From Ruminococcus sp. (GTDB taxonomy: Bacteria > Bacillota > Clostridia > Oscillospirales > Ruminococcaceae), in the NCBI GenBank assembly GCA_015066875.1, contig SVNM01000008.1:1-46271 (forward strand): 46,271 nt of DNA, written 5' to 3'. Positions 1 through 46,271 of the stretch are shown here, piece by piece. Both the position numbers and the translations under genes were made by a program. The notes beneath the pieces are model-generated. The model ran no database searches, was not told the origin of the DNA, and worked only from the letters and a program-made list of their open reading frames with translations. Numbering within the stretch: position 1 is the stretch's first letter; each line of letters starts with the position of its first letter.

Positions 1-986
1 AGGACCCCGAATATCAGGAGATTAACAACGGACTTCTTGCAGAAGAAGGAATAGAGCCTCCCGACTATAACGAGGGCAGAGACTATATGGCGGAAATGAC
101 CGAGTATATGAGCGAGCACAACTACGGCAGAGATGATTATGCTGAGTACAGTCAGGACCCCGAATATCAGGAGATAAACAACGGACTTCTTGCAGAAGAA
201 GGCATAGAGCCTCCCGATTACAACGAGGGCAGAGACTATATGGCGGAAATGACCGAGTATATGAGCGAGCACAACTACGGAAAAGATGACTATGCCGAAT
301 ACAGTCAGGACCCCGAATATCAGGAAATAAACAACGGACTTCTCGCAGAGGAAGGAATAGAGCCTCCCGACTACAACGAGGGCAGAGACTATATGGCGGA
401 AATGACCGAATATATGAGCGAGCACAACTACGGAAAAGATGACTATGCCGAATACAGTCAGGACCCCGAATATCAGGAGATAAACAACGGACTTCTTGCG
501 GAAGAAGGCATAGAACCTCCCGACTACAACGAGGGCAGAGACTATATGGCGGAAATGACCGAGTATATGAGCGAGCACAACTACGGAAAAGATGACTATG
601 CCGAGTATAGTCAGGACCCCGAATATCAGGAGATTAACAACGGACTTCTTGCAGAAGAAGGAATAGAGCCTCCCGACTATAACGAGGGCAGAGACTATAT
701 GGCGGAAATGACCGAGTATATGAGCGAGCACAACTACGGAAAAGATGACTATGCCGAGTACAGTCAGGACCCCGAATATCAGGAGATAAACAACGGACTT
801 CTTGCAGAAGAAGGAATAGAGCCTCCCGACTACAACGAGGGCAGAGACTATATGGCGGAAATGACCGAGTATATGAGTGAGCATAACTACGGCAGAGATG
901 ACTATGCCGAATACAGTCAGGACCCCGAATATCAGGAGATAAACAACGGACTTCTCGCAGAAGAAGGCATAGAGCCTCCCGATTAT
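1..986 (+). repeat. 153-bp in-frame tandem repeat (about 6.5 copies visible)
   Basis: Met-Ala-Glu-Met units begin at 87, 240, 393, 546, 699 and 852, an exact 153-bp period, with a partial copy at the left edge. The copies are nearly identical in protein (a few Lys/Arg swaps) and differ mostly at synonymous positions, such as ATT/ATA in the Ile-Asn-Asn triplet. That suggests recent duplication or gene conversion with selection on the protein. The array continues off the window, so the copy number is a minimum. Confidence 0.95.
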
Positions 987-2300
987 GAAACTCTTGCCTC
1001 AGAAAACAGTACAGAGGAGCTTAATGATTTTTCAGATGAAGGCCTGAACGAGACTCCCGATGATGAAATGACAGAGGTAACGGACAATTTCAGTGACGAA
1101 ACGGAAGTGCCTGAAATTCCCGATGAATCTGACGATGCTCCCGACGATAATGTGTTTGACCTTGACGGAGACGAGCAGATTGATACAGGAGAGACTCCTG
1201 ACGAGTTCACAGAGACTCCCGACATTTATAATGACGATATATGGGACGAAAATTCTGATATCATTGAAGACGAAATGTATGATCCCGATGATATTGCTCC
1301 CGAAGTAACAGAGGAAAACGAAATTACTTCCGATGATGTAACAGACGATGTAACAGATGACGTTGATGAAGAGGTTGAGTCTGATAACAACGTGGAAGAT
1401 ACAAAGGATATTGAAGAGGCTGAAACAGACTCAGAAATAGCTGAAGCTGAAGATATAACCGATGATATTACAGAGGAAGAAGCTGAAATTCCGGGTGATT
1501 TCAGTCACATTTTCGGCAAAGACGAATTTGAAGATATTGTAAAGCTTGACAAGCCCGATTTCTATGAAAGCGGAAGCTTCTACGAACAGGGTATAAACGA
1601 ATTCGGATATGAGGGCACCTGCGGTCCAACATCACAGGCAAATGCAATAAATTCTCTGCTTGGAACAAATGAGTTTACCGAAAACAAAGTGCTTTCAGTA
1701 GCAGTTGAAAATGATATCTGCGAGACAGGTTCTCTTGATCCTGCAGATAACGGCGGTACTACAACTGATCAGTTTATGGAGCTTTACGACAAAATGAACG
1801 AAAAGCTGGACGGCAGACTCAGTGTTGAACGCTTTGACTTCGATAATGCTCTTTCTGTAGAGCAGATGGCAGAAAAGCTTGATGAGGGTGCTGTGCTCAA
1901 TATAGCAGTTGACGCAGATACACTCTGGGATCAGAATTTCCATATTCCCGGCGAGCTCGGACAGGATAAGTGCACTGACCACTGGATTACCGTTACAGGT
2001 GTTGACAGAAATGCCGACGGATCAATAGCAGGCTTCAGCATTATTGACTCAGGCGGTGGAGAAACATATGCAGATGTTGAGAAATATGAGCGTATGTGCT
2101 TTGGCGAGCCCGGAAGAGAAATGATCGACCCTACCTGTATTGCCGTATCAAAAAATCCTGAGTTTCAAGAGCCTTCAGACAAAATTCCCCCAGAGGCGAT
2201 AAGCGGAGGAAGACTTCCCGGCGCTTCTGATGTGGTGTATGTATCTCCGACAGATTCCCAAAGAATCATCAGGCGTCCGACAACGGGACGTTACAGCTGA
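1..2300 (+). CDS. Acidic tandem-repeat protein with C-terminal C39-like cysteine peptidase domain (5' partial)
   Basis: The reading frame is open to the left edge (first full codon at 3), so the true start lies outside; the Met at 87 is only a Met inside the repeat. The visible part has three sections. Up to about 986 there are six full and one partial copies of a 51-residue repeat rich in Asp, Glu and Tyr. From about 987 to 1510 runs a highly acidic, Thr-rich, probably disordered stretch. From about 1520 comes a globular domain with a GTCGPTSQ motif (Cys codon 1620-1622), DHWITV (His codon 1980-1982) and IIDSGGG (Asp codon 2046-2048). This Cys-His-Asp order fits the papain-like Peptidase_C39_2 group. 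Processing, protease or toxin activity is inference, and whether the N terminus carries an export signal cannot be seen. It is the first visible gene of the eight-gene operon and is followed by the 161-aa gene after 34 nt. Confidence 0.8.
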   Translation, partial: DPEYQEINNGLLAEEGIEPPDYNEGRDYMAEMTEYMSEHNYGRDDYAEYSQDPEYQEINNGLLAEEGIEPPDYNEGRDYMAEMTEYMSEHNYGKDDYAEYSQDPEYQEINNGLLAEEGIEPPDYNEGRDYMAEMTEYMSEHNYGKDDYAEYSQDPEYQEINNGLLAEEGIEPPDYNEGRDYMAEMTEYMSEHNYGKDDYAEYSQDPEYQEINNGLLAEEGIEPPDYNEGRDYMAEMTEYMSEHNYGKDDYAEYSQDPEYQEINNGLLAEEGIEPPDYNEGRDYMAEMTEYMSEHNYGRDDYAEYSQDPEYQEINNGLLAEEGIEPPDYETLASENSTEELNDFSDEGLNETPDDEMTEVTDNFSDETEVPEIPDESDDAPDDNVFDLDGDEQIDTGETPDEFTETPDIYNDDIWDENSDIIEDEMYDPDDIAPEVTEENEITSDDVTDDVTDDVDEEVESDNNVEDTKDIEEAETDSEIAEAEDITDDITEEEAEIPGDFSHIFGKDEFEDIVKLDKPDFYESGSFYEQGINEFGYEGTCGPTSQANAINSLLGTNEFTENKVLSVAVENDICETGSLDPADNGGTTTDQFMELYDKMNEKLDGRLSVERFDFDNALSVEQMAEKLDEGAVLNIAVDADTLWDQNFHIPGELGQDKCTDHWITVTGVDRNADGSIAGFSIIDSGGGETYADVEKYERMCFGEPGREMIDPTCIAVSKNPEFQEPSDKIPPEAISGGRLPGASDVVYVSPTDSQRIIRRPTTGRYS

Positions 2301-2334
2301 TTTTGATAAAAAGAATAAATAATGAGGTGATATA

Positions 2335-2820
2335 ATGCAGACTGAACACAATATCCGCAGTGTGATAAAAACCTTTCAGATGAATGCGCTTGGCGGAAAG
2401 AAAATACCCCATGGAGTATCAAACCCGGTATTCAGATATGACGAAAACGGAAATCTGATAATATCGGCGTTTGTGTACACATATTCAGCTGAGGAGCTCC
2501 GTTCAAGAAGCGTAAAGCGTCCGTCGAAGTGGATGGCGATAAATGTACAGACAGGAGAGTTTATCGCTGAATATGACTGCGGTGAAAAGGATTTCTGCAC
2601 AGCTTCTGTGGAGGCTATGTGCGATCTCAATGCGGAAACCGATACAAAATATTCGCCTGAGTACACAAACCAGACTCTTGCGATATTTGATCTGGTGCTC
2701 AGAAAATACCTGAAAACAGGTAAATTTGACAAGGAACTCAATGACGCATATATGTATATGATGCTTAATATGGTGTCAAAGGGCTTTAAAGAATTTTACA
2801 GACAGCTTAACAATGTCTGA
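2335..2820 (+). CDS. Uncharacterised 161-aa protein of the AAA+/membrane operon
   Basis: I do not recognise a family. The protein is soluble-looking, with no signal peptide or membrane segment. The N-terminal half has alternating hydrophobic strands (FRYDENGNLIISAFVYTY, then WMAINVQTGEFIAEY), suggesting a small beta-sheet domain. The C-terminal half, from about residue 95, looks helical with several Tyr/Met-rich segments. The start has a good ribosome site (GAGGTGATATA before ATG). It sits 34 nt after the C39-like repeat protein and 17 nt before the first paralogous membrane protein, so it is almost certainly cotranscribed. An immunity, chaperone or adaptor role for the repeat/peptidase protein is possible from position alone and is not shown by the sequence. 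Confidence 0.75.
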   Translation: MQTEHNIRSVIKTFQMNALGGKKIPHGVSNPVFRYDENGNLIISAFVYTYSAEELRSRSVKRPSKWMAINVQTGEFIAEYDCGEKDFCTASVEAMCDLNAETDTKYSPEYTNQTLAIFDLVLRKYLKTGKFDKELNDAYMYMMLNMVSKGFKEFYRQLNNV

Positions 2821-2837
2821 TGAAAGGGGGAATTTAA

Positions 2838-4583
2838 ATGACCGATGAAGAACTTCAGGAATATAACCGGTTGGTAGACAGATACAACTCGCTTGTCAAT
2901 CAGAACGCTCAGCTTGAGGCTGAAATTCAGAGCGGAATAAGCAACTGCTATACAGTAGCTGGAAATATCCAGACCGTCGGAAAGGGTGTTACTCAGAATG
3001 TAAGTATAGTATCTGATGAGGTAAGCGATGCCGATGAAATAGTAGAGAAGCTTTACAGATGTCTTGTAGATCTTACCGAACGCTATTTCCTCTTCAAGAA
3101 TCTTTCGGAAGCTTCAAAGATGCTTACAAAGTATAATGACGAGTATAACACAAAATTCAAATTCTATAATGAGCTGAGAAGAATAACGCTCGGATATGTA
3201 ATCGGACTCGACGCACATATCGTTTCAAGCGAGAGTCTTCGCAAAAAGGTTGAAAAAGCATATCTTGCCAACACAGATTACTGGCTTGCATACGCAATAA
3301 CCGCAGTAATGCTCTGGGCAAGCAACGAAAAGGAAGCATCATACAGAGCTCTTGATAAGGCACTCAGAATGGACGGCTATAAGGCCTGTGTATTCTTTAT
3401 GCTTATCAACATACGTTTTGAGAGAATCAATGTTGCCAAAAACTGGTATATGACTCTGCTTGACAAAACAGATGTCAATAATATGAGCCCGGAATGGCAA
3501 CACGTGCTCCATGCGTACCTTATCGGTGCTATGAGCAAGGATAAGGAATTCACTGATATGGCATCGGGATATTTCAAGCGTATGCTTGAGCAGACCGAGG
3601 CTACAAGCGCTGATTTCAGCAAGAAGGTTATCGGCAGAGCAAGTTCATTTGCCAAGAGCTTTATTCATGTAACAGAAAATGAGTATCCTCTTATGCACGA
3701 ATGTTGCCCCGAATATCCCGCAATGAAGGAGCTTCTTGCTTCAATGGAAAAAATCGCAATAATGGCTCAGCACTATGATGAGGTTTATCAGATGGAAGAG
3801 GACGAGGGCGAAGGCATCTATGAGCAGATAGAAAACGTACTCTACGACCTTATCAACGGCTATGACGAGCAGGAATTCAAGATTGTAAAGAACATAAACT
3901 ACAATGAGGCAATTCTTGCCGCAAAGGGCGATATGAACAAGGCAAATGCCAAGTACCGTGAGCTTTACGGAGATGAGGACCAGCCTAAAACCTTCGGCGA
4001 CCTTATGATAAGCTGGGCGTTTGCTGAAGACTATAAGCAGACAGATATTACAGTAAAGCGTTTTGCTCTTTCATATCTGAAGGAGCGTATTTCCAAGGGT
4101 GTAACAAATCACTTTGAGCAGGAGTATGATACACTCAAGGATAAATATGACGTTAAGGTAACTACCTGTGCAGAAATTCCGCCTCTTGAACTCAACTGTG
4201 ATGAAAACTCATATGACTCTTCATCAGAAAAGATAACGGCACACTTTAACAAGAACAAGATGAAATATATTCTTTCAGATAAATATATGAAGATATATCT
4301 GTTTATGTGTGTGGGAGCTATACTGCTGATAACGATTGCGGCAATGGCTGCATCAACATCAGCATTTCCTGTATTGCTCACCCTTGGATTAACACTTGGA
4401 ATAGTAAGTGGATTCCTTGTATGGAGATGTTGGGTGGATAAGGTTAAAGAGCTGAATGAAAAATGTCGTTTGTCACTTATCAAGTTCAGAAATACTCTTG
4501 ATGAAATGGCATCGTGGCGCAAGCTTGTAAAAAACGGATTTACGGCTCTGGAAGATTTACAGAATGCTATTGACAAATTCTGA
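2838..4583 (+). CDS. Membrane protein of a three-member paralogous family, copy A (581 aa)
   Basis: No known family recognised. The N-terminal ~90 residues are helical and coiled-coil-like. The middle is alpha-helical and TPR-like, with a Tyr-Trp at 148-149 opening the segment YWLAYAITAVMLW, then ASNEKEASYRALDKALRMD and a FERINVAKNWY segment. A second block carries Gly-Asp at 364-365 and Trp at 393. Two adjacent hydrophobic segments (about 487-505 and 511-530) form a membrane hairpin, followed by a ~50-residue charged helical tail. There is no signal peptide, so both ends probably face the cytoplasm. The same landmarks occur at nearly identical spacing in the proteins at 4602-6242 and 8499-10199, so the three are homologous although overall identity looks low. 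The ribosome site AAAGGGGG lies 7 nt before ATG. The function is unknown; a scaffold or ATPase-partner role is inferred from the operon. Confidence 0.85.
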   Translation: MTDEELQEYNRLVDRYNSLVNQNAQLEAEIQSGISNCYTVAGNIQTVGKGVTQNVSIVSDEVSDADEIVEKLYRCLVDLTERYFLFKNLSEASKMLTKYNDEYNTKFKFYNELRRITLGYVIGLDAHIVSSESLRKKVEKAYLANTDYWLAYAITAVMLWASNEKEASYRALDKALRMDGYKACVFFMLINIRFERINVAKNWYMTLLDKTDVNNMSPEWQHVLHAYLIGAMSKDKEFTDMASGYFKRMLEQTEATSADFSKKVIGRASSFAKSFIHVTENEYPLMHECCPEYPAMKELLASMEKIAIMAQHYDEVYQMEEDEGEGIYEQIENVLYDLINGYDEQEFKIVKNINYNEAILAAKGDMNKANAKYRELYGDEDQPKTFGDLMISWAFAEDYKQTDITVKRFALSYLKERISKGVTNHFEQEYDTLKDKYDVKVTTCAEIPPLELNCDENSYDSSSEKITAHFNKNKMKYILSDKYMKIYLFMCVGAILLITIAAMAASTSAFPVLLTLGLTLGIVSGFLVWRCWVDKVKELNEKCRLSLIKFRNTLDEMASWRKLVKNGFTALEDLQNAIDKF

Positions 4584-4601
4584 ATGGAGGTAAAGTAATA
4601 T

Positions 4602-6242
4602 ATGTCAAATGTGTACAATGCCATTAATCAGCTCAACAATTCAGTGGAAAGCTTTGAATCCAACGTTAATGTGCATGTAAAAAATGTTGATACATCTACA
4701 CGCAAAATTCAGGAAACAGCTGAAGGCGTGTATGAAAAGGTAAATAAATTCCGTACTGATATTATGCATGGTGAGGAAAAGCAGATTGCTCATGAAAACA
4801 TTATGCGTATTGATCAGATAATCAAGGAAAAATTCGGAAACTATGATGAAATCCGTAAGACAATTATCGGTGTTGTACGTGATTTCGATATTAACCTTGT
4901 ACGTAACAGTACTATTGAAGAGCTTTCTGAAGAGCTCTGGATAACAAGCTCAAGATACTGGCTTTCATATGCGCTTCTTGCAGTAACAGCATGGGTAAAC
5001 GATTATCCCGATGTAGCAAAGAACGCTCTTTCCGAAAGCTCAAGAAAGGATAATATCAAAACATCGCTGTTCTTCTGTCTGCTGAATCTTCGTTTTGACA
5101 GAATCGAAACAGCCCGCGAGTGGTTCAAGGTTTATTGCCGTACACTCAATCCGAAGATGCTCAATCAGGAAGCTGCTGTAATGATTCAGGGCTTTATGAA
5201 CGGTCTTTTCGGAAAGGACAAACAGCTTGAGCACGAGGTAATCGAAACAATCAACCACTGGATAAAGATTATTTCGGAGGACGCTGTTCTCTGCCAGAGC
5301 CTTGTTGCCGATTACGAGAATTATTTTGAAAAGTTCAATATGAAGGCTGAGTTCAACTATGAAATGATCCAGAACTACTGCCAGAATTCAGACGAAATCA
5401 AAAGATCATTCACTGATGTTACCAAGTATGACAGCCTTATCCAGCTTATTGAGGATCTTAATGTTGAGGCTGTACCTCATACAGATGAAAACTATAAGAG
5501 CCGTGTTGACGCTGTACTTACAACTCTTATCACCAACTATGACGCTGAGGAAAGAGAGCTTAAGGACGAACAGGCTTATTACAAGCTTGTAATCAACAAC
5601 GAGGGCAATACAGATATTGCCGAAGATCAGTATGAAGAGATGAAAAAGCTTCAGAACGAAAGCTTCAACATCGGAAAGCAGATGGTTGACTGGGTTGTTT
5701 ATGACGATAACACAGAAACCGATGTATCGGTAAGAAAGTTCGGTCTTCAGAGCACTAAGGCATGGTTCCAGACAGCCCTTGAAAACTGGACAATCAAGGT
5801 ACGTGAAAGATGTCCTCTTCAGTACAAGTTCGCTATCGACGAGTGGACAGGTACAAGTAACGGAAGAGATCTTGACGAACAGCGTACAAGCCTCAAGAAC
5901 TTCTTTGAAAACAATAAATTCCGTATGATATGCATCAACACAATCAATATCGCACTTCTTATTGTTTTCTTCATTTCACTTATCATCACAGTTGTATCAA
6001 TCGGAATATGTGCAAACAGCGGATTTACTCCGGCGCTTATAGTGGGAATAATTCTTATGCTGGGCTCAGCAGGAATAATCGCATGGCGCATCAAGGACGG
6101 ACAGAAAAAGTTCCAGCTTCGTGTTGATACGGCAGTAAAGAATCTTGAAAGTACAATGGCACAGATCGTTGAGTTCCAGCGTTACTTCACTGAGAATATC
6201 CGCAAGAAGGACGATGTAATTGCAAAGCTCAGCTTTATATGA
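4602..6242 (+). CDS. Membrane protein of a three-member paralogous family, copy B (546 aa)
   Basis: Second paralogue. It has a shorter helical N-terminal region (about 1-85), then Tyr-Trp at 119-120 in the block RYWLSYALLAVTAWVNDYP, followed by a SLFFCLLNLRFDRIETAREW segment typical of helical hairpin repeats. Gly-Asn at 335-336 and Trp at 364 reproduce the second block of the family. Two strong hydrophobic segments, about 446-470 and 476-496, form the membrane hairpin, and the last ~45 residues form a charged helix. It follows copy A by 18 nt with a clear TGGAGGT ribosome site, and a 62-aa gene comes after it. Its direct adjacency to copy A suggests the two were produced by tandem duplication and may form a hetero-oligomer. 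No enzyme motif is seen. Confidence 0.85.
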   Translation: MSNVYNAINQLNNSVESFESNVNVHVKNVDTSTRKIQETAEGVYEKVNKFRTDIMHGEEKQIAHENIMRIDQIIKEKFGNYDEIRKTIIGVVRDFDINLVRNSTIEELSEELWITSSRYWLSYALLAVTAWVNDYPDVAKNALSESSRKDNIKTSLFFCLLNLRFDRIETAREWFKVYCRTLNPKMLNQEAAVMIQGFMNGLFGKDKQLEHEVIETINHWIKIISEDAVLCQSLVADYENYFEKFNMKAEFNYEMIQNYCQNSDEIKRSFTDVTKYDSLIQLIEDLNVEAVPHTDENYKSRVDAVLTTLITNYDAEERELKDEQAYYKLVINNEGNTDIAEDQYEEMKKLQNESFNIGKQMVDWVVYDDNTETDVSVRKFGLQSTKAWFQTALENWTIKVRERCPLQYKFAIDEWTGTSNGRDLDEQRTSLKNFFENNKFRMICINTINIALLIVFFISLIITVVSIGICANSGFTPALIVGIILMLGSAGIIAWRIKDGQKKFQLRVDTAVKNLESTMAQIVEFQRYFTENIRKKDDVIAKLSFI

Positions 6243-6278
6243 TGAACTTATCAATATATTTTTAAAGGAGAATGAAAA

Positions 6279-6467
6279 ATGGCTAACGATAAAAATAAAC
6301 CAAGCAATGACGATCTCGAGTTCGAGCAGATGATGGAAGGAAAGATCAAGGATAATTTCGGTTCTGCGTCAGGCGGAATCTCACAGGTTAACGACGAAAG
6401 ACTCAAGGAAATGAACAAGAAGCTTCCTTCGTGGAATCTTGAACCTCCGCTTACATTCCTCAAGTAA
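6279..6467 (+). CDS. Small 62-aa operon protein of unknown function
   Basis: A short, charged, soluble protein with no membrane segment, cysteine or recognisable fold. It is rich in Asn, Asp, Lys and Glu and ends with a Pro/Trp-containing tail (LPSWNLEPPLTFLK). It is believable as a gene because it has a strong ribosome site (AAAGGAGAATGAAAA before ATG), fills the gap between copy B and the 172-aa gene (3 nt after its stop), and its codon use matches the neighbours. It is too short and lacks the central Trp-x-Gly turn expected of a WXG100 secretion substrate. A small structural or regulatory subunit of the operon's complex is the most cautious guess. Confidence 0.7.
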   Translation: MANDKNKPSNDDLEFEQMMEGKIKDNFGSASGGISQVNDERLKEMNKKLPSWNLEPPLTFLK

Positions 6468-6470
6468 GCA

Positions 6471-6989
6471 ATGCTTACAGCAGAAAAAAAGGAAATTAGC
6501 TCGCCACCGCAGACGTATTCCGACTGGCTTGAGTGCTTTGAAATCCTGAGAACAAAAAATGTCACAAGGGATACAATAGAGCTTCTCAAAAACGGAAAAT
6601 GTATAGACAGCGACCAGTCAATAGAATTTCTTGAAACACAGCTTCTGATAACCATAAACGCTATGATAAAGCGATATATCGACGCTTTCAGAAGAGATCT
6701 GAACTGCTATATGATGTACAACGAATACGATGGCTTTAACCGTCTGTTTTATGTGCTGGCAAAAAAGCTTGAAGGCTGTATGTTTTTTGTAAATCTTGAT
6801 TTTATGAGCACTCAGTTCCGCAGAGAGCTTTATGATCAGATAAAGCTGAATACGGAAAAATTCTGGAAGGATACATACGATTCCCTGTATGCCCAGTGCG
6901 TAGAGTACAACAACATTTTCCTTGAGGACGAGCTTTTCCTTATAAAACGAATAAAATTGTTTCGTGAATGTGAGTGTATTGAAATATGA
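6471..6989 (+). CDS. Uncharacterised 172-aa helical protein
   Basis: I do not recognise this protein. It is predicted to be almost fully helical and soluble, with many aromatic residues (for example CYMMYNEYDGFNRLFYVLAKK) and no signal peptide. Its ATG is 3 nt after the stop of the 62-aa gene with only a weak ribosome site, so translation is probably coupled. Its stop overlaps the start of the AAA+ ATPase gene by 4 nt (ATGA). That coupling to the ATPase suggests stoichiometric production, perhaps as an ATPase adaptor. This is inference from gene arrangement. Confidence 0.75.
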   Translation: MLTAEKKEISSPPQTYSDWLECFEILRTKNVTRDTIELLKNGKCIDSDQSIEFLETQLLITINAMIKRYIDAFRRDLNCYMMYNEYDGFNRLFYVLAKKLEGCMFFVNLDFMSTQFRRELYDQIKLNTEKFWKDTYDSLYAQCVEYNNIFLEDELFLIKRIKLFRECECIEI

Positions 6990-8485
6990 GTAATTACCTT
7001 GAAACAAAAGAAGAAGTTAAGAATTACATAATAGCAAGAACACCGCTTATTATTATCGACTCTTCAGAACGTGAACGAGTGGAAAGAATGCTTGCGTCGA
7101 TCAGCTCTGAGCTGGGGATAGATATCTTCTATTATACCGACTCAAAACAGGTGGTACAGCTTAATTCTTCAGCACCGGGAATTGACGCAGAGAACGATCC
7201 GCTGGGATTTATGACGTCTTTCTTCCGCAAAAAAAGAAAGTCTACCTTTGTTTTCGGCGATGTAAAGAGAATCAGCGAGGATACAATGTATACCCGCGAG
7301 CTTATCAATGTTCTTTATCTTGCAAAAGAGTCTGATTCTACCCTTATTCTCATTACTCCCGACAGAGTAATGCAGAGAATTGCTCAGTTTGGTATGATAA
7401 CCAAGCTTGATTATCCGCGTCTTGATGAAAGACTTGCTCAGATACGACGCTTTGCAAAGGAATATGACGGACGCTTTACCGTTGAATGGGACGAGGACGA
7501 CGTTATCAAGGCTTCAACCCTTCTGCGAGGCTTTACCGAAATCCAGATCGAGAATATTCTTTCAAATGAAATAGTTTCGGCAAAGGGACTCTACAAGGAG
7601 AACATCTTTAAGCTTACAAGCCAGAAAAGCAAGCTTTATACAGCTGTTTCGTCTATACAGCAGGTCAACGTACCACGCGGGCTGAGTGTTTCAGGCCTTG
7701 AAAATCTGAAAAAATGGCTTAAGGAAAAGCACGAGGTCTTCTTCGCTTCCGATCAGGAGCTTGAACAGTATGGCCTTGATACGCCAAAGGGAATTCTCCT
7801 TGCGGGAGTGCCCGGATGCGGAAAATCCTTTTCTGCCAAAATGGTTGCAAAAGAGTGGGAGCTTCCGCTTTTCAGATTTGATATCGGCTCGATTTACGAT
7901 AAGTGGATGGGCGAAAGCGAACGAAAAATGAAAGAAGCCCTTGAGTTTATAGATAACGTTTCGCCCTGTGTGCTGTGGGTGGATGAAATCGAAAAGGCTC
8001 TGGCAGTTTCAGATGGTGGAAACGATACAAGCAAGCGTATTCTGGGACAGTTCCTCTTCTGGCTTCAGGAGTCGAAAAGCCGTGTGTTTATGGTTGCAAC
8101 AGCCAACGATATATCAAATCTTCCGTCTGAGCTTTTCCGTAAGGGAAGATTTTCTGAGGTTTTCTTTGTTGATCTGCCTACAGCCGATGAGCGAAGAACA
8201 GCTATTATGCAATATACCGATAAATGTTTACATATAAAATTCAAGGAAGAACAGCTTGAAGAGCTTGTTGCCATTTCAGAAGGCTTTTCTTTCTCTGAAA
8301 TTGAGTATGCCATCAAGGAAATAGCTCAGCTTATTCTGATATATGGACAGTCCGGAATAAATATGGACGTAATCAGGGAGCGCTTTGGCACAGTAGTTCC
8401 CATTGAAAAGAGCAACCCCGAAAAGGTTGCGCAAATAAGAAAATGGGGCGAGGAAAGAGCAGTTCCCGCACATAGAATAGATTAG
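6986..8485 (+). CDS. Ycf46-like AAA+ ATPase
   Basis: A 499-aa ATPase. The C-terminal half is a classic AAA+ module: Walker A GVPGCGKS at 274-281, Walker [10 protein letters not shown] from 329, sensor-1 Asn at about 374 (ATAND), arginine-finger candidates at 385 and 388 (FRKGRF), and a helical lid from about 400. The sequence around GLENLKKWL, the Walker motifs and [14 protein letters not shown] matches the Ycf46-like group known from cyanobacteria, chloroplasts and many bacteria. The N-terminal ~225 residues form the alpha/beta domain ([18 protein letters not shown]) that accompanies that group. No second AAA module, membrane segment or protease domain is present, so it is probably a cytoplasmic remodelling motor that works on a partner. 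Its start overlaps the upstream gene by 4 nt, and paralogue C follows after 13 nt, which points to the membrane proteins or the repeat protein as substrate or anchor. Confidence 0.9.
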
Positions 8486-8498
8486 GGAGTGAAACAGA

Positions 8499-10199
8499 TT
8501 GGCGAGTTTAAGTGAAATCCGTTGGAAGGTTTCCGAACAGGAGCGTATCAATTCCCAGTTAAGACAGGAATTGGCACAGCTTCAGAACGGAATTAATCAG
8601 GCAAGCAATAAATGGAATCAGCTTACAAGCAATATCAATAATACTCTGGTAAACGGAGAGTCAAGAGTAAGAAATTCCCACGAATTGACGCTCAAGGCAT
8701 ATGAAATACAGCTTGATATCGAACGTCTTTACAAGCTGTACAAGAATATAGAGCTTGCAAACAAGAAAATCCGTGCTTGTCAGGATAAGATCTATTATGA
8801 ATTTGCAAATTACAATGCAGTAAGAAAAATCGTTGAGGCAATGCTGAATAATATCGAGGTTTCATTCGTAAGTAATGAGACTATCACAAAGGCAGTAGAG
8901 GTAAAGCATCTTCAGCTTCCCGATTACTGGCTTACCTGTGCTCTGCTTGCAATAATGGCATGGCGCAACGATGACAGAGAGCTTGCTGACAAGGCTCTGC
9001 AGAGAGCATGCAAGCTTGACCTTAAGAATGCAAGTATATTCTTTTTCGCATTCCATATGAGAATTCATAAGGAGCTTGTTGCGCTTAAGTGGTTCAACAG
9101 CTACATCAGCTGTGAGCGTACAGGCGAGGATAACAAGAATATCCTGTTTATGTTTTCTATAATCAGCAAGAGCATTGCTGAGGAATGTGGCGACGAAATG
9201 TATACGGCAATCGATAATTTTGTTAACAATATTATTCAGGAAAGACTTAAGGAGGAAGGCTACAGCGAGGAAGAGCTTGTTGAGCGCATAAGAGGTTATC
9301 TCAGCGCAATGAGAATAAACGACGCTGTTGATTATCCTTTCCTTTCAAAGTACTGTAAGGAAATGAGCTTCCTTACAAACGAGCTTATGCTTGCAAAGAA
9401 TAATATAAGAATTCTTGAGTTTATAAGAAAAACAGCAAATGTAACATCAAACGGAAAAATCGAAAGACTGAATGCGTTTATAGATGATATCATTGCAAGA
9501 GCAAATACATCTGAAAACGATGTAAGAAACGAAATCCACTATAATGAGCTTGTAATCTCAAACAAGGGCGATGTGGAAATTGCCAAGGAACAGCATGAGC
9601 AGTGGCTTGAGCACAACAGAACTCAGCTTGATATTCTTTCTGAAATGGTAAACTGGGTATATAATCCCGGCGAATTTGATGTGGGACCCTTTGAAAAGCA
9701 GAAAATGTTTATCATAACAAAGAATCTCAGCCAGAAGGCTGTTCAGCGCAATGTGGAAAGCTACAGAAGCTGTTATAAGAGAAACTTTGATGTTAAAATC
9801 AATGAATACGAGACAAATGCCGATTTCACCAACGAAAACGGCGAGCTGAGAAAAATTGAAAGCTACTTCAGCGAAAAGGCACAGCGTCTTATCGCAATGG
9901 AGAAAACATGGCCCTGTTTTGTATGGTTCGGAGCAGGCGTGTTTGCAACAGTAGGTGCAATAGCAACATCAACTCCTGCGCTTCTTGTAGGAACACTTGC
10001 AGGCGTAGCAGGCGGAGTTTTGAAAATCTTTCTTACCAAGCGCAAGAAGGAGAACATTCAGAAGGATTGTGAAATTGCATCTGCAAATACAAAAACAACC
10101 TTTACACAGCTTATAGCTGATTTCTCAAAGTATGAGGACGAGTACAGAGAATATGACGCTTATTTCGATGAAATCGAAGACGAGTTTTCAAAGCTTTGA
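8499..10199 (+). CDS. Membrane protein of a three-member paralogous family, copy C (566 aa)
   Basis: Third paralogue, last gene of the operon. The start codon is TTG at 8499, preceded by AGGGAGTG. The N-terminal ~110 residues look like a coiled coil (QERINSQLRQELAQLQNGI). Tyr-Trp at 143-144 opens the conserved block YWLTCALLAIMAWRNDDREL, Gly-Asp is at 357-358 in the segment LVISNKGDVEIAKEQ, and Trp is at 386. Two less hydrophobic, Ala/Gly/Thr-rich membrane segments lie at about 471-489 and 492-512, followed by a KRKK cluster that would stay in the cytoplasm and an acidic helical tail. The spacing between landmarks matches copies A and B within two residues, which supports common descent. No catalytic motif is seen. 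It is separated from A and B by the ATPase and two small genes, suggesting an older duplication. Confidence 0.85.
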   Translation: MASLSEIRWKVSEQERINSQLRQELAQLQNGINQASNKWNQLTSNINNTLVNGESRVRNSHELTLKAYEIQLDIERLYKLYKNIELANKKIRACQDKIYYEFANYNAVRKIVEAMLNNIEVSFVSNETITKAVEVKHLQLPDYWLTCALLAIMAWRNDDRELADKALQRACKLDLKNASIFFFAFHMRIHKELVALKWFNSYISCERTGEDNKNILFMFSIISKSIAEECGDEMYTAIDNFVNNIIQERLKEEGYSEEELVERIRGYLSAMRINDAVDYPFLSKYCKEMSFLTNELMLAKNNIRILEFIRKTANVTSNGKIERLNAFIDDIIARANTSENDVRNEIHYNELVISNKGDVEIAKEQHEQWLEHNRTQLDILSEMVNWVYNPGEFDVGPFEKQKMFIITKNLSQKAVQRNVESYRSCYKRNFDVKINEYETNADFTNENGELRKIESYFSEKAQRLIAMEKTWPCFVWFGAGVFATVGAIATSTPALLVGTLAGVAGGVLKIFLTKRKKENIQKDCEIASANTKTTFTQLIADFSKYEDEYREYDAYFDEIEDEFSKL

Positions 10200-10226
10200 T
10201 TGACATTGACTGATAAAACAATAAAA

Positions 10227-10261
10227 GGCATTGCAGATCGGCTTCTGCGGTGTCTTTTTTA
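10227..10261 (+). terminator. Rho-independent terminator of the AAA+/membrane operon
   Basis: An 11-bp stem with several G-U pairs (GGCATTGCAGA / TCTGCGGTGTC), a 6-nt loop, then a T tract of at least six. It lies 27 nt after the stop of copy C. Confidence 0.8.
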
Positions 10262-10304
10262 CTGCAAAAGCAAGGATTTTTCTCTGTTTTTTTGTGTTGA
10301 GCTG

Positions 10305-10333
10305 TTGAAATTTGTGTGAAAGTATGGTAAAAT
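10305..10333 (+). promoter_or_regulatory. Sigma-A promoter for the SGNH esterase / symporter operon
   Basis: TTGAAA (10305-10310), a 17-bp spacer, TAAAAT (10328-10333) with an upstream TGG giving an extended -10. The ~70-nt leader that follows contains CCGG inverted repeats (about 10353-10375) but no riboswitch I can identify. Confidence 0.7.
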
Positions 10334-10408
10334 AAAAGGAGCTTATTTTTTACGGTCCGGTTTGCCACAGCCGGCTTAGCTTATTCAGTGGCGGAAGGAG
10401 TTTGAATT

Positions 10409-11740
10409 ATGAGTAAAATGAAAAAAATTATTGCCTGTATAGCTTCTATGGCTGTGGCAGTGGTATCGCTGGTTTCCTTTACATCAGTTGTTTCGGCGGA
10501 TATTGCTCCAAACCCTGTTATCAGCAGAGATTGTCCCGCTTATTCGGGTTCAAGCCAGAGTACAGCATATGCAGCCTGTGACGCGTATTATTATTCCTCA
10601 TGGTACGGTACGGCTCCCGATTATCTTGCATACGACCTTTCAGCTGTTCCCGAAATCGAAAGAAAAAAGGTTATTGCCGTCTGGTATAACAATACTGCAA
10701 ATTACGACTATACTATAGGAAACTATGGCGGTTCATCAAGCAGTATGCCTACGGAATATACTATCGAGGTCAATGCGTCAGAGGGCGGTGCTTACCCTGC
10801 AGATGGCTGGGTTGTGGTTGATACTGTTACGGATAACACCCTTCACTCTCGTCAGCACCTTGTTGATATGGAGGGCTATAACTGGATTCGTATGAATATC
10901 ACAGGAGCAGACGGCAAGGAGTCAGGCAGTGTGGGCATCAATATGGACGTCCATAACGTTTCCAACGGAGTTTCAGACAGCTGGATTTTCTTCGGCGACT
11001 CAATTACCGCGGGCGGTATGATGAACTGCTACGGTACAGGCTTTGCCGAGCTTGTAAATGCTATCGACAGCAGTTATTTTCCCATTCAGGAAAACGGTGG
11101 AATAGGCGGAATCCTCAGCAGTCACGGTAAGGAGAATATTGACCGCTGGCTTGAAAGCTATCCCGGAAAGTACGTGAGCATTGCTTACGGTACAAATGAT
11201 TCCTGGGGAAATCAGACAGGTGCACAGGGCTATTATGAGAACACAGCCTATATGGTAGAAGCTGTGCTTGCAAAGGGAATGATTCCCGTTGTTCCGAAAA
11301 TCCCATATGCTACAGAAACAGGCGTCAATTCTTATCTTGACGATTACAACGCTATGATTGATAAGCTTTATGAAGAGTATCCACAGGTTGTAAAGGGTCC
11401 TGATTTTGATGCGCTGTTCAGGGAAAATCCTGATCTTTTAAGCGGTGATGGAGTTCACCCCAGCTCAGAAGGCTATGCGGAAATGCGTGAGCTCTGGGCA
11501 AAGACAATGTATGAAAACGTCTATATGGCAGGCAGTGGTGCTCCGGCAATGGGAGATATCAATTTTGACGGCAATGTAAATGTCGCAGATGCTGTTCTTC
11601 TCAGAAGCTATGTGCTGGGAAAAATCGACGGTATCGAAAATTTCAACAGCTCGCTTGCTGATATCAACAGTGACAGTGCTCTTGACGTTTTCGACGTTAT
11701 TGCTATGAGACAGCTTCTTGTAGCACTTAATTCAATTTAA
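10409..11740 (+). CDS. Secreted SGNH/GDSL-type esterase with C-terminal dockerin
   Basis: A 443-aa exported protein. Residues 1-30 are a signal peptide ending in VVSA. About 31-185 is a beta-rich accessory domain. About 190-375 is an SGNH hydrolase: GDSIT with nucleophile Ser198, a GTND-type block (YGTNDSWG, about 259-266) and the C-terminal Asp-x-x-His pair in GDGVHPSSEGY. From about 383 there is a type I dockerin with two calcium-binding loops (GDINFDGNVNVADAV and ADINSDSALDVFDVI). The family removes acyl groups from polysaccharides; acetyl-xylan or other hemicellulose esterase activity docked on a cellulosome is likely, but the exact CE family is uncertain. It is cotranscribed with the downstream symporter (16-nt gap, AAAAGGAG). 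Confidence 0.88.
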   Translation: MSKMKKIIACIASMAVAVVSLVSFTSVVSADIAPNPVISRDCPAYSGSSQSTAYAACDAYYYSSWYGTAPDYLAYDLSAVPEIERKKVIAVWYNNTANYDYTIGNYGGSSSSMPTEYTIEVNASEGGAYPADGWVVVDTVTDNTLHSRQHLVDMEGYNWIRMNITGADGKESGSVGINMDVHNVSNGVSDSWIFFGDSITAGGMMNCYGTGFAELVNAIDSSYFPIQENGGIGGILSSHGKENIDRWLESYPGKYVSIAYGTNDSWGNQTGAQGYYENTAYMVEAVLAKGMIPVVPKIPYATETGVNSYLDDYNAMIDKLYEEYPQVVKGPDFDALFRENPDLLSGDGVHPSSEGYAEMRELWAKTMYENVYMAGSGAPAMGDINFDGNVNVADAVLLRSYVLGKIDGIENFNSSLADINSDSALDVFDVIAMRQLLVALNSI

Positions 11741-11756
11741 TCAAAAGGAGAATATT

Positions 11757-13310
11757 ATGACAAGCAATCAGATTGCGATGCTCATTACCATTCTTGTCTA
11801 CCTTGCTGTAATGGTAGGCGTTGGTATATGGAGCTCACGAAAGACAAAGAATGTCAGAGATTTCTATCTTGGTGGCAGAAAGCTCGGTCCTATTGTAACC
11901 GCAATGAGTGCGGAAGCTTCGGATATGAGCGGATGGCTTCTTATGGGACTTCCCGGTGTTGCTTACCTTACAGGTCTTGCTGAGGCAAGTTGGACAGCTA
12001 TTGGTCTTGCAATAGGTACATACGTAAACTGGCTTATAGTAGCAAAAAGACTCAGAACATATACACAGATGTGCGGAAACTCAATTACAATTCCTGACTT
12101 TTTCGCTAACAGATACAGAGATAAGAGTAAGGTTCTTATGTGCGTATCAGCGCTTATAATCCTTATTTTCTTTGTTCCTTACACAGCATCAGGCTTTGCA
12201 GCATGCGGAAAGCTCTTCTCAACACTTTTTGGAATCAACTATCACACAGCAATGATAGTAAGTGCTATCATCATTATTGCATATACAAGTATCGGCGGAT
12301 TCCTCGCAGCAAGTACTACCGACCTTATTCAGAGTATTGTAATGACTATTGCTCTTCTTGTAATTGTAGGCTTCGGTGTTAATCTTGCAGGCGGATTCGA
12401 CGCTGTTATGACAAATGCCGAGTCACTTGCCGGTTATCTTTCGTTTGATAAAATCCACAATGTAGAAACAAAGGCAGCAGATGACTACTCATTACTTACA
12501 ATAGCTTCACTTCTTGCATGGGGTCTCGGATACTTCGGTATGCCTCATATCCTCCTTCGCTTTATGGCTATCGAGGACAGCAACAAGATCAAGACATCAA
12601 GAAGAATTGCAACAGTATGGGTGGTAATTTCGCTTGCAGTAGCAATCTTCATCGGTGTAATAGGTAATGCAGCAACATTTGCCGGTGAGGTTGAAGCACT
12701 TACAGGTTCAAACTCAGAAACAATCATTATTCAGCTTTCAAATATAATGAGCAAAATCGGTATCGGAGCAGCTCTTGTAGCGGGTGTTATTATTGCAGGA
12801 ATTCTTGCAAGTACAATGTCAACAGCTGATTCACAGCTTCTTGCAGCATCATCAAGTATGTCTGAGAATATTATCGGCGGAGTTTTAGGTAAGAAGCTTT
12901 CAGAAAAGCAGTCAATGCTCTGTGCAAGAACAGTTCTTATTGTAATTGCAGTTGTATCAGTGTTTATTGCATGGAATCCTGACAGCTCAGTATTCAGAAT
13001 CGTATCATTTGCATGGGCAGGCTTCGGCGCTACATTCGGACCTGTAATGCTTTCGGCACTTTTCTGGAAGCGTTCAAACAGATACGGTGCAATTGCAGGT
13101 ATGATTGCCGGAGGTATAACAGTATTTGTATGGAAATTCGGTATCAGCAAGCTTGGCGGAGCATTTGCAATTTACGAGCTTCTTCCTGCATTTATCATAG
13201 CTTGTATTTTCATCGTTGTTGTATCACTTGCAACAAAGGCTCCCGAAAAGGAGATTGTCGATGAATTCGACTCAGTAAAGAAGGTAATGGCAGAGTCTTC
13301 TGCAAAGTAA
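11757..13310 (+). CDS. putP: Sodium/solute symporter, PutP (sodium/proline) type
   Basis: A 517-aa integral membrane protein with about 13 hydrophobic segments, the normal size for the SSS family. Diagnostic stretches are the N-terminal FYLGGRKLGP followed by SAEASDMSGWLLMGLPG, typical of PutP, and the sodium-site region STADSQLLAASSS at about 358-370. The expected role is proline uptake driven by the sodium gradient at the cytoplasmic membrane, although related members carry other solutes, so the substrate is not certain. It follows the dockerin esterase gene by 16 nt with a good AAAAGGAG site, so it is probably in the same transcript, and a strong terminator follows it. Confidence 0.88.
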   Translation: MTSNQIAMLITILVYLAVMVGVGIWSSRKTKNVRDFYLGGRKLGPIVTAMSAEASDMSGWLLMGLPGVAYLTGLAEASWTAIGLAIGTYVNWLIVAKRLRTYTQMCGNSITIPDFFANRYRDKSKVLMCVSALIILIFFVPYTASGFAACGKLFSTLFGINYHTAMIVSAIIIIAYTSIGGFLAASTTDLIQSIVMTIALLVIVGFGVNLAGGFDAVMTNAESLAGYLSFDKIHNVETKAADDYSLLTIASLLAWGLGYFGMPHILLRFMAIEDSNKIKTSRRIATVWVVISLAVAIFIGVIGNAATFAGEVEALTGSNSETIIIQLSNIMSKIGIGAALVAGVIIAGILASTMSTADSQLLAASSSMSENIIGGVLGKKLSEKQSMLCARTVLIVIAVVSVFIAWNPDSSVFRIVSFAWAGFGATFGPVMLSALFWKRSNRYGAIAGMIAGGITVFVWKFGISKLGGAFAIYELLPAFIIACIFIVVVSLATKAPEKEIVDEFDSVKKVMAESSAK

Positions 13311-13329
13311 GCAAAAGTAAATAAAAGCA

Positions 13330-13358
13330 AAAGGGACTTTGTATTCAAAGTCCCTTTT
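13330..13358. terminator. Bidirectional rho-independent terminator
   Basis: A perfect 12-bp stem (AAAGGGACTTTG / CAAAGTCCCTTT) with loop TATT, with T runs on either strand. It separates the symporter from the convergent permease gene and can serve both. Confidence 0.93.
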
Positions 13359-13369
13359 TGTATGGTATA

Positions 13370-16207
13370 TTATGTGCGGTATTGTTTAAAGCATTTTTTG
13401 AGATTTCTTATTCCGGGTAATGATGCAAGAAATGCAATGAGAAGATTGAGTGCAAGTGAAATTACAACTGTAAATACTGCGGGAGGAATTACGTTGAAAG
13501 TCTCTTCATGCAATACAAGCCTTATGTATAAACCTATACCCGCTGTGCCGAGAAGAGTTCCCAATATAGTTGAAATAAGTGAGAACAGTATACTTTCAAT
13601 AACAACAGTTCCCAGAAGCTGTCTTGAGGTCATACCCACAGAGCGCATCATAATAAGCTCAGGCTGGCGGTTGAGAACGCTTGTGTTGATAGAGTTTACC
13701 ATAGACAGAATTCCCACAAGCCAGATTGAAAGTATGAATGAGATTACAGCAATAAGAATAGTTTTGATAAACTCTCTCAGACCTGTATTTGACATATAAT
13801 TGTTTGTCATCGGTTCATAGGAGGAGATGCTGTTACACATTGCGTCAAATTCCGCCAAAGCCTCATTATAATTTTCCTTGCCGTTGACAGTGGCGTAAAC
13901 ATTCATTGAGTATGCGTAAGAATTATCGGAAACGAAAATGTCTGTATTCTCAACAGGGAAAACTATGGAAGCCTCAAAGAACTGGTTCTGACATTCTTTA
14001 TAGCCAACGTACACAGCGCCGGCAAGAGTTACCTGTTCGCCGTCGTTAAGCTCAATTACGGGAGCTTCACTGTATCCAAGATCTGAATATGATTTGTATC
14101 CCTTATCGCAGTAGGGTATCAAATTGACATTTTCATCGTATTGTGAAAATGAATAATATCCATATCGTTCAGCGATTACAAGAGCCGACTTTGAAGCTAC
14201 AAATTCCTCATATGAGAAGCCTGTAATCGGAAGAATAAACTGGTCATAATCATTCTGTTCGATGCTACGGTACGTAGTAAATGTGCTCATCCAGTTGGTT
14301 GCTCCGTAAGGGGTGAAATCGCACATTACATCGCTTGTATGCTTATTATCGAAAACCTCTGATTTTGAAATGGAAATCCTGTAATCTGAAAAGAGCTTTT
14401 CGTTGCTCAGAACCTCTTTTATATCACTGTAAGGTGTATCACCGTAGGAATATGTATAGAAGTCGAATGAGCGGTAATCCTCAGGAAGATTTTCGTCAAC
14501 TTCTTTTTTTGCGTATATACCCAGCAGAACGCAGACTGTGAACATAAGTACGCCCAGAGTCATAGTAATGGTTGAGATGACAAAACGGCTCTTTGTTCTT
14601 GAAATATTCTTCATTGTATATCGCAGAATAAAGCCTTTTGAACTCTTGTTGATTACTGATTTATTTTTTCTTTCTTTTCTACGTCTTTTCTTTTTCTTTT
14701 CTGAAGGCTTGCCGAAGTTAAGAGCCTCTGCGGGAGACAGCTTTCTTGAAGCCCATATAGCTGAAGTGTAGGCAGATATGAGAATTCCCGCAATACAAAG
14801 GATAACGCTTATAGCAATGATTATGGGGTGAGCGCTGAATCCGAAGTACGGTACACCGAGCTTTCCCAGTGAGGTCATAACGAATTTACATATTCCAAGG
14901 GCAGTAAACAGTCCTAAAGGCAGAGCGGTAATCGTATAGAAAATCGCTTCTGTAAGAACGAGAGCTACAAGCTGATTTTTTGAAGCTCCCATAATTCTCA
15001 GTGTAGCAAACTGAGCACTGCGCTCCTTGACGGACATTTCGAAGGTATTGTCGATAACAAATCTTGCAATCATCCAGCCGAGGAATATAAGGATAAATCC
15101 GAGAAGAATAAGTGGGAGAAGTCCGCTTATAGCGTACATACCCTTGAGCTCAACCGCAAGAAGCTCATCGTTTGTGGTTATATCGGCACTGTACAGAGAA
15201 AGGTCACCTTCAGCAACACCCAACTCCATCATCAGTGTATCAAGACTGTCGTCAAAGTCGACATTGTCATTGAGTCTTATGAGAACATTGCTCCAGGGTG
15301 GCTGTAACGTAGCGTTTGCAAGCATTTCCTGATTATTTTTCAGCAGAGTCATAATGTCAAGGCTCTCGCCTGGATAGCACTGATAGCCGAACTTGTCGCC
15401 GATCATCTGGTTAAAGCCGGCGATTTTGTATGTAACGGTTTCGCTTGTAACACCTCTGATTTCGTCGGTGAATTCAATATCGTTGAATGCATAGAATTCC
15501 GCCATAGCCATCATAAGATGCTTTTTTTCGCCCATTCCATCGTTCTGATTCTTATCAAGATTTATGGGATTGTAAAATTGAGAGCCCTTGTGCTTTTCCT
15601 CATATCTTTCAATGGTATCCTGCACCTGCGGAGAGTCGTTTGTGAGCACTCCTGTAGCGGGAGTAATTGAGAATGTAATGGTATCGCCTATATCGTAGCC
15701 ATAGTCTTTGAAATGTGAAGGAAGGAATATTTCGCCCGGCTTCGGCGAGCACTGAGAGCTTCGGTTCCACTGATCAAAAAGAGTAATATCGGTGATTGTT
15801 ACCTCATTTGAATAGAGAAAATCCGTATTATAGGTAAATCCGTCGCTGAATTCCACCTTGAAATAAGAAACCCTGTAGTTTTCATCACGCAGAGGATCAC
15901 CTGAGAGCATAACTGACTTTGTGCAGGCGCTGTCGCTTACAACAGCGTGATTAGTGATTATATCAATAGCCTCGTCGGTAGAGATGATTTTCTCGTTTTC
16001 AAGGGTAATAATAAGGTCTGACAGATCAGCCTCCCAACCGCCGTCCTGAGCGATAAGCATATTCTTTATGGTTGTGGTAATGCTTGAGTAATAAGTACTC
16101 ATGGTGCAGAGAATAAAAACAGAAAGGGTAATGCACAGAAATGTCAGCAGGGATTTAAGCTTCTGACGGCGGATATACTTCAGGGAAAGTGAAATGAGAT
16201 GTTTCAT
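13370..16207 (-). CDS. FtsX-like ABC transporter permease (945 aa)
   Basis: A large permease with an N-terminal membrane segment (about 17-37), a long extracytoplasmic region, three membrane segments in the first FtsX block (about 365-500, with VKERSAQFATLRIMGASKNQL between), a Lys/Arg-rich cytoplasmic linker (KKKKRRRKERKNK), a segment at about 565, a second extracytoplasmic region and a second FtsX block near the C terminus with NRQPELIMMRSVGMTSRQL. Two such blocks in one chain fit the MacB/LolC-like or BceB-like permeases that work with a single ATPase. The start overlaps the ATPase stop (TAATG), so translation is coupled. With the upstream kinase and response regulator, a role in sensing or removing antimicrobial peptides or envelope-active compounds is likely; the substrate is unknown. 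Confidence 0.88.
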   Translation of the reverse strand: MKHLISLSLKYIRRQKLKSLLTFLCITLSVFILCTMSTYYSSITTTIKNMLIAQDGGWEADLSDLIITLENEKIISTDEAIDIITNHAVVSDSACTKSVMLSGDPLRDENYRVSYFKVEFSDGFTYNTDFLYSNEVTITDITLFDQWNRSSQCSPKPGEIFLPSHFKDYGYDIGDTITFSITPATGVLTNDSPQVQDTIERYEEKHKGSQFYNPINLDKNQNDGMGEKKHLMMAMAEFYAFNDIEFTDEIRGVTSETVTYKIAGFNQMIGDKFGYQCYPGESLDIMTLLKNNQEMLANATLQPPWSNVLIRLNDNVDFDDSLDTLMMELGVAEGDLSLYSADITTNDELLAVELKGMYAISGLLPLILLGFILIFLGWMIARFVIDNTFEMSVKERSAQFATLRIMGASKNQLVALVLTEAIFYTITALPLGLFTALGICKFVMTSLGKLGVPYFGFSAHPIIIAISVILCIAGILISAYTSAIWASRKLSPAEALNFGKPSEKKKKRRRKERKNKSVINKSSKGFILRYTMKNISRTKSRFVISTITMTLGVLMFTVCVLLGIYAKKEVDENLPEDYRSFDFYTYSYGDTPYSDIKEVLSNEKLFSDYRISISKSEVFDNKHTSDVMCDFTPYGATNWMSTFTTYRSIEQNDYDQFILPITGFSYEEFVASKSALVIAERYGYYSFSQYDENVNLIPYCDKGYKSYSDLGYSEAPVIELNDGEQVTLAGAVYVGYKECQNQFFEASIVFPVENTDIFVSDNSYAYSMNVYATVNGKENYNEALAEFDAMCNSISSYEPMTNNYMSNTGLREFIKTILIAVISFILSIWLVGILSMVNSINTSVLNRQPELIMMRSVGMTSRQLLGTVVIESILFSLISTILGTLLGTAGIGLYIRLVLHEETFNVIPPAVFTVVISLALNLLIAFLASLPGIRNLKKCFKQYRT

Positions 16208-16893
16208 TACTTCCCACCGCCTTCAGTAAGCTTTCCGTCGGACATACGGAAAACACGGTCTGCCTGAGAGGCAATATTTCCGTCGTGGGTAATAAGCAGA
16301 AGAGTCTGATTATATTTAGCAATTGAATTTTTCAGAATAGTAATTACCTCACGGCTGTTTTTGCTGTCAAGATTACCTGTGGGCTCGTCTGCAAGGATAA
16401 TCTGAGGCTTGTGGATAAGAGCTCTTGCAAAGGCGACACGCTGTTGCTGACCGCCTGAAAGCTCGTGGGGAAAGGCAGTTCTTCTTGCAGAAAGTCCCAT
16501 AGTTTCTAAAAGCTCGTCAAGAAACTCTTTATCGGGGGGAGTGTTGTCCAGGTTGAGAGGAAGTATAATATTCTCCTCAACGGTAAGAACAGGGATAAGA
16601 TTGTAATTCTGAAAGATAAATCCAATATTTTTTCTGCGATAGGCAGAAAGAGTATTGTCACTCTGGTTTACAAGGCTTTCGCCGTTGACAATAACATCGC
16701 CCGAATCAGCCTTGTCAAGCGAGCCTATAACGTTAAGCAGAGTAGTCTTGCCACTTCCGCTTTCACCTGTAACGGCTGTAAATTCGCCCCTTTTGATTTC
16801 GAGGCAGACGTTGTCAAGAGCAGTAACGCAGTGCTCTTCATTGCCGTATTTTTTTGTAAGATTAATCGTTTTGATTATAATATCGTTGTTCAT
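16207..16893 (-). CDS. ABC transporter ATP-binding protein
   Basis: A 228-aa ATPase with Walker A GESGSGKTT, signature LSGGQQQR, Walker B IILADEP and the switch His in LLITHD, belonging to the LolD/MacB/BceA group that pairs with FtsX-type permeases. The longest frame starts at 16926, but a strong GGAGGT site (16901-16906) lies 7 nt before the ATG at 16893, and a -10 element lies at 16925-16930, so 16893 is chosen. It energises the permease encoded immediately downstream with overlapping stop and start. It is separated from the histidine kinase gene by 70 nt that hold its own promoter and a likely operator. Confidence 0.9.
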   Translation of the reverse strand: MNNDIIIKTINLTKKYGNEEHCVTALDNVCLEIKRGEFTAVTGESGSGKTTLLNVIGSLDKADSGDVIVNGESLVNQSDNTLSAYRRKNIGFIFQNYNLIPVLTVEENIILPLNLDNTPPDKEFLDELLETMGLSARRTAFPHELSGGQQQRVAFARALIHKPQIILADEPTGNLDSKNSREVITILKNSIAKYNQTLLLITHDGNIASQADRVFRMSDGKLTEGGGK

Positions 16894-16924
16894 AAGGCAT
16901 ACCTCCGTATGTTTTATTTTCTTC

Positions 16925-16958
16925 ATTATAACAGCCTAATCTTACAATAAAGTGACAA
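16925..16958 (-). promoter_or_regulatory. Promoter with 11-bp direct repeat, likely response-regulator site
   Basis: Reading the minus strand: TTGTCA (starts 16958), TTGTAA (starts 16947), then TATAAT (16930-16925). The two hexamers are exactly 11 bp apart and the second starts 17 bp before the -10, where no good -35 exists. Tandem half-sites at 11-bp spacing replacing the -35 is the usual layout for OmpR/PhoB-type activators, and such a regulator is encoded just upstream. Confidence 0.6.
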
Positions 16959-16963
16959 AAATG

Positions 16964-18193
16964 CTATTTCAGAAAAATTATTTCAAAGCGGGTCCCCTTG
17001 TTTTTTTCGGAAAAGACAAGGATTTCTCCGTTATGAGCTTTGATGATTTTCTGTGCAACAGCCATACCCAGCCCTGTACAGTTCATTGAAATATCCCTGT
17101 TTCTTGAGGAAAATCTTTCAAAGACAGAGGGTATCTCCTCCTGTGGAATACCCACACCGTTATCGGCAATGGAAACTGTCACGCTTATGGGATTGCTTTC
17201 AAGAGAAACATTAATCTCAGAACACTGAGCGTGGTCGTAAGCGTTTTTGATGATATTTTCAAAGGCCTCGCACAGCCATACATTATCGTGGGATATCTCT
17301 GTATCGCAGTCACAGCGCAGACTGATGCCGATGCTTTTTTCTTCCAGAAGAGGAGTAATTTTCTTTACAGCCATACGGCAGGTATCATAAACGGAAGCCT
17401 TTTCCATTTTATACTCTACAGCGTCAGCGTTGAGCTTTGCAAGCTTCAGAGCAGATTTAATCAGATTTTCCATTGAACACAGCTGATCGTGCATTTCACG
17501 GTAGAGCGATTGTCTTTTGTCCTCGCTGAGATTATCTATCTCTGTAAGCATATCGTTATTCAGTCTTAAAACAGCAAGCGAGGTTTTCAGCTGATGTGAA
17601 AAATCGCTGAGAAACTCCTTAAGACTGCTTTTTTCTTTTTTAAGATTATCGGTAAGATAGGTCATACGCTGTGAAATAAGAGCAATGCTGTCTGAAAGGC
17701 GTCTTTCACAGCTGAAATCGTCGCCGATTGTTTCGTGGGTATTTTCCATAAGCTCTGAAATCCTGATACATTCAAGGCGCATAAGCTCAAGATTATCGTA
17801 TATCGAGGAGATGCTCCTTAACGATACAACAAGCCACAGAGTACTCATAGCCGAAAGGCAGACCGAGAGAGCAAGCCATATGATATTTCTGATAATGAAG
17901 AAACACTCAAACAGACGGGGATTGCTGTTTCTGTCAATTCCGTAATTTTCCATAAGCGCCTCTCCTGTAGCGATATCCTCAGAAACGGGAGACTTTGTAA
18001 GATTTGAAAATACTCCCTCTGAGGCTTTGCCCATACCTGAAAGCACAGCTTCAAGCTGAATACGGGTGAGTTTTTCCGCCAGAAGCTCTGATATGACAAA
18101 GCCGGCAAGAACGGATACTCCCACCATTGCCACATAAAAGAGGATATGATAAATCATAGCCCTGTTATTTATAAGCTTGTCTGTTCTGTCCAT
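16964..18193 (-). CDS. Membrane sensor histidine kinase
   Basis: A 409-aa kinase with two membrane segments (about 13-35 and 100-125) enclosing a ~65-residue external loop, a helical linker, a dimerisation helix with the phospho-accepting His200 in DFSHQLKTSL, and an HATPase domain with N box (ENIIKNAYDHA), G1 (IADNGVGIP) and G2 (GLGMAVAQ). All key residues are present. The external loop is larger than the near-absent loop of true BceS kinases, so it may sense a signal directly. The start overlaps the response regulator gene by 25 nt. It phosphorylates the adjacent regulator, and the target is likely the downstream ABC exporter genes. Confidence 0.9.
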   Translation of the reverse strand: MDRTDKLINNRAMIYHILFYVAMVGVSVLAGFVISELLAEKLTRIQLEAVLSGMGKASEGVFSNLTKSPVSEDIATGEALMENYGIDRNSNPRLFECFFIIRNIIWLALSVCLSAMSTLWLVVSLRSISSIYDNLELMRLECIRISELMENTHETIGDDFSCERRLSDSIALISQRMTYLTDNLKKEKSSLKEFLSDFSHQLKTSLAVLRLNNDMLTEIDNLSEDKRQSLYREMHDQLCSMENLIKSALKLAKLNADAVEYKMEKASVYDTCRMAVKKITPLLEEKSIGISLRCDCDTEISHDNVWLCEAFENIIKNAYDHAQCSEINVSLESNPISVTVSIADNGVGIPQEEIPSVFERFSSRNRDISMNCTGLGMAVAQKIIKAHNGEILVFSEKNKGTRFEIIFLK

Positions 18194-18783
18194 TTATAGC
18201 CCATACCTCTCTTAGTGATTATCTGTCCTATATCCGATTCTTTAAGCTTTTCTCTCAGACGGCTGATGTTTACGGAAAGAGTATTGTCATTGACAAAACA
18301 GCCTTTAGAGTCCCACAGATAAGCAAGAATCTGCTCGCGGGTGACAAACTGCTCCTTGTTGAGCATAAGATATTCAAGCAGTTTCTGCTCAATAGCGGTA
18401 AGTTCGGGGAGCTTCTTTTCCGTAGCAGTAACACAGCGTCTCAGCACAGCTCTTATTCGGGAAAGAAGCTCGTTAAATCTGAAAGGCTTTGCTATATAAT
18501 CATCGCCACCGCAGTCAAGACCGTCTATGATATCACGCTCGTCATCACAGGAGGTGAGAAAAATCACAGGCAGACGGCTGTTTTCTCTGATTTTTCTGCA
18601 CAGGTCAAGACCGCTTCCGTCCGGAAGCATAACATCAAGAACAGCAATATCAGCCTGTTGATAAAGCTCATAAGCTTCGCTGATAGTGTGAGCGGTAATC
18701 ACGCTGAAGCCCTGAGTTTCGAGAGCAAAGGCAAGATTTTTATTAAGTGTAAGGTCATCTTCGACAATAAGAATAGTTTTCAT
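18169..18783 (-). CDS. OmpR-family response regulator
   Basis: 204 aa. The receiver domain has acidic residues in VEDD (8-10), phospho-acceptor Asp50 (VLDVMLPDG) and Lys in the AKPF motif at about 100. The C-terminal winged helix has the recognition-helix region NTLSVNISRLREKL and ends RGMGYKW. It is somewhat shorter than the typical 220-230 aa because the linker between domains is short. It is first in the operon regulator-kinase-ATPase-permease. Its probable binding site is the 11-bp direct repeat upstream of the ATPase gene. The ribosome site AAGGAGC precedes ATG. Confidence 0.9.
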   Translation of the reverse strand: MKTILIVEDDLTLNKNLAFALETQGFSVITAHTISEAYELYQQADIAVLDVMLPDGSGLDLCRKIRENSRLPVIFLTSCDDERDIIDGLDCGGDDYIAKPFRFNELLSRIRAVLRRCVTATEKKLPELTAIEQKLLEYLMLNKEQFVTREQILAYLWDSKGCFVNDNTLSVNISRLREKLKESDIGQIITKRGMGYKWTEQTSL

Positions 18784-18811
18784 AAAAAGCTCCTTGGAAA
18801 TAGATAATTAT

Positions 18812-18840
18812 ATTTTCTCATAAAATTTACAAATTGTCAA
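18812..18840 (-). promoter_or_regulatory. Sigma-A promoter for the two-component system
   Basis: On the minus strand TTGACA (18840-18835), a 17-bp spacer and GAAAAT (18817-18812). The -35 is perfect and the -10 is weak, which would suit low basal expression. A better TATAAT lies 5 bp further downstream but at poor spacing. Confidence 0.5.
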
Positions 18841-18863
18841 CAGCTTAAAATGGTTAAAAGTGC

Positions 18864-18892
18864 TTGAATAATTAAAAGAAATGTGGTAAAAT
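18864..18892 (+). promoter_or_regulatory. Sigma-A promoter for the aldo/keto reductase operon
   Basis: TTGAAT (18864-18869), a 17-bp spacer, TAAAAT (18887-18892) preceded by TGG (extended -10). The start codon lies about 34 nt downstream. The arrangement closely resembles the promoter at 10305-10333. Confidence 0.65.
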
Positions 18893-18925
18893 TATATTAA
18901 ATGTATATATGAAAGGAGTGCCTTT

Positions 18926-19921
18926 ATGTATATTCCAAATGAAAAAAGATATGAAAATATGATTTATAACCGTTGCGGAAAAAGCGGACTTAAGCTTCCT
19001 GCCGTATCTCTGGGCTTGTGGAAGAATTTCGGAAGCGAAGGCGTGTTTGCCAATATGGAAAATATGGTTCATACAGCGTTTGATTTAGGTATCACTCACT
19101 TTGACCTTGCCAATAATTACGGATTTCCTTACAATGGAACTGCTGAAGAGAATTTCGGCAGAATTCTTGATAACGGTATGAGACAGTTCCGTGATGAGCT
19201 TTGTATCTCAACCAAGGCGGGATACGAAATGTGGGATGGTCCCTATGGTGACAGAAACGGCTCAAGAAAGTATCTCACAGCTTCTCTTGACCAGAGCCTT
19301 AAGCGTATGAAGCTGGATTACGTGGATATTTTCTACCACCACGTTTTTGATCCTGAAACTCCACTTGAGGAAACTGCACTTGCTCTTGACAATGCTGTAA
19401 GACAGGGCAAGGCTCTGTACGTGGGAATTTCAAATTACAATAAACAGCAGACTATGGAGATTATGGAGATTTTCAAAGAGCTTAAGACTCCCTTTATTGT
19501 AAATCAGCCCTCGTATTCAATGCTCAACCGCTGGATCGAAGAGGACGGCCTTGATGTGTGGGCAAAGGAAAACGGCGTGGGAATATCAGTTTTTTCACCG
19601 CTTCAGCAGGGAATTTTAACAGGAAAGTATATAAGCGATATACCTTCGGATTCAAGAGTAGGCAAGGGCGATACATGGGTAGGCTCTATGCTTGATGAAA
19701 GCACAAGAGAAAAGGTATCGGCTCTTAACGAGATAGCAAAGGCCCGTGGACAGAAGCTTTCACAGCTTGCTCTTTCGTGGGTACTGCGAAACGGCAGAGT
19801 TACAACTGTTCTTATCGGAGCAAGCAGACCTTCGCAGATTATCGAAAACGCAGAGTGTATCAAAAAGCTTGATTTTACCGATGAAGAAATCAAAGCTATC
19901 GAAGAAGTGCTCGCAGGCTGA
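18926..19921 (+). CDS. Aldo/keto reductase, YghZ/GpsD-like
   Basis: A 331-aa cytoplasmic NADPH-dependent oxidoreductase of normal length. The catalytic tetrad is visible: Asp and Tyr in FDLANNYG, Lys in STKAGYEMW, and His in FYHHVFD. The insert with WDGPYGDRNGSRKYL is typical of the L-glyceraldehyde-3-phosphate reductase (YghZ) branch, which acts on small toxic aldehydes. NADP-binding residues lie in LIGASRPSQIIEN near the end. The ribosome site AAAGGAG precedes ATG. It is followed after 11 nt by the secreted 682-aa dockerin protein, an unexpected operon partner. The physiological aldehyde is unknown. Confidence 0.88.
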   Translation: MYIPNEKRYENMIYNRCGKSGLKLPAVSLGLWKNFGSEGVFANMENMVHTAFDLGITHFDLANNYGFPYNGTAEENFGRILDNGMRQFRDELCISTKAGYEMWDGPYGDRNGSRKYLTASLDQSLKRMKLDYVDIFYHHVFDPETPLEETALALDNAVRQGKALYVGISNYNKQQTMEIMEIFKELKTPFIVNQPSYSMLNRWIEEDGLDVWAKENGVGISVFSPLQQGILTGKYISDIPSDSRVGKGDTWVGSMLDESTREKVSALNEIAKARGQKLSQLALSWVLRNGRVTTVLIGASRPSQIIENAECIKKLDFTDEEIKAIEEVLAG

Positions 19922-19932
19922 AAGGAGTCAAT

Positions 19933-21981
19933 ATGAAGAAAAAATCAAGAATAATTGCTTCGGTTTTAGCTCTTACGCTTGCTGTCAACGGAGCAATGTA
20001 CAGTAACGGAGTCTTTGATAAGGGAGTGAAAACTCCGTCATATCTTACTGCTTCGGCAGTGACTTCCGCAGATATCTACTCAGTTGTTACAGATGGTAAC
20101 AACAGCAGTAATGCAGTAAGTGCAAACTCTACCACATGGGCTTCGCCTGATAAAACATATCTCAGCAGTAATGCAGACGGCACATTGAGCCGTATTACCG
20201 TTAATTCATCAACCTTTACGGTTGATACATATAATGCCGATTACAGCTATGCTTCCGGCGTGGACATTGATTTCGAGCTTCCTGTATGGGGCGGATATTA
20301 CTGCGGAAGTCAGTATAACTTCTGCCTTTTCGGACAGCAGAATCCCGATGAGGATGACAGCGTTGAGGTTATGCGCGTTGTAAAATACTCTAAGGACTGG
20401 GAGCGTATCGACAGCTTCAGTACTTTCGGAAGCAATACAAGAACTCCGTTTTTTGCCGGCTCTCCGGATATGCACGAGGAAAACGGCAGACTTTACATTC
20501 ACGCTTCACACGAGATGTATGCAACAGAGGACGGCTACAATCATCAGTCAAATTATCAGCTTCACCTTGATATAGAAACAATGGAAAGCGTTTTCCTTTT
20601 TGATGATATTTCCTACATCGAGCGAGGCTATGTAAGCCACTCCTTTGACCAGTATGTCAGGGCTGAGGGAGACTATGTGTATACAGTTGACCACGGTGAC
20701 GCTTATCCCAGAAGCGTTGTAATATGCAAGAAGCACTACAACGGAAGTATGATAGATCATACCGAGCCTTTCCCGATTTACGGCACAGTTGGCGATAATA
20801 CCACAGGTGTTTCGCTGGGAGGCTTTGAGCTTACAAAAAACAAGTGCATCGTGGCAGGAAATTCCATTCCACAGGACGGTACAGCAACAAGCACAGCCCA
20901 GAGAAACATCTTTGTAACAATAACCGATAAGGAGTTTTCAACCTCTGAAATCATATATCTCACCGAATTTGAAGATACATTCCGTGTGTCAAAGCCAAAG
21001 CTTGTGAAGCTTGATGATACAACCTTTATTGTAATGTGGAATGAGTATAACGATGACGGAGAGATTATGCATGCTGTCAAGATGGACGAAAACGGAAATA
21101 TCCTTGAGGATATTACTACGGGAGCTCTTGTTTCTGCCTGTGATCCCATTTTAGTGGGCGAAGAAATGGTATGGCCTGTTTCCGACGGAAGCCGTACTGT
21201 ATTCTATCACCTTGACTACTCTGACCTGACTGCTTATGACGGCATTGAAGGAGCGGGCGAGCAGACTTCTACTGAGCCCACTACAGAAGGAACAACCCTT
21301 GATCCTACACAGGTTTATTACACCTTCCTCAGTTACGGCGACTACGCAACAGTTTACGAGTGCCAGACAGGTGCATCAAAGATAGAAATTCCCGAAGAGG
21401 TACAGTCAATCCCCATAAAAGGAATAGAAAACTATGCGTTTTATGACTGTACAACAATTACCGATGTTGAATTACACAGTGGCATAGAAAAAATAGGCTA
21501 TGGAGTCTTCATCGGCTGTACATCGCTTGAAACTGTAACAATAAAAAATCCCTCATGTGAAATATACGATTCAACTAATATTTTCCCCGAAGGAACAGTT
21601 ATTAAGGGCTACAGTGGCTCTACAGCTGAGGCTTATGCGGAAAAATACGGCTTTGAATTTGAGAGTATCGGCGGAGAGACCACGACTACAACTACTACCA
21701 CTACAACCACAACAACAACTACTACAACGACGACTACTACAACTCCCGAAGTAACAGAAGAGGATATCATTTACGGAGATGCCGATTCTGACGGACTTGT
21801 GAAAATGTCTGACGTTATAAGGATTATGTGCTATGCGTCAAATAAGGAGAAATTCCCTATGAACGCTGAGCAGATAAATGTTTCCGATGTGTATCAGCGT
21901 GGCGACGGAGTAGACGTTTCCGATGCTTTATCAGTACAGAAAAAGGTTGCTCAGGTAATAGATAAGTTGCCTGAATCCTGA
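19933..21981 (+). CDS. Secreted dockerin protein with propeller-like region, LRR_5-like module and poly-Thr linker
   Basis: 682 aa. The signal peptide covers about 1-25, possibly followed by a propeptide. Residues ~55-430 form repeated beta strands with YYCGSQYNF, GRLYIHASHEMY, DYVYTVDHGDAY and FIVMWNEYNDDGEI patterns, suggesting a beta-propeller; no catalytic motif is recognised. Residues ~455-580 resemble a BspA-type LRR_5 module (IENYAFYDCTTI, IGYGVFIGCTSL). A run of 22 Thr links to a C-terminal dockerin with a first loop GDADSDGLVKMSDV and a second block YQRGDGVDVSDAL. The dockerin is almost the same type as that of the GH5 at 30414-32264, so both probably dock to the same cohesin. Function is unknown: carbohydrate binding, adhesion or a new enzyme. 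Confidence 0.82.
   Translation: MKKKSRIIASVLALTLAVNGAMYSNGVFDKGVKTPSYLTASAVTSADIYSVVTDGNNSSNAVSANSTTWASPDKTYLSSNADGTLSRITVNSSTFTVDTYNADYSYASGVDIDFELPVWGGYYCGSQYNFCLFGQQNPDEDDSVEVMRVVKYSKDWERIDSFSTFGSNTRTPFFAGSPDMHEENGRLYIHASHEMYATEDGYNHQSNYQLHLDIETMESVFLFDDISYIERGYVSHSFDQYVRAEGDYVYTVDHGDAYPRSVVICKKHYNGSMIDHTEPFPIYGTVGDNTTGVSLGGFELTKNKCIVAGNSIPQDGTATSTAQRNIFVTITDKEFSTSEIIYLTEFEDTFRVSKPKLVKLDDTTFIVMWNEYNDDGEIMHAVKMDENGNILEDITTGALVSACDPILVGEEMVWPVSDGSRTVFYHLDYSDLTAYDGIEGAGEQTSTEPTTEGTTLDPTQVYYTFLSYGDYATVYECQTGASKIEIPEEVQSIPIKGIENYAFYDCTTITDVELHSGIEKIGYGVFIGCTSLETVTIKNPSCEIYDSTNIFPEGTVIKGYSGSTAEAYAEKYGFEFESIGGETTTTTTTTTTTTTTTTTTTTTTPEVTEEDIIYGDADSDGLVKMSDVIRIMCYASNKEKFPMNAEQINVSDVYQRGDGVDVSDALSVQKKVAQVIDKLPES
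21679..21744 (+). repeat. Low-complexity poly-Thr linker coding run
   Basis: Twenty-two consecutive Thr codons (mixed ACA, ACT, ACC, ACG) joining the LRR-like module to the dockerin. The codon mixture argues against simple triplet slippage and for selection on a probably glycosylated linker. The GH5 gene has a similar linker. Confidence 0.9.
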
Positions 21982-22007
21982 TAAAATTTAAAAAGGAGTT
22001 TATTGAA

Positions 22008-23741
22008 ATGAATTATAAAAAACTGACAACAGGAATTCTTGCTTTTGCAGTTGCAGTTACTGCGTCGCTTCCTTTTGCAACAAGCGCAACTGCTCAGCTT
22101 ACAGGAGCAGAGCTTAAAGGACTGAGAGATGCTCTTATCAATAACGGAGCTATGACTGAGTCCTATGATGTAAACGGCGATAAGGTTATTGACGTATTCG
22201 ATTTATGTGCTATGAGAAAGGCTCTCAATGCTCCCGGCGAGGTTGCTGAGTATAATATCCCGGCAACAGAGGATTACGTGAAAATAATGGGAAGAACTTG
22301 TCGTATTGACGATGTAACCTGGCTTGTACAGAGCGGTGCATCTGCTGAGTTCAATGTAACGGGAACCTCTGCTACAGTTACAATTGCAGGCGACGATAAC
22401 ATCAACAGCGATGAAAATTACAGACCGAGATATGCCGTTTTTGTTGATGATGAGCTTGTTACAGATGCGCTTATGTCAACAGAAACTCTTGATGTGACTC
22501 TGTTTGAGGGCACAGAAACAAGAACTGCAAAGGTAAAGGTTATTCACCTTTCAGAAGCTAATAACGGAGCAATCGGAGTTAAGAATATTGCGGTAACATC
22601 TGACCGCGCAGTACCTGTAACACCGCTTCCCGAAAACGACCTGTGCATCGAGTTTATAGGCGACTCTATTACCTGTGCGTATGGTGTTGAGGGAGCTTCA
22701 GCATACGAAGCCTTCAAGACCTCAACCGAAAACTTTATGAAATCATATGCATATCTTACAGCTGAAAAGCTTGGCGCAGACTACAGTGCCGTAAGCTATA
22801 GCGGATTCGGAGTTGTATCGGGCTACACTTCATCGGGAGACATCAACACAGACAGTCTCGTTCCTGATTGCTACGGCAACGTTGGCAAGTATGGCAATTA
22901 TGCAGTTGAGTGGGACTTCAGCAAGCGTAAGAATGACGTTGTAGTTGTAAATCTGGGAACAAATGACAGCGGATACGTTTCAAAGGATCCCGAAAACCGC
23001 TCAGGCGAGTTCATTGACGCGTACGTTACATTTCTCAAGACAATACGTGAGAAGAATCCCGACGCTTATATCATCTGTACTCTCGGAACAATGGGCTGTG
23101 CCGATGTTTACGAGTTTATAGCAGACGCTGTTGAGCAGTACAGCTCTGAAACCGGAGATGAGCGCATTATGAGCTATCTTTCAACCACACAGAATCAGGC
23201 TGACGGAATAGGCTCTGACTGGCACCCCTCAGCAGTAACTCAGCAGAAGAGCGCATATGTGCTTGCTGATAAGATATGCAACGCTCTTGGAATGGAATCT
23301 GACCAGATAGGACTTGACGTTGCTTCAGAAGCAGAATATATCCTTGATTTCAACAGCGCTGACGGAGCAAATGTTTCACATTATGTAGACCTTCAGTATG
23401 CAATGTCATTCTGGGTAAATGCAGTAACAAGCGGAGATTCCATTGACGACGTAGAGGCTATACTCAGCGGAATAGGTCTGAAAGAGGGCGGTGGCTACAT
23501 CTTTGAGTTTGAGTACACATCATCAAACAGCTTTGATATGCCTGTAATAATCAGAAGCAACTCTGACGAATCGGTTGAGTATTTCCGCACAGAGGTATCA
23601 ACCTCATCTGAAAAACAGCATTATTCCATAGAGTTCACAGCTCCCGCAACAGATGCAGATACATCGATAGTATTCCAGATGGGCGGATACGACTCTACAA
23701 ACACAACACTTTCAAACATCAAGCTTACAAAGGTATCATAA
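22008..23741 (+). CDS. CE2-type carbohydrate esterase with N-terminal half-dockerin and C-terminal CBM-like domain
   Basis: 577 aa, exported (signal peptide about 1-29). Residues ~30-75 contain a single calcium-loop repeat (YDVNGDKVIDVFDLCAMRKAL) like half of a dockerin. Residues ~85-200 are a jelly-roll of the CE2 N-terminal type. Residues ~212-425 are the SGNH domain: FIGDSITCAYG with nucleophile Ser220, NLGTNDSGY, and SDWHPS with the catalytic His. CE2 enzymes remove acetyl groups from xylan or glucomannan. The last ~130 residues (from LDFNSADGANVSHYVDL) look like a CBM4/9-type beta-sandwich. The ribosome site AAAAAGGAG precedes ATG. It follows the dockerin protein by 26 nt, so it probably shares the aldo/keto reductase transcript. 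Confidence 0.87.
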   Translation: MNYKKLTTGILAFAVAVTASLPFATSATAQLTGAELKGLRDALINNGAMTESYDVNGDKVIDVFDLCAMRKALNAPGEVAEYNIPATEDYVKIMGRTCRIDDVTWLVQSGASAEFNVTGTSATVTIAGDDNINSDENYRPRYAVFVDDELVTDALMSTETLDVTLFEGTETRTAKVKVIHLSEANNGAIGVKNIAVTSDRAVPVTPLPENDLCIEFIGDSITCAYGVEGASAYEAFKTSTENFMKSYAYLTAEKLGADYSAVSYSGFGVVSGYTSSGDINTDSLVPDCYGNVGKYGNYAVEWDFSKRKNDVVVVNLGTNDSGYVSKDPENRSGEFIDAYVTFLKTIREKNPDAYIICTLGTMGCADVYEFIADAVEQYSSETGDERIMSYLSTTQNQADGIGSDWHPSAVTQQKSAYVLADKICNALGMESDQIGLDVASEAEYILDFNSADGANVSHYVDLQYAMSFWVNAVTSGDSIDDVEAILSGIGLKEGGGYIFEFEYTSSNSFDMPVIIRSNSDESVEYFRTEVSTSSEKQHYSIEFTAPATDADTSIVFQMGGYDSTNTTLSNIKLTKVS

Positions 23742-23749
23742 AGACGTAA

Positions 23750-23783
23750 AAATCCGCAGAGATGTAAAAGTCTCTGCGGATTT
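23750..23783 (+). terminator. Rho-independent terminator after the CE2 esterase
   Basis: A 13-bp perfect stem (AAATCCGCAGAGA / TCTCTGCGGATTT) with an 8-nt loop and a short T-rich tail. It may also act for the convergent small gene. Confidence 0.88.
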
Positions 23784-23814
23784 ATTTGTATATTACTGCA
23801 AAAAAACATTATTA

Positions 23815-24093
23815 TTATAAAGCGTCCTCAAGTTCTTCTTCGGTATACCCAAACATATAGTCTTCATCTTTTCCGTTTGAAATCCATATTAGTGCTGCAT
23901 CATATACACTTAAATCTTCATCGATATTATCTGAATTTTCGTTAGGACTCCAAGCAGAACCATCATTAATCATTTCGTCATCATCATCAACATACCAATA
24001 TGTACCACAAACTGGACATTCGATTCGATGTTTGTTACGGCCTTCTATCGTTTCGTTCATTTCGTTGTAACAATTATTACATACCCAAGTCAT
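23815..24093 (-). CDS. Small zinc-ribbon protein of unknown function (92 aa)
   Basis: The N terminus has two Cys pairs, CNNC at about 5-8 and CPVC at about 31-34, spaced as in a zinc ribbon. The rest is very acidic (DDDDEMINDG, NSDNIDEDLSVYD) and ends with a short helical segment. There is no membrane segment. The ribosome site AAGGAGGAAATAATA before ATG is strong, which supports a real gene. A 16-bp palindrome lies just upstream. It sits in an AT-rich stretch between two otherwise unrelated blocks, so it may be an accessory gene. Function is not recognised. Confidence 0.7.
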   Translation of the reverse strand: MTWVCNNCYNEMNETIEGRNKHRIECPVCGTYWYVDDDDEMINDGSAWSPNENSDNIDEDLSVYDAALIWISNGKDEDYMFGYTEEELEDAL

Positions 24094-24106
24094 TATTATT
24101 TCCTCC

Positions 24107-24122
24107 TTTATCTTAAGATAAA
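24107..24122. promoter_or_regulatory. 16-bp perfect palindrome touching the ribosome site
   Basis: TTTATCTTAAGATAAA reads the same on both strands and overlaps the upstream edge of the ribosome site (24102-24108) of the zinc-ribbon gene. It could be an operator or an mRNA hairpin; the sequence alone cannot decide. Confidence 0.4.
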
Positions 24123-24272
24123 ACCTATGTAAATATCAAAATATATCAGATGATGAATCTTTGCATCAAATGAATGTTTTAAAGTAGATTGAATAAATAA
24201 CGTTACCGTATTCTTGTTACAATATATTATATATTTTTAATGTGTATAGATGTTTTGTTTTATGTTATTTTG

Positions 24273-24482
24273 TTACTTCCTGAATGGTCTGGAGAAAACT
24301 TTCCCCCCATCCTCAATTAATTCTGTTGTGTTTTCAGATATAAACTCTGCAACAGGATGCCATATCTTTTTGAAAATAAAAAACAGTTGACCATTAATTT
24401 CTTTTGTTGGACAGGTGTATTTTCTGCCATTATATATAATCTGACACCATTTTAGTATTTTATTTACTCCAAGTACAAGCAA
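24273..24482 (-). CDS. Small 69-aa protein of unknown function, TTG start
   Basis: The start is TTG at 24482, fixed by a near-perfect AAGGAGGA site (24488-24495) five nt before it. The protein is basic, with one hydrophobic-aromatic segment (QLFFIFKKIWHPVAEFI), two Cys and no recognised domain; it could be soluble or peripherally membrane bound. Codon use is AT-rich compared with the flanking genes. It lies 49 nt downstream of the stop of the FIST-EAL gene on the same strand, so it may be on that transcript. The strong ribosome site is the main reason to accept it. Confidence 0.55.
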   Translation of the reverse strand: MLVLGVNKILKWCQIIYNGRKYTCPTKEINGQLFFIFKKIWHPVAEFISENTTELIEDGGKVFSRPFRK

Positions 24483-24531
24483 TGTTATCCTCCTTAATTC
24501 CTGTTATATCGGAAGTGTGATAAACTATAAA

Positions 24532-27048
24532 CTAAGCCCCGAATCTTTTATGTGGCTGAGAGTAAAGGTAACCCTGAGAGAAACGTATCTGATTTTTATC
24601 AAGAATTTCCTGAATACCTGTATTCTCAACGAACTCAGCGATAATCTCCTTAGAGTGTTTTTTAGCCCACTGTGAGATCATTTCGAGGAACTCAAGAGCA
24701 TAAACATCAGACTGTATATTTCTGATAATTTCGCCGTCAATCTTGATGTAATCAGACTTGATTTTGAACACGTTGACGATATTGGAAAAACCGCTTCCGA
24801 AGTCATCGATAGCGATACTTCCGCCTGCCTCGTGGACCTTTTCAACAAACTCAAATATAACGGGATACTCAACGATTTCCTCAGTTTCAGTAAGCTCGAA
24901 AACGAAATTTTCAGGGTGAGGAGCACTTCTCAGGAATTTCAGGATAGAGTGAATAATCCTGTAATTATGCACATCGCTGATATTCATATTTATGGTAACC
25001 TTTTCATCTCTGTTGCGGAAAAGCTCAAGAACCTTATTGATCATAATATATGAAAGGTCAGCATAATAGCCATACTCCTTAGCGATATCCATAAAATGGT
25101 ACGGAGTATAGACATTTCCTTCAGAGTCCTCAATACGCATAAGCGACTCATACATAGCGATTTCGCCCTGGCTGTTATCGTGAATACCCTGGAAATAGGG
25201 AACAATTCTGTTGTTTGATATAGCGTCGTTGAGAATTTTGATCATATTCATCTTATGGGCATTATAACCCTCAAGACCAAGCTCAGGGGTATAAGTCATA
25301 AAGAGGTGCTTTCTTGTCCTCATTCTCACGAGAGTAAGCTCAGCTTTTTTGATAAGATCAGTTTCTTCCAGAACAAGCGAGAACTCGCTTACAGCGGGAT
25401 AGGAAGAAAAGATAAAATCGGTCATATAAACCTGAAGCTTATGCATAGTATCGCTGAAGGTTTCTTCTGAAACAGCAGGCGCGCCTGTAATAATCAGCGA
25501 GTTTTTCTTATAGACATAGCATCTGTAATTATCGCTTCCGAGGAAGTCCATAATGCACTTATGGAAGCGGTTAAAGTAGATGAGGAATTTAGACTCACTG
25601 AGAAAAGCTTTGAGGAGTCCCTCATTTCTGATAGTTATCATACAGATCTTGTTGAACTTACCCACCTTATAATCAAAGCGATATTTTGTAATATTACCGA
25701 GTCCTGTTTCGTCATCGATAAACAGACTGCTTTTAATTTCCTGCTGTTGCTGTTTACGAATGGGATTTTTATTATTGCGCAGAAGGTAATCAACGATATC
25801 CTCCTGAGTATTAACCAGATCAGATGAATGATCATGCAGTGCATTTATATCCAGCTTAACCATACTATGACGTTCAGAAAGTGAAGCGATAGCAAAGGAG
25901 TAGTTGCAGTAAGTGTTTGACTGTCTGATATTACCGAATTCTCCGGCAACAAGAGCACCGCAGAGGTTTGTTTTTTCAAAGGGAAGAAGCTCCCAATTAG
26001 TGCAGTTGCTGAACATTTCCTGGCGTGAAACACAGCTATATCCGAAAAGGACTTCAGAGGGATGACTGCAGATATTTTCGCAGACATTCTCGCACACTTC
26101 GATAGTTTTCTGAATACTTGAATAAGCGATACGGATTTTATCGCCGATTTCGACCTCACTGGGAACATACATAACAGGCTCAGGCTCATCATTGAAGATA
26201 GAGTTGTCTTTAGTCTGAGGCGAATATGCAATAGCCCAGGGAGTATCATTATGATTGGATTTGACAATAGGGAAGGTGACAGTAGCGATAGCGGGATTAT
26301 CATCGGAATTATACTTATTGAGGTTAATTCCCAGCAGATTCTGATACCAGTCCACCGCATTTTCGCCGTCTACCGAGCGGATAATCATACCATCGGCATC
26401 GGTAACGGTATAAACCTTGCCCATAGGCTCAGTTACATAAATAATATCGCTGTAAACAGACATAATTTTAGAGTCAATAACAGCAAAAACGGCGCAATCG
26501 CCCGAAACCTGTTTTTCGTTGAAAACGAAGCTCTGATGCTGAGTCATATTAATAAGACGAACATCAGGAGTATTGGCAAATCCGCCCAGCATCTGAAGCT
26601 GAGGAGCGTCGATGTTGATTTTCTCAACGAATTCATCTGTTTTCAGATAAGGACGGGCAAAGAAAGCAAGCATAAAAACAGAAGAAGAACTTACAGCTTC
26701 GCTGATGATTCTATCAGCGATTTCCTTGCCTGTAATATCAGCACCATCGTTACCGTTGAGGCTTATCATATGAGTGCTTACAGTGGCATCAAGAAAATCG
26801 GTAATAGAAACAGCACAGCAATCGGTAAGAATTTTTCCGTTAATAATAACGCCCGAAGTACTGCTTCCTATAATGTGAGAATTAGGAAGGTAATAAAGAA
26901 TTTTATTAATGAATGGAACAATGGTAGTACTGTTGTGGGTACAGGTATGAATTCTGACAAGATAATTCTTATCTCTGGACAATCCGTTAGCTTTGATTAA
27001 TTCTTCAAAATGATGATCTGAAGAATAAACAAAACTTATAGCTTTCAT
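24532..27048 (-). CDS. FIST sensor - degenerate GGDEF - EAL c-di-GMP phosphodiesterase
   Basis: 838 aa from ATG 27048. A longer frame begins at 27183, but that start lies upstream of the promoter (27113-27141), and AGAGGTG sits just before 27048. Residues ~1-370 are FIST_N/FIST_C sensory domains (IIGSSTSGVI, LGGFANTPDVRLI) thought to bind small ligands. Residues ~440-590 resemble GGDEF (DDETGLGNITKYRF), but the GGDEF signature is replaced by YKKNSL, so no cyclase activity is expected. Residues ~593-838 are EAL with catalytic residues kept: YESLMRI (EAL as ESL), NMNIS, ELTETE, IDDFGSGFSN, IKIDG, EFVE and FSQGYLYS. The likely role is c-di-GMP hydrolysis in the cytoplasm under FIST control. No membrane segment is seen. 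Confidence 0.9.
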   Translation of the reverse strand: MKAISFVYSSDHHFEELIKANGLSRDKNYLVRIHTCTHNSTTIVPFINKILYYLPNSHIIGSSTSGVIINGKILTDCCAVSITDFLDATVSTHMISLNGNDGADITGKEIADRIISEAVSSSSVFMLAFFARPYLKTDEFVEKINIDAPQLQMLGGFANTPDVRLINMTQHQSFVFNEKQVSGDCAVFAVIDSKIMSVYSDIIYVTEPMGKVYTVTDADGMIIRSVDGENAVDWYQNLLGINLNKYNSDDNPAIATVTFPIVKSNHNDTPWAIAYSPQTKDNSIFNDEPEPVMYVPSEVEIGDKIRIAYSSIQKTIEVCENVCENICSHPSEVLFGYSCVSRQEMFSNCTNWELLPFEKTNLCGALVAGEFGNIRQSNTYCNYSFAIASLSERHSMVKLDINALHDHSSDLVNTQEDIVDYLLRNNKNPIRKQQQQEIKSSLFIDDETGLGNITKYRFDYKVGKFNKICMITIRNEGLLKAFLSESKFLIYFNRFHKCIMDFLGSDNYRCYVYKKNSLIITGAPAVSEETFSDTMHKLQVYMTDFIFSSYPAVSEFSLVLEETDLIKKAELTLVRMRTRKHLFMTYTPELGLEGYNAHKMNMIKILNDAISNNRIVPYFQGIHDNSQGEIAMYESLMRIEDSEGNVYTPYHFMDIAKEYGYYADLSYIMINKVLELFRNRDEKVTINMNISDVHNYRIIHSILKFLRSAPHPENFVFELTETEEIVEYPVIFEFVEKVHEAGGSIAIDDFGSGFSNIVNVFKIKSDYIKIDGEIIRNIQSDVYALEFLEMISQWAKKHSKEIIAEFVENTGIQEILDKNQIRFSQGYLYSQPHKRFGA

Positions 27049-27112
27049 AATCTCACACCTCTCAATCAATAAAAATAAGAAAAGAGCAAAATCTTTATCA
27101 CTAATTAATATA

Positions 27113-27141
27113 ATAATAGCACTTTTTATTAGATTTGTCCA
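27113..27141 (-). promoter_or_regulatory. Sigma-A promoter for the FIST-EAL gene
   Basis: On the minus strand TGGACA (27141-27136), a 17-bp spacer and TATTAT (27118-27113), five of six matches in each box. The leader is about 60 nt. Confidence 0.75.
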
Positions 27142-27282
27142 GTTTTTTATTGTATTCTTTAAAAACATTGTTAAATTAAGCAAAAATCATATAGCGTTGA
27201 TATGCATTTTGACAAATTTTTCCGGGCTGTGCAAACCTGTAAAGAAATCTTATTGTTAAACAGAAATAGTTTGTTCATATTG

Positions 27283-27311
27283 TTGACATTTTAATGCAAT
27301 ATTGTTATAAT
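27283..27311 (+). promoter_or_regulatory. Perfect consensus sigma-A promoter of the kinase/vWA/PP2C operon
   Basis: TTGACA (27283-27288), 17-bp spacer, TATAAT (27306-27311). It implies strong, constitutive expression and places the transcript start near 27318, which rules out the in-frame ATG at 27310. Confidence 0.88.
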
Positions 27312-27348
27312 GTATGTATATAGTTTTTTGTTTCGGAGAGTGATTATT

Positions 27349-28662
27349 GTGGAATTAAAAAACGGTTTTAAGGGTAAAACACTTTACGGTGTGGAATATA
27401 CTGTGCTTGAGCATCTCGGCGGTGGCGGACAGGGTAATGTCTACCGCATTGAAATGAACGGTAAACAGAAGGCTCTGAAGTGGTATCATAAGTCAACTAT
27501 TGACAAGATGAAAAATCCCGATGAGTTTTATGAAAACCTGAAATCAAATATCGAAAAAGGTGCGCCGACAAATGCGTTTCTGTGGCCTCAGGACCTTACT
27601 GAGCATATAAACGGTACATTCGGCTATATTATGGAGCTTCGTCCTTCAGGCTTTGAGGAGCTTACAAAATTTCTGCTGTGGGATAAGAAAACCCGTCGTA
27701 TGAAGGCTCAGTTTGCAAATATTACCGCACGTTGCAATTGTGCTATCAATATTATTGAGGGCTTCAGAGCCCTGCATAACGATGGCTACAGCTATCAGGA
27801 CCTCAATAACGGAAACTTTTTTATCAATCCTCAGACAGGCGATGTGCTTATCTGTGATAATGATAACGTATCCGAAAGAGGAGTAAACTTCGGAATTGCA
27901 GGCAAACAGCGATATATGGCTCCTGAGGTGGTGCTTGGCGGAGCTCCCGATAAGCGTTCAGACCGCTTTTCGCTGGCAGTTATACTTTTCCGTATGCTTT
28001 TTATCGAGCACCCGCTGGAGGGTAAGTATTCAACACCGCCTTGTATGACTCCTGAGTATGAGAAGAAATTTTACGGAAGCGAGCCGATTTTTGTGCTTGA
28101 TCCTGAGGATAAACGCAACGAAGCAAATAATCAGCTGAATACAAATACTCTGCGTTTCTGGAAGATTTATCCCGATTATATACGCGAGCTTTTTGAAAAA
28201 TCCTTCAGCAAGGCTTCGATGTATCCGCCCTATGACAGAATTATCGAAAGAACCTGGCTTGACGCTTTTGTAAGGCTCAGAAGTGAAACGGTAACCTGTC
28301 CTCACTGCGGTAAGGAGACCTTTATCACACCTAAATATACGGTAAGCTGTATGTACTGCGGAGGTCAGCTCACTTGCTTCAACAGCGTGAAATTCAAGCG
28401 ATTTGAGGTTCCTGTTTTCGGTGGAGTAAAGCTTTATACAGGACAGCTAAGCGGAAGCGATGAGGACTACTTTGAAATTATCGGCGAGTTTGTAAGAAAC
28501 AGAAAAAATCCCGATAAGCTTGGTCTGAGAAACCTCAGCAACAGCGTATGGAGCGTTAAATTACCCGACAACACAGTAAAAACAGTTGATCCCGGTGCGG
28601 TAATGCCCGCAACACAGGGATTTGAGATTACTATCGGCAACTCAGCCGGAACAATAATTTAA
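27349..28662 (+). CDS. Protein kinase of a TerY-P-like triad, with zinc ribbon
   Basis: 437 aa from GTG 27349, preceded by CGGAGAG. An ATG at 27310 overlaps the -10 box and is rejected. Residues ~19-320 are a protein-kinase fold: glycine loop GGGGQGNVY (24-32), Lys44 in ALKWY, a catalytic loop altered from HRDLKPEN to YQDLNNGN (Asp and Asn kept), a DFG equivalent of DND in CDNDNV, and an APE-like MAPEVV. The metal-binding Asp residues are present, so activity is plausible. A four-Cys zinc ribbon follows (CPHCGKE then CMYCGG, about 322-347). The C-terminal ~85 residues form a small beta-rich domain. With the vWA and PP2C genes it forms the three-gene set known as the TerY-P triad, linked to stress signalling. 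Its substrates are unknown. Confidence 0.88.
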   Translation: MELKNGFKGKTLYGVEYTVLEHLGGGGQGNVYRIEMNGKQKALKWYHKSTIDKMKNPDEFYENLKSNIEKGAPTNAFLWPQDLTEHINGTFGYIMELRPSGFEELTKFLLWDKKTRRMKAQFANITARCNCAINIIEGFRALHNDGYSYQDLNNGNFFINPQTGDVLICDNDNVSERGVNFGIAGKQRYMAPEVVLGGAPDKRSDRFSLAVILFRMLFIEHPLEGKYSTPPCMTPEYEKKFYGSEPIFVLDPEDKRNEANNQLNTNTLRFWKIYPDYIRELFEKSFSKASMYPPYDRIIERTWLDAFVRLRSETVTCPHCGKETFITPKYTVSCMYCGGQLTCFNSVKFKRFEVPVFGGVKLYTGQLSGSDEDYFEIIGEFVRNRKNPDKLGLRNLSNSVWSVKLPDNTVKTVDPGAVMPATQGFEITIGNSAGTII

Positions 28663-28681
28663 TTTTCAGGAGGTTTGTAAA

Positions 28682-29446
28682 ATGGCAGGATTAGATGATT
28701 TCGCACCGGTTTCAAGAAAGGTTATGACTCTTTTTTACGTGATAGATACTTCAGGCAGTATGCAGGGAAGTAAAATCGGACAGGTAGAGTCTGCTCTTGA
28801 AGAGGTAATGCAGACTCTTCAGGAAATAAGCGATTCAAGCGATGACGCAGAGATAAGAATTGCCGTTCTTGAGTTTTCTACAGGAGCTTCGTGGGTTACT
28901 CCGGAGCCTGTTTCGCCTGAGGGATATCGCTTCAAGTCCTTTGAGGCCTGCGGTGTAACAGACCTGGGAGCTGCCTGCAAGGAGCTTGATAAAAAGCTTT
29001 CAAGAAATGAATTCCTTAAAACAGAGGCAGGAGCATATCCTCCTGTAATTCTTCTTTTCAGTGACGGAGGTCCCACAGATAACTGGGAAAGCGGACTTAC
29101 AACGCTTCAGTCAAATAACTGGTTCAAGCGTTCAATCAAGATTGCCTTTGCTATCGGTGAGGACGCTGATAAGACGATCCTCGCACGTTTTTCAGGAAGC
29201 TCTGAGACTGTTCTCGATGTAAAGAACAAGGATCAGCTTCGTCTTATGATCGAAAAGGCAAGCGTTATCACAAGCGTTTTTGCAAGCCATTCAAGCACTG
29301 TTGACGCTGAAACCGATCCTGTTGAGATCTCAAAACAGCTTGCGGTTGACGTTCAGGCACAGACTCAGGAGGCTCTTGACAGCGGTATAGCTCCTGTTGG
29401 CTCTGCCGATACAGCAGTTGCCGATTGGGACGAGGAAGACTGGTAA
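28682..29446 (+). CDS. TerY-like von Willebrand factor A protein
   Basis: 254 aa. It is a vWA domain with a complete MIDAS: DTSGSM at 22-27, the conserved Thr in GVTDLG at about 96-101, and Asp in LFSDGGPTDNW at about 122-132. Members bind a divalent metal and act as interaction scaffolds in the cytoplasm; no signal peptide is present. The C-terminal ~50 residues are acidic and disordered, ending in WDEEDW, and the Cys-rich TerY-C zinc module found in many relatives is absent here. The ribosome site AGGAGGTTTGTAAA before ATG is strong. It lies between the kinase (19-nt gap) and phosphatase (13-nt gap) genes in one operon. Confidence 0.87.
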   Translation: MAGLDDFAPVSRKVMTLFYVIDTSGSMQGSKIGQVESALEEVMQTLQEISDSSDDAEIRIAVLEFSTGASWVTPEPVSPEGYRFKSFEACGVTDLGAACKELDKKLSRNEFLKTEAGAYPPVILLFSDGGPTDNWESGLTTLQSNNWFKRSIKIAFAIGEDADKTILARFSGSSETVLDVKNKDQLRLMIEKASVITSVFASHSSTVDAETDPVEISKQLAVDVQAQTQEALDSGIAPVGSADTAVADWDEEDW

Positions 29447-29459
29447 GGCTGGTGTGCTG

Positions 29460-30359
29460 ATGGAGAATTATTTTGCATTTGCCGAAACCTGTATAGGTGA
29501 AAGCCACCTGAGGCACAATACAATCTGTCAGGACTCCTCTTTATGTGTGAATAAGGAAAAGTATGCTCTTGCAACAGTTGCCGATGGTCACGGAAGCGTG
29601 CAGTATCTCAGGACGAAAATCGGCTCACAGCTTTGCGTAGAGTGCGCAAGCGAGTGTATTGACGAGTTTCTCAGCAGTATTGACTACGCTCCCGAGGCTC
29701 TGGCTTCGGAAAAACAGCGCAATGAGCTTTTTTCACAGCTCTGGCGCAGTATAGTTTCACTGTGGCATCAGCGTGCTGAGGAGCATTACAATAACAATCC
29801 CTTTACTGAGGAGGAGCTGAGTCTTATTCCCGAAAATCTTGCGCGTTATCGTGAAAGATATCAGAGGGGAGATTTTCTCGGAGCATACGGAACCACTTTA
29901 ATCGCTCTTGTAATAACTGAAGAGTTCGGCTTCTGTATTCAGATAGGCGACGGAACCTGTGTTGTCGTCGATAATCAGGGCATTGCCACAGAGCCTGTTC
30001 CTGTGGACGAAAACTGCTATGGATGCGTTACAACGTCAATCTGTCAGGAGGACGCTGTTCAGTCACTTCGCTTCTGTTATTTTGATAAGGAGAGTATTCC
30101 CGAAGCTGTTTTTCTCGGCACGGACGGAGTAGAGGACTCTTACGGCGATTTTGAACTTATGCATCGTTTTTATGCGGGACTTGCGGGAATATTCAACTCC
30201 TGCGGAATAGACGACGGAATAAATCAGCTTAAGGAGTTTCTGCCCCGACTGACAAGAGAGGGTAACGGCGATGATGTATCTGTTGCGGGAATAATAAAAC
30301 TCAGTGGTGCTGTAATAGAAAAAGAATCTGCAGAAACAGCAGACTCTGAAAATGAGTAA
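29460..30359 (+). CDS. PP2C-family serine/threonine phosphatase of the triad
   Basis: 299 aa from ATG 29460; a GTG at 29454 is an alternative start, and the ribosome site is weak, so translation is probably coupled to the vWA gene. PP2C metal-binding motifs are present: VADGHGS (about 41-47), GAYGTTLIAL, FLGTDGVEDSY and NGDDVSVAGI. It is a soluble cytoplasmic enzyme expected to reverse phosphorylation by the kinase encoded two genes upstream. There is no membrane segment. The position as third gene, followed by a strong terminator, defines the triad as an independent transcription unit. Confidence 0.87.
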   Translation: MENYFAFAETCIGESHLRHNTICQDSSLCVNKEKYALATVADGHGSVQYLRTKIGSQLCVECASECIDEFLSSIDYAPEALASEKQRNELFSQLWRSIVSLWHQRAEEHYNNNPFTEEELSLIPENLARYRERYQRGDFLGAYGTTLIALVITEEFGFCIQIGDGTCVVVDNQGIATEPVPVDENCYGCVTTSICQEDAVQSLRFCYFDKESIPEAVFLGTDGVEDSYGDFELMHRFYAGLAGIFNSCGIDDGINQLKEFLPRLTREGNGDDVSVAGIIKLSGAVIEKESAETADSENE

Positions 30360-30373
30360 TTAATATCAAATAA

Positions 30374-30399
30374 AAAATCCCCACAATTGTGGGGATTTT
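30374..30399. terminator. Bidirectional terminator between the kinase triad and GH5 cellulase
   Basis: A 26-bp fully palindromic hairpin (AAAATCCCCACA and its complement around AATT), T-rich on both sides. It serves the convergent PP2C and GH5 genes. Confidence 0.9.
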
Positions 30400-30413
30400 A
30401 TTTTTGTTATGGT

Positions 30414-32264
30414 TTATGACTTAACTGATTCAGGAAGAGAATCAATTGCCTGTGCAACCTTTTTCTGAATTGAAAGTGCATCAGAAACATCTACACCATC
30501 ACCACGCTGATATACATCGCAGTTGTTGAGAGCCTGAGCTTCAAGGGGGAAGAGTTCAGCGTTACAGCCGTAGCACATAACCTTGATAACGTCAGCCATT
30601 TTTACCTCGCCGTCAAGATCAGCGTCACCGTAAACGATATCGCCTTCTGTAGTAGGCTGAGTTGTAGTAGTTGTGGTAGTTGTAGTTGTTGTGCTTGTAG
30701 TTGTAGTAGTCACAGTGGTAGGCTTGGGCTCGTCACCTGTAAGGATTGTACCGCCATCGAGGTTACTTCCCTCAGTATAAGCGTAAGACTCATAGAACTC
30801 GTTAAGTGAAAGACCTGTATTATTTATACCAAGAGGCTTCTGGTGGTCAAGACCGATATACTTGCCTGTCTCCAGAGTCTGCCACAGAGACTCTTCAAAC
30901 AGAGCATACTTATCTTCTGCCCATGTAATCTGAGTTGAACCTCTCTGCTGACCGCATGCAAGATTAGCCCAGAGTCCGCCTGTATCGCCTGAGTTTGTAT
31001 TAAGGCACCAGAATGTGTGGTTAATATGATTTTCAATCATATAGTCGCGGAGCAGAGTCATCCATTTCTGATTCTCAGCGCCGTCCATATGACCGCCCCA
31101 TTCACCGATAAGTTCGGGAGCGATATTCTCAGCGTTGATATAAGCCCATGTATCGTACCAGTAATCGTCAAGGAGAGTCTGTGTGGTAAAGTCCTTGTCA
31201 AACCATTTCTGTGCATAAACTGAAGGGCCGTAGTCGTGAGGAGAATATACGATCTGGCTTGTACCCTGTTTTGGAACGATAGGATATTCTCTTGCGCCTC
31301 TGAAGTTTCCGCCCCACCAAGCGCCGATATAAGGAGAATCGTACATACGGTCAGGCATACCCCAGTAGTCGCCGGCCTGAGCACCGCTGAGAGACTGCTC
31401 AACGCCCTCAACGAAAATAAGAGCATTAGGGTTAACATCAAGAATAGCCTCAGCACATCTTGTTGCAGCATAAGCCCAGTTGTTTTCATCAGTAGAGCCG
31501 TCCCACTTAGCAGCGTTCACGCCTTCAGGACCCTTACCGTGAGGCTCATTCTTAAGGTCAAAACCAAGGAGAGTATCGTCGTTCTTATACTTTTCTGCCA
31601 TCCATACAAGAGTTTCGATCCAGATATCTGTTGTAACCATAGTACCGTCAGCAGTTTCCTTGCCGTACCAGAGGTTGTAGTTATGACCTGAGTTATCAGC
31701 ATGAGGGCTGTGGATATCGATGAAAGCCTTGATACCGTACTCTTTACATTTCTGAAGAATGATATCGAAGCCTCTGTCACTTGTGATAAGAGTTTTACCG
31801 TCAGCCTCAACGAATTCCTTGTTAAGGTTACCGTAAGTACCGGCCTTTATTACACCGCCGTTTCCGTCGTCCTGATCAACAGGAGGGTTATAGCAGGCCT
31901 GCATACCGCCGGCGCTGATCTGATAGGGATTTCCTGTCATCCATGAATAGATAAGCTCAGTAGAAATAGGGAATCGGATAACGTTGATACCTCTGTCAGC
32001 AACTTCCTCAAGGATATCGTTGATATCGCCTGCATAGAGGTAGTGCGGAGAGTACTCGATACAGTTCATACCGAACCAGTTGGCACCTGTAAGCCAAACT
32101 TCATTGCCGTTCATATCGTAAAGACGGCTTCCAACGGCGTGAAGCCAGTCATCGTTACAGTCATCAACAGTAGCCTCAACAGGAGCAAAGCCTGCTACTG
32201 CGCCTGATGCTGTCATAGTTGCAAGAGCAAGAGCCCCAGCAAGTAATTTACGCAGTTTACTCAT
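30414..32264 (-). CDS. Secreted GH5 endoglucanase-type glycoside hydrolase with dockerin
   Basis: 616 aa. Signal peptide about 1-31. The GH5 catalytic domain spans about 40-490, with strand-start residues RFPIS, FDLKNEPHG (acid/base Glu240), SPHDYGP and LIGEWGG (nucleophile Glu388), and WCLNTNSGDTGGL near the active site. It would cut beta-1,4 glucans or related mannan/xyloglucan outside the cell. A Thr-rich linker leads to a C-terminal dockerin (GDADLDGEVKMADVIKVMC and YQRGDGVDVSDALSIQKKV) matching that of the 682-aa protein. The ribosome site GAGAGGGGAAATTT precedes ATG. The long leader with an inverted repeat and upstream palindrome suggests regulated expression. The exact GH5 subfamily is not determined. 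Confidence 0.92.
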   Translation of the reverse strand: MSKLRKLLAGALALATMTASGAVAGFAPVEATVDDCNDDWLHAVGSRLYDMNGNEVWLTGANWFGMNCIEYSPHYLYAGDINDILEEVADRGINVIRFPISTELIYSWMTGNPYQISAGGMQACYNPPVDQDDGNGGVIKAGTYGNLNKEFVEADGKTLITSDRGFDIILQKCKEYGIKAFIDIHSPHADNSGHNYNLWYGKETADGTMVTTDIWIETLVWMAEKYKNDDTLLGFDLKNEPHGKGPEGVNAAKWDGSTDENNWAYAATRCAEAILDVNPNALIFVEGVEQSLSGAQAGDYWGMPDRMYDSPYIGAWWGGNFRGAREYPIVPKQGTSQIVYSPHDYGPSVYAQKWFDKDFTTQTLLDDYWYDTWAYINAENIAPELIGEWGGHMDGAENQKWMTLLRDYMIENHINHTFWCLNTNSGDTGGLWANLACGQQRGSTQITWAEDKYALFEESLWQTLETGKYIGLDHQKPLGINNTGLSLNEFYESYAYTEGSNLDGGTILTGDEPKPTTVTTTTTSTTTTTTTTTTTQPTTEGDIVYGDADLDGEVKMADVIKVMCYGCNAELFPLEAQALNNCDVYQRGDGVDVSDALSIQKKVAQAIDSLPESVKS

Positions 32265-32281
32265 AATAAATTTCCCCTCTC

Positions 32282-32318
32282 AGGATACTCAGAATAATAA
32301 AGATGTGCAAAGTATCCT
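32282..32318 (-). promoter_or_regulatory. Inverted repeat in the GH5 leader
   Basis: AGGATACT and AGTATCCT, eight perfect base pairs separated by 21 nt, lie in the transcribed leader just upstream of the ribosome site. They could form an mRNA-stabilising hairpin or an operator. Confidence 0.5.
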
Positions 32319-32330
32319 ATACATAAATTA

Positions 32331-32359
32331 ATTTTATCATAGCCTACTATAATTGTCAA
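32331..32359 (-). promoter_or_regulatory. Sigma-A promoter of the GH5 cellulase
   Basis: On the minus strand TTGACA (32359-32354), 17-bp spacer, TAAAAT (32336-32331): perfect -35 and near-perfect -10. The leader is about 60 nt. Confidence 0.85.
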
Positions 32360-32377
32360 GAGAAAACCATTAATTTC

Positions 32378-32389
32378 GTAATATATTAC
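32378..32389. promoter_or_regulatory. 12-bp palindrome upstream of the GH5 promoter
   Basis: GTAATATATTAC, a perfect palindrome, ends 18 bp before the -35 box, a position suited to an activator. It lies between the stop of the YlbJ-like gene and the promoter. No regulator gene nearby is an obvious partner. Confidence 0.35.
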
Positions 32390-32393
32390 AATC

Positions 32394-33506
32394 TTAGCAA
32401 TGGGATTTATGAATAATATCCTGTTGTTTTTTCATAAGCATAAAAGTCATCACAAGAAGCATAAGCGACGGAATAGGTGATGTTGCTTTGTGAAGGGCGA
32501 AATCTGCCGAAGCTGTAGGCAGAGCTGTATTTTCAAGGAGAGGGAGCATTATAGCTTTGCAGATAAGAGCGCTTAACAGTGCAGAGATTATCCGCATAAA
32601 AAGGAGCCTTGAGATACTGAGCTTTCCTGAAACAACAGCGGAAATCTGCATAAAAACGCAGACACCTCCGAATGAAACAACAGCGCAGATGAATGGGAGA
32701 AGCGTATAATTATCGCGGATATTGAGGGCTGAGATACAGGTAACATCAAGGATAGAGGCTATGAAAACGCTGATAGTTTCAGCGTCATAATCGGAATAAC
32801 AGGAAAGAATTGAAGCTGTTGAGCGCAGAATTCCTGTGCTGTAAAGAAGCTCAATAAAAACGGAAAAAGCGAGAATCATAAGGCAGATTTTCATAATTGC
32901 CCGTCCCGCATTTGTGACTGAGTTTACAAGTGTTTCAGAGCTCAGCAAAAGCTTTGAACAGTCTTTCTGACAGGGCAGGTCAGCTTTGTCCGTAAAAAAG
33001 AGAAGTACACAGGCAAGAAGCACATTTGCGGAAACAGTAGAGATCAGAATTACGGTCCCTGCCCGTGAGTTACCGTAAAGCTGAGAAGCGATACAGCCAT
33101 AGATGAAGGCGGGGCCCGCACCATAGCATACTCCCGACCACATAACAGCTGTTTTACGTGATATGTTTCCGTTTTCGTACTGGGAGCACAGAAGCCTTGC
33201 TCCCACAGGATACCCTGCAAAAAGGCTGAGCAGAAAAATGAAAATAAGACGTCTTGAGCTACCGCTGAAGGAGTGTCCTTTCAGAGTAAATGTTCTGGCG
33301 ACAACGGAAATAAGATTGCTTTGGGAAAGAAGCTCTGAAGCAATCATAACGGCATACAGGGAAGGAATAATGACAGCAATACATCGCTCAAGGGCAGAGG
33401 AAACGGCTCTGCTGACCTCACGTGTGTGAAAAAGACAGAACAGCATCAGAAGCAACAGAAAGGAAATTTTCAGTATAAAAGCAGATATTCTGCGGATTTT
33501 TCTCAT
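32394..33506 (-). CDS. ylbJ: YlbJ-like membrane protein (nucleoside-recognition/Gate domain)
   Basis: 370 aa from ATG 33506; a GTG at 33515 is in frame but the GGGTGATT ribosome site suits 33506. It has about nine hydrophobic segments. The LSLFAGYPVGARLL motif followed by a GVCYGAGPAFIYG block is typical of the YlbJ / nucleoside-recognition (Gate) family, where YlbJ is a sigma-E-controlled sporulation membrane protein in Bacillus. The transport substrate is unknown. It is divergent from yqfC-yqfD, which are also sporulation genes, so the shared 63-bp region could be under sporulation control. Confidence 0.78.
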   Translation of the reverse strand: MRKIRRISAFILKISFLLLLMLFCLFHTREVSRAVSSALERCIAVIIPSLYAVMIASELLSQSNLISVVARTFTLKGHSFSGSSRRLIFIFLLSLFAGYPVGARLLCSQYENGNISRKTAVMWSGVCYGAGPAFIYGCIASQLYGNSRAGTVILISTVSANVLLACVLLFFTDKADLPCQKDCSKLLLSSETLVNSVTNAGRAIMKICLMILAFSVFIELLYSTGILRSTASILSCYSDYDAETISVFIASILDVTCISALNIRDNYTLLPFICAVVSFGGVCVFMQISAVVSGKLSISRLLFMRIISALLSALICKAIMLPLLENTALPTASADFALHKATSPIPSLMLLVMTFMLMKKQQDIIHKSHC

Positions 33507-33532
33507 AATAATCACCCGCTAAATCATATTAT
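33503..33532 (+). promoter_or_regulatory. Possible sigma-E type promoter for yqfC-yqfD
   Basis: TCATAAT (33503-33509), 15-bp spacer, CATATTAT (33525-33532), compared with the sigma-E pattern GHATART and CATACAHT. The match is partial. It is supported mainly because yqfC and yqfD belong to the sigma-E regulon in Bacillus. Confidence 0.35.
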
Positions 33533-33569
33533 TCTTAATAAAGAATTATTCATCGGGGAGTGAAGACTA

Positions 33570-33836
33570 TTGTCGGGAAAATTATCGGAAAAGGCTTCTG
33601 ACGCATTGTTTCTGAGCACGGGAATTCATATGGAAAGCAACAGAGAGCTTTTCATAGAAAACTGCCGTCGCATTGAGGAATACAACGAGGTCTTTATGAA
33701 GCTTGTATCGGGCGGACTGTACATTCAGATATGGGGGAGCAATCTTCGCGCATACGATTTCAAAACAAAGGGACTCATAGTAAAGGGAAGGATATCACAG
33801 ATTGAGTTTATCGAAAGGAAGCGTGGAAAGCATTGA
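33570..33836 (+). CDS. yqfC: YqfC (YabP/YqfC family sporulation protein)
   Basis: 88 aa, start TTG at 33570 after a GGGGAG site. A small beta-rich protein of the YabP/YqfC family, with NRELFIENCRRIEEYNEVFMKL and a strand-rich C-terminal half (LYIQIWGSNLRAYDFKTKGLIVKGRI) at the usual length. It pairs with YqfD, whose TTG start overlaps its TGA stop. In spore formers both are made in the mother cell. In a Ruminococcus-like host they may be retained although sporulation is rarely seen. Confidence 0.85.
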   Translation: MSGKLSEKASDALFLSTGIHMESNRELFIENCRRIEEYNEVFMKLVSGGLYIQIWGSNLRAYDFKTKGLIVKGRISQIEFIERKRGKH

Positions 33837-34996
33837 AAAATCAGCTTCGTGGCTGTGTAAGGATAAACGCACAGGGCAAAAACCTCTACAGATTTATAAA
33901 TATGATACATAACAGACGTATGAACTGCTTTGACCAGTATGTGAAAAAAGATGTGTTCTACTGTGAAATTTACCGCAGTGACATTGAAAGGATATACGAA
34001 TTTGCCGAGGAATGTGAGGTAGAGCTGAGGCATTTCGAGTACGCAACTCTGTCACAGAGAATAAGAAAATACCGCAGACGCTTCGGAATACTTGTTGGAG
34101 TTTTAGCGGGAGCCATAGCCTGTGTGTATTTCTCATCGGTAGTTGTAACCATAGATGTAAAAGGCAACAGCCGTGTCAGCACAGACACCATACTTTCTGC
34201 TCTTGAAGAGCTTAATGTAACCTATGGAAGCAGAATAAGCGATATAAATTTCGCCTATTGTGAAAATGAGCTTCGACTTATGGTAGACGGAGTCTCGTGG
34301 GCGGGAATAAGAAGAACAGGCAACAGGATAGTTGTAGAGATAACAGAAATAGTGGAAAAGCCCGAAATGACCATAGAGCGTGTGCCCTGCAATGTGGTAT
34401 CTCAGCGTGAGGCACAGATAATCTCAACGTCGGTCTATGACGGACAGCTTATGCGTATTGTGGGGGATTATGTTATGCCCGGAGATCTGCTTATAAGCGG
34501 AGTCATCGAGGACTCAAAGGGGCACGTGACAAAGCATCACGCAATGGGAGCAATAACGGGAATTTATGAGGAGACAATAAGCTTTACAGAAGAGTTTGCA
34601 AGCGCAGTAAAAAAGCCTGTGGGCAATACACGCACCGAGCGTTATCTTAAGCTTTTCAGTGCGGAAATTCCGCTGTTTATCGGCAGAAACGAGTATGAAA
34701 GCTATCTTGCTGAGGAGAGGGAACAGTACTTTTCCATAGGAGAAAAAGAACTTCCTCTCGGAATAGTAACAAGAAACATCACCGAAACGGAATATACCGA
34801 AAGTGTTTTTTCAAAGGAGGAGCTTGACCTGAAGCTTCAGGAAAAAATCTTTCTCTATGAAAAGAATTTTCTTTCCGATGTGAAAATTCTTGACCGCGAA
34901 ATTATAAAAGAGCAAAAAGAAAACTCCCTCACGTATACAGTAAAGTACACCGTAGAGGGAGAAATTGGTATTCAGAAGGAAATTTTCATTAAATAG
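33833..34996 (+). CDS. yqfD: YqfD sporulation membrane protein
   Basis: 387 aa, start TTG at 33833 overlapping the yqfC stop (TTGA), so translation is coupled. It has an N-terminal cytoplasmic part of ~80 residues, one membrane segment (about 85-105, FGILVGVLAGAIACVYF) and a large extracytoplasmic beta-rich region including a POTRA-like stretch just after the membrane (VVTIDVKGNSRVSTDTIL). This is the usual YqfD architecture and length. The gene ends only 5 nt from the convergent stop of the zinc-ribbon gene, leaving no room for a separate terminator. Confidence 0.88.
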   Translation: MKNQLRGCVRINAQGKNLYRFINMIHNRRMNCFDQYVKKDVFYCEIYRSDIERIYEFAEECEVELRHFEYATLSQRIRKYRRRFGILVGVLAGAIACVYFSSVVVTIDVKGNSRVSTDTILSALEELNVTYGSRISDINFAYCENELRLMVDGVSWAGIRRTGNRIVVEITEIVEKPEMTIERVPCNVVSQREAQIISTSVYDGQLMRIVGDYVMPGDLLISGVIEDSKGHVTKHHAMGAITGIYEETISFTEEFASAVKKPVGNTRTERYLKLFSAEIPLFIGRNEYESYLAEEREQYFSIGEKELPLGIVTRNITETEYTESVFSKEELDLKLQEKIFLYEKNFLSDVKILDREIIKEQKENSLTYTVKYTVEGEIGIQKEIFIK

Positions 34997-35001
34997 GAGC
35001 G

Positions 35002-35349
35002 TTACATATCGCCACCGCCGAATTCGATTTCCTTTTCCATAGTAATGATTTTGCCCTTTGTTCCGCACCAGGGACATTCAACCTTTTCCTGTCCGTTCCA
35101 GCAAGAGAGCTTTCCGCAGGAGGTGCATTTTAAAAACTGAGTTGATCTGCAGTAGGGACACCCCGGATATTCATCGGCGGGATAGAGATTTCCACTGCAT
35201 TTTTCCTTATCATAGCCCTCGCGGGAAGCGCGTTTGCTGTCAAGGGGAAAAGCCCAGGTTCTGTACCAGTCGCCCTGATACTCCTCAACTCTCACGCCGT
35301 ATATTTTCTTTCCCTCAGGACATTTCATAAGAATAACCTTAGCCTTCAT
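35002..35349 (-). CDS. Small double zinc-ribbon protein, TerY-C-like
   Basis: 115 aa from ATG 35349; AAGGAGG lies just upstream, so the longer frame from 35580 (inside the Sel1 gene) is rejected. The N-terminal ~60 residues form a small domain (KIYGVRVEEYQGDWYRTWAFPL). The C-terminal half carries four CxxC-type pairs: CPYC, CTSC, a lone C in LSCW, and CPWC, enough for two zinc sites. The arrangement resembles the TerY-C metal-binding module that usually follows vWA domains of the TerY type, here standing alone; this is a resemblance judged by eye. It is the last gene of the six-gene operon, 16 nt after the Sel1 protein gene. Confidence 0.72.
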   Translation of the reverse strand: MKAKVILMKCPEGKKIYGVRVEEYQGDWYRTWAFPLDSKRASREGYDKEKCSGNLYPADEYPGCPYCRSTQFLKCTSCGKLSCWNGQEKVECPWCGTKGKIITMEKEIEFGGGDM

Positions 35350-35365
35350 CACAAACCTCCTTAAA

Positions 35366-36964
35366 TTACAATTCAGAATACTCAACGCCGTATTTATCGG
35401 CAATACGCTGAGCCTTTTGTGTATCCTTCGGCAGAAAATAACCGCCTGTTGCGTGGCATTTAACCAGCATACGTGCGCCTTCGGCAAGACCTCTTGAAGC
35501 GGATTTTGAAAACCACTGTGAAGCCTTTGCAAAGTTTCTGTCAGTGCCCTGACCGTTAAGATAACAGTAGCCGAGAGCAAGCTGAGCGTGGGGATTTCTC
35601 TGCATAGCTGAAAGCTCGAAGAGTCTTTTTGCGGTATTGTAATCCTGCATTACGCCTTCGCCGAAATAATGGCACCAACCCAGCGAATACTGAGCGTAAG
35701 GATTTCCCTGAGAGGCAGATTTTTTATACCATGCCACAGCCTCAGCGGGATTTTTCAGCATAGAAATGCCGTTGTAACAGCATTCTCCGTAGTTGTACTG
35801 AGCGTCTGAGTTGCCCGCCTGAGCGGACATCAGAAAAAGCTCAACGGCCTTTTCGGGAATTTTCGCAGTACCCTTGCCGTAGTAGTAATAACAGCCGAGA
35901 GTATTTGCAGCTTCAGCATTTCCGTTAGCTGTCGCCTTTTCGTACCAGTAAAGAGCCTTTCCTAAATTCTGCTGAGTACCCTCGCCCGAAGCGTAGCAGT
36001 TTGCAAGACTGTACTGAGCCTCAGCATTATTCTGTACAGCGGCACGCTCATACCATAAAACGGCTTCGGTTTTGTCCTGAGACACGCCTTTTCCGAAAAA
36101 GAGCATATCCGCATATCTCAGCTGAGAAGGAATACTTCCGTTTTCAGCGGAATATTTTATCATATCATTGAGGTTATCGCCGGAAAGCTTTATTCCATAG
36201 CGCAAGGCAAGCTGTTGAGCCGTATCGATATCCTTATGCAGATTAGGTCCTCCGCTTTTATAGCATCTTACAAGAGCCTTCTGAGCTTCATAATCGCCCT
36301 GTTCAGCGGCTTTTCCGTACCAGTAAACGGCAAGGCCATAATCTTTTGGAATACCCTGTCCGGCACGGTAGCAGTCTGCCAGACGCTTCTGGGCATTGCT
36401 GTCTCCGGCGATAGCTGCTTTGCGGTACCAGTGAGAAGCCTTTGTATAGCTGTGCTTTACGCCGTTTCCGAAGTAATAGCGTTCGCCAAGATTATACTGA
36501 GCGTTGACATCTCCGTTTTCGGCAAGCTCCAGAATATTATGCTCATGGCTGAGCACATTTTCTCCTGTGCTGTTTACAGAGCCCTGATCCGACGCTGAAT
36601 CCTGCACATCAGGAAGCTTTTCCCAGCCCATAGCGTAGGAAAAGGCGTTGATAACCATACGTGATTTTTCGGGATTAAGATACTCTGAAACTATTGCAAG
36701 AGCACGTTTATTCACATCAGGCGGAGTAGTTTCTCCGCTTTTTACTTTTTCAGAAAGGGTAATGTAAAGCTTTCCCACATTTTCGCTTACAGCCACATAA
36801 AAGGACTTGTTTTCCTTTGAAAGCCTGGGAGCGATATCACTGAAAGCCGAACAGAATCTCCGGTGGTCTGCGAGAATATCCATACCGAAAATCTCGACTA
36901 ATCTCTTTACCGCTTCATCGGGTGTTTCGCAGAAGCTTTTTGTTTTATCGGCAGAATTACTCAC
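35366..36964 (-). CDS. Sel1-like repeat protein (532 aa)
   Basis: The N-terminal ~115 residues form a helical domain (AVKRLVEIFGMDILADHRRF through VINAFSYAMGW) that I cannot name. From about residue 145 there are ten Sel1-like repeats with the pattern AQ-x-LG-x-x-Y-x-x-GxG...A-x-x-WY-x-x-A. Repeats 3 and 10 carry a longer insert (SGGPNLHKD and TGGYFLPKD). Sel1 solenoids bind protein partners. No signal peptide or membrane segment is seen, so it is cytoplasmic. It lies between ispE (13-nt gap) and the zinc-ribbon gene (16-nt gap) in one operon. The two likely work together as a scaffold and zinc protein, possibly with the TerY-P triad 5 kb away; this link is speculative. Confidence 0.85.
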   Translation of the reverse strand: MSNSADKTKSFCETPDEAVKRLVEIFGMDILADHRRFCSAFSDIAPRLSKENKSFYVAVSENVGKLYITLSEKVKSGETTPPDVNKRALAIVSEYLNPEKSRMVINAFSYAMGWEKLPDVQDSASDQGSVNSTGENVLSHEHNILELAENGDVNAQYNLGERYYFGNGVKHSYTKASHWYRKAAIAGDSNAQKRLADCYRAGQGIPKDYGLAVYWYGKAAEQGDYEAQKALVRCYKSGGPNLHKDIDTAQQLALRYGIKLSGDNLNDMIKYSAENGSIPSQLRYADMLFFGKGVSQDKTEAVLWYERAAVQNNAEAQYSLANCYASGEGTQQNLGKALYWYEKATANGNAEAANTLGCYYYYGKGTAKIPEKAVELFLMSAQAGNSDAQYNYGECCYNGISMLKNPAEAVAWYKKSASQGNPYAQYSLGWCHYFGEGVMQDYNTAKRLFELSAMQRNPHAQLALGYCYLNGQGTDRNFAKASQWFSKSASRGLAEGARMLVKCHATGGYFLPKDTQKAQRIADKYGVEYSEL

Positions 36965-36977
36965 AGTGCACCTCCAT

Positions 36978-37859
36978 TCAGATAAATGATTTGCTTACAG
37001 TTTTGCAGACGGCAGAGAAGTAACCTTTTTCTGCAAGAGTCTGCGAGCATTTTTCAGCTGTTTCATTATCGTCAAAAAGACCGAAAACAGCTGATCCGCT
37101 TCCTGTCATAAGAGCACTCAAAGCTCCGCAGTCAGTCATAACGGACTTTATGTGTGCAACCTCCGGAAGCTTCACAGCCTCCTCAAAGAGGTTGCCGAAA
37201 TATTTATATGCATCAGCGGAGTTATTTTCAATGGCACGTACAAGCTCTGCCGTCTGCGGGTGAGGGGGCATATCAAGACTGTCGATATTTCCGTAAGCCA
37301 CAGCGGTGGAAACTCCCTCAGTGCCCTTTGCAACAACGAGAATTTTCCCGGAATAATCAGCAATTGGTGTGATTTTCTCACCAATTCCCGAAACGTAAGC
37401 TGTACCTCCCGTAAAGAAGAAGGGAACATCAGCTCCGAGCTTAGCTCCCATATCGGCAAGAGCCTGGGAAGAGAGTCCCGCCTCTGTGAGAGTGTTCAGC
37501 GCATAGAGCACAGCGGAAGCATCGGCACTTCCTCCGCCCATACCCGCCTGAGAGGGGATACCCTTTACGATATGGATATGGCAACCGCCACCGATACCTG
37601 TTGTATCAAGGAAGAGCTTAGCCGATTTGAAAGCGATATTGCGTTCATCACAGGGAATCTCGTCAGATTTTCCGAACATTTCGGGAACGTCGCAGGAAAC
37701 GGTTATTTCATTTTCGGGAACAAGAGTTACGGTAATCTCGTCATAAAGTCCCACAGTCTGGAAAACGCTTTCGATGGTGTGATAGCCGTTTGGAAGTTTG
37801 CCTGTTACATCGAGAGCAAGATTGATTTTAGCAGAGCATTTTACGGTAAGAGTGTTCAT
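36978..37859 (-). CDS. ispE: 4-diphosphocytidyl-2-C-methyl-D-erythritol kinase
   Basis: 293 aa, a GHMP kinase of the non-mevalonate isoprenoid pathway that phosphorylates CDP-methylerythritol in the cytoplasm. Visible motifs are the N-terminal AKINLALDVTGKLPNGYH with catalytic Lys, the ATP-binding GIPSQAGMGGGSADASA loop (about 95-111), the catalytic Asp in LGADVPFFF, and the C-terminal MTGSGSAVFG loop. Length is normal. Its start overlaps the aminotransferase stop (ATGA), so the two are translationally coupled, although they have no pathway link. Confidence 0.95.
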   Translation of the reverse strand: MNTLTVKCSAKINLALDVTGKLPNGYHTIESVFQTVGLYDEITVTLVPENEITVSCDVPEMFGKSDEIPCDERNIAFKSAKLFLDTTGIGGGCHIHIVKGIPSQAGMGGGSADASAVLYALNTLTEAGLSSQALADMGAKLGADVPFFFTGGTAYVSGIGEKITPIADYSGKILVVAKGTEGVSTAVAYGNIDSLDMPPHPQTAELVRAIENNSADAYKYFGNLFEEAVKLPEVAHIKSVMTDCGALSALMTGSGSAVFGLFDDNETAEKCSQTLAEKGYFSAVCKTVSKSFI

Positions 37860-39043
37860 TTATTTTCTTCCTTAAGCTTGTTTACAAATTTTTCTATTCT
37901 TGAAACAGCTTCCATAAGGTGCTTCAGAGAATAAGCGTATGAAATTCTTATATAGCCCTCGCCACTGTCGCCGAAAGCGCTTCCCGGAACAACAGCAACC
38001 TTTTCCTCGTAGAGAAGTCTCTCGCAGAAAGTTTCGCTGTCAAGTCCCGTGCTCTTGATACAGGGGAAAACATAGAAAGCTCCCTCGGGATTAAAGCACT
38101 CCAGACCGATGCGGTTGAATTCGCTTACAAGATAGCGTCTGCGGATATTATACTCGTCACGCATTTTCTGAACTTCGGCGTCGCAGGAAGAAAGAGCCTC
38201 AACAGCAGCATTCTGGCTTACATATGGACTGCACATTATAGCATACTGGTGAATTTTCACGATCTGGGATACAATCGGCTTGGGAGCAGCGATATAGCCA
38301 AGTCTCCAGCCTGTCATAGCGTAAGCCTTTGAGAATCCGTTAACGAGAATAGTACGCTCCTTCATATCAGGAAGCTGAGCGATAGAGCAGTGATTTCTGC
38401 CATAGGTAAGCTCAGAGTAGATTTCATCTGAAAGCACGATAATGTTGGTATCCTTCAGGAACTGTGCAACAGGCTCAAGATCCTCATAGGTCATAACAGC
38501 GCCTGTGGGGTTATTGGGGAAGGGAAGGATAATCATCTTTGTACGTTCTGTGATTTTATCCTTAAAGTCCTCAACAGTGAGCTTGAAGTTGTTTTCGATA
38601 CGTGTGGGAACAGGAACAGCCACACCTCCGATAAGCTCTACAAGGGGAGCATAGCACACGAAGCAGGGCTCAACCACAAGAACCTCATCGCCGGGGTCAA
38701 TGATGCCTCTGAGAGCGATATCAATAGCCTCAGAGCCTCCTACAGTAACGACAATCTCATCGTCTGAATCGTAATCGAGCTCCTGTTTGCGTGAAAGATA
38801 TCTGCTGATTTCCGCTCTCAGCCTTTCGAGTCCCTTGTTGGGACCGTATATAATCTGTTTTCTTTCAAGTACCTTAATGGCTGATTTTCTTATAGCCCAG
38901 GGAGTAGAGAAATCGGGCTCGCCGACACCGAGACTGATAACGTCCTTCATAGTACCGGCAATATCGAAAAACTTACGGATTCCCGAAGGCTTCATAGCCT
39001 TGACCTTGTTTGATAAAGCCTTTTCGTAATCGATCACGGACAA
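37856..39043 (-). CDS. PLP-dependent class I/II aminotransferase
   Basis: 395 aa, start TTG at 39043 placed by AAAGGGG six nt upstream; it overlaps the Lrp-type regulator gene by 10 nt. It is a fold type I enzyme with PLP-binding Lys239 in NGFSKAYAMTGWRLG, SDEIYSELTY (about 205-214), FPNNPTG and the C-terminal Arg region EGYIRISYAYS. The closest groups are the PatA/AspC-like amino acid aminotransferases, with aspartate, aromatic or other amino acids as donors; the substrate cannot be fixed. The overlapping Lrp/AsnC regulator gene suggests amino-acid-responsive control. Confidence 0.9.
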   Translation of the reverse strand: MSVIDYEKALSNKVKAMKPSGIRKFFDIAGTMKDVISLGVGEPDFSTPWAIRKSAIKVLERKQIIYGPNKGLERLRAEISRYLSRKQELDYDSDDEIVVTVGGSEAIDIALRGIIDPGDEVLVVEPCFVCYAPLVELIGGVAVPVPTRIENNFKLTVEDFKDKITERTKMIILPFPNNPTGAVMTYEDLEPVAQFLKDTNIIVLSDEIYSELTYGRNHCSIAQLPDMKERTILVNGFSKAYAMTGWRLGYIAAPKPIVSQIVKIHQYAIMCSPYVSQNAAVEALSSCDAEVQKMRDEYNIRRRYLVSEFNRIGLECFNPEGAFYVFPCIKSTGLDSETFCERLLYEEKVAVVPGSAFGDSGEGYIRISYAYSLKHLMEAVSRIEKFVNKLKEENK

Positions 39044-39516
39044 ATCATACCCCTTTCATCGATATCCTCGTTATCAATAAAGATACCTTTTTCCTTATAT
39101 GTTTTAAGCATAAAGTGAGTTGCTGTGGAAAGCACGCCTTCGATGGTGGAAAGTCTTTCGGAAACGAAAAGAGCAACATCACGGAGGTTATCTCCCTTTA
39201 CTTTGACAGCAAGGTCATAAGCGCCTGACATAAGCCAGATGCTGTCGACCTCGTCGTACATCATAATGGTTTTAGCAATGTCGTCGAATCCGCAGTCACG
39301 CTGAGGAGTAACCTTAAGCTCGATAGTGGCATAAACAGCGGATTTATCGTAGAGCTCTTCGTTGAGAATAACGCTGTAACCCTTGATAACGCCCTCGTCC
39401 TCAAGCTTTTTTATTTCGGCGGAAGCCTCTTCTTCTGAAATACCGAGCATAACGCCCAGTTCACGGTCTGAAATACGGGCATTCTGCTGTAAAATTCTGA
39501 TGATATCATTTTTCAT
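39034..39516 (-). CDS. Lrp/AsnC-family transcriptional regulator
   Basis: 160 aa. The N-terminal ~55 residues are a winged helix-turn-helix (NARISDRELGVMLGISEEEA), and residues ~62-140 are the RAM/ACT-like ligand-binding domain (YATIELKVTPQ, SIWLMSGAYDLAVKVKG). Such proteins form octamers, bind amino acids and control amino acid metabolism. Its coding end overlaps the aminotransferase start by 10 nt, the typical arrangement for a regulator and its target enzyme. The PHP gene lies 21 nt upstream, so it is inside the operon. Confidence 0.92.
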   Translation of the reverse strand: MKNDIIRILQQNARISDRELGVMLGISEEEASAEIKKLEDEGVIKGYSVILNEELYDKSAVYATIELKVTPQRDCGFDDIAKTIMMYDEVDSIWLMSGAYDLAVKVKGDNLRDVALFVSERLSTIEGVLSTATHFMLKTYKEKGIFIDNEDIDERGMICP

Positions 39517-39537
39517 AATTACAGATCCTTTCGAAAG

Positions 39538-40389
39538 TTAGATTTTAATGAAAACAGGCTTGCGCTGTTTAAAATAGCAGATGTGGTCAATTCCTGCAAG
39601 ACGTACTGTTTCTATAGCTTCGGCAATTCCCTTGCCGATATCTTCGGGGGTATGAGAGTCTGAGCCGAGAGTTATGATTTCTCCGCCCATATCTTTGAAT
39701 AGCTTTACATATTTAAGGTCGGGGAAGGTGCTTCCGAAGCCCTGACGCAGACCTGAGGTGTTGATTTCAATACCTTTTCCGTTTTGAGCAAGAGTGCGGA
39801 AGCAATCGGCGATAATCCCGTCAAAGCGTGAAATGTCGGGACAGATATTGTGGCGCTGTTTCATATATCTGAGACAGTAGGTGATATGTCCTATAACATC
39901 GGGGATATTGCTCTTGCAGAGCTCATAAACTTCATTGAAGTAGCGCTCAAGGAGATTAAAAATTTCGTCCATAGTCATCTTAGTATAATCTATAAAGTAG
40001 AAGTCCTTTTCGCCCATAACCTGATGAACCGAGCCTATGATGAAGTCAAGACGCTCATCTGAGGCGACTGTGCGGGCGACATCGGTATCGTGCATTATCT
40101 GTCCCAGCTCGACACCGCACAGAAGATTGAATCTGCCCTCGTTCTTTTGTTTAAGCTTTGTTACAGCCTCTACAGAGCTATAAAATCTGTCTTTATAATC
40201 AAGACCTTCAAGAAGCTCAAGCTCTTTTTCCGAGTAATGCTCCTTCGGATACCACGCATTACACTCGCAGTGGTCGGTAATGGCATAGGCAGAAAGCTCA
40301 AGTTCCTGAGCGCGTTTCAGACATTGGTTGATATCAGCGTCAGAGTCGATAGAGAATTGTGTGTGAGTGTGGCAATCCACAAGATTCAT
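39538..40389 (-). CDS. PHP-domain phosphoesterase, HisJ-like (histidinol-phosphatase family)
   Basis: 283 aa from ATG 40389 (GTG 40398 is in frame, but GAGGTGA fits the ATG). Metal-binding motifs are typical: DCHTHTQFS, ITDHCE, LLCGVELGQ, FIIGSVH, VIGHITY and LGSDSHTPE. The family includes histidinol-phosphate phosphatase of the HisJ type, but no other histidine gene is nearby, so a different phosphate ester is possible. It is the first gene of the six-gene operon and lies behind an extended -10 promoter. Confidence 0.85.
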   Translation of the reverse strand: MNLVDCHTHTQFSIDSDADINQCLKRAQELELSAYAITDHCECNAWYPKEHYSEKELELLEGLDYKDRFYSSVEAVTKLKQKNEGRFNLLCGVELGQIMHDTDVARTVASDERLDFIIGSVHQVMGEKDFYFIDYTKMTMDEIFNLLERYFNEVYELCKSNIPDVIGHITYCLRYMKQRHNICPDISRFDGIIADCFRTLAQNGKGIEINTSGLRQGFGSTFPDLKYVKLFKDMGGEIITLGSDSHTPEDIGKGIAEAIETVRLAGIDHICYFKQRKPVFIKI

Positions 40390-40420
40390 AAAAATCACCT
40401 CAGCAAAATTAATCCATTAT

Positions 40421-40449
40421 ATTATATCACATCGTCGCCGTACTTTCTA
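40421..40449 (-). promoter_or_regulatory. Promoter of the PHP-Lrp-aminotransferase-ispE-Sel1-ZnR operon
   Basis: On the minus strand TAGAAA (40449-40444), 17-bp spacer ending TGA, TATAAT (40426-40421): a TGnTATAAT extended -10 with a moderate -35. Confidence 0.75.
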
Positions 40450-40529
40450 TAGTTTTACAGAAAAAATATAAGCTAAAAAATAAAAATATTTATTTAGGGC
40501 AAAACCCTCTTCCATTTTTTTTAATTATA

Positions 40530-40538
40530 TGGTATAAT
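40530..40538 (+). promoter_or_regulatory. Extended -10 promoter of the ACT/UPF0210 operon
   Basis: TGGTATAAT (40530-40538) with no good -35 at the expected place, giving an extended -10 type promoter. A GGAGG ribosome site and the ATG follow about 30 nt downstream. Confidence 0.65.
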
Positions 40539-40570
40539 ATTATATATTTCTATGCTATGGAGGTTTTTTT

Positions 40571-40840
40571 ATGAGAGCTGTTGTAACTGTAATAGGTAAG
40601 GATAATGTAGGTATCCTTCATAAGGTAAGCGGTATCTGCACAGAATATAATGCAAACGTAATGGAGGTTACTCAGAGCGTTTTACAGGATATGTTCGCAA
40701 TGATAATGCTTGTTGATATTTCCGATATCTCAGGCGATTTCTCAAATATGGTTGACAGAATGACTGCTCTTGGCAAGGAGCTGGGACTTTCAATCCATAC
40801 AATGCACGAGGATATTTTCAATTCAATGCACAGTATCTAA
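40571..40840 (+). CDS. ACT domain protein, UPF0237 family
   Basis: 89 aa, a single ACT domain (VVTVIGKDNVGILHKVSGIC ...) of the normal UPF0237 length, cytoplasmic. ACT domains bind amino acids or similar small ligands and regulate partners. It is followed after 21 nt by the UPF0210 gene, its common neighbour in Firmicutes and archaea, which suggests the two form one functional unit. The exact ligand and role are unknown. The ribosome site GGAGGTTTTTTT precedes ATG. Confidence 0.9.
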   Translation: MRAVVTVIGKDNVGILHKVSGICTEYNANVMEVTQSVLQDMFAMIMLVDISDISGDFSNMVDRMTALGKELGLSIHTMHEDIFNSMHSI

Positions 40841-40861
40841 GAAAGGAACATATATTAAACC

Positions 40862-42220
40862 ATGCTTAATGTTTATGATATACTTGAAACCATAAGAATG
40901 ATTCAGGACGAGTGTCTTGATATCAGAACAATCACTATGGGAATTTCACTGCTTGACTGTATTGATACCGACATTGATAAAGCCTGTGAAAAGGTTTACA
41001 ATAAAATCGTCAGCAAGGCACAGAATCTTGTTCCTGTAGGTCAGCAGATTGAAAAGGAATACGGTATTCCCATTATCAACAAGAGAATTTCCGTTACTCC
41101 CATTGCAATGCTTGCGGCAGCCTGTCCCGGACAGAATCCCGTTAAGTTTGCAAAGGCTCTTCAGCGAGCAGCCGATACCTGCGGAGTAAACTTCATCGGC
41201 GGATATTCCGCACTTGTACATAAGGGCTTCAGCGCAGGCGATATTGAGCTTATCCGCTCTATTCCCGAGGCGCTTGATGTAACACAGAATATCTGTTCAT
41301 CAGTAAATGTAGGCTCGACAAAATCGGGTATAAATATGGACGCTGTAAAGCTTATGGGCGAGATAGTCAGGGAAGCTGCTGAGAGAACTGCTGACCGTGA
41401 CTGCATAGGTCCCGCAAAGCTTGTGGTGTTCTGCAATGCGGTAGAGGACAATCCCTTTATGGCCGGAGCATTTCACGGTGTAGGTGAGCCCGACTGTGAA
41501 ATTCACGTGGGAGTTTCTGGCCCCGGAGTAGTACGCTCTGCCCTTGCAAAGTATCCCGACGCTTCAATAAATGAACTTGCAGATATTATCAAAAAGACAG
41601 CGTTCAAGATCACAAGAATGGGACAGCTTGTAGGTGCAAGAGCTTCTGAGCTTCTTGGTGTTCCCTTCGGTATTGTTGACCTTTCCCTTGCACCTACACC
41701 TGCTGTAGGAGACAGTGTTGCTCATATTCTTGAGGAAATGGGACTTGAAATGTGCGGAACTCACGGCACAACAGCTTGTCTCGCAATGCTCAATGACGCC
41801 GTAAAGAAGGGCGGAGTTATGGCTTCTTCAACGGTAGGCGGTCTTTCAGGAGCATTTATTCCCGTATCTGAGGACGCAGGTATGATCGATGCTGCTGTAG
41901 CGGGAGTGCTCAGCCTTGAAAAGCTTGAGGCGATGACAGCAGTCTGCTCTGTAGGACTTGATATGATTGTTGTTCCGGGAGATATTTCTGCTGAGACAAT
42001 TTCAGCTATTATCGCTGACGAGGCTGCAATCGGTATGGTAAATACAAAGACAACAGCCGTTCGTCTTATCCCCGCAGTAGGTAAAAAGGAAGGCGAGATG
42101 CTTGAATTCGGCGGACTTCTCGGAAGCGGTCCTGTAATGCCTGTCAAGGATAAATCTCCTGCCAAGTTCATCAACCGTGGCGGAAGAATTCCCGCACCTA
42201 TGCACAGCCTTAAAAACTAA
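40862..42220 (+). CDS. UPF0210 (PFL-type, DUF711) family protein
   Basis: 452 aa, the standard family length. Conserved stretches include [15 protein letters not shown] near the start, [11 protein letters not shown], an [12 protein letters not shown] segment, and Gly-rich loops in the second half ([17 protein letters not shown]). The structural relationship to pyruvate-formate-lyase-like barrels is known, but the family lacks an assigned function. No signal or membrane segment is present. It is the second gene of the ACT/UPF0210 operon, with a weak ribosome site (AAAGGAA 12-13 nt away), so partial translational coupling is likely. Confidence 0.9.
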
Positions 42221-42227
42221 AATTCAA

Positions 42228-42251
42228 GGGACGCCTATAAAACGGCGTCCC
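42228..42251 (+). terminator. GC-rich hairpin after UPF0210, weak terminator
   Basis: GGGACGCC / GGCGTCCC, eight perfect pairs with an 8-nt loop, but only a poor T tract follows. It may permit read-through into the kinase gene 22 nt later. Confidence 0.6.
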
Positions 42252-42273
42252 ATACTTTATATTCGGAGGAAAA

Positions 42274-43257
42274 ATGGATAAAGAGGCAGTTGTACGAAAA
42301 TTCGGACTCAGCGATGTATCACATATCAGCGAATTCGGCACAGGGCACATAAACAGAACATTTCTTGTAACCTGTGAAAGCGGAAAAAAGTACATACTCC
42401 AGTCGCTGAGCGGTAGTGTTTTCAGATCTCCGGAGACTGTTATGGGCAATATTGCAAAGATCTGCAGAATTTTTGAGAGTGCGGAAAACAAGCGTGTAGC
42501 CGTACCTCGCTATCTTCAGACCGATGAGGGAGCTCTTTTTGCGGTAAGCGGGAAAGAGGTCTGCCGTATTTACGAATACAGTGAAGGCGGAGATGCTACA
42601 GGTGAATTTTACGATGCGGGATTTGCTGTGGGAGCTTATATCCGCAGTATCAGTGATAAAAATCTGAAGCTTGATAACGTTATTGAGAATTTCCACAGCT
42701 ATTCTTCTTATTTCAGCCGGCTTGAGTTACTGAATAAAGAGTCTGTACTGAAGAAGCTTGATGATTCCGTGATGAAAAAGCTCAGCGGACTCGGCACAGC
42801 TCTTGAACAGGTTTTTACGGTGGATTTACCGAAAAGGAACATTCATAACGATGCTAAAAGGGACAATATAATTTTCGGCGAAATTCCCGTTATAATCGAC
42901 CTTGATACGACTATGACCGGCTATACTGCCATTGATTTCGGAGACCTTGTGCGGTCCTCAGCGGGCACAGACGCCTCTGCCCTTACGGTTATAGGGGATA
43001 TTGCGCGAGGCTTTGCTGATGGACTTGAAGGCTGTCTTACCGATGCTGAGATAAACTCTCTTTATTACGGAATACTCTACGTTACAGGCGAGCTTGCTGT
43101 GAGGTATCTTATGGACTATCTCAGCGAGGAGCACTATTTCAGGGATAAAACTCCCGCACAGTGTTTAAAAAGAGCAAACGAGCTTCTTGAACAGCTTGGA
43201 TTCTACATATCTCAGAAGGACAGCATAACTGAAATAATAATCAGTAAGTTTCATTGA
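42274..43257 (+). CDS. APH-fold phosphotransferase, NahK-like
   Basis: 327 aa of the aminoglycoside phosphotransferase/choline kinase fold. Motifs are the N-terminal GTGHINRTFLV (nucleotide loop), catalytic NIHNDAKRDNIIF (a Brenner-type motif, with Asp) and VIIDLDTTMTGYTAIDFGDL (metal-binding Asp). The closest family I recall is N-acetylhexosamine 1-kinase, which feeds amino sugars into UDP-sugar routes, but other small substrates are possible. An antibiotic-modifying role is unlikely from its context. The ribosome site CGGAGGAAAA precedes ATG. Confidence 0.82.
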   Translation: MDKEAVVRKFGLSDVSHISEFGTGHINRTFLVTCESGKKYILQSLSGSVFRSPETVMGNIAKICRIFESAENKRVAVPRYLQTDEGALFAVSGKEVCRIYEYSEGGDATGEFYDAGFAVGAYIRSISDKNLKLDNVIENFHSYSSYFSRLELLNKESVLKKLDDSVMKKLSGLGTALEQVFTVDLPKRNIHNDAKRDNIIFGEIPVIIDLDTTMTGYTAIDFGDLVRSSAGTDASALTVIGDIARGFADGLEGCLTDAEINSLYYGILYVTGELAVRYLMDYLSEEHYFRDKTPAQCLKRANELLEQLGFYISQKDSITEIIISKFH

Positions 43258-43269
43258 AGAGAAAATAAA

Positions 43270-43295
43270 AAAACGACCTTAAAAAAGGTCGTTTT
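43270..43295. terminator. Bidirectional terminator
   Basis: Eleven perfect pairs (AAAACGACCTT / AAGGTCGTTTT) with loop AAAA and T-rich flank. It serves the convergent kinase and M15-like genes. Confidence 0.9.
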
Positions 43296-43305
43296 AATTT
43301 TATAT

Positions 43306-44268
43306 TTACTTAAGTGCAGTAACAACAAATCCGTCGGTATTATTTCCGGAAATAGTGTAATTGCCCGAAACGGGAACTCTTACAGGAGTAGAATCTCCCA
43401 TATAAGCTGTATAGTAAATCTCATAGCTTACACCGTTGAAGGTTGTTCTGTACGGCGAAGCGATTGTATATTTTTTAAGCCAGCTGTTATACTCATCAAG
43501 AGTGAGGTTATTCTGCTTCATAATTGAAGCGTGAACATCGCCTACATAACGGAGATGCCATACACACTCAGCCTCACCTGTAGCACTCTGACAGCCCTGA
43601 GGATATCTTACAACAAAGCCGTAATTTGCGCAGTTTTCGGTAATCCACGCCTCCTTATCACAGCCGTCGTACTCAAGAACTCTGCTTGAACCCTTTACCG
43701 CAAGGTCAACGGTAAGTCCTGAAGCAGACTCAGCAAACGAGCGTGTATATACAGAGTCCTCGCCCGTATAAGCCTGGGTAGTGCTGTAGAGCACAAAATT
43801 TGAAAGTCCCGTAGCGTTATTGTAATCGCTCATCATACGGTTAAGAGCCTCGCACGCCTGAGTATCCAGCTGAATATCGTTGCTTCTGAGGTGATAAAAC
43901 TCATTTTTCACGTCTGAGACGAAAGACATATCTGCCGAGCAGACAGGAGCCATAGCATCGCCTGTCTTATAAACGGCAAGCAGGCCTGATGAAAGCTTTG
44001 AAGCGGGGATATTCATTTCCGAGTAACCGAGATAGGTGATACCCGAAGCCGACTGTGCGGGAGCGCTTCCGTTATTGTTGAGCATAGTAGCGGGAGCATT
44101 GTTGTTCTGTGGTGTTGTCTGAGTAGCCATAAAACTGCCGTCGACAATAATAGAGCTGTCATACTCAGCGAAGAAGTCTCTTCTGATGGTATCAGCGCCG
44201 ACAATTGTTCCGACAGTCAGAGCAAAGAGCATAAACACTCTGCCCTTTCTGATGTGTTTCTTTGACAT
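43306..44268 (-). CDS. VanY-like M15 peptidase homologue, probably inactive
   Basis: 320 aa. An N-terminal membrane anchor (about 10-25), an Asn/Ala/Ser-rich linker, then an M15B (VanY) domain from about 95. Family motifs are degraded: where SEHxxGLAVD is expected the sequence is AESASGLTVDL, so the zinc His is Ser181 while Asp188 remains. The final motif ExWHLRYVG is ECVWHLRYVG, keeping His239 but with Cys at the catalytic Glu place (Glu235 one residue further). WITENCANYGFVVRYP is otherwise canonical. It is probably a non-catalytic peptidoglycan-binding protein. It follows the S11 carboxypeptidase gene by 58 nt on the same strand. Confidence 0.82.
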   Translation of the reverse strand: MSKKHIRKGRVFMLFALTVGTIVGADTIRRDFFAEYDSSIIVDGSFMATQTTPQNNNAPATMLNNNGSAPAQSASGITYLGYSEMNIPASKLSSGLLAVYKTGDAMAPVCSADMSFVSDVKNEFYHLRSNDIQLDTQACEALNRMMSDYNNATGLSNFVLYSTTQAYTGEDSVYTRSFAESASGLTVDLAVKGSSRVLEYDGCDKEAWITENCANYGFVVRYPQGCQSATGEAECVWHLRYVGDVHASIMKQNNLTLDEYNSWLKKYTIASPYRTTFNGVSYEIYYTAYMGDSTPVRVPVSGNYTISGNNTDGFVVTALK

Positions 44269-44326
44269 ATGGATTGTCCTCCGTATTCTGTTGTCTACAC
44301 TTTTATTTTTTTATCTCTGTAAGCGC

Positions 44327-45388
44327 TTATTTTGGAGGGATATAAGCCTCGCCGTCAGCGCAGTAGATGCTGTAACCGCTGAGGGTATTGTAAACGATCT
44401 GCCACTTGGACACACCGCCTGCCAGCACCATAATATAAGTTTTACCATTTATTTCGGCAAAGGTTTCGAGACATTGTCCTGCCTCATCGGTAAACCCTGT
44501 TTTACCGCCTTTAATGGTAACATTGGGCATTTCCTCGCCCGTCATACGGCTGAAAACCGTACTTGTCAGCATAAGTCCCTCAGGGTTGAATTCTGTAGGA
44601 GGAACCTGATACTGATATGTTGAGAGAATTTCTCTGCCTTTTGGATCGTCAAGAGCGTACTGAAGGATAAGAGCCATATCCTCTGCAGTACTGTAGTGGT
44701 TATCGTTGTGGAGTCCCGAAGCGTTGGTAAAATGGGTGTTCTTCAGTCCCATTTCCTCAGCCTTATCGTTCATAAGCTTAACGAAAGCTTCTTCCGAGCC
44801 GGAGACATACTGAGCCACGGCAAGGGTAGCGTCTGCACCTGAAGGAAGGATAACTCCGTAGAGCAGTTGTTCCAGCGTAGGTGTTTCACCGGGAAGGAAG
44901 CCAGCACGTGAAGCGTGAGCCTCTACCATAGGATCTACCATATCCGAAGTGATAAGCACAGTATCGCTGAGATCGTCAATATTTTCCAGAGCAACGATAA
45001 GAGTCATAACCTTAGTGAGCGATGCGGGAAACATTCTTGTGTTATAGTTTCTGTAAGCGATGATCTCGCCTGTATCCGCGTCCATAAGGATAGCATATTT
45101 TGAATCGTAATCCGGAGGAAGAGTAACCGAATTTTCGGTAAGCTCCGGATAAAAAACAATAGGCATGGTTGCAACCTGAAGTTCAGTAGTCGGCTCGGTT
45201 AAATCAACGGATTCGGAAGCTTCCGTAGGGGGAACGCTGAGATCCGCAGGCTGAGAGTCAGCCTGTTTATCTCCCGAACACGAGTTAAAAATAAACACGA
45301 TACCGATTATAATAAGAACTAAAAGTGAAACAGCCACACCTACACGAAAGTAGTTCAGTTTAGCTTTTCGCTTCTTTCTTTTGTACAT
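44327..45388 (-). CDS. D-alanyl-D-alanine carboxypeptidase, S11 family (DacF/PBP5-like)
   Basis: 353 aa with a basic N terminus and one membrane segment (about 15-35), a linker, and the S11 domain: PASLTK with nucleophile Ser123 and Lys126, PSGAD from 182 in place of SxN (Ser183, with Ala where Asn is usual), and KTG at 296-298 in GGKTGFTDEAG. It trims the terminal D-Ala of peptidoglycan stem peptides outside the membrane. The Ala in the second motif is seen in some clostridial members as far as I recall, so activity is still likely. The usual C-terminal amphipathic anchor is absent; the N-terminal segment replaces it. It has a perfect consensus promoter. Confidence 0.9.
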   Translation of the reverse strand: MYKRKKRKAKLNYFRVGVAVSLLVLIIIGIVFIFNSCSGDKQADSQPADLSVPPTEASESVDLTEPTTELQVATMPIVFYPELTENSVTLPPDYDSKYAILMDADTGEIIAYRNYNTRMFPASLTKVMTLIVALENIDDLSDTVLITSDMVDPMVEAHASRAGFLPGETPTLEQLLYGVILPSGADATLAVAQYVSGSEEAFVKLMNDKAEEMGLKNTHFTNASGLHNDNHYSTAEDMALILQYALDDPKGREILSTYQYQVPPTEFNPEGLMLTSTVFSRMTGEEMPNVTIKGGKTGFTDEAGQCLETFAEINGKTYIMVLAGGVSKWQIVYNTLSGYSIYCADGEAYIPPK

Positions 45389-45418
45389 TCTACACCTCTA
45401 TATATCTCTGTATTTAAC

Positions 45419-45447
45419 ATTATAATACATTTTTCTGCAATTGTCAA
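45419..45447 (-). promoter_or_regulatory. Perfect consensus promoter for the S11/M15-like operon
   Basis: On the minus strand TTGACA (45447-45442), 17-bp spacer, TATAAT (45424-45419). A GAGGTG ribosome site precedes the start at 45388. Confidence 0.88.
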
Positions 45448-45570
45448 CGATTCTTACAAAATCTGCATATTGCACAATAGCCCTTGTCGAATTTTGTTGC
45501 AATTTTTAAGATTAATTGTCAAAAACAATGCATATAATTATTCAGAATTAAAACAAGGAGTGGAAATATT

Positions 45571-46271
45571 TTGAAAAAATACCTGTCCGCAATACTGATT
45601 GTTCTGATGTCAGCGATGCTTGTGTGCGGAGCTTCGGGAGATGCAAGGGCTGAGGACTTCACACCCGGTTACAGTTATATTCTCCTTGAAGCTGAAACGC
45701 TTTCTGTTCTGGAGGAGCATAATGCTGAAAAGACCGTAAATGCGGGATATCTGAGCAAGCTTATGGCGCTTCTGCTTATAGCCGAGGATATAGAAACGGG
45801 AAAATACTCGCTTGAAACCGAGCTGACGGCTCCGCAGTCGGTATACGGCACGAAGGGTGCTGTCATATGGCTTGAGCCGGGGGATAAGCTTACTGTTGAG
45901 GAACTTGTCAAGGGAGTCATAATCGGCAATGCAAATGATGCACTGACGGTGCTTGCCGAGCGTTCTGAGGGGAGCGTTGAGTCATTCACAGCACGAATGA
46001 ACAGCGAAGCGTTTGATATGGGACTGAGAAATACGGCGTTTTACTCTCCACATGGGTATTATGATGAAAGAGAGCACACAACAGCTCACGATATGGCGGT
46101 GATCTGTGCAAGTCTTGCGGAGTATGGCTTTCTTGAGCCTTATTTCAGAACGTGGCGGGATTTCATCAAAGAGGGACAGACCGAGCTTGTAAGCGAGAAC
46201 ACTCTCGCACGTACCTATGACCGTCATATCGGCTTTAAAGCTTCTCATTCCGAGAAATCGGGATACTGTAT
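45571..46271 (+). CDS. S11-like D-Ala-D-Ala carboxypeptidase homologue with lost active-site motifs (3' partial)
   Basis: It starts with TTG at 45571 after AAGGAG and runs off the right edge without a stop. Residues ~1-27 are a signal peptide (hydrophobic core SAILIVLMSAMLVCGA). The fold is recognisably S11, yet all three motifs differ: SxxK is YLSK (Tyr60, Lys63), SxN is NAN (120-122), and KTG is KAS (223-225), followed by a GYC that matches the family's AGxC. It therefore is probably a pseudoenzyme or uses different chemistry. A TATAAT at 45533-45538 has no well-spaced -35. It is divergent from the active-looking S11 gene. The remaining C-terminal part is not visible. Confidence 0.8.
   Translation, partial: MKKYLSAILIVLMSAMLVCGASGDARAEDFTPGYSYILLEAETLSVLEEHNAEKTVNAGYLSKLMALLLIAEDIETGKYSLETELTAPQSVYGTKGAVIWLEPGDKLTVEELVKGVIIGNANDALTVLAERSEGSVESFTARMNSEAFDMGLRNTAFYSPHGYYDEREHTTAHDMAVICASLAEYGFLEPYFRTWRDFIKEGQTELVSENTLARTYDRHIGFKASHSEKSGYC

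Follow-up and report, generated by a model that had tools for sequence, protein, structure and literature searches.

With moderate confidence we propose that the gene cassette at the start of a Ruminococcus contig encodes a membrane-anchored AAA+ remodelling machine without an earlier name. The cassette lies in what is here called the window, i.e., the whole stretch of 46,271 nt that was analysed. Its core, A-B-g5-g6-AAA-C, was found in the same order and on the same strand in all ten loci that span it (the window, L003-L008, L018, L046, and L047), and L009, which is cut by a contig end, retains g5-g6-AAA-C. Repeated co-occurrence of the ATPase with at least two of the paralogous membrane proteins, the support that the original prediction had looked for, is therefore seen in 10/10 spanning loci. 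Conservation of order and strand across loci also rules out a chance cluster of genes. In the closest pair of loci, L004 and L007, five genes have a dN/dS of 0.06-0.10 and g6 has one of 0.29.

The operon and its upstream extension

Eight ORFs on one strand make up the part of the operon present in the window (Table 1). The gaps from g1 to C are 34, 17, 18, 36, 3, -4, and 13 nt, the negative value being a 4-nt overlap between the end of g6 and the start of AAA, and the stem-loop of the terminator has a predicted energy of -20 kcal/mol (z -6.7), with 0/200 shuffles as good. This agrees with the earlier description of eight co-directional, tightly spaced genes that share one terminator, although the terminator is absent from the + strand list of a simple consensus scan. 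Gene g1 starts mid-gene because contig C60 begins there, and the start of C, read as LAS, is the same in L003. Neither Rfam nor tRNA searches of the window returned a match. A recent horizontal arrival was considered for the window and rejected, as the GC content of 0.409 compared to 0.432 outside is within the range of the window's remainder. The downstream gene (10409-11740) encodes a cellulosome-type enzyme, a GDSL esterase carrying a type I dockerin, and has a promoter-like site of its own at 10305-10333 (consensus match only); in L046 a dockerin-like C-terminus was noted by inspection beside C.

Table 1. Features of the operon in the window
Feature	Position	Strand	Description
g1	3..2300	+	Acidic protein, ORF, 5' end off contig
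Papain/C39-like protease domain of g1	1542..2153	+	Predicted fold
g2	2335..2820	+	161 aa, matches no family
A	2838..4583	+	Coiled-coil, putatively TPR-like, hydrophobic pair at C-terminus
B	4602..6242	+	Paralogue of A
g5	6279..6467	+	62 aa, C-terminal peptide LPSWNLEPPLTFLK
g6	6471..6989	+	172 aa, proposed coupler of AAA and A/B/C
AAA	6986..8485	+	499 aa, AAA+ ATPase
C	8499..10199	+	Third paralogue of A/B, TTG start
Intrinsic terminator	10223..10260	+	Stem 10223-10258 followed by T run

The eight genes are real, but they are not the whole operon, as contig C64 of the same genome very probably joins C60 and adds at least five genes upstream. This join is indicated by the g1 repeat at the end of C64 (79% identity), where it closes an acidic N-terminus of 214 residues, by the unbroken run ZnR-HerA-g1-g2-A-B-g5-g6-AAA-C in L047 (G516), and by the SPFH-2TM-ZnR genes that immediately precede A in L004, L005, L008, and L046. 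Behind the g1 start on C64, and in the fitting direction, lie genes for a 904-aa HerA-like ATPase, a Zn-ribbon repeat protein, a 2-TM protein, an SPFH protein with C-terminal Zn ribbons, and part of another acidic repeat protein. The HerA-like protein scores 25.7 against HerA_C (cut-off 22) and 24.3 bits against DUF87 (cut-off 23.2), and is 61% identical to that of L047 over 903 columns. A second SPFH-2TM pair was observed in L152 (6175-8030, on contig C70 of the same genome), followed by a Zn-ribbon protein (8280-9890) and accompanied by neither A/B/C nor AAA, so that the scaffold module also stands alone.

The three proposed receptors

A, B, and C are homologous (hhalign 100% for A-B and 99.9% for C-B), and all three carry paired hydrophobic stretches at the C-terminus, with C showing the weakest pair, in line with the three homologous double-membrane-segment proteins described originally. 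In the structural model of B an N-terminal coiled coil (26-94) is followed by helical repeats (103-400), a beta hairpin (408-419), two hydrophobic helices from 450 and a long C-terminal helix. In a receptor tree that carries a warning of long branches meeting, there is one fully supported clade for each of A, B, and C, and a fourth group of single-copy receptors; the split between the three would therefore predate the divergence of the loci. In the A clade as in the B clade, the copy from G458, a genome of the same family as the window, is paired with that from G516, a genome of a different family, and this points to exchange.

A, B, and C, as well as g2, g5, and g6, all remained below the curated cut-offs of Pfam and NCBIfam, and this includes the weak matches of A and B to DUF2207_C and DUF5798 in Pfam. 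A search of solved structures with A returned coiled-coil matches only, the A/B/C protein of the satellite phage Javan368 matched PHROGs weakly and over its hydrophobic end, and a B-based scan of viral contigs found 0 relatives among 59 pattern matches. The likeness of B to tripartite alpha-pore-forming toxins (Foldseek, E about 0.4) was set aside as a likeness of long helices.

The AAA motor

The N-terminal part of AAA is a degenerate AAA-like copy without Walker A, while the second domain is of the active type, with Walker A at residue 274, a Walker B (WVDEIEK), and an arginine-finger-like RKGRF, and a single AAA+ motor is thereby confirmed. Against PF00004 (classical AAA) the protein scores 99.3 bits (cut-off 21.2), and we infer a Cdc48-class AAA+ motor with a degenerate first AAA copy. 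Its motif pattern and two-part layout are presumably those of Ycf46 of cyanobacteria and plastids. Relatives at E <= 1e-30 are present in 9/125 genomes of the genus, and the cluster only in the window genome and G052, i.e., in 7/9 AAA-bearing genus genomes distant AAA relatives occur without the rest of the cassette. Independent occurrence, which would have counted against the original prediction, is thus real for AAA alone and for A/B/C with g5 in three loci without AAA. In L019-L023 distant AAA relatives lie beside a partner gene of ~340-370 aa (names by inspection), with an integrase-like gene also nearby in L020, L022, and L023; this is perhaps a different small mobile module.

Distribution and the compact form

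The B profile matched 6/394 genomes of the order, 7/391 of the class and 2/398 of the phylum sample, the window's own genome being counted each time; the samples overlap in genomes and the counts are not additive. A compact form, consisting of one A/B/C-like receptor gene, g5, g6, AAA, and usually p162, was found in 13 loci from the phyla Bacillota, Pseudomonadota, and Fusobacteriota. These are L048-L051, L053, L056 (where the contig ends within AAA), L057, L071, and L072, together with two plasmid records of Pseudomonadota, one Fusobacterium record, and Javan368, a satellite phage of Streptococcus. The Fusobacterium 'plasmid' record is 2.1 Mb and looks like a chromosome, and L057 (G1076), whose contig measures 5.9 kb and which clusters with the Comamonas copy, may be a mis-binned contig. 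The p162 gene (L048-L057) encodes a conserved protein of 157-181 aa in most compact cassettes; it gave no match to Pfam or PHROGs and was absent from the three-receptor loci examined. Receptor genes without AAA were found in L052 and L055, where they follow SPFH-2TM-ZnR, and in L054.

The g5 peptide and g6 follow the receptor and the motor

Among 114 loci the C-terminal motif of g5, [LF]PxWx[LIV]xP[PAT], is present in 27/27 with an A/B/C protein and in 0/87 without, and g6 is present in 24/24 loci with both A/B/C and AAA, in 0/3 with A/B/C alone and in 0/85 with AAA alone. The 114 loci leave aside short or duplicate ones (L001, L002, L010-L017, L026-L045, L058-L070, L157 and later), and within these couplings the independent evidence comes from L052 and L055 for the g5 motif and from six loci (L071, L072, and L153-L156) for the g6 profile. 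When 24,737 short ORFs were searched there were 42 matches to the motif (overlapping loci counted twice), each of them at a cassette g5 gene; in some compact loci Zn ribbons are added to g5. The simplest reading of these presence/absence couplings is that the g5 tail peptide would belong to the receptor and that g6 would join receptor and motor. The alternative that g5 tags the AAA motor was set aside, because the motif is retained in L052, L054, and L055, without AAA nearby. As for the genomes of these three loci, other long AAA proteins (open frames of 619-734 aa) were matched in part in G692 and G884 and not at all in G586, and the search for g6 in them (0/3) is uninformative without a positive control.

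The putative g1 protease and g2

The N-terminal part of g1 consists of six full 51-aa (153-nt) repeats at 3-920 and a partial seventh, and copies 2-6 share 142-149 of their 153 nt with copy 1; it is at these near-identical coding repeats that the assembly breaks. The acidic N-terminus is variable, with one related repeat unit in L047 and different repeats in L003 and L006. A papain/C39-like domain is predicted after the repeats, in which Cys (1620-1622), His (1980-1982), and Asp (2046-2048) are invariant in 4/4 sequences. From the family pattern we take these to be the catalytic triad, and g1 thus has the predicted papain-like fold and the Cys-His-Asp of clan CA papain-like cysteine proteases. 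The repeats and the predicted fold bear out the C39-like repeat protein of the original prediction, but g1 matched none of the C39 models in Pfam and NCBIfam at E <= 1.

Together g1 and g2 adjoin A in 4/10 spanning loci, g2 accompanying g1 in every one of the four, and both are missing from the compact loci examined. In the order sample the g1 profile was found in 2/394 genomes, both with the three-receptor cluster, which itself occurs in 3/394 (hypergeometric P 3.9e-5). Since it adjoins A in a minority of loci, is lacking from the compact form and is found, within the order sample, only in cluster genomes, g1 can be regarded as optional within the expanded form.

Comparison with known systems

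The cassette resembles several known systems in logic, and the tested defining features of none of them were recognised in it: A/B/C is not PspA, the IetA cut-off is missed, and no PADLOC model covers the non-AAA parts. Bacterial VPS4-like AAA+ genes are reported to be paired with genes for TPR plus 6TM proteins (PMC11237479), an arrangement that shares with the cassette an AAA+ protein beside a membrane protein with TPR (in the cassette, putatively TPR-like) repeats and the absence of an ESCRT-III protein; the cassette differs by two hydrophobic segments per receptor, by one or three receptors, and by the g5 tail peptide, g6, and p162. The PspA-linked AAA+ with an inactive N-terminal AAA copy mentioned in that report resembles the cassette AAA, by description only. 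In Bacillus subtilis the SPFH protein YdjI recruits PspA to the membrane with YdjG and YdjH (PMC8581546). Here too an SPFH protein, membrane partners, and Zn ribbons are found within one operon, whereas the cassette is without PspA and adds an AAA+ motor, a HerA-like ATPase, and a protease. SPFH-Zn-ribbon genes are likewise described for archaeal Vps4 loci (PMC10936438), which have a classical AAA+ motor, coiled-coil clients, and, in some loci, SPFH-Zn-ribbon proteins in common with the cassette, but no ESCRT-III, MIT, or wH part was recognised in the cassette, which belongs to another cellular domain.

The AAA domain matches the PADLOC model of IetA (E 1.3e-27), but its 74.5 bits are below the NCBIfam IteA curated cut-off of 510 bits, and instead of an S8-type partner protease, which was not recognised, the cassette has a papain-like one. 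PADLOC-DB 2.0.0 gave nothing below E 0.43 for g2-g6, A, B, and C of the window, and E 0.006 over 41 residues for g1. In Pfam, NCBIfam, PADLOC-DB, and PHROGs no named system was matched beyond the AAA domain, in keeping with the original remark that the genes resemble no familiar secretion, defence or toxin system. The open-access papers searched (supplements aside) did not describe the cassette, which may bear a name elsewhere.

Proposed mechanism and role

We suggest that A, B, and C would be receptors on the inner face of the membrane, with an N-terminal coiled coil and TPR-like helical repeats, anchored by their C-terminal hydrophobic hairpin. The small, disordered g5 would dock its C-terminal peptide into the TPR-like groove of A/B/C, and g6 would link the g5-receptor complex to the AAA+ motor, which may act as a ring via its second AAA domain and pull either on a client or on the assembled receptors themselves. 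The expanded form would add a YdjI-like SPFH scaffold, the 2-TM protein, the Zn-ribbon repeat protein, the HerA-like ATPase, and the g1 protease (with g2), as scaffold and output modules. The model starts from gene content, order, conservation, homology, and locus couplings together with the predicted folds of B and the g1 domain; from these we infer the binding of part to part, the peptide as TPR ligand, g6 as coupler, the ring, and the direction of action.

As to role, our guess is an accessory surveillance machine that acts either in mobile-element conflict or in envelope stress. It is possible, if tentative, that the cassette detects, at the membrane, either an infection or a rival element, that the AAA+ motor relays the signal and that outputs, e.g., the g1 protease, act on the cell; such an immune role is compatible with the remodelling mechanism. 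It would agree with the patchy distribution, the carriage by a satellite phage and plasmids, the recombinases nearby and the protease output. On the other hand no defence-island signature was seen, the 13 PADLOC families matched (E <= 1e-10) each occurring in a single one of the 101 neighbours scanned. The scan took in 97 neighbours out of 209, a trimmed copy, two genes from the window, and the gene for the HerA-like ATPase. Furthermore, an A/B/C protein was found in only 1/50,697 phage records, the limits of the Javan368 record are unsure as its ends coincide with CDS ends, and in most loci the GC content is near that of the surroundings, which argues against recent arrival.

Somewhat doubtful is a role in envelope stress or membrane repair with a logic akin to PspA-YdjGHI or ESCRT/Vps4, in which the receptors, gathered by the SPFH scaffold into a patch of membrane, would be remodelled by the AAA+ motor. 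Envelope-stress systems are usually less patchy in distribution, which speaks against it. So do the comparison of A/B/C with PspA (hhalign probability 0.3%; eight of nine PspA sequences, L161 omitted), the genome's own PspA gene on a separate contig, C80, and the compact loci examined, which have no SPFH gene save for the AAA-less L052 and L055. In its favour are the SPFH (with C-terminal Zn ribbons) and 2-TM genes beside A/B/C in L004, L005, L008, L046, L052, and L055 and on the genome's own contig C64, as well as the YdjI-YdjG-YdjH, archaeal Vps4, and bacterial Vps4-like precedents (PMC8581546; PMC10936438; PMC11237479).

An export machine with the g1 repeat protease as client is very improbable, for in spite of the adjacency and co-occurrence of g1 described above, 6/10 spanning loci and all compact ones are without g1 next to A, and its N-termini, MDDDFGYD (C64) and MADEFDTS (L047), are by inspection acidic and unlike signal peptides. 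Of the machine for remodelling or export envisaged originally, remodelling is thus the leading reading, export is not specifically supported, and neither is the repeat protein supported as general client. The upstream SPFH, 2-TM, Zn-ribbon, and HerA-like genes, the compact form, and the g5 and g6 couplings lay outside what the original description could cover.

It is tempting to speculate further, at rather long odds, that the remodelling machine is a cross-phylum bacterial counterpart in logic of Vps4/ESCRT and Pex-type machines, in which membrane TPR receptors recognise a peptide code at the C-terminus of a small disordered protein and a two-copy AAA+ motor remodels them by way of a dedicated coupler. 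Satellites as well as their hosts would use it for immunity, and the protease and a HerA-like pump would be its exchangeable outputs where gut and rumen bacteria carry it.

Significance

The gene system is new relative to Pfam, NCBIfam, PADLOC-DB 2.0.0, PHROGs, and the open-access papers searched, while the general mechanism, membrane remodelling by AAA+ proteins, is of a known kind. Four to five protein families without described function are joined in one recurring unit across three phyla, and the exact couplings of the g5 peptide and g6 turn an unknown operon into simple binding tests. The expanded set is conserved in gut and rumen bacteria and a smaller form is found in other phyla and on mobile elements. 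If the proposal is true, the cassette would give bacteria a second kind of AAA+ membrane remodeller in addition to FtsH and the Psp circuit, and perhaps a novel immune machine as well.
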